A DNA stretch of 64,000 nt from Ochromonas danica (lineage: Eukaryota; Sar; Chrysophyceae; Chromulinales; Chromulinaceae): the NCBI GenBank assembly GCA_015146655.1, contig VKHL01000114.1, positions 27,700-91,699 on the forward strand, given 5' to 3'. This document shows positions 1 through 64,000 of this stretch, piece after piece. The notes below the pieces were generated by a model that was given only the letters and a program-made list of their open reading frames with translations, was not told the DNA's origin and did no database searches. Position numbers and translations under genes: made by a program. Numbering within the stretch: position 1 is the first letter of the stretch; the number at the start of each line of letters is the position of its first letter.

Positions 1-192
1 TCTCTCTGCTGCTGGACTGTCTGATTGATTCAAACTTTGCTCTTCTCTTCTTCTCCATCTGATCCAGATCTCTGCCCTGCAGAATTGATTCTGTTCCTTT
101 CTATCTCTTCCTAATCTACTTACCACACACACTCTCTCTGTTTTACTCACTCATTGACTCATTCACCTAGTGTTGTGAAGAAAAATTTGATC

Positions 193-602
193 ATGGCTGA
201 TGATGGTGGATCTGCTGGAAATAAGGTAATTATTAAATTTTAAATTTCCTTCTCTTCCTGAGTCTCTCTTAATCGTTTCTGATTAATGTAAATGACTTTG
301 ACCATCCATGCGATTGTTGTTTAGAAATTGATTCTATTTAACACGAGTAAGAAGGAAAGTCATAATCCAAATAGTGGATTTAAGAAATGGAATCGTCGAT
401 TACGTGGTGTAGGGAAAATACAGACGTAAGTCAATCTACAGTCTCTCTCACCTACTACCTATATTAGACCTTTCACATATAAAGCCTAGCCACACTACCA
501 CAACCATCATTACCTCTTCTTGCCATAGTTTGACTGTATGGTGTTGTTGCTCACATACTACATGTACTACCTGCCTCCTCCTCCTCCTCCTCCTCCTCCT
601 CT

Positions 603-660
<58 letters not shown>

Positions 661-2408
661 CACTTCCCCTCTGTCTCTCAGTCTGTCTGTCTGTCTGTCA
701 CTAACTAACTACTGTATCTGGTGTATCTGGTGTATCTGATGTTTTCAAAAATAGAAACAAAGAAGAGATTTCTTTAGATCGTTTAAGTGATGCTGACTTG
801 ATAGTCTTTGGTGGATCACGTGATTTATTCACTACCACTGAATTCAAAGATCTCAAGCAATTCTTATTAAATGGTGGACGTGCTATGGTGTTGATTGGAG
901 ATGGTGGAGAAGCTTCTTCAGGGAGTAATATCAATTACTTCTTAGAAGACTTTGGTATCAGTGTAAACAATGACTCTGTGACACGTAGTGCTTTTTATAA
1001 GTATTATCATCCTAAAGAAGTGTTTATAGCAGATGGTTTACTTGTTCCTGATGTTGCAAGAAAGAAGAATATTGTTCAATTAGGTGGTGGTAGTGGTGGT
1101 AATAAGAAGAATGCTAATAACAACAACAATAATAATAGTAATAACAACAATAACAATAGTGTGGGTAATAACAATTCCTCTGCCAAAGAGAAGACTTCAT
1201 CCTCCAATAACAATAACAATAGCAATGGAAGTAACAACAAGGAGACGAAGATGAATTTAGTCTATCCCTATGGTGCTTCATTAAATGTTCAACGTCCTGC
1301 TATTCCTTTCTTATCATCAGGACCTATTTCCTATCCTATGCATCGTCCTATTGCTGCTTTATGGGAAGCAGAAACTGTACAAGGAGCTGGTAATCAACGA
1401 GGTCGTTTAGTTGTCTTTGGTTCAGTGGAGATATTTGGTGATGATTGGTTAGATAAAGAAGAGAATGCTAAGATGTGTGATCTATTCACTGCTTGGCTTC
1501 TTGGAGAGGCTGATATTGATTTGACAAGTGATCGTAATGAAGCAGAAATTGCTGATTATCGACCAATTCCTAATCTAGAAGCTCTCTCTGATGTGTTAAA
1601 ACCTTGTCTACAAGCTATGGATCCACTTCCACGAGATTTTACTAAATTGTTTGATTTGGAAATGTTTCGTTTTGGATTTCATCTTGTTCCTCAAGCGTTG
1701 AAACTGTATGAACAGTTAGGTGTTGTTCACGAACCTCTCACTCTAATTCCACCACAATTTGATTGTCCATTACCTCATTTGGGAATTGCAACATTTCCTC
1801 CTGCTATGCGTGAACCAGCACCACCTGCTTTAGATCAATTTGATCTTGATGATCATTTTGCTAAGGAAGGTATTCGTTTAGCTCAATTAACAAACAAATG
1901 TACAGGTGGAGAAGAAGACTTGGAGTATTATATTGCAGAAGCTGGAGAGATTTTGGGTGTTTCTCAAGCTTTGCCCTTTGGAGAACGATCTGCTAAACAT
2001 ATTCTCTTTTCGATCTTTCGGACAATTGTTGACTGTAAGAAGCAAGAGTTTACTAAACCAAGTGATTATTCTGGTATGGGTTTGCAAGGGAGCGTTGGAG
2101 GTGGTGTGGGTGGACCAGTGCCTGGATTTGATCAAATCACTACTCTTGATGGCAAAGTGGATAATCGACAAGTGGACTTCCTTGCCCCTACTCATATTGC
2201 ACATGTTGACTTAGCACCTATTGCTGGATCGAACAGAACTGGTAATCTGATGGTAAGACACTATTCTCACCACTATATCTCAATGCTTAACTATACTGAA
2301 AACTGATGATGATGATTTCATTTGTTTTGTTTGTAGGCATTAGACCCAACGCTGACTTTAGGCGGTCCTGCAATTGGAGGAAATAGCGCGAAGAGCAACA
2401 GGAAATAA
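193..2408 (+). CDS. IFT52: Intraflagellar transport protein IFT52 (IFT-B)
   Basis: IFT52 is a core scaffold of the IFT-B train that carries cargo along the ciliary axoneme. I place four exons: 193-225, 325-425, 755-2252 and 2337-2408, all GT-AG, giving 567 residues. The first exons read into the GIFT domain (ILFNTSKKE near residue 13, then SDADLIVFGGSRDLFT), with KYYHPKEVFIADGLL and the conserved middle region following. An Asn/Ser-rich low-complexity insert (about residues 160-210) accounts for the length above the roughly 440 residues usual for the family. The C-terminal part matches the IFT52 region that contacts its IFT-B partners. The ATG is the first in the transcript-like leader and is followed by a short first exon. 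The gene is convergent with the MNS1-like gene, itself ciliary. Identity is confident; exact exon edges are inferred. Confidence 0.93.
574..661. repeat. (CCT)n/(CTA)n microsatellite in IFT52 intron 2
   Basis: About nine CCT units are followed by about 20 CTA units. The tract lies wholly inside IFT52 intron 2 (426-754), so it does not affect the protein. The CTGT and TGTATC short repeats just downstream (680-740) extend the low-complexity stretch. Confidence 0.9.
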
Positions 2409-2897
2409 AGAACACAAGCATTCTTCTTGTTGAGATAGATGGAGAACCATATCTTATCCTCGTGTGGAAATGTGGAAGAGAGAGAGAGCATTAAGCTACT
2501 GTAACCCCATCATCATCTTCTTCTTTTGTGTGTGTAGATAAGGAGTCTATCAGCTAGTCTAGTCCTGTGTGATTAATATAAACATGATGTAAAACCCCGC
2601 ATCTACTAATATTACTATTTTCATATGGCCTACATGATTAAGAGTGCTATTTGGATGTCTTAGTGTTTCTTAGTAATTAATCACACAGGATTGTTATTGC
2701 TATTGTTGTTAATGGTGTTGGTATTGGCAATGATGGTCCTGTCTGATCTGATCTAGTCTGATACTACTACTATCACACTATGCTGAATAACTAATATCAT
2801 TAACAACAACATTGTTAATGTCAGTCAGTCATTGATAACAAAGTGAGATAGATAGACAGACTGCAGTAGTCTAGACTACAGAGTTAATCTAGATGAG
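2409..2897. other. Convergent 3' intergenic region, IFT52/MNS1
   Basis: The region holds the 3' ends of two convergent ciliary genes. The only structure seen is a 15-nt perfect inverted repeat (2563-2577 and 2676-2690, TCCTGTGTGATTAAT and its complement) spaced about 100 nt apart. No gene is supported. Confidence 0.6.
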
Positions 2898-4358
2898 TTA
2901 TCTACTAGGTCGGAATTGTTCATATTCCTCTCTGGATTCAAACACTTTATTAGGTAGATAACCTTGAAGTCTTGAAGCATGTTCTTCCAATAATCTCTTT
3001 CTTGCTTCTTGAATCACTTTCTTACGATAATCTTCACGTTCTTGAATTTCTCTTAAAGCAATTTGTTCTGATGCACGTTCTTGTTCATATAAAGAACGTC
3101 TTTCTTCCTTTTGTCGTTCAATATGTGACATATGAACAACTTTAGCACGTTGTCGACTTTCTTCTGCTGCACGTTCTTTTGCTTCATCTTCAGCAAACTT
3201 TTGTTTCATCATTAACACTAATCTTGTTTCTTCTTCCATTTCTTTTAATCGTTGTAATTCTTTATATTTCATCATTTCACTATTAGCACGTATCATATCT
3301 TCTTTCATTCGTACAACTTTTAATTGTCTTTCATGAGCATCATGTGCACGTTTAGCTTCTAATTCTTCTTCCCATAACATATCACGTAAACTATTAAATT
3401 CTTCTTCTTCTTTACGTTTACGTTCTGTTTCTTCAATAATTTGATTTAAAATACGATCATCTTCTTCTTTCTTAGCAGCTTTCTTAGCAGCAATACCTTC
3501 ATTACGAGCTTCCATTGATCGATTATATGCTGCAATACGATCTTCTTCAGCTTTTGCAGCAGCACGTGCAGCTTCTAATTCACGTTTACGTTGTTCTTCA
3601 TATGCTTTCACCATTGCAGCAGTAGCAGCTTGTTTTTCTTTTCGTTTACGATAATCACTTTCATCTTCTTGATTAATCTTATTCACAATATCATCAACCA
3701 TAATACGTTCACGTTCAATTTGTTGACGTGCTTCTTGTAAACGTAATTTCTTTTCATTAATTTGTTCTTGTAATAAAGCACGTTGTTGTGCAAATTGTAA
3801 TCGTTTTTCACGATCTTTTAATGATTCTTGTCGTACAGAATGAATACGTTCAGCTTCCATAGCATCTTCAATAGCTTGTATACGTTCTTGTTCTTTCATA
3901 GCCATAGCAATCTTTTCTTCATATTGTGCAGCACGTTCTTTATTTAAATATGCAATTTTCAACATTCGTTCTAAATCACGTAATTCAGGTGATTCTTCAC
4001 AAATTTTTTGAATTTCACGTCGTTTACGTTCTTCATCTGCTGTATCTTTTTCTAATTCATTTGATAAAGCTTGATTTTGTAAGATCGTTAATTCACGATA
4101 TTTCGTATCATATTGTTGTTTTTTCAATTGTTCATCATATAATTGTTCATTTCGACTAATTTGTTGTTGAGCAAGTCGTCGTTGTTGTTCAATACGTTCT
4201 TGAGCACTAGCAACTGACATTAGATTAGCATTTTCTTTACCAAAGGCTGCTAATTCAAGACGTTGTTTCTCCACATCACGTTGTTGTCGAATATTCTTTT
4301 CAATCATTTCTGTGGAAACACGAACTGGTCGACCACCATTTGTTCGATGATAAGACAT
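2898..4358 (-). CDS. MNS1: MNS1-like ciliary coiled-coil (TPH domain) protein
   Basis: The gene has a single exon and encodes 486 residues. I start at the ATG at 4358 (MSYHRTNGG) because the 16 upstream in-frame residues are hydrophobic and non-conserved. The protein is almost entirely charged alpha-helix (Glu/Lys/Arg/Gln heptads), typical of the trichohyalin-plectin-homology (TPH) family of axonemal microtubule inner proteins. The C-terminus, ending EEHASRLQGYLPNKVF, resembles the LLxEHAxxLxGYLPKGxF ending of MNS1, and the length matches MNS1 (about 495). MNS1 lies inside motile-cilium doublet microtubules. CFAP45 and CFAP53 share the TPH domain and are the main alternatives, but the tail favours MNS1. 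The neighbouring IFT52 and the nearby CFAP300 fit a motile flagellum. Confidence 0.8.
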   Translation of the reverse strand: MSYHRTNGGRPVRVSTEMIEKNIRQQRDVEKQRLELAAFGKENANLMSVASAQERIEQQRRLAQQQISRNEQLYDEQLKKQQYDTKYRELTILQNQALSNELEKDTADEERKRREIQKICEESPELRDLERMLKIAYLNKERAAQYEEKIAMAMKEQERIQAIEDAMEAERIHSVRQESLKDREKRLQFAQQRALLQEQINEKKLRLQEARQQIERERIMVDDIVNKINQEDESDYRKRKEKQAATAAMVKAYEEQRKRELEAARAAAKAEEDRIAAYNRSMEARNEGIAAKKAAKKEEDDRILNQIIEETERKRKEEEEFNSLRDMLWEEELEAKRAHDAHERQLKVVRMKEDMIRANSEMMKYKELQRLKEMEEETRLVLMMKQKFAEDEAKERAAEESRQRAKVVHMSHIERQKEERRSLYEQERASEQIALREIQEREDYRKKVIQEARKRLLEEHASRLQGYLPNKVFESREEYEQFRPSR

Positions 4359-4942
4359 GATGAAGATCGAGTCTATAAGGAGAAGATAAAGACAATAAAA
4401 GAGCAAATGAAATGAAAGAATGATCTCTTTCGATTGGGTCGGGTTAGTTGTTTTTGTTCCAGACCAACTGACAAGTGAGGGGAGCGTTACACTTTCTTAT
4501 TAAGTTAACACCACACGCCACTCAACGAAATCGATACTGTAGTGTTTTCCATGCACGTTACACGGTATAGCATGGATTTTATCCTCTTGTCCGATCCTGT
4601 CAATATATCCCGAGTGCGCGTACCATGTATTTTACCTATTGATGGTTATCTACTCCTACCGTAGATCGTCCATTGATATCGGGCCTACAAACAACGTAAA
4701 AATCGTTTTTGTGAACATCTACTAGCTCCATAAGGTTCACCCTCCACATGCCAGGCTCCCACCACGATCTGCTGGGGGTTTAGTAAATGTGCTGAGCATT
4801 AGTCACAATGGAATAGCTATCTCCGGCACAGCATTCATTGTATTCCAAAAGTATCCAATAGCACGCTTGCGAGCGAAAGAATAGAAAACAAGTGAGTGAG
4901 AGTTGAGCAGCTTAATAAGGCCTTATCCACATGGAAGAACAC
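4359..4942. promoter_or_regulatory. MNS1 upstream region and bL28 3' end
   Basis: These 584 nt separate two minus-strand genes and should hold the MNS1-like promoter and the bL28 3' UTR. I see no open frame of note, no repeat and no recognisable element. Confidence 0.4.
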
Positions 4943-5945
4943 TTAAGCATTAACGTTGGCCTCCAAAGCTGCTTTCCTGCTTCCACCACTGGCAGCGAAT
5001 TTGTTCAAATCCACACCATAGATCTTGGCAGTGGCTTGCAAACCCTTGAGCTTGATGGTCTTCAAGGTTCTGGTAGAAATGCGAAGTTGAACAAACTTGT
5101 TTCCTTCTTCCCACCACAAGCGGCGAGACTGAAGGTTAACACCTTGCTCTCGGTGAGTGTGTCTGTTGGATTTGGAGACAGCCATAGCTTTGCTGTTCTT
5201 GCGAGTACCAGAAATATCGCATTTACGTTCTCTCATTTCCAATGCACAGCGGCGATGAACCACCTATTCAAATGTTAACAACACACAATGGACAAAGTTA
5301 TTAGCAATCACAATATACTCATAGCGTAAGAAATGAAGAAAACAGACAAGACGCTTCGATGCCAGTCAACCATCTGCACATCCATTTAGCAAAGCACTCA
5401 TCAAACATTATACACATTTCATATGTATGCTCCAAGACTGACGGGAGAGGATAGTATGAAACCTCCTGAAGGAGAGATCCTACCCGCTAATTACAGAGCG
5501 CGCCATCGTTTGCCCTCTCCATCCCCAGCCTCATCCTTGAAAAACTCAAAGAAGAAGCCTTGAAAAGGGGAGAGATAGCACAGGAGATAGATTTATCCAC
5601 CTGGTCTATCATGGAGAGGGAAGCCAATAGCTGACTGTCGCAATATTTGAAGATCAGTCTTTCATTGAGAGGTTGTCACCAGGACAACCAGAAGAGACCA
5701 ACCGATTAATAATTGCTTCATAACAATTAAACACCAATTGCTATAATAGTTTTAGCTCAAGGAGAGCAAGGTATGATGCAAGGATGTGCAATATAGAGAA
5801 GCAATACGAGTTGATGGTATGCAACTTCGCTTGACCAGGATAAACTCACCTGTTTCTGTGGAAAAGAAGTGAATGCATCAGCAACGTTCATAGTGCATAA
5901 GAACATGCACAAGGCAATGAAGACTATTGATAAGAAGGCAGACAT
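4943..5945 (-). CDS. RPL28: Plastid ribosomal protein bL28 (nucleus-encoded)
   Basis: Two exons, 5850-5945 and 4943-5263, are joined in phase 0 and give 138 residues. The mature part matches the bacterial/plastid bL28 family: KCDISGTRKN, then SNRHTHREQGVNLQSRRLWW, then FVQLRISTRTLKTIKLKGL. It is a component of the plastid 50S subunit. Residues 1-25 form a hydrophobic signal peptide ending in Ala-Asp-Ala, and the next residue is Phe. This is the bipartite ER-then-plastid presequence of algae with secondary red plastids. Because exon 1 carries essentially only the presequence, the intron separates targeting from ribosomal domains. The 586-nt intron is long for this window and contains a 301-bp dispersed repeat. 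A mitochondrial bL28 is unlikely given the signal peptide. Confidence 0.88.
5417..5717 (+). repeat. 301-bp dispersed repeat, copy A
   Basis: This segment is identical by eye, base for base, to 11258-11558 in the same orientation, with abrupt ends and no obvious target-site duplication. It lies in the bL28 intron, antisense to that gene. In the plus direction it has an ATG-initiated frame of about 46 codons (MYAPRLTGEDSMKPP... ending in KKKP, stop). No tRNA-like box or snRNA motif was recognised. It could be a mobile fragment, a retroposed gene 3' end or a non-coding RNA. Confidence 0.9.
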
Positions 5946-6597
5946 CCTGAGATGAGATATCTTGAAGAGAGGAGATCAAGAGGATAGACTAACTTCTTCT
6001 CTCTGTGTGTGACGAAGCAAAGCGAAGGAAAGGCGCAAAGCAGACAGACAAGGGCTGGGGCAGGCACCCTCACACGCACACACACACGGTGACACTGTGA
6101 CACAGGCACACAGTTGTTATTATTGTGATGCGGGGGATGGGCAAAAACGTCATCACTCTGTTTGATATACACATTTAGTTATCACTTTAGAAATAAATAG
6201 CATAATATCATTAAATTCAATTCAATTATTGATATACAACTAGAATAACACGGAATATGATAATTGAATTGAATTTAATGATATTATGCTGTTTATTTCT
6301 AAAGTGATAACTAAATGGATTATATAGAGATTAGTCTATATGATTACCAATTAAACTCTATTACTACACACTCTACACACACTACGATAAAACAAGGAGG
6401 AAGAGGAGGAGTATTTGCGTGGGGTGGGGGGTAGAGGATGCAAAAACCATACAGCAGCTGCACAACACCAACACAGCGGGAGAACATCAACTCTCTACTC
6501 TAATAGAGTCATAGACTAGACTAGTCATATTCCAATCCTACTATATCCTTTTATCATAAGATATCTCTTCTAACTAAGAGAGAAGTGAAGATCGAGA
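5946..6597. promoter_or_regulatory. Divergent promoter, bL28/hydrolase
   Basis: This 652-nt spacer lies between divergent genes. It contains CA/TG dinucleotide stretches near 6060-6110, the long hairpin at 6172-6317, and a purine/G-rich stretch near 6396-6440. It should hold both promoters. Confidence 0.5.
6172..6317. repeat. Near-perfect 58-bp inverted repeat (hairpin)
   Basis: Arms 6172-6229 and 6260-6317 are reverse complements with a single mismatch and a 30-nt spacer. The arms are AT-rich, beginning CATTTAGTTATCACTTTAG. The motif TGATATACA occurs just outside the left arm and again inside the spacer. It could be a MITE-like element or a cruciform-forming promoter element. Confidence 0.92.
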
Positions 6598-8097
6598 ATG
6601 GGGAATGACTTAGATGTTTGTTCTCAAGATAGTTATCTTGAAGAATACTTTCAACAACAACATGGACCTGCTAATGAATCTGTTTGGCAATTTATAACAC
6701 GTAGTAGTGAACAATTTTGCAATAATCTAATTCAACCACGTAGATATCGTTATGATAGTACAGATTTAGATCTCTCCAAGTATTATTCGACTTCTTTCCG
6801 TTTTACCAAACAAATTTCTTGGGAACCTGTGGAATTCAATGCTCCTGTACAAGAACGTAATATGCATTGTTGCTTTTGGAGAAGAATCATAAAGACAAAC
6901 ACGTCATCATCTTCTTCCTGTGAAGTTGATGAATCCTCCAATAACATCAAACCTATTTGTATTATTTATCTACATACGAATTTACGTTCTATGGCGGATG
7001 CTTTGGAAGTTTTCCCTCTTGCTGAAGCCCTGCAAGCACATGTTCTTTCAATGGACTTACCTGGCTGCGGGCAGAGTGATGGACAATTGCATGGTGATAT
7101 GGATAAGGATATTGCTCCTTTGATTGACTGGGCAAAATGCCTTGCTGGTGATGATGTACAAATTGTCTTGTGGGCTCGTGGTCTAGCCACAGCTCCGTCT
7201 ATCCATATGTGTGCTCAGTTTCGACGATCTGCTCCTCCTGCACAGACCTCTAGCAAGTCTCGTTTTTCTTTCTTTCGGTCCACGACCAGTACCGCTGAAA
7301 GTGGCAATGATGCGGGCAATTCGTCCATAACGATTGGAGAAGGAGCGAATACTTCCCCTATCAAAGTAATGATCTTGGATTCTCCTTTCACAGCAATTCA
7401 AGAGATGGTCAAGGTTGCCATGGAGCGGATGCATGGTCGAGGGTATACCCTGACCAAGTCAATCTTGCAATGGGGTATTCAACGCATATTGCATCAACTG
7501 TCCCAAAAGCTCAATGGTCTCAACCTATTCAATATCAAACCAATCAGCGAGGTGAATCTAGTTCGAATTCCTGCTTTCATTCTATGTGCCGATGAAGATG
7601 ACTATATTCCAGCTGATCATGGGGCACAAATTGCTGCCAAATGGGGCGGTCCTGTACAATGTGCAACGTTCTCTGGCAAGCACTTTGGACAACGTAGTGC
7701 TGAGGTGGTCCTTTCAGTACTTCCTTTTATCAGATCATTCCTTGATATTTCGACTTCTTCTTCGAGTCAAACAAAGCCCTCCTTGGTGGAAGGTGTGGAG
7801 GAGAAGAAAGTGGTTGACGAGGATGCTGCTTTACACTTCCTTGATATTGAACGATTAGCTTCTTTACCTGAGCAAGATGATTCTCTTCTTGAGAACTTTG
7901 GGATTGATGTTGAAGAAGAATTTGATGAAGCTTTGTTGATATCAAGATCGAGTACTTACCCTGGTTTTCGTCGACAGATTGCATCGTTTGCCTCTCTGTC
8001 GTGTGCGGAAGGATCAAATGTAAATGGTCTTTCTGCTGGATTGTCGAAGCTAAGATCTCACAGTTTGACTTCCTTGGCATTGCGAGGAATTCCCTGA
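6598..8097 (+). CDS. Alpha/beta-hydrolase-fold protein, nucleophile lost
   Basis: The gene has a single exon and encodes 499 residues. The core (about 117-380) has the order of the ABHD17/Bem46-type serine hydrolase family: a central strand (ICIIYLHTN), an oxyanion-side loop (SMDLPGCGQSDG), the nucleophile elbow, then a cap with DSPFTAIQEM, an acid strand (FILCADEDDYIP, Asp332-335) and a histidine (GKHFGQ, His362). The elbow reads LWARGLATA where the family has LWGRSMGA, so the catalytic Ser is Gly195 and both flanking Gly are Ala. The acid and His appear kept. The N-terminal 115 residues resemble the N-extension of protist members; the C-terminal 110 are Ser/Glu-rich. I infer a pseudoenzyme or binding protein, unless another Ser serves. 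No signal peptide is seen. Confidence 0.75.
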   Translation: MGNDLDVCSQDSYLEEYFQQQHGPANESVWQFITRSSEQFCNNLIQPRRYRYDSTDLDLSKYYSTSFRFTKQISWEPVEFNAPVQERNMHCCFWRRIIKTNTSSSSSCEVDESSNNIKPICIIYLHTNLRSMADALEVFPLAEALQAHVLSMDLPGCGQSDGQLHGDMDKDIAPLIDWAKCLAGDDVQIVLWARGLATAPSIHMCAQFRRSAPPAQTSSKSRFSFFRSTTSTAESGNDAGNSSITIGEGANTSPIKVMILDSPFTAIQEMVKVAMERMHGRGYTLTKSILQWGIQRILHQLSQKLNGLNLFNIKPISEVNLVRIPAFILCADEDDYIPADHGAQIAAKWGGPVQCATFSGKHFGQRSAEVVLSVLPFIRSFLDISTSSSSQTKPSLVEGVEEKKVVDEDAALHFLDIERLASLPEQDDSLLENFGIDVEEEFDEALLISRSSTYPGFRRQIASFASLSCAEGSNVNGLSAGLSKLRSHSLTSLALRGIP

Positions 8098-8553
8098 TCA
8101 AGTTGGAGAGAAGAAAAGTGTGTGTTGTTGGTCAATGTTTAAGATGATTATTGAAAGTACATAATGGTCTTCATGTGTTCTTAATGTTTGTAATGCGACG
8201 TAGCAAAAGTAAAACATAGCAAATTACACGATTTAAGCCCAATTCTAAGGCTCACTCAGAGTGTAATCAGTTCATCCAGTACAAATACAAGCCTCCGCTT
8301 GTCTGTCCAAATGTTCAATTCGTTATCCCCCCCAACCCCTTCCTCTTCTTTTAACTCTGGAACATACACTCCCCAGATCGCCTCCCTCCAAGTGCGCACT
8401 ACTATGTACAGGTTATGCTCAAAGAGAAAGTGTTTTAGACAACTGTGGCCACTGCAGGAACAGCTGGAGCAGACGACACGTCTCTACTCGGTGGAACTGG
8501 TGCTATTAGATATTCAGAGATGGTTAGTGATTACTTCAAAGAAGAGCAAGAAA
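8098..8553. other. Convergent 3' region, hydrolase/ubiquitin-like gene
   Basis: These 456 nt are the 3' flanks of two convergent genes. A short open frame on the plus strand (8299-8664) overlaps the last exon of the minus-strand gene and has no coding character. Nothing else is seen. Confidence 0.4.
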
Positions 8554-9981
8554 TCAAAGAGCCTTACTTTGATAAGCTTGTACAGCATTATGAAGACGAA
8601 CAGCACGAGAGACACAGCTCGCCCAAGCTCCTATACAGATACAAGCAACGACAATCGCCTGTAGAACCATGCAACAAAAGCAAAGATTAGCCGACTAAGA
8701 AGAGGCAGACATCACCATAGACTAGTGAATAACCTAACCTGTATTGTAAATGCTATTACCACTCTTCTATCTAAACCTGACGTATTCCCCGTATTCGATC
8801 CATCACCATTCTCTCCATTATTTCCACCTGAACTATCCCCTCCGCCACTATTATCCCCACCACCATTATTGTTATCATTATCCACTTCATCTTTCTTGGC
8901 TTGATTGTAAGCTTTCTCTACCGCTGCAGAAACATCTACCACCCAGAAAATGCGCAAGACAATACAAGCTGCAGCAAGTATGACAAGGTATTTCACATAT
9001 TTCCGCACATCATCAAATTGAAGAGTTCGTGTAGATTTTAATCCCCATCCTCCTACCACCATTCCCGCTGCACTACAAGCCTAGTATGACAGTGGAAGTG
9101 ATATTAGAAATATGAATATGAACCTTTAACTACGAGAGATTGGCAACTTACAGTGTCAAGAAGAAAGACAAAGGAGTCTAAATTGCCACTACCAAACTTC
9201 CCTATCCAAGTTAGGGCAAACCAATTAAAACTATAATTCAAATTCTCATAGACTATTATCATAGACAACTCTTACCTGTGGAACCAAAGTAGGAGAGATT
9301 ATTAAAGAGAGAGACAGCTGAGAGAAAGATCAACAAGACAGACCAAACTTTCACTTCCCGACCAGTTTCTAAAATAGAGGCATCAAAATGCATGGGAGTA
9401 ATGGTAATTCCTTCTAACTCATATGCAGAGAATCCAGGTGGACGAGATCGTCTAGTAGACGCATTGAAGGTGTTGTTGTTGTTGTTGTTATTGGTATTAG
9501 CTGGGACAGCTGTAACTTGTGTGGTAGATGATGTCGTGTTATCAGTCACACTGACAGCTACAACTGGTTGTGGAGGTGGTAAAGGGAAGAGATGGATAGC
9601 TGCTCCAGTGACTAGTTTGAAAGTTGATAGTGGAGCATCATCAGGTCTTAATTGTCTACCAGAAGCGATTAGTCGTTGTCGATCTAGTGGTACTGGACAA
9701 AGTCGACCAATTTTCTCTTTTAGTATTGCCACTGTAGTTTCACCCGATAATCCAGTAATTTCATGTGCTTCTTCTTTATAGAGGAGACGAAGTGTTGTAG
9801 GTGGAGTAGAAGTCTGAGAAGTTGACAATGTTGAGGTGGATGATGTGATGGTAGTAGCCATTTCAATAGAGGATGGTGATGATGATTGTAAAGGATTGGT
9901 TATGATTCCTTCATTACCACCATGAAGAGTTCCTTCTTCTTCATCTCCAATACGTTGATAACGGGTTCCTCGAGGTAACAT
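8554..9981 (-). CDS. Ubiquitin-like domain multi-pass membrane protein
   Basis: Four exons (9276-9981, 9152-9201, 8739-9080, 8554-8658) splice in consistent phases to 400 residues. Residues about 62-135 form a ubiquitin-like domain (LRLLYKEEAHEITGL, then VAILKEKIGRLCPVPLDRQR, LIASGRQLRPDD, then L-x-x-F and AAIHLF). An Asn/Thr linker follows, then four hydrophobic segments: KVWSVLLIFLSAVSLF, the exon-2/3 stretch, VKYLVILAAACIVLRIFWVV, and AFTIQAIVVACICIGAW, the last of which spans the exon 3/4 junction and supports that splice. An Asn/Gly/Asp-rich loop separates the last two. The layout recalls TMUB or Dsc3-type ubiquitin-like membrane proteins linked to ER-associated degradation, but the orthology is not secure. 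Gene 10079-11002 diverges only 97 bp away. Confidence 0.7.
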
Positions 9982-10078
9982 GATACTCGTCTAGTATGAC
10001 TAGTAATAGAAATAGATAATCTAGTAGTAGTAATAGTAGTAGACGGATCAGTAGTTAACAGCAGGTTACAACAACAGA
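9982..10078. promoter_or_regulatory. Compact divergent promoter (97 bp)
   Basis: Only 97 bp separate two divergent ATGs, so both transcripts must start here, or the plus-strand gene starts at its internal ATG at 10259. The spacer is rich in TAG and AGTAGTAA repeats. No TATA box is evident. Confidence 0.45.
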
Positions 10079-11002
10079 ATGCGGGCTGTTGGGACTGTCA
10101 ACAGCAGCACGGAGAAGGATGCGTTGGCAAAGGCAAGAAAAAACTGTTTGTTGAAAAGAGAAAAACGCGCTTTTCTATTCCCCTCTTGTCCCTCCCAATC
10201 AGCTTTGGACACCATATGGGACAAACAACAACAAGAACAAGCAGCTGAGACAAGAACAATGATTGACCCTTCTCCACCTGCACCATCATCTATCCCAGAA
10301 GACTTTGATCTTATGTTATTGAGGTTAGTTTGGAAGTGTAAACCCTATATCTATGGAGAGCAATGGAAGGAAGTCTTGACCTCTTTGCCCATTTCTTATC
10401 ATTCTTCCACTTCTTCGTCATCATCGAGTCTTCCTTCTTGGCCCCTCCAACAACTCTCTAGTCACTTCAATGACATGCTACGTGAATACCAACAAGAAAA
10501 TGACGCATGGTTGAACCAGAAACCTAATGAAGAGAAAAAGCTTATTTTACAGCAGATTCTTGAAGAAATTGCAGACTATGAGTTCTTCAAAGAAGACACT
10601 GAGGATGAACAAGTTATTCTTAGAGAAAATGAACATGAGAATGGTCACTCACAAGAAACAGCAGCAATCAACAACTCAACAACAAACCATGAAAATGGTA
10701 CAGAGATATCGAATCTTGAGCAGCAAGTGATTGCTCAACATAGATCAGCCAGTCAAAATACAGAACCAAACTTGTCATCCGAAGAATGGGAAGTCATCTT
10801 GTCTGATAAGCAAATCGCAATCATAGAGAAGATGGAACAAGTTAGTCAACTTCGATTGTATCTCGAAGACAGACGGAAAACAGTCCATGGGAAACAGACA
10901 GTGTTTCATAAGATTTGCCAAACAAGGCAAGCACTACAGCAAGCGGGGATATGCTCTAACGACGTGTTGCTGTCACCGAAGAGAGGAGAGGAGGAGCGGT
11001 AG
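10079..11002 (+). CDS. Hypothetical protein
   Basis: The single-exon frame encodes 307 residues with no family I recognise. Residues 62-160 contain a compact, possibly helical segment (EDFDLMLLRLVWKCKPYIYGEQW, then SSHFNDMLREYQQENDAW). The middle is acidic and Asn-rich, and residues 225-300 are again helical (SSEEWEVILSDKQIAIIEKM). The first 61 residues are basic and could be untranslated leader; the ATG at 10259 is an alternative start. No signal peptide or membrane segment is visible. Confidence 0.5.
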   Translation: MRAVGTVNSSTEKDALAKARKNCLLKREKRAFLFPSCPSQSALDTIWDKQQQEQAAETRTMIDPSPPAPSSIPEDFDLMLLRLVWKCKPYIYGEQWKEVLTSLPISYHSSTSSSSSSLPSWPLQQLSSHFNDMLREYQQENDAWLNQKPNEEKKLILQQILEEIADYEFFKEDTEDEQVILRENEHENGHSQETAAINNSTTNHENGTEISNLEQQVIAQHRSASQNTEPNLSSEEWEVILSDKQIAIIEKMEQVSQLRLYLEDRRKTVHGKQTVFHKICQTRQALQQAGICSNDVLLSPKRGEEER

Positions 11003-11257
11003 AGGATAAGTAATGCAGTATGCACTGCACTGTAACCCAATTCTCACATTCCCAACAACATCTCTAGTCCTTTTGTACATTCTTCATAGAATCAAGGATC
11101 AAATCTAAAGATCACCATACATCTTATTAGAAGGATGAAACATCTCAATGAAGGATACAAACACAATAACAAATATAGGAACTTCTGAGCTTCCTAATCC
11201 ATCCAAGTACAACTCATCACTAAAACTCTTCAAATAACAACACACTACATATTTTTC
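11003..11257. other. Intergenic, no gene seen
   Basis: AT-rich sequence downstream of the hypothetical gene and left of repeat copy B. No gene or element is recognised. Confidence 0.4.
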
Positions 11258-11558
11258 TTTCATATGTATGCTCCAAGACTGACGGGAGAGGATAGTATGA
11301 AACCTCCTGAAGGAGAGATCCTACCCGCTAATTACAGAGCGCGCCATCGTTTGCCCTCTCCATCCCCAGCCTCATCCTTGAAAAACTCAAAGAAGAAGCC
11401 TTGAAAAGGGGAGAGATAGCACAGGAGATAGATTTATCCACCTGGTCTATCATGGAGAGGGAAGCCAATAGCTGACTGTCGCAATATTTGAAGATCAGTC
11501 TTTCATTGAGAGGTTGTCACCAGGACAACCAGAAGAGACCAACCGATTAATAATTGCT
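11258..11558 (+). repeat. 301-bp dispersed repeat, copy B
   Basis: This is identical by eye to 5417-5717 across 301 bases in the same orientation, 5,841 bp away. Sequence identity stops abruptly on both sides (left flank ATATTTTTC, right flank CGTCTC). Unlike copy A it is intergenic. Confidence 0.9.
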
Positions 11559-11783
11559 CGTCTCAACATACATGACGACGGTATATATACAGAGAAGGTG
11601 GTTGAACTTTTAAAAGTACGCATTCTTTACCTCACTCAGAGAGATGGTTCCAGACATCATGACTGATGATGAGGTGGACAATTCGATCAAATCGAGCTTC
11701 CACCACAGGAGTTCTTCACTTCACCACACAACATGTTGATGGAATGTCTCGTGGCATTTGTTTGTGGTGGTGTGAGCATTTGG

Positions 11784-12216
11784 TGCTTGTGCTTGTGCTT
11801 GTGTTTGTGTTTGTGTTTGTGTTTGTGTTTGTGTTTGTGTTTGTGTTTGTGTTTGTGTTTGTGTTTGTGTTTGTGCTTGTGCTTGTGTTTGTGTTTGTGT
11901 TTGTGTTTGTGTTTGTGTTTGTGTTTGTGTTTGTGTTTGTGTTTGTGTTTGTGTTTGTGCTTGTGCTTGTGTTTGTGTTTGTGTTTGTGTTTGTGTTTGT
12001 GTTTGTGTTTGTGTTTGTGTTTGTGTTTGTGTTTGTGTTTGTGCTTGTGCTTGTGTTTGTGTTTGTGTTTGTGTTTGTGTTTGTGTTTGTGTTTGTGTTT
12101 GTGTTTGTGTTTGTGTTTGTGTTTGTGCTTGTGCTTGTGTTTGTGTTTGTGTTTGTGTTTGTGTTTGTGTTTGTGTTTGTGTTTGTGTTTGTGTTTGTGT
12201 TTGTGTTTGTGTGTTT
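11784..12216. repeat. (GTGTTT)n satellite with 84-bp higher-order period
   Basis: About 430 bp of the hexamer GTGTTT. Paired variant hexamers (GTGCTT twice) recur exactly every 84 bp: the first GCTT of each pair falls at 11791, 11875, 11959, 12043 and 12127. The array is therefore a tandem of 84-bp units (14 hexamers each). It reads open as Val-Phe or Cys-Leu repeats in plus frames, but I regard those frames as non-coding. Confidence 0.93.
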
Positions 12217-12353
12217 GTGTGTGTTGTTACACTGGATGGCTCAAGTGCGAGTTAGAAAGCTCATTTTATGACTTTTGCGTCAGGTGATTTCGTTTCGTTT
12301 CATCGAAACATCGTGCAGTAACAATAGCTTGTACTAGCTGTCTGCTGGTAAAG

Positions 12354-13392
12354 ATGGAATGTCGATTCACTATTCTTCCTATCAATGATCCTTCTTCCAC
12401 TTCTGTCATATATAAAGATCGAGATGTTAAAGAGCAGTTACTTCAATATAATCTCGATCAAACATTGACTATCACACGATTTCGATTCACAGGTCAACTA
12501 GCAACTTCCTCAACAACTGACTATCAGGAGTTGTTACAGGCCTTATTTGAAAGTCATGATTGTCGCGTAATCTTGAGTTGTCTTGGAGAACCTTCAATCC
12601 CAATTAGCATGAAAAGTGAAGCACTTAGTCTAACCACCATGAACTTGTCCTTCTTTGATCGCTTAACTGAACGAGGTAACTGCATATATTAGGACTTATT
12701 TTGACTCTTTAGCTGGTTTGTGATAGTTCTGTGCGTGTCATGTTGGCAGGTATTGTGGGTGGCGAGGGTCGAATCCGAGGATGTTTTGACGACACTTTCG
12801 ACGGCATCACAGTCAGTCCATTGCTTCACAATTGCTTCCATTGCTTGGTGTTTAATGATGGCTGAAGCATTGATCTAGGTTGGAGATCTACTGCGAGAGA
12901 TGCTAGTCAACGAGAACTCTGAGAACAGCGACCTCTTCTCTGCGGCAGATCGTCAGGAGGTCATCTACCAACTCTTTAAACTCTTCGCCATTGGAGGAGA
13001 GCTATGTCAACCTGATGTGGATATTGAGAAGTAAGTCATGTGCCTTTAGAGTGGTCTTGAAGCATTTGTCAATGACTTTGTGCTGTGCCTTGTTGCAGAT
13101 ATTTGACAATCACCAAGGCGGTATACAAAGATCTTATTACAGTCTACAGGTGATCCCATCCTATGAAAATGAGATGCTCTCCATTGCGTGACATAGCTTC
13201 TCTTTCTTGTTTAGAGAGAATTCGAGCCAAGCAGTTCAAGTGTCTGGCAGGGCCTTTCTCGTGCATTCTGTGTCCGGCGTAACCCTTCACACTCATTCTC
13301 CAGACTCTCCTCGAAACCTTTTCCTTGTTATTATCGACCCAATGAAGCGACTCGTCACTGTAGTTAAGAACTCAGATAAGAAGTTTTGGTGA
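12354..13392 (+). CDS. CFAP300: CFAP300-like dynein-arm assembly factor
   Basis: Five exons (12354-12675, 12750-12811, 12879-13030, 13099-13149, 13215-13392) splice in consistent phase to 254 residues. The order of conserved blocks matches CFAP300 (C11orf70): LTTMNLSFFDRL, then GGEGRIRGCFDDTF, LLREMLVNENSEN, FSAADRQEVIYQLFKLFAIGG-ELCQ, then YLTITKAVYKDLITV and a C-terminal FLVIIDPMKRLVTVV. The length is close to the usual 267 or so. CFAP300 is needed for cytoplasmic assembly of axonemal dynein arms, so this gene predicts a motile flagellum. Each junction has a GT-AG pair and keeps a conserved block in frame. The upstream satellite at 11784 may sit in its promoter region. Identity is good; the start is the first ATG. 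Confidence 0.85.
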
Positions 13393-13804
13393 CAGATATC
13401 AACTTGTTGTTTAACTACTATTACACCACTCCATGAACTTGTGATAATATGCATTTTCTCTCGGGCTAAACTTGCTGTGATAGAATATCTTTCAGGGGTT
13501 TCTTAGAAGTTGAAATGATTTGATAGTATTGACAGAGATATAGAAATAGTAAAGCCATCAATTTGATCGATGACGACGACTATTACTACTACTGCTTCGT
13601 GTTGATCCATCCAGAAGACTGTGGAAGAGTAGTGACAAAGGATATGTTGTGTTGTCGAATATGTACAAGTATAATAATAACAATAGCAAAATAACGAAGC
13701 AAGAAGATCAAGGGGGGGGGGGGGGGGGGGGTTAACCTTGTATCATGGATACCCCTCAACTCCATGCAGGAGACAGAGAACAGAATAGGAGGTAGTACCG
13801 TAGA
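13393..13804. other. Convergent 3' region with poly-G tract
   Basis: 3' flanks of CFAP300 and the minus-strand hypothetical gene. It contains an uninterrupted run of 20 G (13712-13731) and CTA/CGA triplet stretches near 13568-13590. No gene is seen. Confidence 0.5.
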
Positions 13805-14640
13805 TTAAGGTCGAGGGAAGTGGTCAGGATCATAGACACCTGCCCAATAGGCTATTTCCAAGATGGAATCTGGAAAAGGCAGATAGTAACGTGGATCGGG
13901 ATGAGTGGCCAATCCTGAAGCAGATTTAACTGCTGCTGATGTCATTTCATCATAGCCTTTAGTATCAATCAATTCAGCAGCTAAGGCAAGCAGTTGTAGA
14001 TTGTCAGCGAAGTGTTGTTGGTCATGACTGTTGCCAATGGTGCGATGATGATGATGATGACTTAGCATATCAGATGCCATCCAATTCTCAAAAGAAGAAC
14101 CAGCAGCAGATGAAATAGAAAGATTCTTTTCTTTTCTGTTTGGAATTATATCACCATTCTTACGAGGTCTCTTTGCTTTCGTTGTGCTTGCTTTTACTTT
14201 TTGGCTTCTTCTTGTTGTGGTGGCTGTGGTTGTTGTTGTGGTAGTTGTGTTTTCTTCCTCTTCTTGGTGAGTAGCTTGGAACATGTTGTTGTTGTGGTTA
14301 TTGTTGTTTTGTCTTCTTCCTGACCACATTATCTCATATAACAATCTTTCTGATTCTAATAGACGTATTACACTGTTTTGATGATGGAATTCTTCTTTAC
14401 TTTTGTTGTTATTCTCTACGTGTCAACTGCAATAATAACAACAATAGTGTTGTCATAGCAGATGACAATTGGTTTGGTTTGGTGTTGTGAGGAGAGAACA
14501 GGAGAGAGAAGGCGGATTTTCAGGTTTACAAGTTGAATATTCTTACTAAGATAACCGCCTTTCTGCTCAGCAGAGCTGGGAACTGGAAGATTATCTTCTT
14601 GTTGTAGACTATGTATATATAGTATTGTATATGGTTTCAT
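13805..14640 (-). CDS. Hypothetical protein, low-complexity middle
   Basis: I join exons 14547-14640 and 13805-14415 (131-nt intron, donor GTAAGAATA, phase 1) to give 234 residues. The splice removes an in-frame stop and makes a continuous Asn/Lys-rich helix-like stretch (KSKEEFHHQNSVIRLLESERLLYE). Poly-Asn, poly-Thr, a basic patch (KAKRPRKNG, possibly nuclear) and poly-His follow. The C-terminal 70 residues look conserved and ordered (LQLLALAAELIDTKGYDE, then DPRYYLPFPDSILEIAYWAGVYD). I do not recognise the family. Exon 1 is the least certain part. Confidence 0.5.
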
Positions 14641-14999
14641 GGTTCTTCTTTGAAGGGGCTAATCGTATCCTCTATGGCATCACTTGACCAATAGCCACTT
14701 GTTCTATATTATTTTGTAACAACTTTTCTTAAGATTACGTGACCCACAACACCACATGAAAACCGCCAAAGCTCTCATTCCATATGGAATCCACTGGAAT
14801 GTCTCCGCCTTCTCTGCTGCCTTGCACTGGCACTGTGAGCGTTCAATCATCAACAACAACTCAACCTCCGGACTTAGACTTGTTGCTCGTTGTCCAGACC
14901 ACACGGTCTAGAGTCTGCTGCTGTATTATATTATAGCCTACAATATTTACTAACCTGTTCTGAGATAGTCGACGGAAAGCAATCCTGGTGGTGATCATC
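14641..14999. promoter_or_regulatory. Divergent promoter region
   Basis: These 359 nt lie between the minus-strand hypothetical gene and the FAD oxidoreductase. A 66-codon open frame on the minus strand (14704-14904) shows no conserved feature and is probably chance. No motif is recognised. Confidence 0.4.
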
Positions 15000-16309
15000 A
15001 TGTCTGACTTCATGCAGAATGGAAATGATCAAAATCATACCAATCATGATATCATTATTTTAGGTAAGAAAAAACATCAATCTCTTACGAAACACACCAC
15101 CACTATATCATTGATGATGGTTGACTAACTCAACTTGACTCACTTTCTCTCTGTGTTGTCTTTCTATTAGGTGGGGGTATACATGGCGTCTGTATTGCCT
15201 ATTATCTTGCCACTAAATATGGCAAGCATCCTCTCATCATTGAACAAAGTCAAATTGCTGCGGCAGCATCAGGAAAAGCTGGTGGATTTCTTGCACGAGA
15301 TTGGGGACATGGTCCAACTGTAGATCTACACAAAATCTCTTACCAACTACACAAAGAACTCGCACAAACGTTAAATCTACAATCTTATCGTGAAATACCT
15401 ACTTTAGAAGTCTATGTCCACTCGAAAGGTCTACGAATAGCACCTTGGTTAGATCGAGAAGGAGGTGCGATATTAATGGATCGTAATACAGCTCAAGTTA
15501 CACCATTGGAGTTTACAAATAAGGTTTATCAAGCTGCAGAGGCATTAGGAACACGTATTCTATATGATCGTGCTTGTGGATTAGATAGAGATGAAGATGG
15601 TCGTGTTGTGGGTGTTCTACTTGAAAAAGCAGGTCGTCTAGCAGCTAAGCAAGTGGTGATTGCTTTAGGTCCTTGGTCAGGTGTAGCTGTTGAAGACTGG
15701 TTTGATCTTCCTTTACCTATGGAAGGATTACGATCAACTTCATTGATTGTCTCCAAACTTTCTCCTCTATTAGAACCAGCACAAGCTTATGCTTGCTTTT
15801 GTGAAGAAGATGCGAACGAATGCCATTTGGAACTTTATCCACGTCCTAATGGTGATCTTTATGTTTGTGGTTGTGGTGGAAGTGATCATGTCTTTGGAGA
15901 TCGTTTACGTTCTGATGGAGAATGTGGTCGTGCTGAAAAGGTTGCACCAGATGAAGGTCGTGTAGAGAAGGCATTAGCTTCTCTTCGAGCACTGTCATCT
16001 ATGACTGATAATCTACCTGCTGATCATGTTACTACACAAGCTTGTATGCGTCCAGTTACTCCTGATGGTTGGCCTGTAATGGGGGAGATACCAGGTGTTG
16101 GTAATGCATTCATTTCAGCAGGTCATAATTGTTGGGGTATTCTCTGGGCACCAGCTTGTGGCCTCGCCATGGCTGATCTTCTTGTCACAGGCCAGACATC
16201 ACTCTTTAATATACAACCGTTCACACCAGAACGTTATTTAGTACCAGGACAACCACTGTGTCATCGAGGAAAGAAGATGGGAGTAGAGCCAAAAGGAGAG
16301 CAATGGTGA
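15000..16309 (+). CDS. FAD-dependent oxidoreductase (DAO family)
   Basis: Two exons, 15000-15063 and 15171-16309, give 400 residues. The first splice reconstitutes the Rossmann dinucleotide-binding motif (DIIILGGGIHGVCIAYYLA, glycines 22-24 and 27), with IIEQ as the acidic strand end and AAASGKAGGFLAR as the flavin-contacting loop of the D-amino-acid-oxidase (PF01266) fold. Later blocks are KQVVIALGPWSG, the substrate-side strands LELYPRPNGDLYVCG, and the closing FAD motif (CMRPVTPDGWPVMGEIPG, then AGHNCWGILWAPACG). This set resembles fungal TDA3-like and other DAO-type oxidoreductases of unsettled substrate. The short N-terminus has no clear targeting peptide, suggesting a cytosolic enzyme. 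Family confident, substrate unknown. Confidence 0.85.
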
Positions 16310-16594
16310 TGATGATATGGTATGACATGGTATGGTATGGTATTAATGTCTTCTTGTGATTTCTGTTCCTCTTCCTTCTTCCTCTACATCTCTTCTCTTC
16401 TGTTTATTATTATTATATTCATAGTTATTACAATTGTCGATTGACCCATGATATGATATGAGATGTTATTTTCCATGGGGTTGATGGCTAATTAGCTTAT
16501 CACTCGATGATTGAGTTACCTTATGACTAACAACGTGTCATGATGGTATAGTAACACATCGTTAATTACACGATGCTCTCTCTCTTACTACCCA
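16310..16594. other. Convergent 3' region with TATGG repeats
   Basis: 3' flanks of the oxidoreductase and TRMT11. It includes a short ATATGGTATGACATGG repeat stretch (16314-16343) and CTT-rich sequence. No gene is seen. Confidence 0.4.
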
Positions 16595-18372
16595 CTACCA
16601 TCTTGAGACTTCTCCTTCCTTCTCATACACTACCAACCATCGCCACATACCACGACGCAATTCTTCAGCTGTCACTCGTAGCAGTGACAGTGACTTCTTC
16701 TTGACTAGAACTTCCTCATTCACTTTCTCTAGGAAGGCTTCTACCTCATGTTGTTCTATGTCAGAGTTGGTCGCAATCCAGAAAGCCAATCTTCGACCAG
16801 CCTTAAGTCGTCGTTCAGCCAAGCGTAAAAGCAGTGCAACGACCATGAAAGGACTGCTAAGTGTCTCATTCACTAATCTGCTGCCCATCGCATCGAGTTC
16901 TCCGGCATGAGGAGTGAGAGATTCAATAAACGAAACAGGCAAGCAAACTCTCTCTCGTCGACCAAACGGTGGATCAGCAACAATTCCATCAAACTACAGG
17001 GTCAACAATTACAATACCACATGATAGAGTGATGTAGGTTAAATGGAGAAAATAAGAGGAAGGAGAATCGAACCTGTATAGAGTTATTATTGTTATGGTT
17101 ATCGTCATCATCTTCAAGCCATTGTAAAGCATCCTTATGTTGAAGATCTTTCAATCGATCTAATAGATTGTAAAAGATGAAATTGTCTTTCGCTGTTTGT
17201 CCTTCTTGTTCTCTTCCTACACTTCGTTGAAACTTACCATTCTTATTAGAATTCTCTCCTCCACAAGCATGAGGATCAATGTCTGATCCTAACACATCTG
17301 CTCCTAAAGCAGCACAAGCTACAAGAATACTGCCTGTACCACAAAATGGATCCAAAATGAGATCACCTTGACCCACTAGAGCAGCTTGAGCTGTAACATG
17401 AGAACAGATTGCTTTCATTGAAGTAGTTCCAAGAAATGGTCGATTAACAAGATCAAATTGATAAGCAATATTACGTCCATGTGCTACAACACGACCAAAG
17501 ATAATACGATTAGGTTTATTCATACTATCTAACATTTCCTTTTCACCAGTCTGTTGGAAATGATTATGTTTATATTGATAGTCACTAAAGTCTTCATAGA
17601 AGATAAGATGATGAGCTGGATGATCTAGAGAGACTTCACCTGGTAATTGTCGTAAAGCTGTAGCAAAATGTGAGAGTAAGATTCGTCGTGTTTTATCATC
17701 TGCTCCATGTGCTTTACCATATGATGCAAAATCAACTTTCCAACTAAGATCTCTATTACTCTTTTCAACTAGTTTCTTCTTTTCTAGATGGTGTCTATCC
17801 TCTAGACTAGTGCATGTAGTGGTAGTGGTAGTGGTAGTGGTAGTGGTAGTGGTAGTGGTAGTGGTGGTAGCAGTGCTGTCATCATCACCGTCATGTTGTT
17901 GTGGATGGGGCATGAGTGGTTGGCAGAGGAATGGAAAAGAATAGTCAACCATAGCTACTGCAGTGGGTAAATCTTCAGCATCTGCCCATACTTCAACAAC
18001 TCTTCGAATAAGACCTGATCGTAGGATAGCTTCTTGTATAAGTTCTTCATTGTCTGGTAATGTCAGATAGAGACAGATGGGATGTTTAGATGATGACATG
18101 GTCTCTGTCACTACACTAATAGGATGGGCTAGAGACTGCTGTAAGTATGTTCTTCCTAGTTGATCACCTCTCTTATCTAGAACATAAGCAAAACTATCAT
18201 GTAACTCAGCCAAACGAAAAGATGGTAATAATCCTCTGAATTCAATTAGATAAGACTTCCATGCAGTAGGGAGAGAAGTAGATGATGATCGTAAATGACC
18301 TAGACTTGTAAGACATAACCAATTCAAGAGAAGATAGAAAAGAGTCCATTGATTTAACTTCTTTTGCATCAT
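16595..18372 (-). CDS. TRMT11: tRNA (guanine-N2)-methyltransferase Trm11-like
   Basis: Two exons, 17074-18372 and 16595-16993 (phase 0), give 565 residues. The enzyme transfers a methyl from S-adenosylmethionine to N2 of guanosine 10 in tRNA, normally with TRMT112. The SAM motif I is DPFCGTGSILVACAALGADVLGSDID (Asp341), and the catalytic DPPFG (Asp440) opens exon 2, which supports the splice. FGRVVAHGR and RPFLGTTSM are characteristic of this family. A THUMP-like region covers about residues 40-150. Two oddities stand out: a Thr run (about 169-186, from a GTGGTA microsatellite on the plus strand) and an N-terminal hydrophobic stretch (WTLFYLLLNWLCLTSLG) that cytosolic Trm11 proteins lack and that resembles a signal peptide. 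No in-frame ATG immediately after that stretch offers an obvious shorter start. Confidence 0.88.
17814..17872. repeat. Coding GTGGTA microsatellite in TRMT11
   Basis: Tandem GTAGTG/GTGGTA repeats encode the poly-Thr run of the Trm11 homologue on the minus strand. The tract lies between the THUMP-like and methyltransferase regions, where a variable linker is tolerated. Confidence 0.85.
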
Positions 18373-18579
18373 GTCAATTGTTCATCCATCCAATTCAATC
18401 AAATCGAATACAATCCACCACTATTCCATGGATTCCACAGTATCTAACCCCACGCATTACAACAATAGATGACAAGTCACCACCACCGATATTCATACTG
18501 GCCTATCTTCTCTTATCAAGAAGATCGTCAGAGCAGTTGTTGTTCACAAAGAGTGAAAGCAAATCACTCACTCTATACC
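18373..18579. promoter_or_regulatory. Divergent promoter, TRMT11/MFS transporter
   Basis: About 207 nt separate the Trm11 ATG from the preferred transporter ATG (18580). AATCGAATACAATCC and TCAAT repeats occur, but no known motif. Confidence 0.4.
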
Positions 18580-20298
18580 ATGTCTTCATCAAGTAATAGA
18601 TACCCTTCTCCTCTTCCTTCTTCCAGGATGTCACAATCTCCTCAACAACAACAAAAACAACAAAAACCATCTCCAAACACATCCAATTTCTCACATGATA
18701 ATAATTCATCTTCTTCATCTTCCCCTTCTCCTTCTTCTTCTTCTTCTTCCTCTCCCTTTGCTTCCTCTTCTTTTGGACGTGTCTTACCTGTTCTTTTCTT
18801 AGAATATCTCTCACTTGCTTTAGGTAAAACTTTATTACCTTCTTTCATCTTACAAGCTTTTGGTAGTTATTCCTATCTTATGGTGGGTCTATGTGAGACA
18901 ATGAAAGGTATCTTAGCTTTCTTAGCTTGTCCTATTATTGGTCGTATTTCAGATCGTATAGGACGGAAATATTGTCTTCTTATTGCTATGATGGGAACTA
19001 CCTTACCTAATTGTATATTAGCCTTTACAAATGATATGATCTTATATAGTATCTTATTAGGTTTGTCAGGTTTATTTGCTGCAACCTTCTCATTAACATT
19101 TGCTTATATATCTGATTGTGTTGATCGTCGTTCACGTGCACCAGCTTATGGATTAGCATTAGCAACCTTTGGATTATCTTTTACGATTGGTCCTATCTTA
19201 GGTAGTTATATTGCACAAGAATATGGTCCACATATTGTCTTTCTTGTCTCTTTCTTATTAGTTGTAATTAATGTCAATTATATTATCTTCTATCTACCTG
19301 AGACAGTCAAATCAGTTGATGGACAGACATTAAATTATCAAAAGTTAAATGAGATTGCAGTAGATCATCTACCAACAACATGGAGTTTTGGAGAAACTTT
19401 TCGTGTCTTTAGGTAAGACAAAACAATTGTTATCTTTGAAGAAGTAAAGATAACAATTGATCTAATGCCTTTCTTTAATCAGAGCGGATGCTTTCTTGTC
19501 CAATATTGCTCTGATTGTCTTTCTTTACTATTCCTCTGTGGTAAGCTTAACTGTATCCTACATGCCATCTCTTCTATATCCTTCTTATCATGTGATCTAA
19601 ATGGTTGGGTAATTTAGTGGGCAATGGTGAGCACGATGATGGTCTATATCACCCATACCTTGCACTTCTCTCCTATCTCTCTAGGCTGGCTTATGACAGC
19701 TTATGGTGTATCGACCATGATTGCTGAAGGTTTATTAGTTCGTCTTGTTGTGCCAGCGATTGGAGAACTTCATACGATTCGATTGGGTTTATTAGCCTTT
19801 GCAGCACAATGCCTGATTATTGCCTTTTCATCCTCAGCGGAATGGATCTTTGTCTCTGTTATTTTCTCTTTGTTATCCAATCTAGTCTATCCATCTGTGA
19901 GCTCATTAGTCTCGAAAGTGGTTGGAGAACATGAACAAGGCGAGGCATTAGGATCATTGAATGGAATTAAGGCATTGGTTAGTCTTCCGATGTCTATTGA
20001 TATTTGATGTTTATCATGATTGGTAATAATTGATGTTTGAATGCTTGCTTGTCTGTAGACGGAAGGCTTTGGTCCGTTGCTCTTTGGACTGATCATGTCT
20101 TTGTTCGAAGACACACCTTATCCTGGTGCTCCTTATATCATTGCTACTTTCATTGTTCTATGGGCTTACTTGCATTCTTATGAACTTCCTCTTGATCCTG
20201 AGCTTGTCTATGCTAAGTATGGAAGTCATCATCCTCACCATCCACACGATGATCGCGCTGGTCTCTTGAGCTTTGCCTCTGACGATGAAAGTCTTTGA
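18580..20298 (+). CDS. MFS transporter (MFSD14/TetA-like)
   Basis: Four exons (18580-19412, 19483-19540, 19618-19977, 20059-20298) give 496 residues. After a Ser/Pro/Gln-rich cytoplasmic tail (about 70 residues) come about 12 hydrophobic segments in two halves. The loop-2 motif of the major facilitator superfamily is present as GRISDRIGRKYCLL, with the antiporter-like motif C region GLSFTIGPILGSYI. The overall pattern (YISDCVDRRSRAPAYGLALATFGL, then GSLNGIKALTEGFGPLLFG) is that of the MFSD14/hippocampus-abundant-transcript and tetracycline-efflux-like group. Substrate is unknown, and an endomembrane or plasma membrane site is likely. An upstream in-frame ATG at 18469 would add 37 residues and is less likely. 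Each intron keeps a transmembrane helix in frame. Confidence 0.86.
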
Positions 20299-20737
20299 AT
20301 CTAACACAAGTTTTGTTTTCGATGTTAATATTGGTGTAGATAGGAAGGTCATCCTCCGTGATGATGTAGTGTGTAAGTAGTTAATAAGCAGAATCAAGAT
20401 GACTGGCTAGACTTCAGATGACTGATAGTAAAGAGATTTCATAGGGTCGTTCTTAGGCTTAGAAATTTGATATTGATTCATATTCACACTACAAGGCAGC
20501 ACTAGGGCAGAGTTCATAAAAAGAGACACAATAAAGTAAGTAAGTAAGGTGGACTGACTAAAGAAGATGCCAATCCGTGCGCGTTGCCTCATTGGATAAT
20601 CGTTTGTATTGCAAGTTGGCAACACTATGGAAAGAACATATGAAGAGTAGTGCGTCTTAGAGGACAAAAGGATCGCTAACCGCCTTCTTCGCACGGGTGA
20701 AACTCCAACGAAGTACTATTACCATTTGACATTATCA
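20299..20737. other. Convergent 3' region, no gene seen
   Basis: 3' flanks of the transporter and the RBR gene. A short stretch near 20575-20625 vaguely recalls a tRNA D-arm but does not fold convincingly. Nothing else is recognised. Confidence 0.4.
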
Positions 20738-23311
20738 TTATTTGCGAGTGGCAAGCGGGCAAGTTTTAAAGTGTCTAGGGAGACAACGGCAACCTTTCGC
20801 AACGCCCTCAATTACTGGCTCACGGTTACGAGCATCATAATCATACCAGTCCTGCATATCATCAGAAAATAACTGCATATAAGCTAGCGCAGCCTGCTGC
20901 TCCTCTTTGTCAACCTTATGGGTATGATACTCCATAAGGTTGATAGCAGCGATGAAAGGAGCATCATCCCCATGAATCATCTGGAAATTCATCGCCATTT
21001 CAACTTTGAGGGTTTCTCTCAACATGTCCCGATTGAGGCGATACCAGCTCACTGCATGGAGAAGGATATCGAAAGAAATGTCATCCAAAGCACTATTACC
21101 AAAGCTGTCCTTACGCATGTTCAATAGAGCTTCGATACAAGGCTGCAAGACTGCAAATTGCTCTATAGCTACCTTCTCATCATTTCCGCAACGCTCCAGC
21201 CATGCTTGACCAGAAGTCATCAAGCGTGGAAAACCATTGTTCTCTCTTCCATTGAGTTCTTCAGGATCTGCAAGGATCTTCTTTACCAATCGCTTGAAAT
21301 TGCAAAACATCACTGTGTGATCATGATTCAGTTCGCCAGCACCTACCGCGAATCCTTCAGTAGTACGCGACTTTGTAGTTGAAGGTTCTGCTATAATGGA
21401 TACTCTGTGATCATTAGCGAAACTCATGGCAAACCAATAGTCATCCCGAGTGCCGGGCGGTAATCCTTCAAACCTATAGCAGAACTCTGTGTCATTGACA
21501 CTAACTTCGCAATATCCTTCAATTGTGTCGATCTGAGCACAAAGGATATCACCCGCTCTTAATTTGCGGAAAGATGCTACTTCCGTCCCATGAGCAGCAA
21601 CAATGGTGTAAGAGTTTGAAGAAGAGCGATCATCACTCATACCCCATGTCAAAGCTGTGCGGCCTACTCCATCGGAGCTCGAGTTGGCCATACCCTTCTT
21701 CGCCACTCCAAAGGTCAACCAATTGCTCGTCTTTGGTGCTGCATCAATAACGACACGGAACATGGATCTTTCAGAGGTTAGCAAAGCAAAAGCAGCTGGA
21801 TAGCATGAAACACTTCCAACACGCTCCACAGTCGTGTTGTCATTGGAATAGGTCAGATCCGTATTAGAGATGGCTCGATTCCATTCAAAAGCACAAGGAG
21901 AATGAATAAAAGCTGGCTTGACGGAATTCACTTTCTGATTCCCATAAATGTACAGAAACTGCTTGGCTGAACGCTCTTCTAAATCATCCAATCCAGCAGC
22001 ATAATCTTTGCCATGCTCTTCGATCCAAAGTTGAACACTGCGGAGAAGCCGACCATCAACTCTATCCTCTGCTCTAGAACCAAAGCGACGAGAAGCCTGG
22101 ATATAGCGCTGAGCGAATGCTGGTCTCTCCTTTGGATCAGGAACAAGTGAGAGGAAAATTGACTTCATCGCTTTAGCATTTTCGTCTCGGCATTTTTCAA
22201 CCGCCTTCAAATTCTCGCCTTTCCATATTTCAGCAGCTTCACGAACTCCATCAGGCATGGTTTCCAAAGGTAAAACAGTAACGCATTGGTTTGGACAAGG
22301 CCAATAAGTAGTTTTGAACCAATTGCGCAGAGCTCGAGTAACCTCCAATCGGTGGCGAATTTGCCATGATCTCGCCAAAATGAGTTGATTCGTGGAACCC
22401 TGCGTGGTGCACAACACTGTGACGCAATGATCGGTTGGATTCTCAGGAAACATCTGGAAAAAGAGAACACATCTTTCAGTATTTTCCTTCTCAGCAGTCC
22501 AAGAAAACTGCTTGCCGCATACGCAAGTAACGTTATTGCAACCATCACCTTTAGCCAAAGCGATTCCACAAGTTGGACAGTTGACAATGGAATTATCAAG
22601 ACCATTGCTCATTTCCAGGCATGTGCGACCATCATGGAAATCCTTCATCTTGCATTTAAAGCAATGCTCTCGCTGGCAGCACAATGTCTTAATGCGCGGA
22701 CGATCACGCAGATAGCGTAAGTGCAGATTGGCTCTTCTCTCGGGATCTACGATGGTGCGAAGTACATCGCGGAATATTTCCCATGCCTCTTGGTCAGGGA
22801 GACTAGGAATCGTAGGGAAATGAGTCTTGAGAACAGCATCATAGGTTTCCTCCAAGGTATTGTTGCCCACCAAATAGGCATGGATAGTCTCCTCGAAGAG
22901 GGCATATCTTCCATCAGCAGAGGCAGCATCTGATAGTAACTTCTTCAAGTTTACGTAACATGCTGCCGTCGGGTCAGACTCATAACCAAGATCTAAGGTT
23001 TTCAAAGAGTGGCATCCACCACAGAGAAATGCAAGCAGCGATGAGGCTAGAGCATTGTACTTGTTCGATAGTTCCACGGGAACGACTTCCTTCCATTTTG
23101 TATAGGATAGAAGCTTTCTCTTCTTGCTTTTATGATGTGAAACACTTGGACAAAGAATAGTTGGACAGGTCCCCATAAAGGAAGATTGCAATGTGGACTC
23201 CATGTAGGAAGTCATGCATCCCCGACATAACATTTCCTCACATTCTTGACAAAGAATGACAGGATCTTCAGGTTCTGATAAACAAATTGGACAATTCTTA
23301 ACAGCTGTCAT
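20738..23311 (-). CDS. RBR-type E3 ubiquitin ligase with SPRY-like region
   Basis: The gene has one exon and encodes 857 residues from the first ATG (23311). RING1 starts at residue 7 (CPICL, then CQECEEMLCRGC). Further zinc ligands follow near 97-100 (CGGC) and 211-231 (CCQREHCFKCK to C231). RING2 is at 245-271 (CPTCGIALAKGDGCNNVTCVCGKQFSW), where Cys258 matches the catalytic cysteine of RBR ligases that forms a ubiquitin thioester. The IBR-like cysteines are split by about 110 residues of helical sequence, which is atypical. Residues about 480-650 read like a B30.2/SPRY domain (RVVIDAAPKTSNWLTFGVAKKGM, then GDILCAQIDTIEGYCEVSVND), presumably for substrate recognition. Membrane segments are absent. 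Confidence 0.75.
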   Translation of the reverse strand: MTAVKNCPICLSEPEDPVILCQECEEMLCRGCMTSYMESTLQSSFMGTCPTILCPSVSHHKSKKRKLLSYTKWKEVVPVELSNKYNALASSLLAFLCGGCHSLKTLDLGYESDPTAACYVNLKKLLSDAASADGRYALFEETIHAYLVGNNTLEETYDAVLKTHFPTIPSLPDQEAWEIFRDVLRTIVDPERRANLHLRYLRDRPRIKTLCCQREHCFKCKMKDFHDGRTCLEMSNGLDNSIVNCPTCGIALAKGDGCNNVTCVCGKQFSWTAEKENTERCVLFFQMFPENPTDHCVTVLCTTQGSTNQLILARSWQIRHRLEVTRALRNWFKTTYWPCPNQCVTVLPLETMPDGVREAAEIWKGENLKAVEKCRDENAKAMKSIFLSLVPDPKERPAFAQRYIQASRRFGSRAEDRVDGRLLRSVQLWIEEHGKDYAAGLDDLEERSAKQFLYIYGNQKVNSVKPAFIHSPCAFEWNRAISNTDLTYSNDNTTVERVGSVSCYPAAFALLTSERSMFRVVIDAAPKTSNWLTFGVAKKGMANSSSDGVGRTALTWGMSDDRSSSNSYTIVAAHGTEVASFRKLRAGDILCAQIDTIEGYCEVSVNDTEFCYRFEGLPPGTRDDYWFAMSFANDHRVSIIAEPSTTKSRTTEGFAVGAGELNHDHTVMFCNFKRLVKKILADPEELNGRENNGFPRLMTSGQAWLERCGNDEKVAIEQFAVLQPCIEALLNMRKDSFGNSALDDISFDILLHAVSWYRLNRDMLRETLKVEMAMNFQMIHGDDAPFIAAINLMEYHTHKVDKEEQQAALAYMQLFSDDMQDWYDYDARNREPVIEGVAKGCRCLPRHFKTCPLATRK

Positions 23312-24355
23312 TTTTAACGCACAATTAATCTCAATCAATTGCTTCTTGTTCTAGGAGAAAAGAACAATGTTCTGCAAATGAAACTTTCTTCTTCAACAAA
23401 AGAAAGAAATTCTTCTATTCACAACCAAGAAAAATATTAGGAATTAAAACCAAATCATCTTAAAGACAATAGAAATAGAAATACAAGAAGAGGAAAGTGA
23501 TCATTACCTTTAATATAAAGGGAAAGAAGAGGAAGAAGGATAAAGATATGTCAATCTCTCTTATGCAGAAGCAGTCTGTCTGTCAGTCTGTCTGTCAGTC
23601 AGCAGTGCCGAGTGAGAGAGAGACAGCAGAGACAGTACAGCGACAGAGCGAGAGAGAGGGCAAAGCGGATCTGTGGGAGACAAACCGGAAGAGGGGAGAG
23701 GGAGAAAAGAACAGTAGGAACCCGATTCCGGGACACCACATTGAAGAAACTAATCCCTCGTCCACCACACGATTTTCACCCTTCTCTACCCAAACAATGT
23801 GTGGTGTCATACGCACATAATATACAATAAATAACAATAATAACATTGTTTCGTTTATATACAGAATTAATGCAAATTAAAGAGATATGTCTTACTCCAA
23901 GTATTAATAATGAAGAATTTATCTAGACTATGTGAAGCAGAGAGTTACTACAGCGCTGTAGTACATAATTAAAAGGGATATTGCATTTGCCTATAGATTT
24001 TAAACTAAACCAATTTTCAGCTTCTGGTAGTGCTTGCTGCAAAAATTTCAATTGACTAACTTCAATATTAAAGAGATTTCCTCATCAAGAAGGAATTATC
24101 CAACCGCTCCCTTGACTAAATAATATCTTCGGACGAAGAGTTTCCATATGTTTCTCCAGTATTCTAGAGAATAGTGCCAGAATCACGCCGTCGACATCAT
24201 GGTAACTAATTTGGGTGACTGAGATCACTAATCTTACTATAAAGGATTAAAACGCATAGGACGAAAACAAAAGACGCTTCGAAGTTCTTACAATGTGTAA
24301 AATTACGATTTACAGTTGCTGCAGTAAAAAGGGATGATTGCCTTATGGCATTGTT
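23312..24355. other. Intergenic, RBR promoter and methyltransferase 3' flank
   Basis: About 1 kb without a supported gene. It has a short CTGT/CAGT repeat (23574-23600), an AG-rich segment (23600-23730) and AT-rich sequence to the right. The small open frames on both strands overlap and look random. Confidence 0.5.
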
Positions 24356-25144
24356 CTACTGCTTGGACTTTCTTGCCTGTACAATATAAAGCGGATCTGT
24401 GATATTTGGAAATGGAGAAAGATCAAGACCTTCAGCCTTTTCAAACCCTCCAGCATAATGAAAGTAAGAGCCAATGATGAAGACATGTTCTGCATCATTC
24501 GTCCTCAACCAGATATTGATGGCCTTTGTGGGGAAGCAACGATTGCTTTGAGAAATAATAGCAAGGCCCCCAGGTTTGAGAACTCTCTGAATTTCCTTGA
24601 ATACCTCAAGTGGCTTAATGAGATAATCTACTGAGACCACCAGCGTCACGAAGTCGAAATTATTTTCAGGAAAGGGCAGTTTTGGGTGGGCATTCAAATC
24701 TTGCACAACAATTTCATTCAACAGGGTATTTCGTGCTAGTTCTTCTCTATTCACACCTAAACCACATACCCGAGAAGGTTGGAAGGAATCAGGAAAGTGA
24801 GAGACCCAAGAAGAGCAGAGATCCAACACTGCAGCTCCATCGAAAAACACTTTGCTGTAGTAAGAGGTGAGAGCTCGTACTGCCTCATCATCAATATGAT
24901 AGACAAATCGAGGTTGCTCATAGAAGACTCCATCACCTGATTCATCTTGTCTACGGAAGTCAGCTGGTCGATATGGCCATTGGGCTGGCCATTGTGGGGC
25001 TTGAAGTACTTTGTCAATTGGAATACGAGCAGCCGAGAGTGCCTTCATGCTTGAGCCAGATTTACTTGGATAAGAATGGAGTAATCCATGAACAGAGGTG
25101 AGGATAATGGATAAGGTAATCCACAATGTTGGCATTTCTTTCAT
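24356..25144 (-). CDS. SAM methyltransferase with signal peptide
   Basis: A single exon encodes 262 residues. Residues 1-20 are a clear signal peptide (TLWITLSIILTSVHG). The catalytic part is a class I SAM-dependent methyltransferase (methyltransf_11 type): motif I AAVLDLCSSWVSHFP, followed by VCGLGVNREEL, VVQDLNAHPKLPFPENNFDFVTLVVSVDYL and RVLKPGGLAIIS. The DLCSSWVSHFP variant of motif I marks a conserved family shared by cyanobacteria, algae and plants, of unknown substrate. With the signal peptide, the protein enters the ER; delivery to the plastid is plausible given the family's distribution, but no Phe follows the predicted cleavage site, so secretion is also possible. Confidence 0.8.
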   Translation of the reverse strand: MKEMPTLWITLSIILTSVHGLLHSYPSKSGSSMKALSAARIPIDKVLQAPQWPAQWPYRPADFRRQDESGDGVFYEQPRFVYHIDDEAVRALTSYYSKVFFDGAAVLDLCSSWVSHFPDSFQPSRVCGLGVNREELARNTLLNEIVVQDLNAHPKLPFPENNFDFVTLVVSVDYLIKPLEVFKEIQRVLKPGGLAIISQSNRCFPTKAINIWLRTNDAEHVFIIGSYFHYAGGFEKAEGLDLSPFPNITDPLYIVQARKSKQ

Positions 25145-25494
25145 TCACTTCTATCTGTGTCAGCTTTTGTTCTGCGTCTGAATTTAGCGTAATTCCTTTA
25201 CTCGTTATTGCGCTATTACACAATAGTCTATTTCATTGAGCATAATCAAAAGGCAAAACGGTAAAAAGTTACCTCCTCAACTGCTGGAGTAGAGAAGTAA
25301 CCTCCATTACCTCTTCACTCTCCATAGGTGGAACAAAGGGTTACCACCACCCTTGTTGGGTAATAACTTAATCTACCCCAGTGGCCTAAATAGTGGTGGG
25401 TTGCAGTCGTCGTCATCCATTTGTTAGTTAATTTTGCCATCGAAATTGTTTATTTTTCTCTTCTTTTCTTTTTACTTCGATACTCAACAAAGTC
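25145..25494. promoter_or_regulatory. Divergent promoter with repeated TTACC motifs
   Basis: 350 nt between divergent genes. The motif TTACC or its close variants recurs (GTTACCTCC, GTAACCTCC, ATTACCTC, GGTTACCACC, and GGTAATAAC) between 25265 and 25375. Similar TTTTACC motifs occur near 26620, 27660 and 29185. Confidence 0.45.
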
Positions 25495-26256
25495 ATGCAT
25501 TTTAAGGATAATGAGACTCGAAAGGCTAGAATTTCCAAGGCCTTGAGAAGACGAGCTCTTCTTAAAAATCCATACTATAAAAATAACATCCTTCCTCCTC
25601 CTCATCATCATCATCATCGATCGTCATTCTCCTGCTCCTCTTCTTCTATCTTGGTCTCTTCTCTTGGCGGTAGTGACCAGAAGAAGGAAGATACTACTAC
25701 CAGTACTACTAATACTATCAATGATAATAATACCAATGAACCAACAAGAACTGAAGCGGAAATCATTCATGTGGAAGAAGAAGAGATGATACAATGCTCG
25801 AAGAAGAACAGGAGGAGGTGAGACTGCTATTACCAATCTAGACTGATAGTGATGACATGATCATGTTGTTTTAATTATTTGTTGTTTTGCCACCCTGCTT
25901 GAATCGTTGAATAGACTAAAATCTTTCATCGTGACTTGAACGATGTCGAAGAGGAGGAGAATGGTATTCGTGATGCTGACGTCGTGCAATCATTAGAATA
26001 TGATGATGATGCAGCACAGCGAGAGGAGCTTGCAGATGTTCGTAGGCTTGACAAAAGTACTCCTCTCTTCGCAAATAGCAAATATACCGTGGAAGATGCA
26101 AGAAGAGATATAAAGCGTTGCTTCAGAAGGCGCAATGCTAGTCGTGCTCTCAAAAAAGAATTTTTGGCAGTTTTCAATGAGCTCTTCTTTTCAAAAGAAG
26201 AAGAAGCAGCAGCGTCCCAACTACAACAACAACCTACTACTAATACTACCGTGTAG
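25495..26256 (+). CDS. Hypothetical two-part gene, splice uncertain
   Basis: Two open segments seem to belong together. The first (25495-25819) encodes a basic N-terminus (NETRKARISKALRRRALL), poly-His, Ser- and Asn/Thr-rich sequence. The second (about 25918-26256) is acidic then helical (NSKYTVEDARRDIKRCFRRRNASRALKKEFL). The only good donor (AGGAG|GTGAGA, phase 2) and acceptor (GAATAG) join out of frame: that splice would stop after about 10 residues (LKSFIVT). Either the true product is only about 117 residues, a different donor is used, or the gene carries a frameshift. I do not recognise a family. Coordinates cover both segments. Confidence 0.4.
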
Positions 26257-26676
26257 CAGCATCATATAGCAGTGGTAGTAGTGGCGATACTACCAGCAAC
26301 AGCGTGCAGCATCATTACTATGTGGTTTTGCTTTCTTTCTTCTTTTTTCTCTGATGATTGTCTCTTCTTCTTCTGTTGTCTATTTCTTGTTAATAACCTC
26401 GTTTCAAAGTCATTTTTGAGCAGTCATTTCTAATTGGTAAATTGAAGCAGTTTCTGAAATGAATTTTGAATTGAAGATCACGAAAGCATTCCGTGTGACG
26501 GAGTAGAAAATTAATCACGAAAATTATATTCTAGTAGGTGAGCTGAGTAACACCCCTATCAAGCTTACTCCTCATTCCGACGGTAAATGTTTACGGGATT
26601 GCCATCACAGTTGATTTAGTTTTACCTCTTTTATTATTATTTTACCTCGTTTTACCCTTTTCTGTTTTTTAAGGAG
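26257..26676. other. Intergenic, duplicated promoter-like sequence
   Basis: AT-rich region. Near 26618-26658 it has TTTTACCTC, TTTTACCTCG and TTTTACCC motifs like those upstream of the intact SOUL gene (27655-27702), which suggests that the duplication which made the downstream pseudogene included part of the promoter. Confidence 0.4.
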
Positions 26677-27098
26677 ATGAAGCTCATTAACATTTGTCTA
26701 GGTAATTGCTTGTTACTGTAATACTATAAGCAGTTATTATCAAGCTTCTAGATGTCCAAGGAGATGGTCTTCTTCCTATCGCCATGGTCATCGCCCTCTC
26801 TATGAGAGAATGAAGAAGTCCCAACATGATGACGTGGTGGTGCGCACTCTATACTATTAGTATACTTCTTTCCCTGAATTAGTTCACACTCACTGTCTCT
26901 CTTGTTTTCTATGGCACAAGGGTGGAGAATGAGAATAGGCAACAACATCAAGTCATACAACAGTTAAGACAGAGTCGTAAGCAACAAAGTGGCGAAGCAG
27001 AATCTGCTTTACAAGAAGTGGGACAATTAAGAGTTACAAACCAGCAACTAAAATAAGAACTACAAGAGGCACAACTTAAGCTTATCAATAACAATTAA
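26677..27098 (+). pseudogene. Chimeric pseudogene: SOUL 5' end plus coiled-coil exon
   Basis: Bases 26677-26850 nearly duplicate the first 187 bases of the intact SOUL gene (27739-27925), including its signal-peptide ATG. They carry about 15- and 3-base deletions; the larger removes TGGTGTGTGGTGGCA, leaving CTAGGTAATTG. After 26850 the homology ends. At 26922-27098, preceded by an acceptor-like CACAAG, an unrelated segment reads as a Gln-rich coiled coil (VENENRQQHQVIQQLRQ) with one in-frame TAA at 27054. Two unrelated gene pieces are thus fused and degraded. The product, if any, is not functional. Confidence 0.75.
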
Positions 27099-27392
27099 TT
27101 AGCTGTAGCCAATAATGGTGCTTCATCAACATTCATTGATCTGCTGGGTAGAGAAAGGAACCCAACCCAATAGGCCATCAATTGCACACGCCCAAGCTGA
27201 AAGTATCACTTCGATCTCGGAATTGATTGAACTGAGCCAACAATGTCCATAATGCCTTTCTTCAAGGTTGGAGAGCCATACGCCATCAATCACAAAATTA
27301 CTTTTCGGCTTTATCCAGTAATTCATCATGTCAACCGAGTTTATTACAATGATACGCTGGGCAACATCAGTTTGATTTAATAATTCATTGCG

Positions 27393-27634
27393 ATCATCAT
27401 ACGCAATAATCGAACTCATCGCCCCGCGTCGTACCACGCCATGGCAGCAAGCAGGGGCAGTTAGAGAACCGCTTGGCTAACGAGCGCCTCGTTTGCGAAT
27501 CGCTTTGTGAGCACGGCATCGTTGTTGAAGGTCTGGGGCGCCTGACGTTTGCAAGCGGTTCTCTAACTGCCCCTGCTTGCTGCCATGGCGTGGTACGACG
27601 CGGGGCGATGCGTTCGATTATTGCGTATGATGAT
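27393..27634. repeat. GC-rich foldback with 83-bp arms
   Basis: Arms 27393-27475 and 27552-27634 are reverse complements with one mismatch, flanking a 76-nt spacer. The base composition is visibly GC-richer than the surroundings, with CG dinucleotides throughout, so a foreign origin is possible. No terminal transposase gene or target duplication was found. Overlapping minus-strand open frames (27126-27437 and 27397-27639) show no family. Confidence 0.92.
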
Positions 27635-27738
27635 GGCATTTTTTTGTTTCTTTTGTTTTTACCTCTTTATTCCCGATGGATTTGAGTTTTACCTTGTTTT
27701 ACCGTTTTGTCAAGCTTTCGTGTGAAAATAATCAGGAG

Positions 27739-29053
27739 ATGAAGCTCAGTAACATTTGTCTATGGTGTGTGGTGGCAATTGCTTGTTACTGTAATACTAT
27801 AAGCAGTTATTATCAAGCTTCTAGATGTCCAAGGAGATGGTCTTCTTCCTATCGCCATGGTCATCGCCCTCTCTATGAGAGAATGAAGAAGTCCCAACAT
27901 GATGATGACGTGGTGGTGCGCACTCTGACCCAGGAGTATGCTACCTTCTTCCAACCCATGCAAAAGGAGATCTATTCTCCTAATGTCGAGTTTATTGACC
28001 CTCTGAATTCTTTCTCTGGTATCCAAAAGTATCAAGACAATGTCGATTTGTTAGGAGGTAGAGCAGGTCTGGGAAAACAACTCTTTGAAGATGCTTCTAT
28101 AGCTTTACATAACGTAAAGACAATACCAGAGAGTCTGATCATTGAGACGCGATGGACATTACAAGTGACTGTGAAGGTATTGCCGTGGAGACCTCGTGCT
28201 CGCTTCACAGGCATCTCTCGCTATCACTTGCACCCAGACAATGGCAAGATTGTCAAGCAGGTGGACTATTGGGATAGTGTTAACCTTATTAATGGTGTCT
28301 ATTCTATTCAAGATCGAATGGAAGGGGTTAAAGACTTCTGGGCACAAGTCCAACCTTCTCCCTCTGCTTCTCTCGCAGCACCTGAACTACCGGTAACCTT
28401 CTCCTCCTTCACCGCCATCACCTGCTGCTTTATCACTGACTGCTGCTACTTGTCTGTCAAACTAATTCAACGAGTAGTATGAGTTGTTGCGCAGGGCGAG
28501 GTACTATGAGGTTCGTCGCTATCCAGAGATAATTGCAGCAGAGACATCCTATCGCAGCAGACCTGAAGGATATGATCGTCTTGCTTCCTATTGCTCGGGA
28601 TCTAATTCAATTACGAAGAAAGTGGAGTTCTTTGCACCTACACTCATGAAGATAATGGATACTGTGGGAAGTTCAGATGGCAGCAGTGATGGGAGAGTCA
28701 AGGTGATGTCTTGGCCGCTGCGCTACCTTCTTCCTGGACAAGACCAACCCTTCCTAATAGACAGCTTGCCCGAGCCTTCTATCCCTGGGGTCAACATTGT
28801 TCGCCATCCTTCTAAAGTGGTTGCCGTGTTAAAATTTGAACGTCCAGCCACAGAGCCTTCGGTGAAGCAAGCCACTGAAGAACTGACGATTGCCTTGCAG
28901 AGAGATGGCCTACTCGAGACTACCCTCGCCAGTAGCAACGGCGATCGTACTAACCGATCTCTGATTGTGGGGCAATTTGATGCACTTTTCTCATTAAACA
29001 AGAGAAGGAATGAGGTCTGGATTGAATTGACCACTCATCCTTGGAGCCAATAA
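27739..29053 (+). CDS. DUF2358-SOUL heme-binding protein, probably plastid
   Basis: Two exons, 27739-28392 and 28478-29053 (85-nt intron, phase 0), give 409 residues. Residues 1-22 form a signal peptide (LCVVAIACYCNTIS-like hydrophobic stretch). Residues about 60-190 match DUF2358, a SnoaL-like fold (TQEYATFFQ, then YSPNVEFIDPLNSFSGIQKY and RWTLQVTVKVLPWRPRARFTGISRYHLH). From residue 218 the SOUL heme-binding domain starts (RARYYEVRRYPEIIAAET, RPEGYDRLASYCSGSN, EFFAPTLM). The same two-domain order occurs in the Arabidopsis chloroplast protein HBP5, so plastid tetrapyrrole handling is the best guess. No Phe follows the signal peptide, so the plastid route is inferred. The 5' end has a degenerate copy at 26677. 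Confidence 0.87.
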
Positions 29054-29119
29054 TTAAATGAATGTTGTGTAAGTCGAATAAGACAATAAACAATAATTGA
29101 TTATAGTTTTCGTTTCTTC

Positions 29120-29124
29120 AGAGA

Positions 29125-29159
<35 letters not shown>
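29120..29159. repeat. (GA)n microsatellite
   Basis: About 20 GA units with one interruption lie between the SOUL gene and the NuSAP-like gene, probably in the promoter of the latter. Confidence 0.9.
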
Positions 29160-29324
29160 TTGGGGTTTGTCCATTTCCTTCATTTTACCACATTTTACCA
29201 TATTATAGCAACTGGTAGATGCCCCGTTCGTTATTAAGTTAAAGGGGTGACCGTTGATTCTCTCCTCTCGTCATCGTCTTTCTTCTGGTTTTGGTCGAAG
29301 AGTGGTGGGAATACATCATAAAGC

Positions 29325-30268
29325 ATGACATTAACAATGAAGGCTCTAGAAGAACTATCAAGAAAAGAATTACAAGCGCTTGCTAAAACTCATGGCATTA
29401 AAGCTAACTTGAGCAATGTGGCTTTGATTGCTGCTCTTCAACAACTAGAACAACAACAACCATCTCGTTCTTCTCCCTCATCCCCTTCACATGAAGGCCA
29501 AGATGAATCTGTTACTATGGTAGAACAACAACCTGTGGAAGTTGTGGAGGTTAGTCTTCCTTCCCAGCAGTGTGTGGAAGATGTGCCGACCACTGCCACT
29601 GTGAGAGAGACTGCCAATGCTGTTGATGCTGTCGTTGACCACAATGAGAACAAGAAAGAGTTCGAGATAGGGGACGAAGTAGAAGTGAATCTTGATAACG
29701 AATGGGTAGCTGCTACTATCAAACGCCTCAATAAGAACTCCATTCGAGTTACTCTATCTGATGGAAGTAATAAGCAAGTCACAGTGAAGCATGACGATAT
29801 CCGCTACCCATCACCCTCGTTATCATCATCTCCACTGCCTGCCTCTTCTAAGGAGGAGGAGGGGGTAGTGGTTATCTCTTCTTCTCCTGCTGCTACTATG
29901 ATGACTATGGCACACCCTGAAGATGAGATGGTAGTGTTAAATGATATCCTTTCTCCAAATGTCAAGTTAGAGGAGGAGGAAGAAGTGGAAGAAGAAGTTG
30001 ATGAAGTAACGGGGAAGGTACACGAAGAAGATATCAAAATGACATCTCTGGAAGATATTCACCATGAAGCAGAAGTTGAAGCAGAGGAAGAAGAAGAAGA
30101 AGAAGAAGAAGAAGAAGAAGAAGAATATCTTGAAGAAGAAGGATATCTTGAAGGAGAAGGAGACATCACCGCTGAAGATGAAGCTGTCATTGCTGCTATT
30201 GAGGCGATGGTAACAGAAGAAGAAGTCTTAGCCCCTGAGGCAACTCTTCCTACCCAACCTCCACCAAC

Positions 30269-30344
<76 letters not shown>

Positions 30345-31666
30345 CGACCAACACCAGTGGCACCAGTAGTAGCAGCAGTAATGGGTGGTGAGATAGAGGA
30401 GTTAGATGATTTCAACCCACTTGCTCGATTTTCTTTCTCTGCTGGAAGAAAGAGAGATACAATTCCTTTACCTATGGGTATCTCTCCTCAGAAATCATCT
30501 TCTCGTAAGACTTTTGCAGTGAGTCCATGTCACTCTCATAAACCTAATGCGCTATTGCCCAAGACGACTGCAGCTCAACGCTTAAGACTTGAATCAGCAC
30601 ATAATAAACGTATTACAGAGGCTCAATTGAAAACCAAAGAGAAAAGACAAACTTCTATATTAGCTGCTCGTATGTCAACCTCTGCTGTTATTGGCAAAAC
30701 CCCATCAACAACCAAAACAACAACCAAAACAACAGCAGCAGCCACAGCCACTGCAGCCAATATCACCTCTTCCCTTCATACTACTCGACCTTCTCTAGTG
30801 GGGAGACCTAGTGTTAGCAAAGGTGGTAAAGACATGACCAGCAGTCAATCTTCTAATCAAATGGGTAAAACTCGTATTAGTGCCTGTCCTTCACCAGGTC
30901 CTTCTTCTATTGGAGCAAAGACTCCTAATCAAACTGCCTCAGCAAATCACTCAGCAAGAAAGTCTACTCCTAACTTTAGCAAGATGCATGCTAAACAATT
31001 TGATAGGCAAAAGTCAATTGCTTCGTGTGTATCAAGGGTAAGCGATGTTGTTTCTATGATGATGAATAAAAAGTTGATGAGTTGATTGATTTTTTTCCTT
31101 TTGCTTTGATGGACAACAGGATGCTGATATTTTGAAGAGAATTGATGAAGCCTTTCAAAAGGCTGTGAGCACCACTACTACTGCTACAACGACTCCATCA
31201 GGTCAACAACCACTTCGATTAACGCCTGTCTTGACCTCAACTCGTGCACCTGGTGGCAAGACTGTTTCTACTTCTTCTGCGATCAGACCACTGGTTGGTG
31301 AGAAGGAAAACCAAAGCAATGCTGCTCTTCATAAGAACCGATTGGTTAAACCAAGTTCTGTGACAGAGAAAAAGGTTGCACCAACTCCTCTCAACACTCC
31401 TTTGACTAGAACACCTTCTGCTTTCACTCCATCCGCTTCTATCCACAGAACCAACCCTAAGCTAGGTATGGACAAACTTACTTCACATATTGAATATTCC
31501 ACATGTCTAACCTATTCCTTTCCATACTATAGTGTCTTCTTTGAAAAAGAGTGACAAGCGTGATGAAGATCGCATGAAGCGAACTCTGGATGGCAAGACC
31601 AAGAGAGAAGTTACTTTCAACATGCGTCGTATTGTTGAAGGAGAAGAAATTTCTGAATGCTATTAA
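29325..31666 (+). CDS. NuSAP-like microtubule-binding protein with Tudor-like domain
   Basis: Three exons (29325-31037, 31120-31465, 31533-31666) give 730 residues. The N-terminus is a SAP-like helix pair (LEELSRKELQALAKTHGIKANLSNVALIAAL) resembling the start of NuSAP (nucleolar and spindle-associated protein). Residues about 109-160 form a small beta barrel of Tudor/agenet type (EIGDEVEVNLDNEWVAATIKRL). Then come long acidic (poly-Glu) and Gln runs, a basic Ser/Thr region, and NFSKMHAKQFDRQKSI, close to NuSAP's microtubule/importin-binding block. The C-terminus is a short charged motif (KREVTFNMRRIVEGEE). NuSAP crosslinks spindle microtubules. The Tudor-like domain is not in animal NuSAP. 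The gene is convergent with MAD1. Moderate confidence as NuSAP. Confidence 0.65.
30063..30342. repeat. Coding poly-Glu (GAA) and poly-Gln (CAA) runs
   Basis: Two trinucleotide tracts in the NuSAP-like gene: GAA/GAG repeats (about 30085-30125) encode poly-Glu and a pure CAA tract of about 24 units (30270-30342) encodes poly-Gln. The purity of the CAA run suggests recent expansion. Confidence 0.9.
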
Positions 31667-31880
31667 ATCAATCAACCCAAATCATCAATAAATGAAATAA
31701 TTTTGAGTCAATACGTAAGAAATGAAGTGTAAGGAAATGATGCAAAATGCCTCTTCCTCCTATTTGAATATCAATATAAAATAAGATAAAAGAAGTCTAT
31801 TGATTAGGTTGCTTTGTTTGATCATGTTGATATTACATCACTTACAAGAGAACATCATCCACATCACACATCAGGTCTTT

Positions 31881-34316
31881 CTAAGCCATGTAAGTTTGAC
31901 TTTCAAAGAGTTCCAGTGTAAGATTGGCTAGAAAAGCAGGGACAGAATTAAAAGTTTGTAAATGATGCAAATGTTGAGGACCAACACGTGACATAAACTC
32001 CGTCTCTAACAATTCTGGAGTATCTCCACGAAGTTGAAACATCAAACAATCTTCTGGTTGTTCAGCATACATAGATCGTAAACGAAGACGTGGTAGACTT
32101 CCATCATCACTTCCACCAGATGATAGCATATCAACTTTAAAACCTGTTAAGAGATAGACAGCTTCACGGAAAGTAGAAATCTTTTCTTTGAACATTTCCT
32201 TTAAGCGTTGATTAAGTTTGGCATGATCTTGTTGTCCAGATGAGGAACCTCCGGTGAATGTAGTATTTTGCATATAAGATACATTCATATCATTCATAAC
32301 ACTCATATTGTTACTATTGGCACTTGCAGGATTACCTACAACATCTTCTTGAGATGAAGTAGTTGTGATAAAAGAAGATTGTTCTACACGTGCTGATAAT
32401 GCCTTGTTCTCCTTCTTTAAACGTTGTACTACTTCCCAAGGTAAAGTAGAATTCATTTCTTTACGACCTCTTGTCACATCAAAAGGATTTTGAGAAAAAC
32501 GTAAAACTTGTGTACGATGAGGTAGGAAGTCTACACCTGTTATCTCTTGTAAAGCTTTGTAATTACTCTCCGCATCATCAACAGTCTGTTTCAATCTCTC
32601 TAATTCCTCCTTGTCTTCCTGTTTTCCCCCTTCTGGTTGCACATTAACCACTGCTGGAGTAGCTCGTGCAGTTTTCAAATCATCTTCCAAAATAGCAACA
32701 CGATCAGCCCATTCTTGACCTTGTTTACGAAGTTTGTCAACTTCTAAACGAAGTGAACTAATCATTTCTTCTTTCATAGATACCATTTTATCAACTTGAG
32801 GTTTCCCAATAGCAAATTCCATATCATAAGTTTGTAACATATGACGTAATGAATTGATTTCACCTTCAAAGAGACGAGTACGTTGAAGAAACAATGCGTT
32901 ACGAGCTTCTAACTGAGTGACAGATTGTGTTAACATAGTAGATTTCTCTGTTATCGTCTGAATTTCCTTGTCTTTCTCTTCTAACGACTGCTTATAAAAG
33001 CTTATCTCTCCTTCTAATTCTTTCACTTTTGTCATTAACATAGTATAATTCTCTTGATAGTCTTGTAACACTGTCAAAGCAGTTAATGGAGATAATGACT
33101 GTTGTTGCTGTTGCTGCTGTATATCATTCTTCCTTTCTCCTAAATCATTAAAATGTTGATGATAATCAGATAGAATACGTCCTAATACAGTCTTCCAATT
33201 CTCCATTTCTTCTTCTAATGCTAGACGACCTTGTTCTTTTGTCTTCCATTGTAAATGACTTTCTTCTAATAGATTATTACGAAATTTCAATGTTGCAATT
33301 TCTTCTTCTAATATCTTTTGATTCTTTAATAACTTCTCCAATTTGTCCATTTCTTTCTTTTGTCGTTGATATTGACTTTCCATCTCTTGATAATGTTTTC
33401 TTAAAGAATGTAATTCTTGAATCACTTCACCAGGATCTTGTGAAGATGCAGCAGTTCGCCATAGAGAGACTTCTTTCTCTAATTGAAATGTTCGATTTTC
33501 TAACTCAAGTTTCACTTTGTTAACCTCATGACAACGTCGTCCTTCTTCACTTAGTCTCTTCTCAAGGTCAAGGATCTTCACTTTCAGACCTTCTTTCTCA
33601 TTGTCATCTTCATCCTCTTCTTCTTCCTCTCGTCTGACTTGTCTCGCACTAGCTGTACTAGTAGCAGATGTAGCAGAGGCTTTGCTAACAGCTAGTTGAC
33701 TTTCTAATTCTCTGACTTTACCTTGCCATTTCTTCTTCTCTTCATAATATTTAGCTAATCGACCTTCTGACTCATGCTTTAAACGTTGGTTTTGTTCTTC
33801 AATATAAGTCAATTGACGAACAGTCTGTTCCTTGAAGAACTCATGTTCATACTTGTAAGTCTTAAGTTGATCACGAAGTTGTTCATTGGTGAGCTTTAAC
33901 TCATCAATTTCAACTTTCAACTTCATAGAGGAGCTATCATATTTCTTGCTGGAAGTGACAGTTGAGCTGTTGTTGGTGTTGGTGTTGTTGTTGCGGGTGG
34001 TAGTGATAGTGTTGTTGGTTGAGAGGAGAATTAGATCATCTTCTTCTTCCTCCTCCACTTCAACAGTTGAGTCACGATTACTTGTAATAAGAGCAGTTGA
34101 AGGAGAGGGTGTAATTCGTCTACGTTTTGCACTCATAGGAGGAATCACAAGATCATCATTTGACAGTTTGTTTGACTTGTTGGTGATGATTGTATTTGAA
34201 TCCACTTTCTTGATAGATGAAGAAGATGAAGAAGATTCTCCATGTTCTAGACTGCCTTCAATAGTATTAATTAAAAAAGAATAATCTGAAGACCATTTAC
34301 CACTACGACTACTCAT
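31881..34316 (-). CDS. MAD1: Spindle checkpoint protein MAD1
   Basis: One exon encodes 811 residues. MAD1 is the kinetochore platform that binds and converts MAD2 in the spindle assembly checkpoint. Residues about 125-700 are coiled coil. The MAD2-interaction motif is visible as TQVLRFSQNPF (about residue 610), matching the KxLxxxxNP pattern. The C-terminal 110 residues are the RWD domain typical of MAD1: LKEMFKEKISTFREAVYLLTGFKVDM, LRSMYAEQPEDCLMFQ, LLETEF, and the end VPAFLANLTLELFESQT. An N-terminal basic patch (SAKRRR) could be a nuclear localisation signal. The family length (about 720) is slightly exceeded by Ser/Asn-rich inserts. Intronless despite its size. Neighbour to a NuSAP-like spindle gene. 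Confidence 0.92.
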   Translation of the reverse strand: MSSRSGKWSSDYSFLINTIEGSLEHGESSSSSSSIKKVDSNTIITNKSNKLSNDDLVIPPMSAKRRRITPSPSTALITSNRDSTVEVEEEEEDDLILLSTNNTITTTRNNNTNTNNSSTVTSSKKYDSSSMKLKVEIDELKLTNEQLRDQLKTYKYEHEFFKEQTVRQLTYIEEQNQRLKHESEGRLAKYYEEKKKWQGKVRELESQLAVSKASATSATSTASARQVRREEEEEDEDDNEKEGLKVKILDLEKRLSEEGRRCHEVNKVKLELENRTFQLEKEVSLWRTAASSQDPGEVIQELHSLRKHYQEMESQYQRQKKEMDKLEKLLKNQKILEEEIATLKFRNNLLEESHLQWKTKEQGRLALEEEMENWKTVLGRILSDYHQHFNDLGERKNDIQQQQQQQSLSPLTALTVLQDYQENYTMLMTKVKELEGEISFYKQSLEEKDKEIQTITEKSTMLTQSVTQLEARNALFLQRTRLFEGEINSLRHMLQTYDMEFAIGKPQVDKMVSMKEEMISSLRLEVDKLRKQGQEWADRVAILEDDLKTARATPAVVNVQPEGGKQEDKEELERLKQTVDDAESNYKALQEITGVDFLPHRTQVLRFSQNPFDVTRGRKEMNSTLPWEVVQRLKKENKALSARVEQSSFITTTSSQEDVVGNPASANSNNMSVMNDMNVSYMQNTTFTGGSSSGQQDHAKLNQRLKEMFKEKISTFREAVYLLTGFKVDMLSSGGSDDGSLPRLRLRSMYAEQPEDCLMFQLRGDTPELLETEFMSRVGPQHLHHLQTFNSVPAFLANLTLELFESQTYMA

Positions 34317-34555
34317 CCTCCTTCTATTTAGCTCTTTGTCTTTCTCTTTTCGTTGTCAAACATGCACAGGACCACAGAGAGCAAGATTATTACTACGCGC
34401 GGTAATAAACTCCATCAAACGCGTTTGTTTGCAAGCTCATTTTCGGATTTTCGTCCGATCTGTCATCTGATCAGGTCTGCAGGTATGATTGATTACTTTA
34501 TTGTACTGTAGACTTTAGAAAGAGAGAGAGAGAAAAGGAAAGACTAGTACGGAGA
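34317..34555. promoter_or_regulatory. Divergent promoter, MAD1/DIX-J
   Basis: 239 nt between two divergent ATGs. It includes ACGCGCGG and AACGCGTTTG (34395-34425), CG-rich words that stand out in the AT-rich context and could be cell-cycle-type control sites (MluI-box-like ACGCGT overlap). This role is inference only. Confidence 0.4.
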
Positions 34556-36053
34556 ATGTTAGCGTTATACTATTTTCAAGGTGAACTAGGAGAATCTTTG
34601 GATACTCCCAATGCATTTATGGTAAGAAAGGAATTTATTTTCATTTAATATGTTTTCTCATTTATTTTGGCTGATTGTTCTGATTCTGTTGTCTCTGTCA
34701 CTGTATTGACACTTCCTAACCTTCCTACACTTTCTTAGCTGCCTGGTAATAGTGGTAGTTCGATCACCTTGAAGCAATTTCTAGATGCTTTTCCATATCC
34801 CATTGATCGAAACAATACTTTCTTGCGTTTCCGAGTTCCAGATGAACAATTAGACTATGCTTGGTTAGATATCTCTGATCCTGCTGCATCACTTCCTGTC
34901 TATGAAGGAGTTATATTCGTGAAGATCTTGCGACTTGATCCTGCCGTGCAAGCCAAGCGAAAGCTATTTCTGCGAAGAAAAGCCGTGCAGCAGTCATCGG
35001 GAAGTGAGGAGAAGGTCAAGTTTGTTCGTCCTCCTCCCGCATCATCTGCTCCTCCAGTTTCCACTAGTAGTGCTACTCCAGCTGGTGCTTCTGTTAGTCA
35101 ATCTGGTGGAAGTGGAAAGATGAGTCCAGCAAACAGCAGCAGTGGCAGCAGAGCCAGTGCGCCTCCTATCAATGTCCCATCCACTTCCTCTGGCACTAAT
35201 AATGGCGTGGGTATTGCAGCGAATGGTAGTGGCATCTCTCCCAAGCCTTCTTCATCTTCTTCCAGACCACCTGCTCGGCCTTCTGTTTCTGTTCCACCTG
35301 CTGCCGCTGCCAAGGCTGTTCCCTCACTGTTGGATGATGATGATTTAATGAGCAGTCCTCTCCATGCTGGATCTCCCTCTGTTCCTTCTACAAATTCTGC
35401 CAAGATTTCCTCTTTTTCTCCAAAATCGAGCTTTCACAACAACTCCAGCAGTGTGAATGATATCGACGAAGGGCCTGCACGTCCCTATCCCTCTGCCACT
35501 TCTGCTTTCTCGAGTGGGTCAGCCATGCCTGAGTCTTCTCTGAATCGTGAAGAGTTGGCTGCAAAGAAGGATGAGGCTATCTCTGACAAAGTCAAAGCCG
35601 CATTAGATTTCAAGAAGGAGATGGACCTTAAAGCATTCAAAGAAAGAGAAGATTTCGATGCAGCCCGTGAGAAACATGACAAAGCATTAATCAATTGGGC
35701 AACAACGAATGGCGGAAAAGATAAGCGCAATGTGCGCACGTTACTATCCACTATGCATGTAAGCTCTCCCAACACTTATTGCTCTTGGTAAATGAGATTG
35801 ATTTATTCACTAATTTCCCTGCTTACATGGAATCTTGTAGAATGTTTTACCCCCAGGATCAAAATGGAAAGCGCTGGGGTTGGGTGATGTTTTGCAAGCT
35901 AGTGATGTTAAGAAGGCTTATCGCAAGGCAATGCTTGTTGTACATCCTGATCACACAGTGAGTTTGGATCCCGAATCTAAATTCATTTGCAAGCGAATTT
36001 TTGAAGCTCTTAATGAAGCTTATGACGACTTCTCCAAGAAAGAGAACCCTTGA
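34556..36053 (+). CDS. DIX domain-auxilin-type J domain fusion
   Basis: Exons 34556-34621, 34739-35758 and 35841-36053 give 432 residues. Residues 1-85 look like a DIX domain (LYYFQGELGESLDTPNAFM, then SSITLKQFLDAFP, FLRFRVPDEQLDYAWLDI, LPVYEGVIFVKILRLD), the head-to-tail polymerising domain of Dishevelled, Axin and plant SOSEKI. A Ser/Pro-rich linker follows. The C-terminus is an auxilin-type J domain: [45 protein letters not shown], with HPD at 397-399, and FICKRIFEALNEAYDDF. Auxilin J domains recruit Hsc70 to uncoat clathrin. The third-exon acceptor is fixed by phase and by the match to auxilin. No clathrin-box or PTEN domain is evident. The DIX call is moderate, the J call strong. Confidence 0.78.
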
Positions 36054-36244
36054 ACAGAGTAGACCTTCTTTCTCGTTGGAGGTATTTCTTAGTATAAAAT
36101 AATGCTACCCACTCATAATCGACGATGAGAGAACAAAAGATAAAGAACTCGTGTTATTTTTTGTTAGGGTAACCTGTGCTAACTTCCTATCTAATGCTCT
36201 GTTTCTGACTTCTTCTACTCACCCGTGGTTTATGGCACAGTGTG

Positions 36245-37263
36245 TCACTCTTCTACTGGCGAAACCTCTGCGACTAACTCAACATTCGACACTTTGCCAC
36301 TACCAGACTTCAAGAGTTTTATGCACTCTTCATACACCACGAAAGTGATAGCAGCACTCGGTGCTACACGTAAAGCATTGGGTAGCATTCCTCGAAAGAA
36401 CGCTCGACTGCCTTCAGTCTTCCAAACCTCTTGAGTACAATGCCATGTACTACGGTAGCGACTACCACGCTGTTGTAGACGACTTTTCACTACTTGATAG
36501 GGATAGGTTAGAGTGCTGGCTACAATTTTCGATATACCTCCCATCGCTAAGGAAACCCACGCAGGTTGTTGGTGAGGTTCATTTGTTTTTAACTGTATTC
36601 GCTCATATCCAGCTTTCATACTTTCATACGTCGCAAATTGAATGGCTCCATGAGAAGTGAGAAGAAGAGCTGGTATGAGGCCACGATATAAACCAGGCAG
36701 TCCTTCTTCTCGAAAGATCGTCTGCAAAGCATGTACAAGACCTCGATAATGCGCATGTGACCCACTTTCAGCATCCTGCAAGGCTAATCTAGTCTTCACT
36801 ACCCAAAGAGGGTTAAACATTAATACTAGTATTGAACCTGCCTCTACTCCAGAAAGCAACTGGACAAACACAAAACAATAGTACAACATCACACATTACA
36901 CATCACATCAAACAATATAGGGGAAGCTTACATGATCTACAGTGTTCAGACCTTGAGGCTTGTGGCTTAACTTTCGACGCTTGCTTGACTCATAGAAGAA
37001 GAAATACCCTCCCCATGATCCTGACGAAGCAACTACGGCGGGCACAAGTCCACTATAGAGACCCACCACACCTTCACTCTGGACTATAGAGCGAACAGCT
37101 TGTGTAAATGAGCGATAGACTGCTTTATCATCGATAACTTGCATACGTGTCTTGACCAACTCCAAAGGATAGAGAGACACTAGAACAAGGTCAAGTGAAA
37201 GGTGAAAATAGTTTTCCAAGGATGTGTGCAAGTCATCTTACCTGTCGAGACTAAGCCACCCAT
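36245..37263 (-). CDS. Mitochondrial carrier (SLC25A32-like folate/FAD)
   Basis: Exons 37242-37263, 36932-37179 and 36245-36859 give 294 residues if translation begins at the ATG at 37263. Three repeats each start with the carrier signature: YPLELVKTRM, NPLWVVKTRL and YPYQVVKSRLQ. NPLWVVKTRL and the preceding GSWGGYFFFYESSK are typical of the SLC25A32/FLX1 group that moves folate or FAD into mitochondria. The second and third repeats are complete, with EGLPGLYRGLIPALL and RAFFRGMLPNALRVAP. The N-terminus is short: an in-frame upstream exon (GCACTATGGG context) may exist but no exon with matching phase was found. Subfamily by similarity; substrate unproved. Confidence 0.8.
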
Positions 37264-37874
37264 AGTGCCTGCAATGAGATGCTAATAGTTATCATACAAA
37301 CGGTCGTCGTCAGAGTTGGTAGAGGTAGAGTCAGGAAGTGTGAGGAGGCCTCTGACCTGGATGGTTTGCGAAAAGGGCATTTTTGGGCGAAGTTCTTGGA
37401 TTTGTTATTATTTAGAAGAAAACCTGGAAGTTGATCAAAACAACAACGTTTTAAGCAACTCTTATAAAAAGTCTTTCGAATCAATCAGTTCTTAATAAAG
37501 CAATAAGAACTTGACTTGATTGATTGACCTCAACACAAGAACAACACCTCCTGGCTCAGTATAATTATTATCTTGCGTGTGCTTCTTTGAGAACTTATTT
37601 AACTTAACGAGGAACAGCCCGTTAACTTTAATCTCCTAAAAGCCGTTTATTTCAGAGAAACGCGCGTTTCTCCGACTAACCGTTGGAACTCTCGTGCCTT
37701 GCCATCATTCCTCATCATCCACAACAACAACAACAACTTGTCTTTCTTTGCCTTGCATTCCAACCACTTCTACAAAAGTAACACTCTAACGAGTCCTCAA
37801 GAAGCTATCCTCTAGCTACTAACTACTACCTTCTCTTTTCCTTGTATTCTCTTAATTTGACTGTAGCGAAAAAA
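37264..37874. promoter_or_regulatory. Divergent promoter region, carrier/WH2 protein
   Basis: 611 nt between divergent genes. It may hold an unrecognised first exon of the carrier. GTTAACTTTA and ACGCGCGTTT words are present near 37620-37665. No other element is seen. Confidence 0.4.
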
Positions 37875-40800
37875 ATGATGAAAACTACTTCAGCCAATCG
37901 TACAACGAAGATGAAAGTTATTGAGAATGGTACTGTTGTCAAGACAGTTGCCAATGCTTCCATTAACTATGGACAAGACTTACAACAACTCAAGAAGATG
38001 ATTGAGCTTGCTATTCGATTAAGTCCACAAGATCCCATTTACACAGTGGACAAAGTTTGTGTGGAAATTGGGGATGGCAAATATAGTGAAATCGATCAAA
38101 ATGAACTAGTTCAAATACAGAACTCCCTTTTCAAAGTTGACCCTTCCAGTGCTACTTCCTTGGGTACTAAAGTGTCCCTCAAGGTATCTCATACCCTTAC
38201 CCTGTTGTAATGCCATGTCATGTCATTGCCAGTGAGTGTAACACTTTGTTTGACATGTTTTGGATGATAGGTTTATGTCACTCGACCTGCTGGTTCATCT
38301 ACTAACAGAGCTGTTAGTCGTATGAGAGAACGTGAAAATCGCGAAATCATCAACAACAACGAAAACAGCAAATATGACAATATTATGAGACCTTCCTCTC
38401 CCTGTAAGCCACTACTACTACTAGATCCATCTTACCACTACCCTTTATTATTAACTGTTCCTCCTCTGTTACCTAGTGAGTATGAAACGTAGCAGCACTC
38501 CAGGCAAAGCGAGAGCACAATCTCGTGGTCGCTTCTCTACAACCACACCAATGCGATCCTCTACTGCTGGTGCTAGTCATCTCCCTCGTGGCATGTCACC
38601 AATGCGTATGCCTAGAGACTCTACGGCGACCAATGCTTCTACTGAAGATCACAACAGTGTTCCTCCCAGTGCTACACCCAAAACATCTCGCAAACCTTTT
38701 ACCTCCTCTTCTTCTTCTAATGCAGAATCAGAAGTGATGGAGAACCTCATCGACCAAGACGATATGATGCCACCACCTTCTGCTTCAAAGTCTGGACGTA
38801 AACCACGTAGACTAACACAGATGGATATTGAAGAAGAAGAAAAGCGAAAAGTGTTACAGTCTATCAATCAGACTTGGGCTCAGGTTGATGAGCCAGAGGA
38901 AGTAGCAGCTGCTGCTGTTGCTGATCCTGCTTCTCCAGTGACAAAGTCCTTCTTGACACCTTTCGAGTACTACTCTCCCTTAGAGCGTAAGGGACCTGGT
39001 GGTGCTGTAGGGGTGGAGGATGATGATGATGACTATCAATCATGTGCTGGAGATCTTGGTGATGCTGATCTTCATCAAGATCATCCTCCACATCCTGATA
39101 CTCCTATGCATGACTCCTCTACCTGCGATGCTTCTGTTCATGTAGAGGAAGAGGAAGCGGTAGAAGAGGAAGAAGAAGAGAGTATGCAGGCTTCTAAAGT
39201 ACCTTTCAGCTCCCCTGAGAAGTCCTCCACAACTAGCCAACAAACTGCTACTAACACCTCCTCTACTGCTACCACTACTGCTACAACTACAACTACAACT
39301 ACCACAACGCCAAGCAAGAAAGTGATCACTAGCAAGTTGAACACTCAACCTACTAGTGCTGTGAAGAAAACTCCCAATAAGTCAAGAGCCTCTACCACTA
39401 CCAACAACAACACTGCCAATACTAATACTACCACAGATAATAGCAAGCCGTTGTTTGCTGAAGGTCGTACCTTAGCTGAAATGGGTGTTAACTTTGAGAC
39501 TTCGTTAAGATCTTATCGTACTAGTTCAGTACGTGGAGCTCCTTCATCTGCTAAGAAGAGAACTGGAGGAGGAGGAGGGGGGCATGGTGGTAATGGTAAT
39601 GGTAATGGTCATGAGTTATCTCCTGTGCGTAAGTCATCTAATCGTGATCCTGATGGCCGTCCTTCTATTGGTACTATTACAACTCAATGGGAATTTATGC
39701 GTACAGCCTTTGTGAATAATTCAGATGAAGAATTAGAATGGTTAATGATTTCTAAGAAAGCTGGTGCTTATAGTTATGCTCATCGTAAACATCAAGTTGC
39801 AGAAGATAAATACTTCAAAAGTCTCTATGAGATTGACTTCTATCAAGTACAAACAAAATATTTCTCTACTGGAATTGGTAGTAAATTACCAGTTTTATTA
39901 AAAGAATTAACAAGTTTCTATAGTCTTCTCATGGCAAATCCAAAAGATGAAATAGCAGCTGAAAATACATTAACAACACATAAGAAATTGAAAGAATTTT
40001 TTGAAATTCAAGGTGGATGTACTAAAATTCTGTCAGTTTTTCCAACAAAAATTGAACAACAAATTTCAGCTTTATTAATAGAAGATGATAAAATGCGTAT
40101 TGTTCGTAAAGCACGTGAAGCATCTGCTAGTATGATATCTGAAATTGCACAATTAAATCAAAAATATCAGACAGCTTTAAAAGAAAGTGAGATCTCATTA
40201 GAAAATATGGAAAAATGGGCCAAACGTGAAGTTGAAACAGATGAATATCCACGTATAATGCGTGAACAAGAAGAAGAATGGATGAATAAAGAATATGAAG
40301 ATAATATGTTAGCATTACAAACTATGAGATCCTATTTCCCTGACAATCTATTAGATATAACATTACAAGATTTCCAACAACTTGTACGCCAACAAGGTGG
40401 ATTAATTAGTTTAGAATTAGCTAATGAATTAAAACAAAATAAATTATTACATTGGTTAATTACACATCCAGATGATATAATTACTTCATCCTTCTTAACA
40501 GGTGATCGTAAAGCCTATTTTGAAAATATTGAAAATTTAGATATTATTGAATTACGTGCTATTTCTATGATATTACCAATTAAATTTGAATTAGATAATG
40601 ATGGTCGTAAAGCAGAATGGAGAACACGTTTTATGAATCGTGTGAAACAATTAGTAAGTCAAGCACGTGGTGAGAAAGTTAAAGGTGCATGGGATCCTAT
40701 TAAACAATGTCGAAATATGATTGATTTACCACCATTAAAACCTGAACAACAAAGACGTGCTATTTATTATTATCGTACAAAAGAAATCTCTGATATCAAA

Positions 40801-42737
40801 TTAAAACAATTTGATGATAAATTAGCATTATTAGCTAAAAAAGAAAAATTATTAAATCAAATTGAATTAGAAGTAAAAGAATGTAAAGAAGAATATGATA
40901 CAGTCTTAAAAGAAATGCGTGATGTTGATTTTATTGAACAATATGGTATTGATCAATTAGGACATGTGAAAGATTTAGCTAAAGAAGAATGGCAAGTTGC
41001 AGAAAAGAAACGTAAAACATTAGCAAATGAAGTAACACGTTTGAAAAAGAGTATTGAAGATGCTCCAATTACAAGAGATCATTTTATTGAAATGGAAGCT
41101 GAATTATGTCAATATTTGACAGAACGTGGTATTCCATGGGAAAGTAAAAATACTCCCGCTGAACAGGTTAGTATATTGAGCACTGATATATACACATATA
41201 CATGCACACTTGCACGTGCACACTTGCGCACGTGCATGTATATGTGCACATACACGTACACTTATACATATATACATGTACACAAATACACACACACATG
41301 CACACACTATGTGTATTACCACTAGCACTATACTATCATGGTTGTTACTTACCTATTGTTTCTATCTTGTGTATAGATTGTTGGTGTCTTTGACAGTGAG
41401 AAAGTATTACAAAAGAGAGTTCAAGCAGCTGCAAAGTTTGTCTCAGCTGAACAAGAAGCATTAGAAAGAAAGATGGAATTAACTGCTTTGAAAAGTCGTC
41501 CACCTCTTATCAACAACAATAGTGTTTCTTCTACTGCTTTGGATGAAATGGTTCCTTCTTCTACTAGTAGTGAAGGTAATGACATGCTATCATCTACCGC
41601 CAATACTTCTATTATTACTACCACTACTGCTGGAGATGTTGTCGTGAGTGGTAAGTGTCATCTCATCCCATTGCTAGCTTGCTTGCTTGTGAATGACAAT
41701 GATGATTGCCTTGTTTGACAGATCCTTTATTATGTCCTACTACCTCTTCTTCTACTCTTCTACTTGAAGATGGAGTAGTCGCAGCTATTGTTGCTGATAA
41801 TAACAACAACAATGCTAACAATGTTGACAATGCTAATGCCAACATGTCCTTCACATCTCCTCGCATGGAACGCAAGCAATCCATTTTGCTTTCTGCTAAT
41901 GCAGACATGCTCAATACGTTGAATAAGATGTTCTCTACCTTAGCATCACCAGGTGGTAGTACTAAAACGCCTATGATGAGAGCACGTACACCTTCTCGTC
42001 GTCTCTCTGTCGCTGTCACTGGCAGTTCTGCTATGGGAGGAACAACTTTGTTTTCACCAGACAAGCAACAACAATCATCACAATCATCATCAACTAGTGA
42101 TGGTCCTAAAGAAGTCAAGCAGTCTAAATCCAAGTTACTAAAGGTTAGTTTAGACTATGTTTTGATTGTCAATTGTCCACTAACTAATGATGATGATGAC
42201 GTCTGTTGTGATGATGAATAGAAACTATTGGGTGGATCAGGTCAAAAGGAAGACGTCTCACTATCTTCTACTGCACCTGCTAAACCAGCGCTTTCTTTCT
42301 TGGATCAACTCAAAGCACGAACAGGTTCATCCTCTTCTTCCTCATCATCGTCTATGGATGAAGATAATACCAACAACTCAACCACTGGCAAGCCTGCTTT
42401 GTCTTTCTTGGATCAGATCAAATCTCGTGGACTCAAGAAAACACAACCTGAGAATAACAACAATAGCAATGGCAATAGCAATGGCAATGGCAATGGCAAT
42501 GATTCTGATGCTGTCACTGTGACTGTATCATCTGATTTGCCTAAGCCGCCACCAGCGAAAAGCTTTCTGTCCTCCGTGCCCAAGCTATCCTTTCTCGATC
42601 AAATTCGAGCTCGTGTACGTGGTGAAGAAGTTGATTGCAAGCCACCGTCTCCCACTACCAGATTGACTATGACGGCCAATAACGACAATGCAATGTCTTT
42701 CTTGGAACAGATTAAAGCTCGTCGTAGACAAGAATAA
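37875..42737 (+). CDS. Large novel-domain protein with four WH2-like motifs
   Basis: Six exons (37875-38183, 38271-38403, 38477-41166, 41377-41650, 41722-42143, 42222-42737) give 1,447 residues. Residues 1-110 may be a ubiquitin-like/DCX-like fold (KVIENGTVV, then IYTVDKVCVEIGDGKYSEID), weakly. A Ser/Thr/Pro-rich, acidic region (about 115-510) precedes a 500-residue helical block (WEFMRTAFVNNSDEELEW to YLTERGIPWE) that I do not recognise. The tail has four copies of a short motif: SFLDQLKAR, SFLDQIKSRGLKK, SFLDQIRAR and SFLEQIKARR (about residues 1301, 1337, 1398, 1437). They fit the WH2 actin-monomer-binding consensus LLxxIRxGxxLKK, so an actin role is inferred. Phase is consistent at all five junctions. 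Not a formin: no FH2 signature. Confidence 0.7.
41200..41310. repeat. ACACAT/ACGTGC-rich tract in intron
   Basis: Alternating purine-pyrimidine sequence (CACACATG, TACACA, GTGCACAC) in the intron 41167-41376 of the WH2-like gene, with Z-DNA-like potential. Confidence 0.8.
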
Positions 42738-43215
42738 GAACACGAAGACGATGTGATGTGATGTGTTGATATTGTACTCATTGAATCTGTCGTCTATGCT
42801 ATGCTATGAAGAAGAAGCAAAATGCTTGACCTTCTCTTCTCATCTTTCTTGTTCTTCTTCATGTGGTAGTCTAGTAGTAGTCTATTAGTTAGTGGTCTAG
42901 TAGTAGTAGTTGCTAGTCTAGTCATTGTTGTTGTTGACTTGACTTTCCTTTGCCTATTGTTATTGAACTACAACTACTACTACAACAGCTATTACTACTG
43001 CTATTACTATTACTAAGCTTGCTCTCTCTCTTCTTTCTAGACCTTAACAAATCACGATGATGACCTTCTTTAAATCTTAAAAATCGTTAAATCAAACAAT
43101 TATTATGAACAACCATTGATTATCTCTTTCTCTTTGTTAGTTCATGAAAAAACAAGCAAATCTCAATGATGATGATGGCAAGAGAGTGAGTTAGTTATTA
43201 GAGTTAATCATAACT
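42738..43215. other. Convergent 3' region, no gene seen
   Basis: 3' flanks of the WH2-like gene and importin-5. It is rich in TAGTAG and CTACTA triplets (42862-43015). No gene is seen. Confidence 0.4.
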
Positions 43216-45386
43216 TTATCGTAACTTTACATCAGAAATATGATATCCTCCTGCTGTAGTTGACGAAGCAGATTGTTGTTGTTGATTGATAATTTGAAGT
43301 AACATCTCTTTCTCTACAGCAGGAATCTGTTCCCATACATGTTCTCGTAGTCTAATAGCAGCTTCTAAAGGTAATCCTCCTGGAGGACTACATCCAGTAT
43401 TGCTCATGTTAATCATCGACACTTCTCGCAGAATGACCTGACAGCATCGTTTGCCTTCTTCTAACATTGCTTCGGATAAGACGACAGCTGTTTGGATTAA
43501 TGCTTGTATAGTTAAGAGAAGTGTGGTAGGCTGTGTGGAGTAGACAGACCACATGACAACAGGATGTTGTTGTAACATACGATACAGTCTTAACAAACAT
43601 TTCTCTCCTTCTTCCTATTTAACAACAATAAACAAACAGAATAGACCATAACAACAACAACAACGATCACACCATGAGAAAGGAAATAAATGCAAACTAT
43701 TTGTACAGTATATACAGTATGTATAGTAGACACTTACCACATCATGACGTAAAGGCCAAGCTAAGAGATATTGTTGATAAAGTTGTTCAAAAGGTAAAGG
43801 TAGATCATAAGGTACAACTAAACTTTGTTCTAAGATGGCTCCAACAGCAGCAATAGCATTATCTAGACAACATCCTCTAGCTTCAGCTTGCTGAGGATCT
43901 TCTTCTTCTCCTTCATTGCTAGCACTACTAGTAGCATTAGCATTAGCTTGTATAGTACATTGTCTTAAAGCTGCTAATGCACGATATACCCATTCAATAG
44001 AGATATCCACACTTTGTTGTTTGATAATGAAAGAAGCATATTGATCAAATAAGACAGAAAGAGCATAAGAAGCAGCACGTTGACTTTCCCAATCAATCAT
44101 TCTATCCCCTCCTTTCTCATTGTTATCATGTGTATCACCAACAATAGCAATTAGCACAGGATAGATAGAGATGAGATACTCTTTTAACGCTACTTCTACA
44201 GCACCACCACCAACAACAACAGTAGTACTGCTATTGTTAGTGTTAATGTTAGAGTCTTGAGTGTGGAAAGCATATTGTAAGACATCACATGTGATTAACA
44301 TTGCTAAACGACGATCTTCTTTCACACAATATAAATGACTTAAATTAACAATTAATTCATGCCAATATTGTCGATAGATTGAATAAAAGAGAAAAGCATG
44401 TGTTTGAAATAAAGCTGATAATATTTCTGAAATATGATAATTTAATTCAACATTTTGTGCTGCTAGTAATTCTTCTTCTTTAATATCTTCAATAACACCA
44501 TCATCATTACCATCACCATCATTACCATCTCCTTGTTCATTATTGTTATAACCTGGACTTAGAGTATCTAATTGTATTTCAGCTTTTAATACAGCACGTC
44601 TTTGTAAAGCATCACGTAATACAGTTTTAATACTTTGTGCTATAATAGCTAATTGTTCAGATGTTAAGATGGCCTTATAAGATGTATTACTATCATTACC
44701 TTGTTGTTGTTGTTGTTCTGTTGATGTTACTGTTGTTGTTTCACAGGCAGAGAAGATGATTTGTTTCAACACTTGTAATGCTGTAATTACAATATCAACT
44801 GAACCTTCAGCTTCTAATACTTGTAAACATGCTTGAATTGCATTACCAAGTACATCTTGTGGATGTAAATGACTTAATAATACTCTAACTGTATCAACTA
44901 AACTACCACCACTACCACTCGAAGGTGTAGACTGTGTTACACCTCCTTGTCCTTGTCCCTGTTGTTGTTGTTGTTGTCCCTGTGCATAGCATTGTATCCA
45001 TTTCATATATTTGATAACTTCAGGTAATAACACTAAAGTATGAGAACGAATATCTTCATGGACTGATTTAGAACATTTTTGAATCACTTGTAATGTATAT
45101 TCATAATAAGGAAGATAGTATTCATACATATTCTTATTCGCCATAATGAGTGCTAGACATTGTAAAGCGGTCAGTTGTTCTTCTACTAATGAAGTACGTA
45201 CAGCAACTAAACCTTCAGCAGATTCTACCATATCGACATCTTGATCTTCTTCATCTCCATTATTACCATTACTACCAGTATGATCATCATGATCAGATAC
45301 TATGACATCTTGTGCTAAAGCATGAGAAATCTTTTGCATTGTAACAGAGAGATAAGGTGCAAAATCAGCACCCAAACATCGTCTAA

Positions 45387-45467
<81 letters not shown>

Positions 45468-47663
45468 GCAAGAGAGAGAGAGAGAGATTAATACCCATAC
45501 CAAGAAAAGCACACACAGAGGAGTTACAATAAGACGATGGGAATACTTACGCAATACGAACATAGGCTTTAATTCCACCTAAGTCTTCTTGTTCTTTACC
45601 AGGTTGTTTCGTTGTATTAAGAATAGTCATAATCTCACGTGCATCTTGTAAGAAACATTCCATACCAGCTGCTTCACCTAATAGACTCATAGCTTCTAAT
45701 AGACTATCATAGATATTAATCTGTAGAGAATGAATATCATTATGATATTGATGACTATGTAAAGCAAATAATAATTGTTTACAGATAGGCATAATATCAT
45801 GATAATAATCTTTCCAGATTGTATAGATTGGATAAGATCGACTAACTTCTAATAATGTTATAACAATTGTTAATATTACTTCTTGTACTATATTAGGTGA
45901 AGGTAATAAACCTTGTAATACTGTTGATAAGGTTACATGGAAATGTTCTTTTGTCCAAATATTAACATTCATGACTTCAAATAAGTTAACAAAGCATAAT
46001 AATAAAGCACGTTTAACACGTGCTGAGGATATACTAGTTAATTGTGTTAATAATGTTTGTAAAATTTGATAAGCTACTTCATTTGGCATATTATCCATAT
46101 GATGAATAATAAATTGTGATAATGCATAATAAGCAGCATAACGTATTCTTGGATATTGTTCATAGGTTAGATAATGTGCTATCATTTGTAATACTTCTTG
46201 TCGATGTTGTTGTAATAAGCTTAAATTCTCTAATGTATGAGAAATTTCAACATATCCACCAATCACTTGTAAACATGCTATTACTTGTGACATACTCTCA
46301 GGATCATTCATTTGTAAACTATTAGCATTACGTAAATGTTCTGCTATAGTTGTCATAATTACATTATGTACTGTTGTAGCACCTAATGATCCTAAACAAC
46401 GTATTAAAGCAGTCTCAGCAATGAAATGAATCTCATTGGAATTCATCTCTTCAATAGAGATTTCCTTATCCCAAAGACTATCTTCACTATCAAAATGAGT
46501 CATTAAATCAATTAAATAAGGTAAGAACGTCTTCACAAAGTAATGTTTCTCTCCATTACCATTATTAGGTTTAAACTTCTTAATCGCCTTGGGATTACCC
46601 ACACATAATGTCACCAAAAATTCAATAATTAATGCTTTAAAATCAACTGATAAGACAATATGAAGATCTTGTAAAGCTTGTAAGAGAGCAGGTAAGAAAG
46701 CATGATATTGAAGAGAGAAGAACTTTGTCGAATGATCTGCAATATCAATTAATTCTTCAATATAATTCTTTAATTCTTCTTCTACAGTGACATCTAATTC
46801 TTCATCAGCATCTAATTCTTGAACTTTACTTGTTAATAACATAGAGAAGTTCTGCATTAAAGTGGGGATAAGAGATGCTAAAGCTTCCACTTGACTAACA
46901 GATCGTGTAGCTTGTAAGAGAAAGTTTAACGCCTTGACATTGGCTAGTAGTAGTTTAGGTGAAGTATGGAATGGTGGTTGAAAGTTAATGGCAAGGATTT
47001 GTAAAGCTTCTTGTAGGAAAGCTGGGCCTGTAGAAGCAGCTAATTGTCCTTCACCAAGATAACCCATTAATGCTAGACCAATAACACGATCATTTAACTC
47101 TCCACTCTATGCATATATCACACGGTCTACAAGGTGAGAAGAAGACAACACACACACACTAGACTACTAGACACCTACCTTACACAAAGCCAAGGTAGTC
47201 ATGGGTAAGGCAGGCCAGTCATTGCTGTCTAAGATAGACCCACCCAATTCGCCTGCAATCTCACTCAACAAAGTGCGTAAAGAATTGTTCTTCTCTTCTT
47301 GGATAACACGAATTAACTCAGAGAGAAGACCTTGTTGACTGGTTTAAGACAAAACACACAAAAATCAACAACAGTGATAAAAAGTAAAAATAAAGGTCAA
47401 GACCTGTTAGGAGAAAGTTTGAAATAACAGCTTTCTTCTTTCTCAATCAGATTTCTTCTTAATAGAATAGCAGCCAATTGACGGACTGCTTGGAGAATAG
47501 CAGGATTGGTGGCGAGTTGAAATAATGTGATAATTGTTGCTTCACATTGATTTTCTAATAAATGATGAAAAGAGGCTTCAGCAGCATGCAGTAACTCATT
47601 ATTAGGTAACAGCAATTGCTGTAAAAGATGGAAGAGATCAGAGGAGGAAGAGGATGATGTCAT
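43216..47663 (-). CDS. IPO5: Importin-5/Kap121-type karyopherin beta
   Basis: Five exons (47404-47663, 47179-47338, 45551-47106, 43738-45382, 43216-43614) give 1,339 residues. The protein is built of HEAT repeats, as in importins. Diagnostic blocks are the N-terminal RQLAAILLRRNL, SLRTLLSEIAGEL, the IPO5 pattern QFIIHHMDNMPNEVAYQILQTL, and SLLEAMSLLGEAAGMECFLQDAREIM followed by ADFAPYLSVTMQKI. It imports ribosomal proteins, histones and other cargo through nuclear pores, with RanGTP release. The extra length over the usual 1,100 comes from Gln-, Asn- and acidic inserts. The intron between exons 3 and 4 holds a long CA tract next to its acceptor. The start is the first ATG after a palindromic leader. 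Family confident. Confidence 0.88.
45389..45465. repeat. (CA)n microsatellite at importin-5 acceptor
   Basis: About 38 CA units on the plus strand, (GT)n on the coding strand, lie in the intron 45383-45550 immediately upstream of the acceptor TATTTAG. They replace the usual pyrimidine tract. Confidence 0.92.
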
Positions 47664-48431
47664 TTCAATGGTTTTGCTTTCTCTTCCACAAGAAGACCAA
47701 AAGTGGGGCCTTGTATCGTCTCGGTTTTTTGTGGCTGCCGATCGATACCGTATCGATATCGTATCGGGTCGAAAACGATACGATACAAGACTCAAGCGAC
47801 TTTTTCGTTTACAGCAGGGAAAATACTCCAAAATAGCTATGATTCATCACATTTTCATTACGCTCATATTCTAATTTAAGACTTTACAACTGGACTAGAC
47901 CACCTTGCAGCAGAAGTTCTATGCTATGTACTTACTTACCAGCATTTTCATCTTCGCTCATTGTTCTACAGCGAAAACGTTTTCTTGGGTGTCTTGGTAT
48001 GCACTTTAGTTTAGGGGAGAACGGAGTTCTGCCCAAAATTTCTTGTAACGACAACAAACAATGAGAACAATGACAACAGCGATTGCAGAATGACAATAAC
48101 TACCACGGTTGGAAAGCTAAATGAATGCAAAGCATAACACCACATAACTTAAAGTTCATATCATCTATTAGTATACAGTTCTAAAGCTACAGTAGTAAAA
48201 TAATAACCTACTGTATAATCGCAGCAACACATCACAATGAAGCGAAAAGGAATAATCTCCATCACTCTTAACACAATAGCTAATCTAAAACTCAACTCCA
48301 AGAAGCACCAATAATTCAATGACCGCTCAGAATTCAATAATAACTACTGTAGTACTTTGCTACCGTCATTGTTCGTTGTATTTCAAATAACAGAAGACAT
48401 GCGAACAAAATTAACACAACGGGAAAAGGAT
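47664..48431. promoter_or_regulatory. Importin-5 upstream region, kinase 3' flank
   Basis: 768 nt with no gene. At 47710-47789 an interrupted palindrome of CGATAC/GTATCG words (CTTGTATCGT ... ACGATACAAG, with CCGTATCGATATCGTATCGG in between) lies just upstream of the importin-5 ATG and may be a control site or a replication-type element. Confidence 0.5.
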
Positions 48432-51310
48432 CTACGAAACTCTATTCGCAACATACTTTAGACCGCTGCAATGCTGGTTGTAAGTCTGATAAAACACATC
48501 AATGGAGAATGGCTTTGATATAAAAGCATCTACCCCTGCAGCAAAGGCTTCATTCATCGTATCAGTATCAGAGTTGGCAGAGACGCCGATGATAAATTGA
48601 TGGATTTCCCGAAACATAGTCGGATGAACACGTCGTACATCAAAGTTAGCACCTTGCTCAATTAAATGTACCGACGCCGTGCGAGCATGAGAGACGGCGG
48701 GAAAATTCAAATCCGAACTCACACTATCACTTCGATCGCGAGTACTCTTGGTGTGGATGCTATGACTACGACTTAAACTAGGTGCATCTAATACCTGACC
48801 TATCTTTTCCATCAAATTAGTCACAAACTTCTTCTTCCTATTCCCAACACGAATAGAAGAGCTATTCTTATCCTGGCCACCAGATGAACAACCAGACAAT
48901 GCTAACTCAGACATCGCCCTTGCAAACTGCTGCTCAGCCTCTCGAATCCTGCGAGTTGCTTCCAACCCATCCATCACTGGCATCTGCAAATCCATCAACA
49001 CAACATCGTAAGCTGGAAACCCTTCCTGAACCTCATTGTAAGCTCTCGTCACCAAGCTCAAGCCACTCGCTCCATTGTCTGCTTGATCCGCATTATGACC
49101 ATGGCGGCGCAACATCATGCTCATCATCTTCTGGATAGAAGGAGCATCGTCCACAATGAGAATAGTCAATGGATCGCTCTCTCGGGATCTGAAATGAGGC
49201 TCTGGAAGCCTCCAATGTTCCACTTCATTGGAAGTGGAAGCATGTATGCCCTTCCAAGTGGATGAATTGGCGGAAGAATAATAACTGTTACATCCCACAT
49301 CCAGCGAATCTGCTTTCTTCATGGGCGGAGGGTGAGAAGTTCTGTGCTCTAATGCTGTTGCTGCTGCTTCTGCAAATACAGCATCTGGACGATAAGGGAT
49401 AGCAAACCAAAATACTGACCCTTGAACTCCATCTAGGCGCTTCCTCACCCCGTACGATCCTCCCAATGCCTCCACGCGACGAGCTAAGGCAAATAATCCC
49501 AACCCCGTCCCTCCTGCCAGCTTCTGAGCTTGCTTGAAAGCATTGAACAACGTCGCCATTCCTTCCTCTGTCAGACCTATTCCAGTGTCTTCGATCTCCA
49601 CCAGCAGAAATAACTCGCCTGAGGTTATAAGCTTATCACTCCTGTTTGGCAAACCCATCGGCCTTTTGTATTCATTCTCATCAGTTGGAGTACAATATGC
49701 AAAACTACGACCACCATCACCCAATCGAACATTACAATTATTTATTGATGTTTCAGATACTACTTGAGCAAAACCGGCTGCTGAAGACAGAACGGAACCA
49801 TCCTCCTCAAATGCATAAAAACCCGGGGAAACATTCAAGCTCAAAGCAGATCTGGTCACGAGTCCCAACGGCAACTGACAGACACTTCCCGGACCGATCT
49901 CTCCCACTCGTTTCAACGACACACGACCATTCACATTACCTCCCGCTGAATACTTCACCGCATTGCTCAACAAACACAGAATGTTCTCCTGCAACCATTG
50001 TTTGTCCGTTATCACATGACTGCAGATGTCTTTGCTCAGTTCCTCTAGATGAACATGCACCTTCTGAGATACATCTTTCATGCACTTGAAAGGAAGCGAC
50101 AATGTTTCCATCAACTCGATCGTCTCATACTTTGGAACCAGCTTCAGACCTTTGCTGGCTTTCGTGTAGTCGATGCAACGATTGATCGTCATCATCATGA
50201 AGTTGTTCACGTTCCGACTGTTCTGCACTGAACACAACACACCTTCCAACCAACCTCGCACTTCCTTCGCCAGATGCTTGTAGTGACTCCCATCGTACAG
50301 CGCCATCTCTTCCGAGCAACAGTTATCAATGGAAGAAAGCTTGCGCAACCCATCCTGAGCGATGTCAGCGACCATATCCAAGCCGCTCACGAATGAAGCA
50401 AGAGGCTAAAGACAATCAAAGGAATGTGATAGACATAAACATAGAAACATGTCAGGCACATCATCAAGCAACCAGGATTCAAACTCACCGTTTTCAAGTC
50501 ATGAGCCACATTCCCGATCATCTGCTGCAGCTCATTGGCTCTCAGCTCTTCGGCCATTTCTTCATTCTGTTTGATGACAGCTGCGAGCTGTTGTTGGATG
50601 ACAAAGCCGCGGACATTTTGCAATTGATTGGAGTATATTGCAACTCCACTGAAAATTGGTAGAACAAAGGCTAATCCAGTGCTTGTTATTGTTAAGTTTT
50701 GGCAATAAATCACGCAGAATATAACGGCGATTGTTGCTATCAGCCAATGCAGAATAACTGCAATCCAGTCTGTGTCTCGCAATATCATAGGGAATATTAT
50801 GGGCGACCATACGACAGCCACCAAAATATCTTCCGGAAGACCACGGGTGGAATGGTTAGGATTGCAAAAGGCTTGCTCAAGAAAAGAATTTCCTTTACAC
50901 TCTCCATATTCCACTCTGGCGCAGAATCGCACAGCCAGTGATAATATGAGGAATATGGAATATAGATTCTGAACAATGCTACCTATGTAACAATTGGTTG
51001 CAGTCATTCTTTTCGGACTGTGCTTCTCATAGTAGCGAAAATATAAAGTTAACCAACATAATATAATGACAAGTATGTTTAGAGCACCAGTCACTTTCAC
51101 AAGCGCTATTTGGGTTGTGCTCTTATCTTCATCAAATGTGTAAGCAAACGAGCTCACCATCGGAATGGCATACAAGGTCGTGAACAGAGATAAAATACTT
51201 ATCGCGCTTAATGGAAGCTCACGAGAATTGAATTCACGGAAAGGTGCTGTTAGATGTCCTGGCAATCGAACCACCCCTGAGATAGAGACATCACTTGGTT
51301 GAGGTTTCAT
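48432..51310 (-). CDS. Hybrid histidine kinase, membrane-bound
   Basis: Two exons, 50489-51310 and 48432-50405 (phase 0), give 931 residues. Residues 30-230 hold about six hydrophobic segments, with no recognised sensor domain. The H box is MIGNVAHDLKTPLASF (His270, split by the splice). HATPase motifs follow: N box NAVKYS (Asn422), G1 EDTGIGL (Asp547) and G2 GTGLGL (573-578). A receiver domain begins ILIVDDAPSIQ, with the phospho-acceptor Asp746 (VVLMDLQMPVMDG) and Lys905 (ISKPF). Between the phospho-Asp helix and the strand ending FIIGVSAN an insert of about 95 Ser/Lys-rich residues interrupts the receiver. The protein probably senses a signal at a membrane and phosphorelays internally to an unknown HPt protein. 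Confidence 0.88.
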
Positions 51311-53034
51311 TCTATCAATTAATCACCTTCTTGCATAAATATGCTGGTCACTGGACAAATAACTATCCCAGTAACGAGACACATCTGAGGTGGGAAGCGA
51401 TTCGGAGCAGAGGCACCGCTCTGTCTGAAGCACTGCCGAGCTCCACTTCTGCTGAAAATATAATCCCGCACAAAACTGGAAAGATTAAACCATTGTCAGC
51501 AGTCAGCGCTGCTGAACAGTACTGTTGTCATTCGACTTCTTTGATTCCATCAACGAAGAACGCCGCAACCTGCCAGATCGCAAGTCAGCAAATTAAAATA
51601 CGCCATTCCTGGAAAATTCCAGCAGTTAAACGTAATAACTCATCTTCTCCTCGGTTGCTCTTGAGCGCAAAATCAAAAATGAAGACTTGTTGAAAATCAA
51701 AACGCTTGATAGATATCTCTCACAAAGTATCTATTCGATGGGCTATCCAACCTTTACAATTCCTGAAAGCCAAGTTCACATGGAATTAACTCAACTAATA
51801 TGTACAGTGCTATACCATTGTGCGACTTTGCTGATTTGCAAAATTGACTTTAAAAGCCACTTTATCGAGTTTGGTGTCGAATGCAAAATGCTCTCCAATG
51901 ATATAGCATATGTGGGGATGTTCTCTTGTAGTTGATAATTTATCGACTGACAATTAAATGTGGGGAGCATGCAATAGGAAATATGCCTACTTCGGTGGCT
52001 GAATTCATTGAATTGTAAAGTCGAAGTCCAATTCCAAGCATCGAGATTGCCATATTATGTCCGTCCTTTTGTGGAAATGATGCCTTTGGTGACCATTTAA
52101 GTCCTAAAGCAAAGAAATAAAAGCAAAACTGAGTAGCTTTTTATCAGAGAGCAATTGTATTTGTACTGATGGCAAATTGCTGGTCCGGCGGCCCACAAGT
52201 TTTCTTCTCTCCCTCTCTGCCTTTTGATTACCCTTGGAAAGACTCTTATACCATGCTGGTAGAACTTCTTTTGGTCGTTCGGAGCTTCTCCAGCTTGCCT
52301 CGCCGTCTCCCCCTTTGACCACTGCCTGCTTGAGAGCTTGAACAGTGCGGCAGTACCTTCTTATTACATAAGACTGCAGGATACCACCATTTGAAGGCAG
52401 ATATACATCGAGGAATCAATGTGGGGGGCTGAGTATCAGGCTGCGTAGTGAAAACGGAGCATTCAATTTCCCATTTCAGCCCAAATCCAATTTTCCCTGT
52501 CTTTCGCATTCAATGGGGCCGCCAAACTCCCCCTTTACGATTTACATCGATGAATCTGCACTATTGTGTACTAAAACTTGGGGTAGCATCTCCATTCCAG
52601 ATCATATATGCAGCGAGTTGCTCACATAATGCCTAGGTCACATCATTCATTTCAGAGGATCGGTCTCCGTGACACTTCTAGCACTAGGCTTGTGCTGGCT
52701 CTACCAAAATGTTAAATTAGTTAAACTTACATATTTCTTACTGGTGTGCCGTCTCGATTTCTCGACTGTGGCAGCTATATTCCCCCTTATCTTTGTTGCA
52801 GCCGCCCCTTCATCAATAACCACGTCCAAATCAGCTTATTTCAAGGAACGCCTACAACTACTGTACACAGACAACCAAAACCCCAAGCCCAGAAACACGC
52901 CCCCCCCCCCCCCCCAGCGCAACACTGTGGTGGTATTTTTTATGCCGAACTGTAATTTTAACTGCGAATTTATCACTTAATGTAGTTCGCTCTGTCTTTT
53001 GTTCGTGTTCTAACCAATTACTATACTCTACAGG
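51311..53034. other. Gene-poor stretch with poly-C tract
   Basis: No gene is supported over 1.7 kb. It includes an uninterrupted run of 16 C (52900-52915). Small open frames on both strands overlap each other and lack family features. Confidence 0.5.
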
Positions 53035-53232
53035 ACTATCGAATGTTCCGAGATTCTGAATCGACGCCAGTTGTTGGATTGCTGGCACAGCAATGCTCGC
53101 AGTGTATCGCAGAGCAACGCGTCCAAGGATAGTCTGGCAGCGTACTATGGTAGAGCCAGTGACAACTACCTCAAGTGTATGGTCATTGGCGTGTTCTTCC
53201 CCCCAATGAAGTTCGCGCCTCCCATATTATAA
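53035..53232 (+). pseudogene. Possible gene remnant or orphan exon
   Basis: A 65-codon stop-free stretch without ATG follows an acceptor-like CTCTACAG and ends in TAA (53230). It reads TIECSEILNRRQLLDCWH to MKFAPPIL with a coding-like composition, GC-richer than its flanks. No donor partner was found upstream, so it may be the terminal exon of an unseen gene or a relic. No family recognised. Confidence 0.25.
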
Positions 53233-53429
53233 AGCGCTCCACAGCAGACGGCGACACGGCGTATCAACAGGGCAGTGAAAAGGGTTCTATGAGCCCCAAT
53301 TGATTCAGATGGGATCAAATTAACTTACAAAGATCTTGCATGAGGTGTGAAATCTATCCACACCACCTATTAGATGTTTTGCCCATTATTCACATTCACC
53401 ACATCCTTGCTTAATAAGCGGAAGGCTTT

Positions 53430-54119
53430 TTAAGAGGGAGCGCATTTACTCAGATCTGCAGGTGGCGACTAAACCCCGGGAATAACAATGTCAATCACAG
53501 GAGAAGATCATGATAAGAAACAAGACCTTACCTCGGCATCTTGTTGGGCGTAACGAGCCCTTGCTTTGGTCAACTCTCCTTGCACGTCTTTTTTCTTGTT
53601 ATCCGGAAGGGTTGAACACTGCGCACAGGCTTCAAACGCAGCGATGGCCTGCTTGGTGCGAAATTGTCGTTTTGCCATCGACATCAAAGCCACACCTTTA
53701 CGCCAATGACCTTTCCAATTCGAAGGATCCAGCTCAATCGCTATTGGAGAAGCATGATGGAAAGGGTATTATTGGGTGGGTGTTATTTGAAATGAGGATA
53801 GGAGGCATCTGTGTTCATTCTCACCTTGATTGGCATCGTTGAGAGCTGGCACATAGCGTTTCAAAGCTAAGAAAGTAGCCGCACGATTGAGAAGAATGAC
53901 AACATCCTTGTCCAGATGATTCTTCTTTAAAAGATTGACTGCCTCATTGTATTGTGTGAGTGCGTCTTCATATTGGCCTTGTGCGAAATGATCATTTCCC
54001 TGAACACGTGAAGCAGACACTTGAGAGAGGATTGCAACCTTCTCAGCCTCTGTTAACTCAACGAGCTCGGGAGAAGCTGATTCTTGATCAGAGTCTGGAG
54101 TATCCAAGTAGGAAGCCAT
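53430..54119 (-). CDS. TPR-repeat co-chaperone-like protein
   Basis: Three exons (53825-54119, 53532-53740, 53430-53468) give 180 residues. Three tetratricopeptide repeats run from about residue 37 (ASRVQGNDHFAQGQYEDALTQYNEAV, then VVILLNRAATFLALKRYVPALNDANQAI, then PSNWKGHWRKGVALMSMAKRQFRTKQAIAAFEAC). The set, with NxxxxxN- and K-type clamp residues (N-, N-, K/R), resembles the Hsp70/Hsp90 C-terminus-binding TPR1 of Hop/Sti1, UNC45 and SGT, but no other domain follows. The third exon is short (SPPADLSKCAPS) and inferred from phase and a good acceptor. A cytosolic co-chaperone is likely. Specific orthology not assigned. Confidence 0.7.
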
Positions 54120-54717
54120 TGTTTGCTTTTGATGATGAACAAACAAAATTCAAGTTAGGAATTTGAAAACCTATGAAATTTGGAGTTATAACCAGCCAAC
54201 TTGTATTAGGAAAGTAATTAAGCACAATTATTATTTTTCTATCAGTGGACAAGATAGCTAGCAATTACTTTAGCTATCCACAAATCTTTAATACAATGAA
54301 GTCTTCTTCCTATAGATAGTCTGTCCACAATAGTTGTCCACAATGCTAATCAGCTCAGCATCCATCAACTGTTGCTAATCTAACAACAAGTCAGCAGGCG
54401 TTTCACCCAACAAGTCACCCAAAGAGGGTTTTTGGGGTTTTGGGTCTCACTTGACCAAAAACAGCAACAGAGAGAAGATCAGACGGTCAATAGACACTTG
54501 TACGGGCAAAGGATATATAGTCCACGCGTAACTAAAGCTATTTAGGTGTTGCCATCCTGAAGAAAGAAGTCGGTGATCCATCCAAAGACCTTGGATGACT
54601 TTGTAATATCCTTCTTTCACATTCCTTCGCGATACAACTGTCGATTATTGAGATCATATCATTACGTCAAAAACTAGTTTCTATTTAAAGGTAGTCTCTA
54701 CATGATTGAAAAGAAAA
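54120..54717. promoter_or_regulatory. Divergent promoter, TPR/pseudokinase
   Basis: 598 nt between divergent genes. GTTTTTGGGGTTTTGGGT-like sequence occurs at 54428-54448 and a possible upstream start codon lies at 54702 (see the uORF entry). No gene is seen. Confidence 0.4.
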
Positions 54718-54737
54718 ATGATTCGAGAGGAAAATAA
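54702..54737 (+). other. Overlapping upstream ORF (11 codons)
   Basis: An ATG at 54702 (context CTACATGATTG) opens an 11-codon frame ending in TAA at 54735. It overlaps the main ATG at 54718 in another frame and could lower its translation. Functional effect is inference. Confidence 0.4.
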
Positions 54738-57700
54738 GAAAGATTTAGATTGGTTCTATGGAGGGGTTGAGATTCGTGCGGAAGCAACCTCCTTGCTGTC
54801 TGACACCTCCGTCTCTTTGATCGATGTGCATGCTCTCCCCATTCATGCCGCTGAACTAAGTATCATCGAGTTAGTAGATGCCGTAGATGATGTGCTATAC
54901 TATACGGCTCTATACCGCGGGGAGATTATTTCAGCTCAAGTGGTCTCCGAGGGTCCAGAAAGTCCCAAAGCTGCAGCTTTGCTCTTAGCTCAGCTCAGTG
55001 TTTTAAACAAGCTCAGACATGCACCTTTTATAAGGCGCATACTTGGTGCAGGGTATTTAATTGAAAATGATTCGTCTAGTGAGCCTAAGGTACGCAAGAA
55101 TGACCCTAAATCCAATATTGATGCTGATTGATACGTGTCGCTGTGTCATGTACAGGTTATGGTTCTAATGGAGAGTTTAGCTGATACAGTAGATACCCTA
55201 GGAAATTACTTGCAAAGAGAGCTTTCTTGGCCTGACAGACTTCTTTTCGCAAGAGATTTAGCTTCCATCCTTCATTATCTTCATCAGTATCACATCGTTC
55301 ATGAGTAAGTCCGTGCTGTTTATTATTATAATTGTTCGTCAGGTTCATTGAATCATTTTCTGGTATAGGGATTTAAGAGTCGATGATATTTTTGTAGGAC
55401 CAGAACAACAGTTAGTAATATCAGAGAAAGTAACGAGTGGATTAGTCATCGCACCATCTCATCAAATCGCCGAACAAAATAATGTGCTTTCATTAGGGTA
55501 TATGCTATTAGTGCTTATGATTAAACCTTCTATATGGCTTGATCAGTTCCATGTGAATGAGCTAGTCGGTAGTGAGGTGTGGTGCAAGCACTACCTAAGT
55601 GAATTGCAGTCTGGGCGAGCAAGGTCTTCATTACTCATTGCAGATTGTCCCGAGAGATTGGAGGCTTTGCTGTTTTGGTGCTGTGAAGCAAATGGTAGAG
55701 ATCGACCCACAGCTATAGATTGTGCAAATGAATTGCAGACAATGCTAAGTTATTATATGCCTGATGAAATGGAACATGAAGAAATGGGAAATGGAGATCC
55801 TTCTGTGGACTATTCGTTTTCTGATAGCTTGCATGTTGATGAAACAAGCAGAACTTCTACTCCACCCCCTCCACCTCTTTACTCGTCATGTGAACAAGAC
55901 GTTAATCCCATGGTTGCCAAAATAGATGATGGTGCTGATGTAGAAGCAGAAGCAGCACGATGCCAGATAATATCTCACAGTGTTGATTCAGATGTCGACT
56001 CTCTTCCCCCTCCTCCACCACCTCCTTTTTATGCAGAACAAATAGAAGAACCACAAGTGCGATCCCCTTCTTTGCCTCCTGTTAGAAGAGAGAGCTTAAT
56101 TAACTTGGGCTTGCCCCCTCCTATTCCAAACAAAACTTTATCGCCAATAAGTGCGAATGGCTTTCAGAGACCAGTGCAATCCTTCCCGAAGTCACCTAAG
56201 TCGCCATCGAATATATTTATTACCTCGGAAGAGAGCGAGATATCGTCTTCTGACACTGAGCTCGATGCTTCGAATGAAGATGTGTCTGACACACTATTTT
56301 CCACATTAAGTTCATCTTTTATTGGGTCAGAGCTAGCAGTAGAACAGAAGATTCCGTTTGCTTCTTCTCCTGAAATGAGCACGGATTACTTCGCTCCTTT
56401 ATCAAACGAACGAGGTATAGCAGAAGGACTCCATCAAGTTCAACAGATTCGACTGTCTATATTCGAAGACGCACTTGGTGCAATCTTTCTCACTGCTCTA
56501 CCAGAGGATGATTGTTCTTCAATATCGGCTTCAGATCATAATAATGTAGCTGATTCTGGTAGGAAAATAGTCGAAGAGTTGCGACCTGAGGATGTATCAT
56601 TATTAGAGCAATCTGGCCTCATTGATCTCGAAGGCAATAGTCCAGAACAGAAGACTTCGTATGGAAATGAGAAGGGCCAGGAACATCTTAGCTATGATAA
56701 TTACCAGGTGGCGGAAGTTTTTTCTGGTAATTTTCTGTCACCAGCGCAGAGGGCTTCAATAAAGCGAATTCTAGACGACTTTGATGCTGATAAACACCAC
56801 CAGAGGAAGTATCAGCTTCTTTACACTCAAAATGCTGCAGGTGTGAAGAGTGGGTTATTGTCGCACTCCAAGGATTCTCAATCTCCCGCTACTACACCCA
56901 GAATGAATGGTAAAGAAAGAAAAACAACCCCTGCTCAGAAGAGTAATGAATCTGTCACAGTGAAGAGTATTTTAGTGGGGACGAAACAGCGACTATTTGA
57001 CTTATTGGTTGATCTGGACAAACAGATCGATAGATTGGAAGAGGGCTCTCCAGAGTCTCTAAAGAACGCAAAAGAAAGTCTTGTTCAAGGATTAACATCG
57101 GAAATTCTTGTGAGCTTGAAACTTATCCAAACACAGATCTCATATATAAATACGGGGCTATTGCAGCGCTCTCCAGTAATGATGGATGTAGAGCTGCAAG
57201 CCGTGCAGGATGCTTTGGTACAGGTTGGCGCCGACACAAATATGATCTTTCCTTGCTCTGTAGCTACCTCATCATCCTCTCCATCATCAAAGAAACTAGA
57301 ACAGCTTGGAGTTGGAGAACCAACAACTGGTGAGCTAGAGGACAAGTTATCCACAGATGAACGCAACGAGAATGTTGGGTTTGAGATGAATTCTAGTCCG
57401 CAGAATTTAATGAAAGAGCAGTTACTACATTACTCCAATGAGTACATCGATCAAATCGCTGATAGTCATTACTCTCAGTTGGCAGCTCAACACAAAGATC
57501 TTTTTATAACGAGCAACATGTTGGATTCTGCCGCATCACGTTCTCCAGTAATGAACAGTCATAATGCTATTGAGGAGAATAAGCAAGTTGTTGAAGATGA
57601 AAATGCTATTGATATGTCCAAAAAAGGTGAAGAATCGAAAGTCGATTCGGAGCCAAGCAGCTTAAATGTGTCGAGAAATGTAGGCTCTCCACTTTCTTCG

Positions 57701-59410
57701 CTCTTGAGCTTCGCCCGGCTAGCCTCTCGTCAGAATAGCACAGTGATTGTCGACCTAAAGCCTGATAGGGTTGTTCTATGCGATACAACTGCACGTTTTC
57801 ATCGTGAAAAACAAGCCATTGCGACCAATCTTGCTTATGGACATATTGAGGAGATCTTTAGCATGGAGATCGAAGCTTCGCCAACTAAACCACTCTATGA
57901 GAATAGTTGCCCGTCTCATCCTGAAGACAAAAAACCATTTCTACCCGAGGAAATGATCTCAAATCAAATTTCAGACCATGGCGGTATTGAGGAAGAAAAA
58001 CAAGTCGAGGCAGCTATCGTTGAGCATGTCGGTGAAATACCATCAACCACTGCAGAAGAAACAAGTGAAATACCACTTCAAATAGACTCTTCATTCATCG
58101 CTAATGATCCGGTAGCTTCGACTTCACCGCTAGCCATTGATGAGAGACCGACCATTTTGGAAGAAACAAGCGAAATACCGCTTCAAAAAGACCCTTCATT
58201 CATCGCTAATGATCCGGTAGCTTCGACTTCACTTCCAGTCGTGGATGAGAGGGCCATTGATGAGAGGCCGACCACTGCAGAAGAAACAAGTGAAATACCA
58301 CTTCAAATAGACTCTTCATTCATCGCTAATGATCCGGTAGCTTCGACTTCACCGCTAGCCATTGATGAGAGACCGACCATTTTGGAAGAAACAAGCGAAA
58401 TACCCCTTCAAAAAGACCCTTCATTCATCGCTAATGATCCGGTAGCTTCGACTTCACTTCCAGTCGTGGATGAGAGACCAACCACTTCAGAAAAAACAAC
58501 TTCCCCAATTAGTCCAGCACTATCTCATCCTTCCTCTTCGCCACGTATTGATAATACAATCAAACCGTCGCTGAAAACTTTTCCCGCACGAGAATTGATT
58601 GCTATAAATGAGGATGACGATGACAATGTTGCGGTAGGTGGTGCTCAGCCTAGCACACCATCTTCATTAGGACTCTCCTCTGCCAGGAGTAGAGTTGGCT
58701 GGCCAAGTACCCCGATTAGAAAACCTACTGGTGGACTAGCTTGTGCTGATTATTTTCTCACTCAAATTCAGCAGTTGGATCGAGCGTATTCACAAGCGGA
58801 ATGTGTATTGGCACGCCCTGTGGATGAGTCTTATGATGCTTCGCCCAAACTGTCATCAAGCCCACCAGATCAACCTTTCTTTTCTGGGCGCAGGTTTGAC
58901 TTTAAATATCAACCAACATCTTTGCCAGATAGCAAAGCGCAATATGCAGGTTTGAATAAACCAGTGACAAGTCGCAGATCTCCATCACCTGAGACAGAAC
59001 GCCTGAGTTCTGCTCTCAATTCCTTCCTGTCGGTCGTTTCAAAATGCGAAGAAACTTCTAAGAGTGCAAACTCATTGCTTGAAAACGCCGACCAATCAAT
59101 AGTGTCAGCTAGATCTTCTCCTCCCAGTGTTATTGGCTCCATCAGTGCAAATCAAAGTTTGGCTGGAAGCCGACCACTTTCTGCTTCAACTCTTTCCCAG
59201 TCGGTTGTTGCCAGAGGTCGGACCTGGAATTACAGTACAGAACTATCATCGTCAAATGCACCAAACAAGCCCTTCTTAAGCAACCTGCGCAGTTCGAATT
59301 CTTCTCGAAATCAGTCTGCTACTTGGGTGGAGAGGTTGGCAAACACACATACCCAAAGTAGCCGCCGAGCATTTCCTCGGGCCACAGTTTCTTCTCAGTG
59401 GAATCAGTAA
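54718..59410 (+). CDS. Pseudokinase-like protein with long repetitive tail
   Basis: Three exons (54718-55089, 55156-55304, 55369-59410) give 1,520 residues. Residues about 55-300 follow the protein-kinase fold: a core strand (EIISAQVV), hinge-like VMVLMESLADTVDTL, helix E (LLFARDLASILHYLHQYHIVHE) and C-lobe helices ending LFWCCEANGRDRPTAIDCANELQTM. Key residues are lost: HRD is HED (173-175), the catalytic-loop Lys is Arg177 and the Asn is Asp180, and no DFG follows. I infer a pseudokinase scaffold. The remaining 1,200 residues are Ser/Glu-rich, with two Pro tracts (PPPPPLYSS, PPPPPPPFY; possible SH3/profilin ligands) and four 35-40 residue repeats (TSEIPLQxDxSFIANDPVAST). The large final exon carries all of it. 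No family assigned for the tail. Confidence 0.7.
58055..58490 (+). repeat. Coding tandem repeat, two 225-bp superunits
   Basis: Four units start at 58055, 58160, 58280 and 58385 (GAAGAAACAAGYGAAATACC). Units 1 and 3 match each other (QIDSSF, SPLAIDERP) and so do 2 and 4 (QKDPSF, SLPVVDER). The period is thus a duplicated pair of about 225 bp. Near-identity including silent sites indicates recent duplication. Confidence 0.92.
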
Positions 59411-59594
59411 TTTATCCGCTCAAAAGCTGAACGTTTTATCCATAGTATTCAATTGTATGTATGTATGCTTTTTTAAAGAGCTTAACTGGTCGTACTTTAA
59501 GTGTGTTGTCAGCTAACTTGCGTGTAATTTACACGCAGAAGGCCTGTTATTCTCTTCACCTAACTTTCAACTGAGACATACAGGACATGTCGAT
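59411..59594. other. Short convergent 3' region
   Basis: The 184 nt between the pseudokinase stop and the coiled-coil gene end. It contains GTGTAATTTACACG (59521-59534), a small palindrome. No gene is seen. Confidence 0.35.
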
Positions 59595-60508
59595 CTACTT
59601 GGAAGGAGAGCGATTAGGCACATACGAAGCATTCTTCTTCTTCGCAGCTGCAGTGCTGCTAGTGTTACCAGTGGGCCTAACCCTAGTACTACTGCTGCTA
59701 CTGCTCGATCGACGAGCTGGTGGTGAAGTGCTACTTGATGATGATGGTTGTGGTGGTGGCACCTGCTTTGGCGGAGCTTGCTTTAATCCTTTCACCTCTG
59801 CTTTTAATTCAGCAATTAGCTAACAGAAAACCCATTCAGTGAAAATCTTCCTTGATAATTCAATTATGATGAAGAGAAGAAGGAAGATTGGCTTACCTTG
59901 GCTTGTGCTTCTTCTTGAAGTTGATGACTGTGAAGATTCTCACTCACTTTCTTTCTTTCAGTTTTTAACTCTTCTTTCAATATCTTGACATCTTCTTCGT
60001 TAGATTGCAAGGAAGATTTCAGTTGATTAATCTCATTTTTCAGTTTCGTGGCCTCTTCATGATATTTACTAGATAGTTCTTTCACTAAAACAGACTTTTC
60101 ACTTTCATACTGTATCTTCATTTCTTCCAATAATCGTATCTTTACCAATTGAATACGTTCATCATAGTCCACGGTCATACTCTCAACACGTGCGGCATAT
60201 TGGCTACGCATGGCGACAATCTCCTCTTGATGTCGTTGTTGCAATTCTATTTTGGATCGACGAAGGTCAGTGATTTCACTCTTACTACGAATTAATTGAA
60301 ATTTTAATCTTTCAATTTCAGATTGCAAAAGATTGATTTTATCATTCAAATCTTGAACAGGATCGTTGAGGGATGAAGAGGAAGTGGAAGTATGGGAGGA
60401 AGAGGGTGAGAATCGTTTCATGACTGATGACACCATCCAATGCGCGCCAACACAATAACTAGAACAGAGAAGGAGCAAATATAGGAAACAAACACTCCAC
60501 CGTGTCAT
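59595..60508 (-). CDS. Signal-peptide coiled-coil protein
   Basis: Exons 59897-60508 and 59595-59819 give 278 residues. Residues 1-22 are a signal peptide (MTRWSVCFLYLLLLCSSYCVGA). A Ser/Thr stretch follows, then a long coiled coil (about 48-215; NDKINLLQSEIERLKFQLIRSKSEITDLRR), and a Pro/Ser/Arg-rich basic tail. No enzymatic domain. The signal peptide and the surrounding 5' sequence are clearly related to those of the neighbouring minus-strand gene at 60969-62801 (MTRWSLYFPYILFLYC), although the rest of the two proteins is unrelated. The product is probably secreted, ER or plastid-routed. Function unknown. Confidence 0.65.
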
Positions 60509-60968
60509 GATAACCAGCAAAGAGAGCAAAGGCTTGTGGAGTGAATGACCACCTTGTTGCTTTGGCCAGCACTGGTAGAGCTTCAGAATCTAGATGTTTG
60601 GAAATCTAGACCGCTTCCATGGAATTCCATGGAATGCACTAATTCCATGGACAAGATTTTCAGACAACATTTTTTTGGCAACATTCCACTATAATTCCTC
60701 CACCTTCTATGGTGGATTATATCAACTAGTATAGGTTAGACTCCCGGACTCCTACCAAGACTCTTTCCAAGAAAACCACTTAAAAGCACAAAAGGTCGTC
60801 AATATTTTGAGTTGATTTATATCATTTCTGCACATATACGCTTTCGTATATGGTTTCTTTCTATGTCGAATAACCTACCAACTTCGTTGCCTTGCCCAAA
60901 GCAAAGAAAAACATATACCAGTGATATACTGTCACCACTGAAAACATACAGATATCAACATTTAGCAC
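60509..60968. promoter_or_regulatory. Coiled-coil gene upstream region
   Basis: 460 nt between two co-oriented genes. It includes four ATTCCATGG-type words (60615-60650) forming short overlapping palindromes (CCATGG, GGAATTCC). No gene. Confidence 0.45.
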
Positions 60969-62801
60969 TCAATCTAAGCGCTCAAAGTTGACCAGAGAAT
61001 TAATCGTTCGCCAGTAATACTCCTTTGCAGGTAGAATCTTCAACACGGCGGTAACATTCTTATCCCCACTCCGATTCTCTTCCATACCAATAGACAACCT
61101 CCCACTAGGATCCTTCTCGCACTGATCGGACTGCCTCGTCGAAGGCTGATGCTGCTGATGGAGGAAGTTGGCAATTACGAAGGCTCCCGAAACCTGATCT
61201 CGATCGGACCAAAGGCTGAATTCACGCAGCCAGGCGCATCGAATCCGCCTAGCAGTAGGGCTTTTCAAATCGTGCATGATAAATGCACCATCAAACGTGT
61301 TCGCATAGCATAGTCCTGAAGATGAATTATCGGAATTCCCGCGGTAGCTCTCATAACTAAGAACCTGCTTGACCAAAAGCTGTGGATAATGGGTAATATC
61401 TTTACGATCACTAGCGAGAACAAGAGCCGCATCATGTGCCAAATCACGTGTTATCCAGTGAGCCACCAACATCATCACAGTGCTAGAGTTGTCGCTATCG
61501 CCTCGCGTGTACAGCTCCATCAAATTATCTGGGGTGATGTTGATTTCCAGTTTTCCATCGATGTAAACAGCATGTCGGACACTATCGGCGAAGAATAAGT
61601 CCGGAGAGAGCTTCGGTAGACGCGATGCCTTGCGAGTATCCGAATAAAAGGAAGATAGACTAGGCACCGCAACAAAGGTCCAGCGGGAGTGTTCACGCAG
61701 CTTTTCATTTTTCCACAACTTGGAGTCGGCTGAAATGAAGGCAATATTACAAGAGGAGTTAGTGGACCAATGCTCCGTCACAGGGTGAATAGCGTTGACT
61801 TTGCCGATCAGAACTGTATATAGCACAATGTCACAACCACTGGTGAGAATTCTACTAACTTTAGCTACTGGCTTCCATGTAGTATCAGAGCAAGTCGACC
61901 ATTTTGATTTGCAGACAGTTTCACAAGGTATGCGACCGGATTCATACTTTGTGAACCAATCGAGCGACTTATTTAGCCCATCACGAAAGCTCATCGAAGG
62001 TCTGACGGACAAAGTAACGCCATGTTTCTCCACCACACACGCTGCTTCACTACCATTGGTAGTAAGCTTCGACTTATGTGGAGGGGAAAGGAAGTTTAAG
62101 ACTTTTGCAGTAGACTGCATAAACCTTATAGTTCCACAAGTGATATCATTCACAAATATACTTCGGTTGGACAAGGATTGGAAAACAACAGACTGGCCAA
62201 TAATGTTGGTAAGACTTCCTGAATAAGGCCAAATCCAAGGTCCATAAGCAACAGGGAAGTTCAGAATATGTACATTCCCAGCTTTGCGATAACGAGTATT
62301 AAGTTTCGTATGACGTGGTAAATATAAAGGGATAGGGCGAAATTCTGTTTGGTTCAACTCAAGGGAAATGTTATACAAACACTCCCATCCTGATTCCATC
62401 GCAACAATTCGTTGTACTTCATATCTCTCCACCAAGTCTTGTAACAGACTAGCATTCTTACACACATTCGCATGTATTACTGTGAGTGATTCGTTTTGAG
62501 CAAGAAGCTGCTCTGTTCGCTCCCAGCGCATGCGACTATCAATAGCAGCGTAACTATCAATACCAACTACCCATTCTTTCATTTTGACCATACTATTAGC
62601 AAGATGAGCACCAAGAAAACCTCCTACACCAACTATCACAGTGACTTTATTTTTCTGAGATTGATTAAGTGGAATGAGATCACTACCCAGAATATCCATT
62701 CTTTCTACCATTGGAATGTCTATCGATGTCTTATTTGCCCCAATACAAGAAATACAATACAGAAAGAGTATATATGGAAAATAAAGACTCCATCGTGTCA
62801 T
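60969..62801 (-). CDS. Epimerase-like/DUF616 glycosyltransferase fusion
   Basis: A single exon encodes 610 residues. After a signal peptide or anchor (MTRWSLYFPYILFLYCISCIGA), residues about 52-285 follow the extended SDR/NAD-epimerase fold: VTVIVGVGGFLGAHLANSM (glycines 58, 60, 61, 64), VVGIDSY, then NFPVAYGPW and an FVNDIT strand. The catalytic YxxxK is absent and the domain is short, so it may not be catalytic. Residues about 320-590 match DUF616 (TOD1/MUCI70-type): DIVLYTVLIGK, LFFADSVRHAVYIDGKLEI, then DPL-like LMELYTRG, MLVAHWITRDLAHDA, and LWSDRDQVSGAFVI. DUF616 proteins act in Golgi glycan synthesis. Several NxS/T sites support an ER-Golgi location. Confidence 0.75.
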   Translation of the reverse strand: MTRWSLYFPYILFLYCISCIGANKTSIDIPMVERMDILGSDLIPLNQSQKNKVTVIVGVGGFLGAHLANSMVKMKEWVVGIDSYAAIDSRMRWERTEQLLAQNESLTVIHANVCKNASLLQDLVERYEVQRIVAMESGWECLYNISLELNQTEFRPIPLYLPRHTKLNTRYRKAGNVHILNFPVAYGPWIWPYSGSLTNIIGQSVVFQSLSNRSIFVNDITCGTIRFMQSTAKVLNFLSPPHKSKLTTNGSEAACVVEKHGVTLSVRPSMSFRDGLNKSLDWFTKYESGRIPCETVCKSKWSTCSDTTWKPVAKVSRILTSGCDIVLYTVLIGKVNAIHPVTEHWSTNSSCNIAFISADSKLWKNEKLREHSRWTFVAVPSLSSFYSDTRKASRLPKLSPDLFFADSVRHAVYIDGKLEINITPDNLMELYTRGDSDNSSTVMMLVAHWITRDLAHDAALVLASDRKDITHYPQLLVKQVLSYESYRGNSDNSSSGLCYANTFDGAFIMHDLKSPTARRIRCAWLREFSLWSDRDQVSGAFVIANFLHQQHQPSTRQSDQCEKDPSGRLSIGMEENRSGDKNVTAVLKILPAKEYYWRTINSLVNFERLD

Positions 62802-62841
62802 GACAACTAGACTCGACTATCACTGCAGTAGGAACAATAAC

Positions 62842-63256
62842 TGTTGAGCCATGAAGCGTTAACTTATGAAAAAGGGAAATCGCGTCTCCAACGGAGAAAT
62901 AAGAATTCTCAGTCGCCTCCCATTCTCTTCAATGTCAAGGTCCTACATCCCCTTTTAGGTTCCGTTGACTTAGTTAGTAGTTAAGAAGTAGAGATCTGAT
63001 GTAGAGTAGCTCGTCAGAGGCTTGTAGCCACTAGTTAGTAGAAGTTCTGCGAACCACACGACTGCCTTCTCTGACCTCCTCTGAGTATGTGCTGTGTGTA
63101 GTCTGTATGATTATAACTGAATAAGAAGGTCTTTGTGATCATTCTTAAGATTGTTTTCACTTGCACTGGTTTGCAGATTGTCGTCTAGAAGTAGTTTGAG
63201 GTGACCTAGCTAAACGCGAAGTCGACTACCTGTCTAGAACAATCAAATTGCAACAT
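62842..63256 (+). mobile_element. Candidate 5' LTR
   Basis: This 415-bp segment begins TGTTGAG and ends TTGCAACA, the TGTTG/CAACA short inverted ends typical of LTRs. It contains polyadenylation-like AATAAG and a GC-richer open frame begins 58 nt beyond it. No second LTR or integration duplication can be seen, because the window ends. Low-moderate confidence. Confidence 0.35.
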
Positions 63257-63314
63257 ATTCAGTTAATAGTTAGCTTAGAAGTTATAGAACACTTTTCTAA
63301 GACTACTGGAGCGA

Positions 63315-63878
63315 ATGCAGCGACGACTGAGGAATCCAAGGCAGTCCGTCGAAACCAAGTCTCCAAGCGGCGTCCAAGGCCTCCAAACCAGCAAGACGGC
63401 TGAGGGACTCACCAGAATCCACTACACGGGCGAGAAGATTGACCTCATGAGGTTTGACAAGCTCAAGCGCGAGTACGCGGCGTACTTCGGCACCTGGAGA
63501 ACCCATGTGGAAGACATCATCGAACAAGAGTCGGAACACCTGTTCCCGAGGCCCACTATCGCCCCTATGGAGGTCGATGTTCCTCCCCAAGATGGTCAAG
63601 CAGTTGATGGCGATGATGCTGGTGGTGAACCAGCCCTCAACGTCGATGTGCCCCAGCAAGAAGAGAGTGAGAACCCTGATGACGGTGAAGACAACGACAA
63701 TGAAGATGACACCGTCGCAGATGAAGTCAGTGAAGCCACAGGCGATGGCACAGTCGATACAGCCATGACACCGCAGATGAGGAGAGCCATCTTCAGGGCT
63801 GAGACGACCGCTACGATCACCCAGTGGGTGAAGAAGAAAAGCGAGTATGAAGATGTGAGAAATTTTAAATTGAACTAA
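63315..63878 (+). CDS. Gag-like or hypothetical protein
   Basis: The frame encodes 187 residues. Its composition is visibly GC-richer than all neighbours and codon choice differs (CTC, AAG, GAC, GCC preferred), a sign of different origin. The N-terminal half includes GEKIDLMRFDKLKREYAAYFGTWRTHVEDII, reminiscent of retroelement gag helices; the C-terminal half is acidic (DDGEDNDNEDD) and ends in a helix (ATITQWVKKKSEYED). Gag identity is a guess based on position after a possible LTR. The frame ends abruptly in AT-rich sequence, so it may be truncated. Confidence 0.4.
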   Translation: MQRRLRNPRQSVETKSPSGVQGLQTSKTAEGLTRIHYTGEKIDLMRFDKLKREYAAYFGTWRTHVEDIIEQESEHLFPRPTIAPMEVDVPPQDGQAVDGDDAGGEPALNVDVPQQEESENPDDGEDNDNEDDTVADEVSEATGDGTVDTAMTPQMRRAIFRAETTATITQWVKKKSEYEDVRNFKLN

Positions 63879-64000
63879 TTATTTTAAAAAGGGATCTTTA
63901 AGGACTCGGGGAATTCCCTAATCCTTGACGCTTTAAAGGGATTTTCCTTGAAAGCAAAGTCAGGAAGATTGTTCTTTTAACTGTAATTAATTCTGATTAT
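63879..64000. other. AT-rich right edge
   Basis: Short AT-rich sequence with the words AAAGGGATCTTTAAGGA and CTTTAAAGGGATTTTCCTT, which resemble each other. No gene. Confidence 0.4.

Follow-up and report, generated by a model that had tools for sequence, protein, structure and literature searches.

A DARTAGNAN-type gene joining a DIX domain to an auxilin-class J domain, with a possible role in clathrin uncoating

The window (the whole stretch of DNA analysed, 64,000 nucleotides) carries on its forward strand a three-exon gene at 34556-36053. Its exons join in frame to encode 432 residues and a stop codon (Table 1), and the start codon at 34556 is the first in-frame ATG past a stop at 34490. 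The predicted protein consists of an N-terminal DIX domain, a low-complexity linker and a C-terminal auxilin-type J domain. The gene model is sound. A preliminary description of this DNA had given the same coordinates, the same HPD position (residues 397-399) and the same domain order, and all of these agree with the spliced frame.

Table 1. Features of the DIX-J gene, in positions of the window.
Feature	Position	Strand	Remarks
Exon 1	34556..34621	+	residues 1-22; start codon and first part of DIX domain; includes head-side D16-T17-P18-N19-A20
Intron 1	34622..34738	+	117 nt, GT..AG, phase 0
Exon 2	34739..35758	+	
Rest of DIX domain	34739..34936	+	residues 23-88 (Pfam match 5-85); tail-side Y62-x-W64-L65-D66
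W64 codon, tail side of DIX domain	34862-34864	+	
Linker, Ser/Pro/Ala-rich	34982..35542	+	residues 104-290; disorder assumed from composition only
Charged stretch and auxilin-specific RNVRTLLSTMH	35543..35758	+	residues 291-351 and 352-362; exon 2, ahead of J core
Intron 2	35759..35840	+	82 nt, GT..AG, phase 0
Exon 3	35841..36053	+	residues 363-432 and stop; J-domain core
HPD 397-399	35943-35951	+	in exon 3

Exon 2 is a single open frame (350 aa from stop to stop) that runs from DIX residue 23 to residue 362 of the auxilin segment. Because this one exon starts within the DIX domain and ends within the auxilin-specific segment of the J region, separate transcripts for the two domains are unlikely, and a split gene with the domains encoded by neighbours was rejected. 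The join of the exons is predicted from DNA. Each domain also continues across a phase-0 intron, and there is hardly any chance that two adjacent genes were mistaken for one. The surroundings of the DIX-J gene are ordinary. Upstream lies a gene for a checkpoint protein of MAD1 type (Pfam E 8.8e-31) and downstream are frames of mitochondrial carriers, all on the minus strand. A long open frame of 956 aa on the plus strand of the window (38455-41325) had no Pfam match at E ≤ 0.01.

When the J domain was searched against the PDB, the top five sequences were all auxilins, led by 1n4c (E 9.4e-17), and the next was Arabidopsis 3ag7 (E 7.4e-14), whereas the best J domain outside the auxilins reached only E 0.0058. 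Both the HPD motif and an auxilin-type segment ahead of the J core are present, and the generic J-domain profile PF00226 scored 27.8 bits, exactly its cut-off. Judged by these matches, the J domain is of the auxilin class and not generic, which bears out the auxilin resemblance first noticed at this C-terminus.

We looked for further auxilins in the same genome. PF00226 gave 54 matches at E ≤ 1, tallied exon by exon. A genome search with the C-terminal region of the window protein returned, beyond the gene's own two pieces, a best match at E 4.6e-5. Against the bovine auxilin J domain, the window gene scored 66.6 bits and the runner-up 25.3 bits among the frames of 43 other J-hit loci, a set that contains some duplicates and was drawn from the loci of 30 of the 54 PF00226 matches, five loci fetched by place and the loci of the C-terminal-region search. 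Nineteen of the 54 matches, one of them the window itself, had no locus of their own, and some of these fall inside fetched loci. The window gene thus holds the only clear auxilin-type J domain found in the searches made, which could miss auxilins split by introns. A J domain on contig C196 was rejected as a second auxilin because it is not auxilin-specific (E 0.2 for auxilin versus 0.063 for a generic J domain). The minus strand of that locus (L050) carries repeated PH-like segments, a WW-like stretch and the divergent J domain, the PH and WW labels being assigned by eye and not by Pfam, and it looks like a single multi-domain gene.

At the other end of the protein, positions 6-77 of the 77 in the Pfam DIX profile (PF00778) aligned with residues 5-85. 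With residues 1-103 as the query, the score was 21.8 bits (E 1.7e-4), 0.4 bit short of the cut-off of 22.2, and with the whole 432-residue protein it was 17.9 bits (E 0.0028). An unspliced search of the whole genome yielded a sole PF00778 match at E ≤ 0.001, on contig C25 (28 bits, above the cut-off), and none of 14 control genomes had a match at that threshold. The window gene itself is missing from these genome matches because intron 1 splits its DIX domain. The window DIX domain nevertheless found the one on C25 directly in a genome search (E 4.1e-10, 32% identity), and the reverse search, from C25 to the window, gave E 8.9e-6. Other weak DIX matches were two short ones on C188 (E 0.02, with the window DIX domain as the query) and one on C8 (E 0.55); their frames were inspected, with the match's own strand seen for just one of the C188 matches.

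Single-sequence searches of the PDB (phmmer) with either the window or the C25 DIX domain gave no DIX match at E ≤ 10. A two-sequence profile built from both gave four sequences at E ≤ 10: three Axin DIX domains at the top (E 0.21-0.36), then one designed protein (E 1.6). AlphaFold modelled the DIX region poorly (pLDDT 51.8), working with no relatives and from unspliced sequence that includes a 39-residue intron insert. With this model, Foldseek placed Axin and Dvl1 DIX domains at ranks 1-6 (best E 0.13) and 15 DIX chains among the best 50 of 571 matches, none of the 571 having E ≤ 0.001. This ranking is weak support for a DIX fold. The DIX domain that the preliminary description had seen at the N-terminus therefore holds by its Pfam match, marginal as that score is, and by its homology to C25; a predicted structure put DIX domains first, but with low model confidence and no significant match. 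Overall, we are highly confident in the identity of both domains.

The combination of the two is already in the literature. Kostareli et al. (mBio 2025, PMC12077222), in the parts of the paper available to us, sort 1,452 DIX candidates into eleven subclades. Four of these, the Musketeer proteins, are SAR-only: ATHOS (without a C-terminal domain), PORTHOS (kinase), ARAMIS (ELMO) and DARTAGNAN (DnaJ). They state that no earlier-characterised DIX protein has a DnaJ domain. The initial remark that no characterised protein has this pair is thus outdated, since DIX plus DnaJ defines DARTAGNAN, which was pulled down reciprocally with ATHOS in Phytophthora palmivora. By its architecture, the window gene is of DARTAGNAN type: it shares the N-terminal DIX domain, the low-complexity linker and the C-terminal DnaJ domain, in a host consistent with SAR, and we found no difference of architecture. 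The accessible text speaks of a DnaJ domain and likens it to GAK, whereas the domain here is auxilin-class. Our searches found no paper joining a DIX domain, a J domain and auxilin, nor one joining auxilin and DIX in Phytophthora.

With auxilin and GAK, the window protein has in common the auxilin-specific segment ahead of the J core and a J domain with HPD. A PTEN-like region is part of auxilin and GAK; the window protein differs from them in having a DIX domain where those proteins have kinase and PTEN-like regions, in a linker that lacks any canonical clathrin-binding motif, and in that a NAK-type kinase is encoded separately, on contig C4. It is like SOSEKI, Dishevelled and Axin in its DIX domain, with a SOSEKI4-like tail-side W-x-D, and unlike them in its added DnaJ domain.

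The linker (residues 104-290) contains no canonical clathrin box and no DPF/W, DLL, FxDxF or NPF motif, so that no direct tether to clathrin or AP-2 is visible. It does contain an acidic block, SLLDDDDLM. We considered the linker as a clathrin binder and rejected it: there is no canonical motif, and the loose form at LLDDDD was matched in 84 of 5000 shuffles. Its one DLM was matched in 125 of 5000 shuffles, and a motif LL..DDDL apparently common to the window and C25 linkers was not significant, its alignment score being equalled in 87 of 500 shuffles.

The C25 gene offers a candidate for the missing tether. Its DIX domain (C25:213750-213971, minus strand, locus L001) is followed by a 187-residue low-complexity tail, with no second Pfam domain, and we regard it as an ATHOS-like candidate partner. 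The homology of its DIX domain to that of the window is the likeness between the two proteins, whereas its tail has what the window protein lacks, namely two DPF motifs (2 of 5000 shuffles had as many); a single DLL was reached in 115 of 5000. DPF motifs are of the kind bound by AP-2 appendages, and the tail motifs suggest a tie to AP-2-type adaptors. The coat components themselves are encoded in the genome: C65 has clathrin heavy chain repeats (seven matches), and C26 and C1 have ears of alpha-adaptin type.

A further DIX-like protein may belong to the same set. One of four ELMO matches in the genome, on C126 (gene at C126:42964-44439, L044:661-2136), begins with a divergent, DIX-like stretch that contains W-L-D. 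Pfam recognises the ELMO domain (E 6.6e-29) and not the DIX, and we propose this gene as a candidate ARAMIS. Its linker had none of the clathrin- or AP-2-type motifs scanned for. The other three ELMO loci, viewed by eye over about 3.5 kb each, showed no DIX-like start, with distant first exons possible.

As its likeliest function, we propose that the window protein is an auxilin recruited through its DIX domain for Hsc70-driven uncoating of clathrin. The C-terminal J domain would stimulate Hsc70 via its HPD, and the N-terminal DIX domain would form head-to-tail stacks, both among its own copies and with those of other DIX proteins, above all the ATHOS-like C25 protein. The DPF motifs of the latter would supply the tether to AP-2 and clathrin coats. 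The co-polymer could then gather several J domains at clathrin-coated membranes and lead to Hsc70-dependent uncoating there, the DIX assembly doing what in animal auxilin and GAK is done by the regions that bind clathrin and membranes. The first suggestion from this DNA, that Hsc70 might be recruited on a DIX polymer, is a reasonable proposal. We infer polymerisation of the window protein, its recruitment by C25 and the uncoating step, and for the mechanism as a whole we see the case as evenly balanced.

In favour we counted the gene model, the DIX domain, the auxilin-class J domain, the W-x-D motif, the DPF motifs of C25, and the clathrin heavy chain and alpha-adaptin-type ears, together with the published ATHOS-DARTAGNAN pulldown (PMC12077222) and polymerisation of SAR DIX domains in vitro (PMC7042713), as far as these papers were available to us. 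Against it we counted the linker without canonical motifs, the DIX score under the cut-off, the changed interface residues and the poor model (pLDDT 51.8). ATHOS was, moreover, located near the ventral groove, and in the accessible text of PMC12077222 we found no placement of these Musketeer proteins at clathrin.

That location speaks for reading the protein as part of a polarity or flagellar-base scaffold, in which the DIX polymer would build an assembly for signalling, with Hsc70 recruited by the J domain to dismantle it rather than clathrin. ATHOS lies near the ventral groove and flagellar insertion of P. palmivora zoospores and co-purifies with DARTAGNAN (PMC12077222, in the parts available), and a linker free of canonical clathrin motifs would suit such a role. 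However, the J domain is auxilin-class and not generic, and it sits in a clathrin-bearing genome where the searches made found no other clear auxilin-type J domain. We consider this scaffold somewhat improbable. A stronger version of the uncoating mechanism strikes us as unlikely too: here the DARTAGNAN protein would be the sole auxilin of cells in this lineage, driven by DIX contacts with a DPF-bearing ATHOS on AP-2 and clathrin, and the dose of Hsc70 would be set by polymer length and not by direct binding to clathrin. If it were true, the polarity-type DIX polymer, in its SAR form, would be largely an endocytic device.

Both the scaffold and the uncoating mechanism call for a DIX domain that polymerises. 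The polymer contact of SOSEKI4, according to the sections of PMC7042713 (van Dop et al., Cell 2020) that we could consult, involves F81, W83, Y84 and D85 on the tail side and D33, H34, H36 and F37 on the head side, and a D85A change severely attenuates polymerisation. Matched by spacing and not from a structural alignment, the window protein keeps two of the four tail-side residues (W64 and D66, with F81 changed to Y62 and Y84 to L65) and one of the four on the head side (D33 as D16, with H34 changed to T17, H36 to N19 and F37 to A20). The three changed head-side residues, together with the marginal DIX score, would fit a plain auxilin whose DIX domain is a monomeric ubiquitin-like binding module, polymerisation playing no part. 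We think this quite unlikely, given that the tail-side W-x-D is kept in each of the three aligned proteins of the genome that have a DIX or DIX-like domain (window, C25 and C126) and that the SAR DIX domains assayed elsewhere do polymerise in vitro (PMC7042713, in the accessible sections).

Kostareli et al. describe GAK as a NAK kinase plus a DnaJ domain and offer the speculation that DARTAGNAN could join with PORTHOS to restore an activity of GAK type (PMC12077222, in the parts available), by DIX-DIX contact between the J protein and a DIX-bearing kinase. Both halves of GAK do occur here in separate genes. The one kinase of NAK type found, on C4 (L071, minus strand), matches GAK best in the PDB (E 1.8e-46), followed by AAK1 (2.8e-42), and the 370 residues of its tail that were examined contain four DPF motifs, a count reached in 0 of 5000 shuffles. 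However, no DIX domain was seen in the upstream frames listed, and the gene starts at or near the kinase domain, so this kinase does not fit the published idea. As far as found, the GAK-type kinase half does not seem to be DIX-linked in this genome; a second NAK-type kinase that does bear a DIX domain could be missed. We regard a rebuilt GAK as very unlikely. The PORTHOS kinase pattern CDFGSAT had no site in the genome. The looser CDFGS+ had eight, against three for its backward control, with loci L063 and L066 unread and L064 and L067 read only on the strand opposite the match; an APE-region pattern with one mismatch had one site against two for its control. On their own these patterns are near chance, so the C4 gene rests on a site of both patterns and on the PDB match to GAK.

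What this genome adds to the published family is the auxilin-class J domain, the tail-side W-x-D, an ATHOS-like gene whose product has two DPF motifs, a candidate ARAMIS and a GAK/AAK1-like kinase with no visible DIX domain. The recently described DARTAGNAN family is thereby extended to another genome, with a sharper assignment of its J domain. Together, the J domain, the DPF motifs of C25 and the DIX-less kinase would point SAR DIX proteins to clathrin traffic, besides the motility idea set out in the accessible text of PMC12077222.

The genome also has 47 light-harvesting matches. A PDB comparison of one of these proteins put long multi-copy LHCI chains of 9vfj, whose score is summed over copies, in the first seven rows, and XLH12, FCPI and VCPI proteins came after them. 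This is compatible with a red-lineage alga, the likeliest being a photosynthetic stramenopile, though it is no proof. Four light-harvesting matches of equal score, 2407 bases apart at C224:8673-16382, could be an array of recent tandem copies or a repeat introduced by the assembly.
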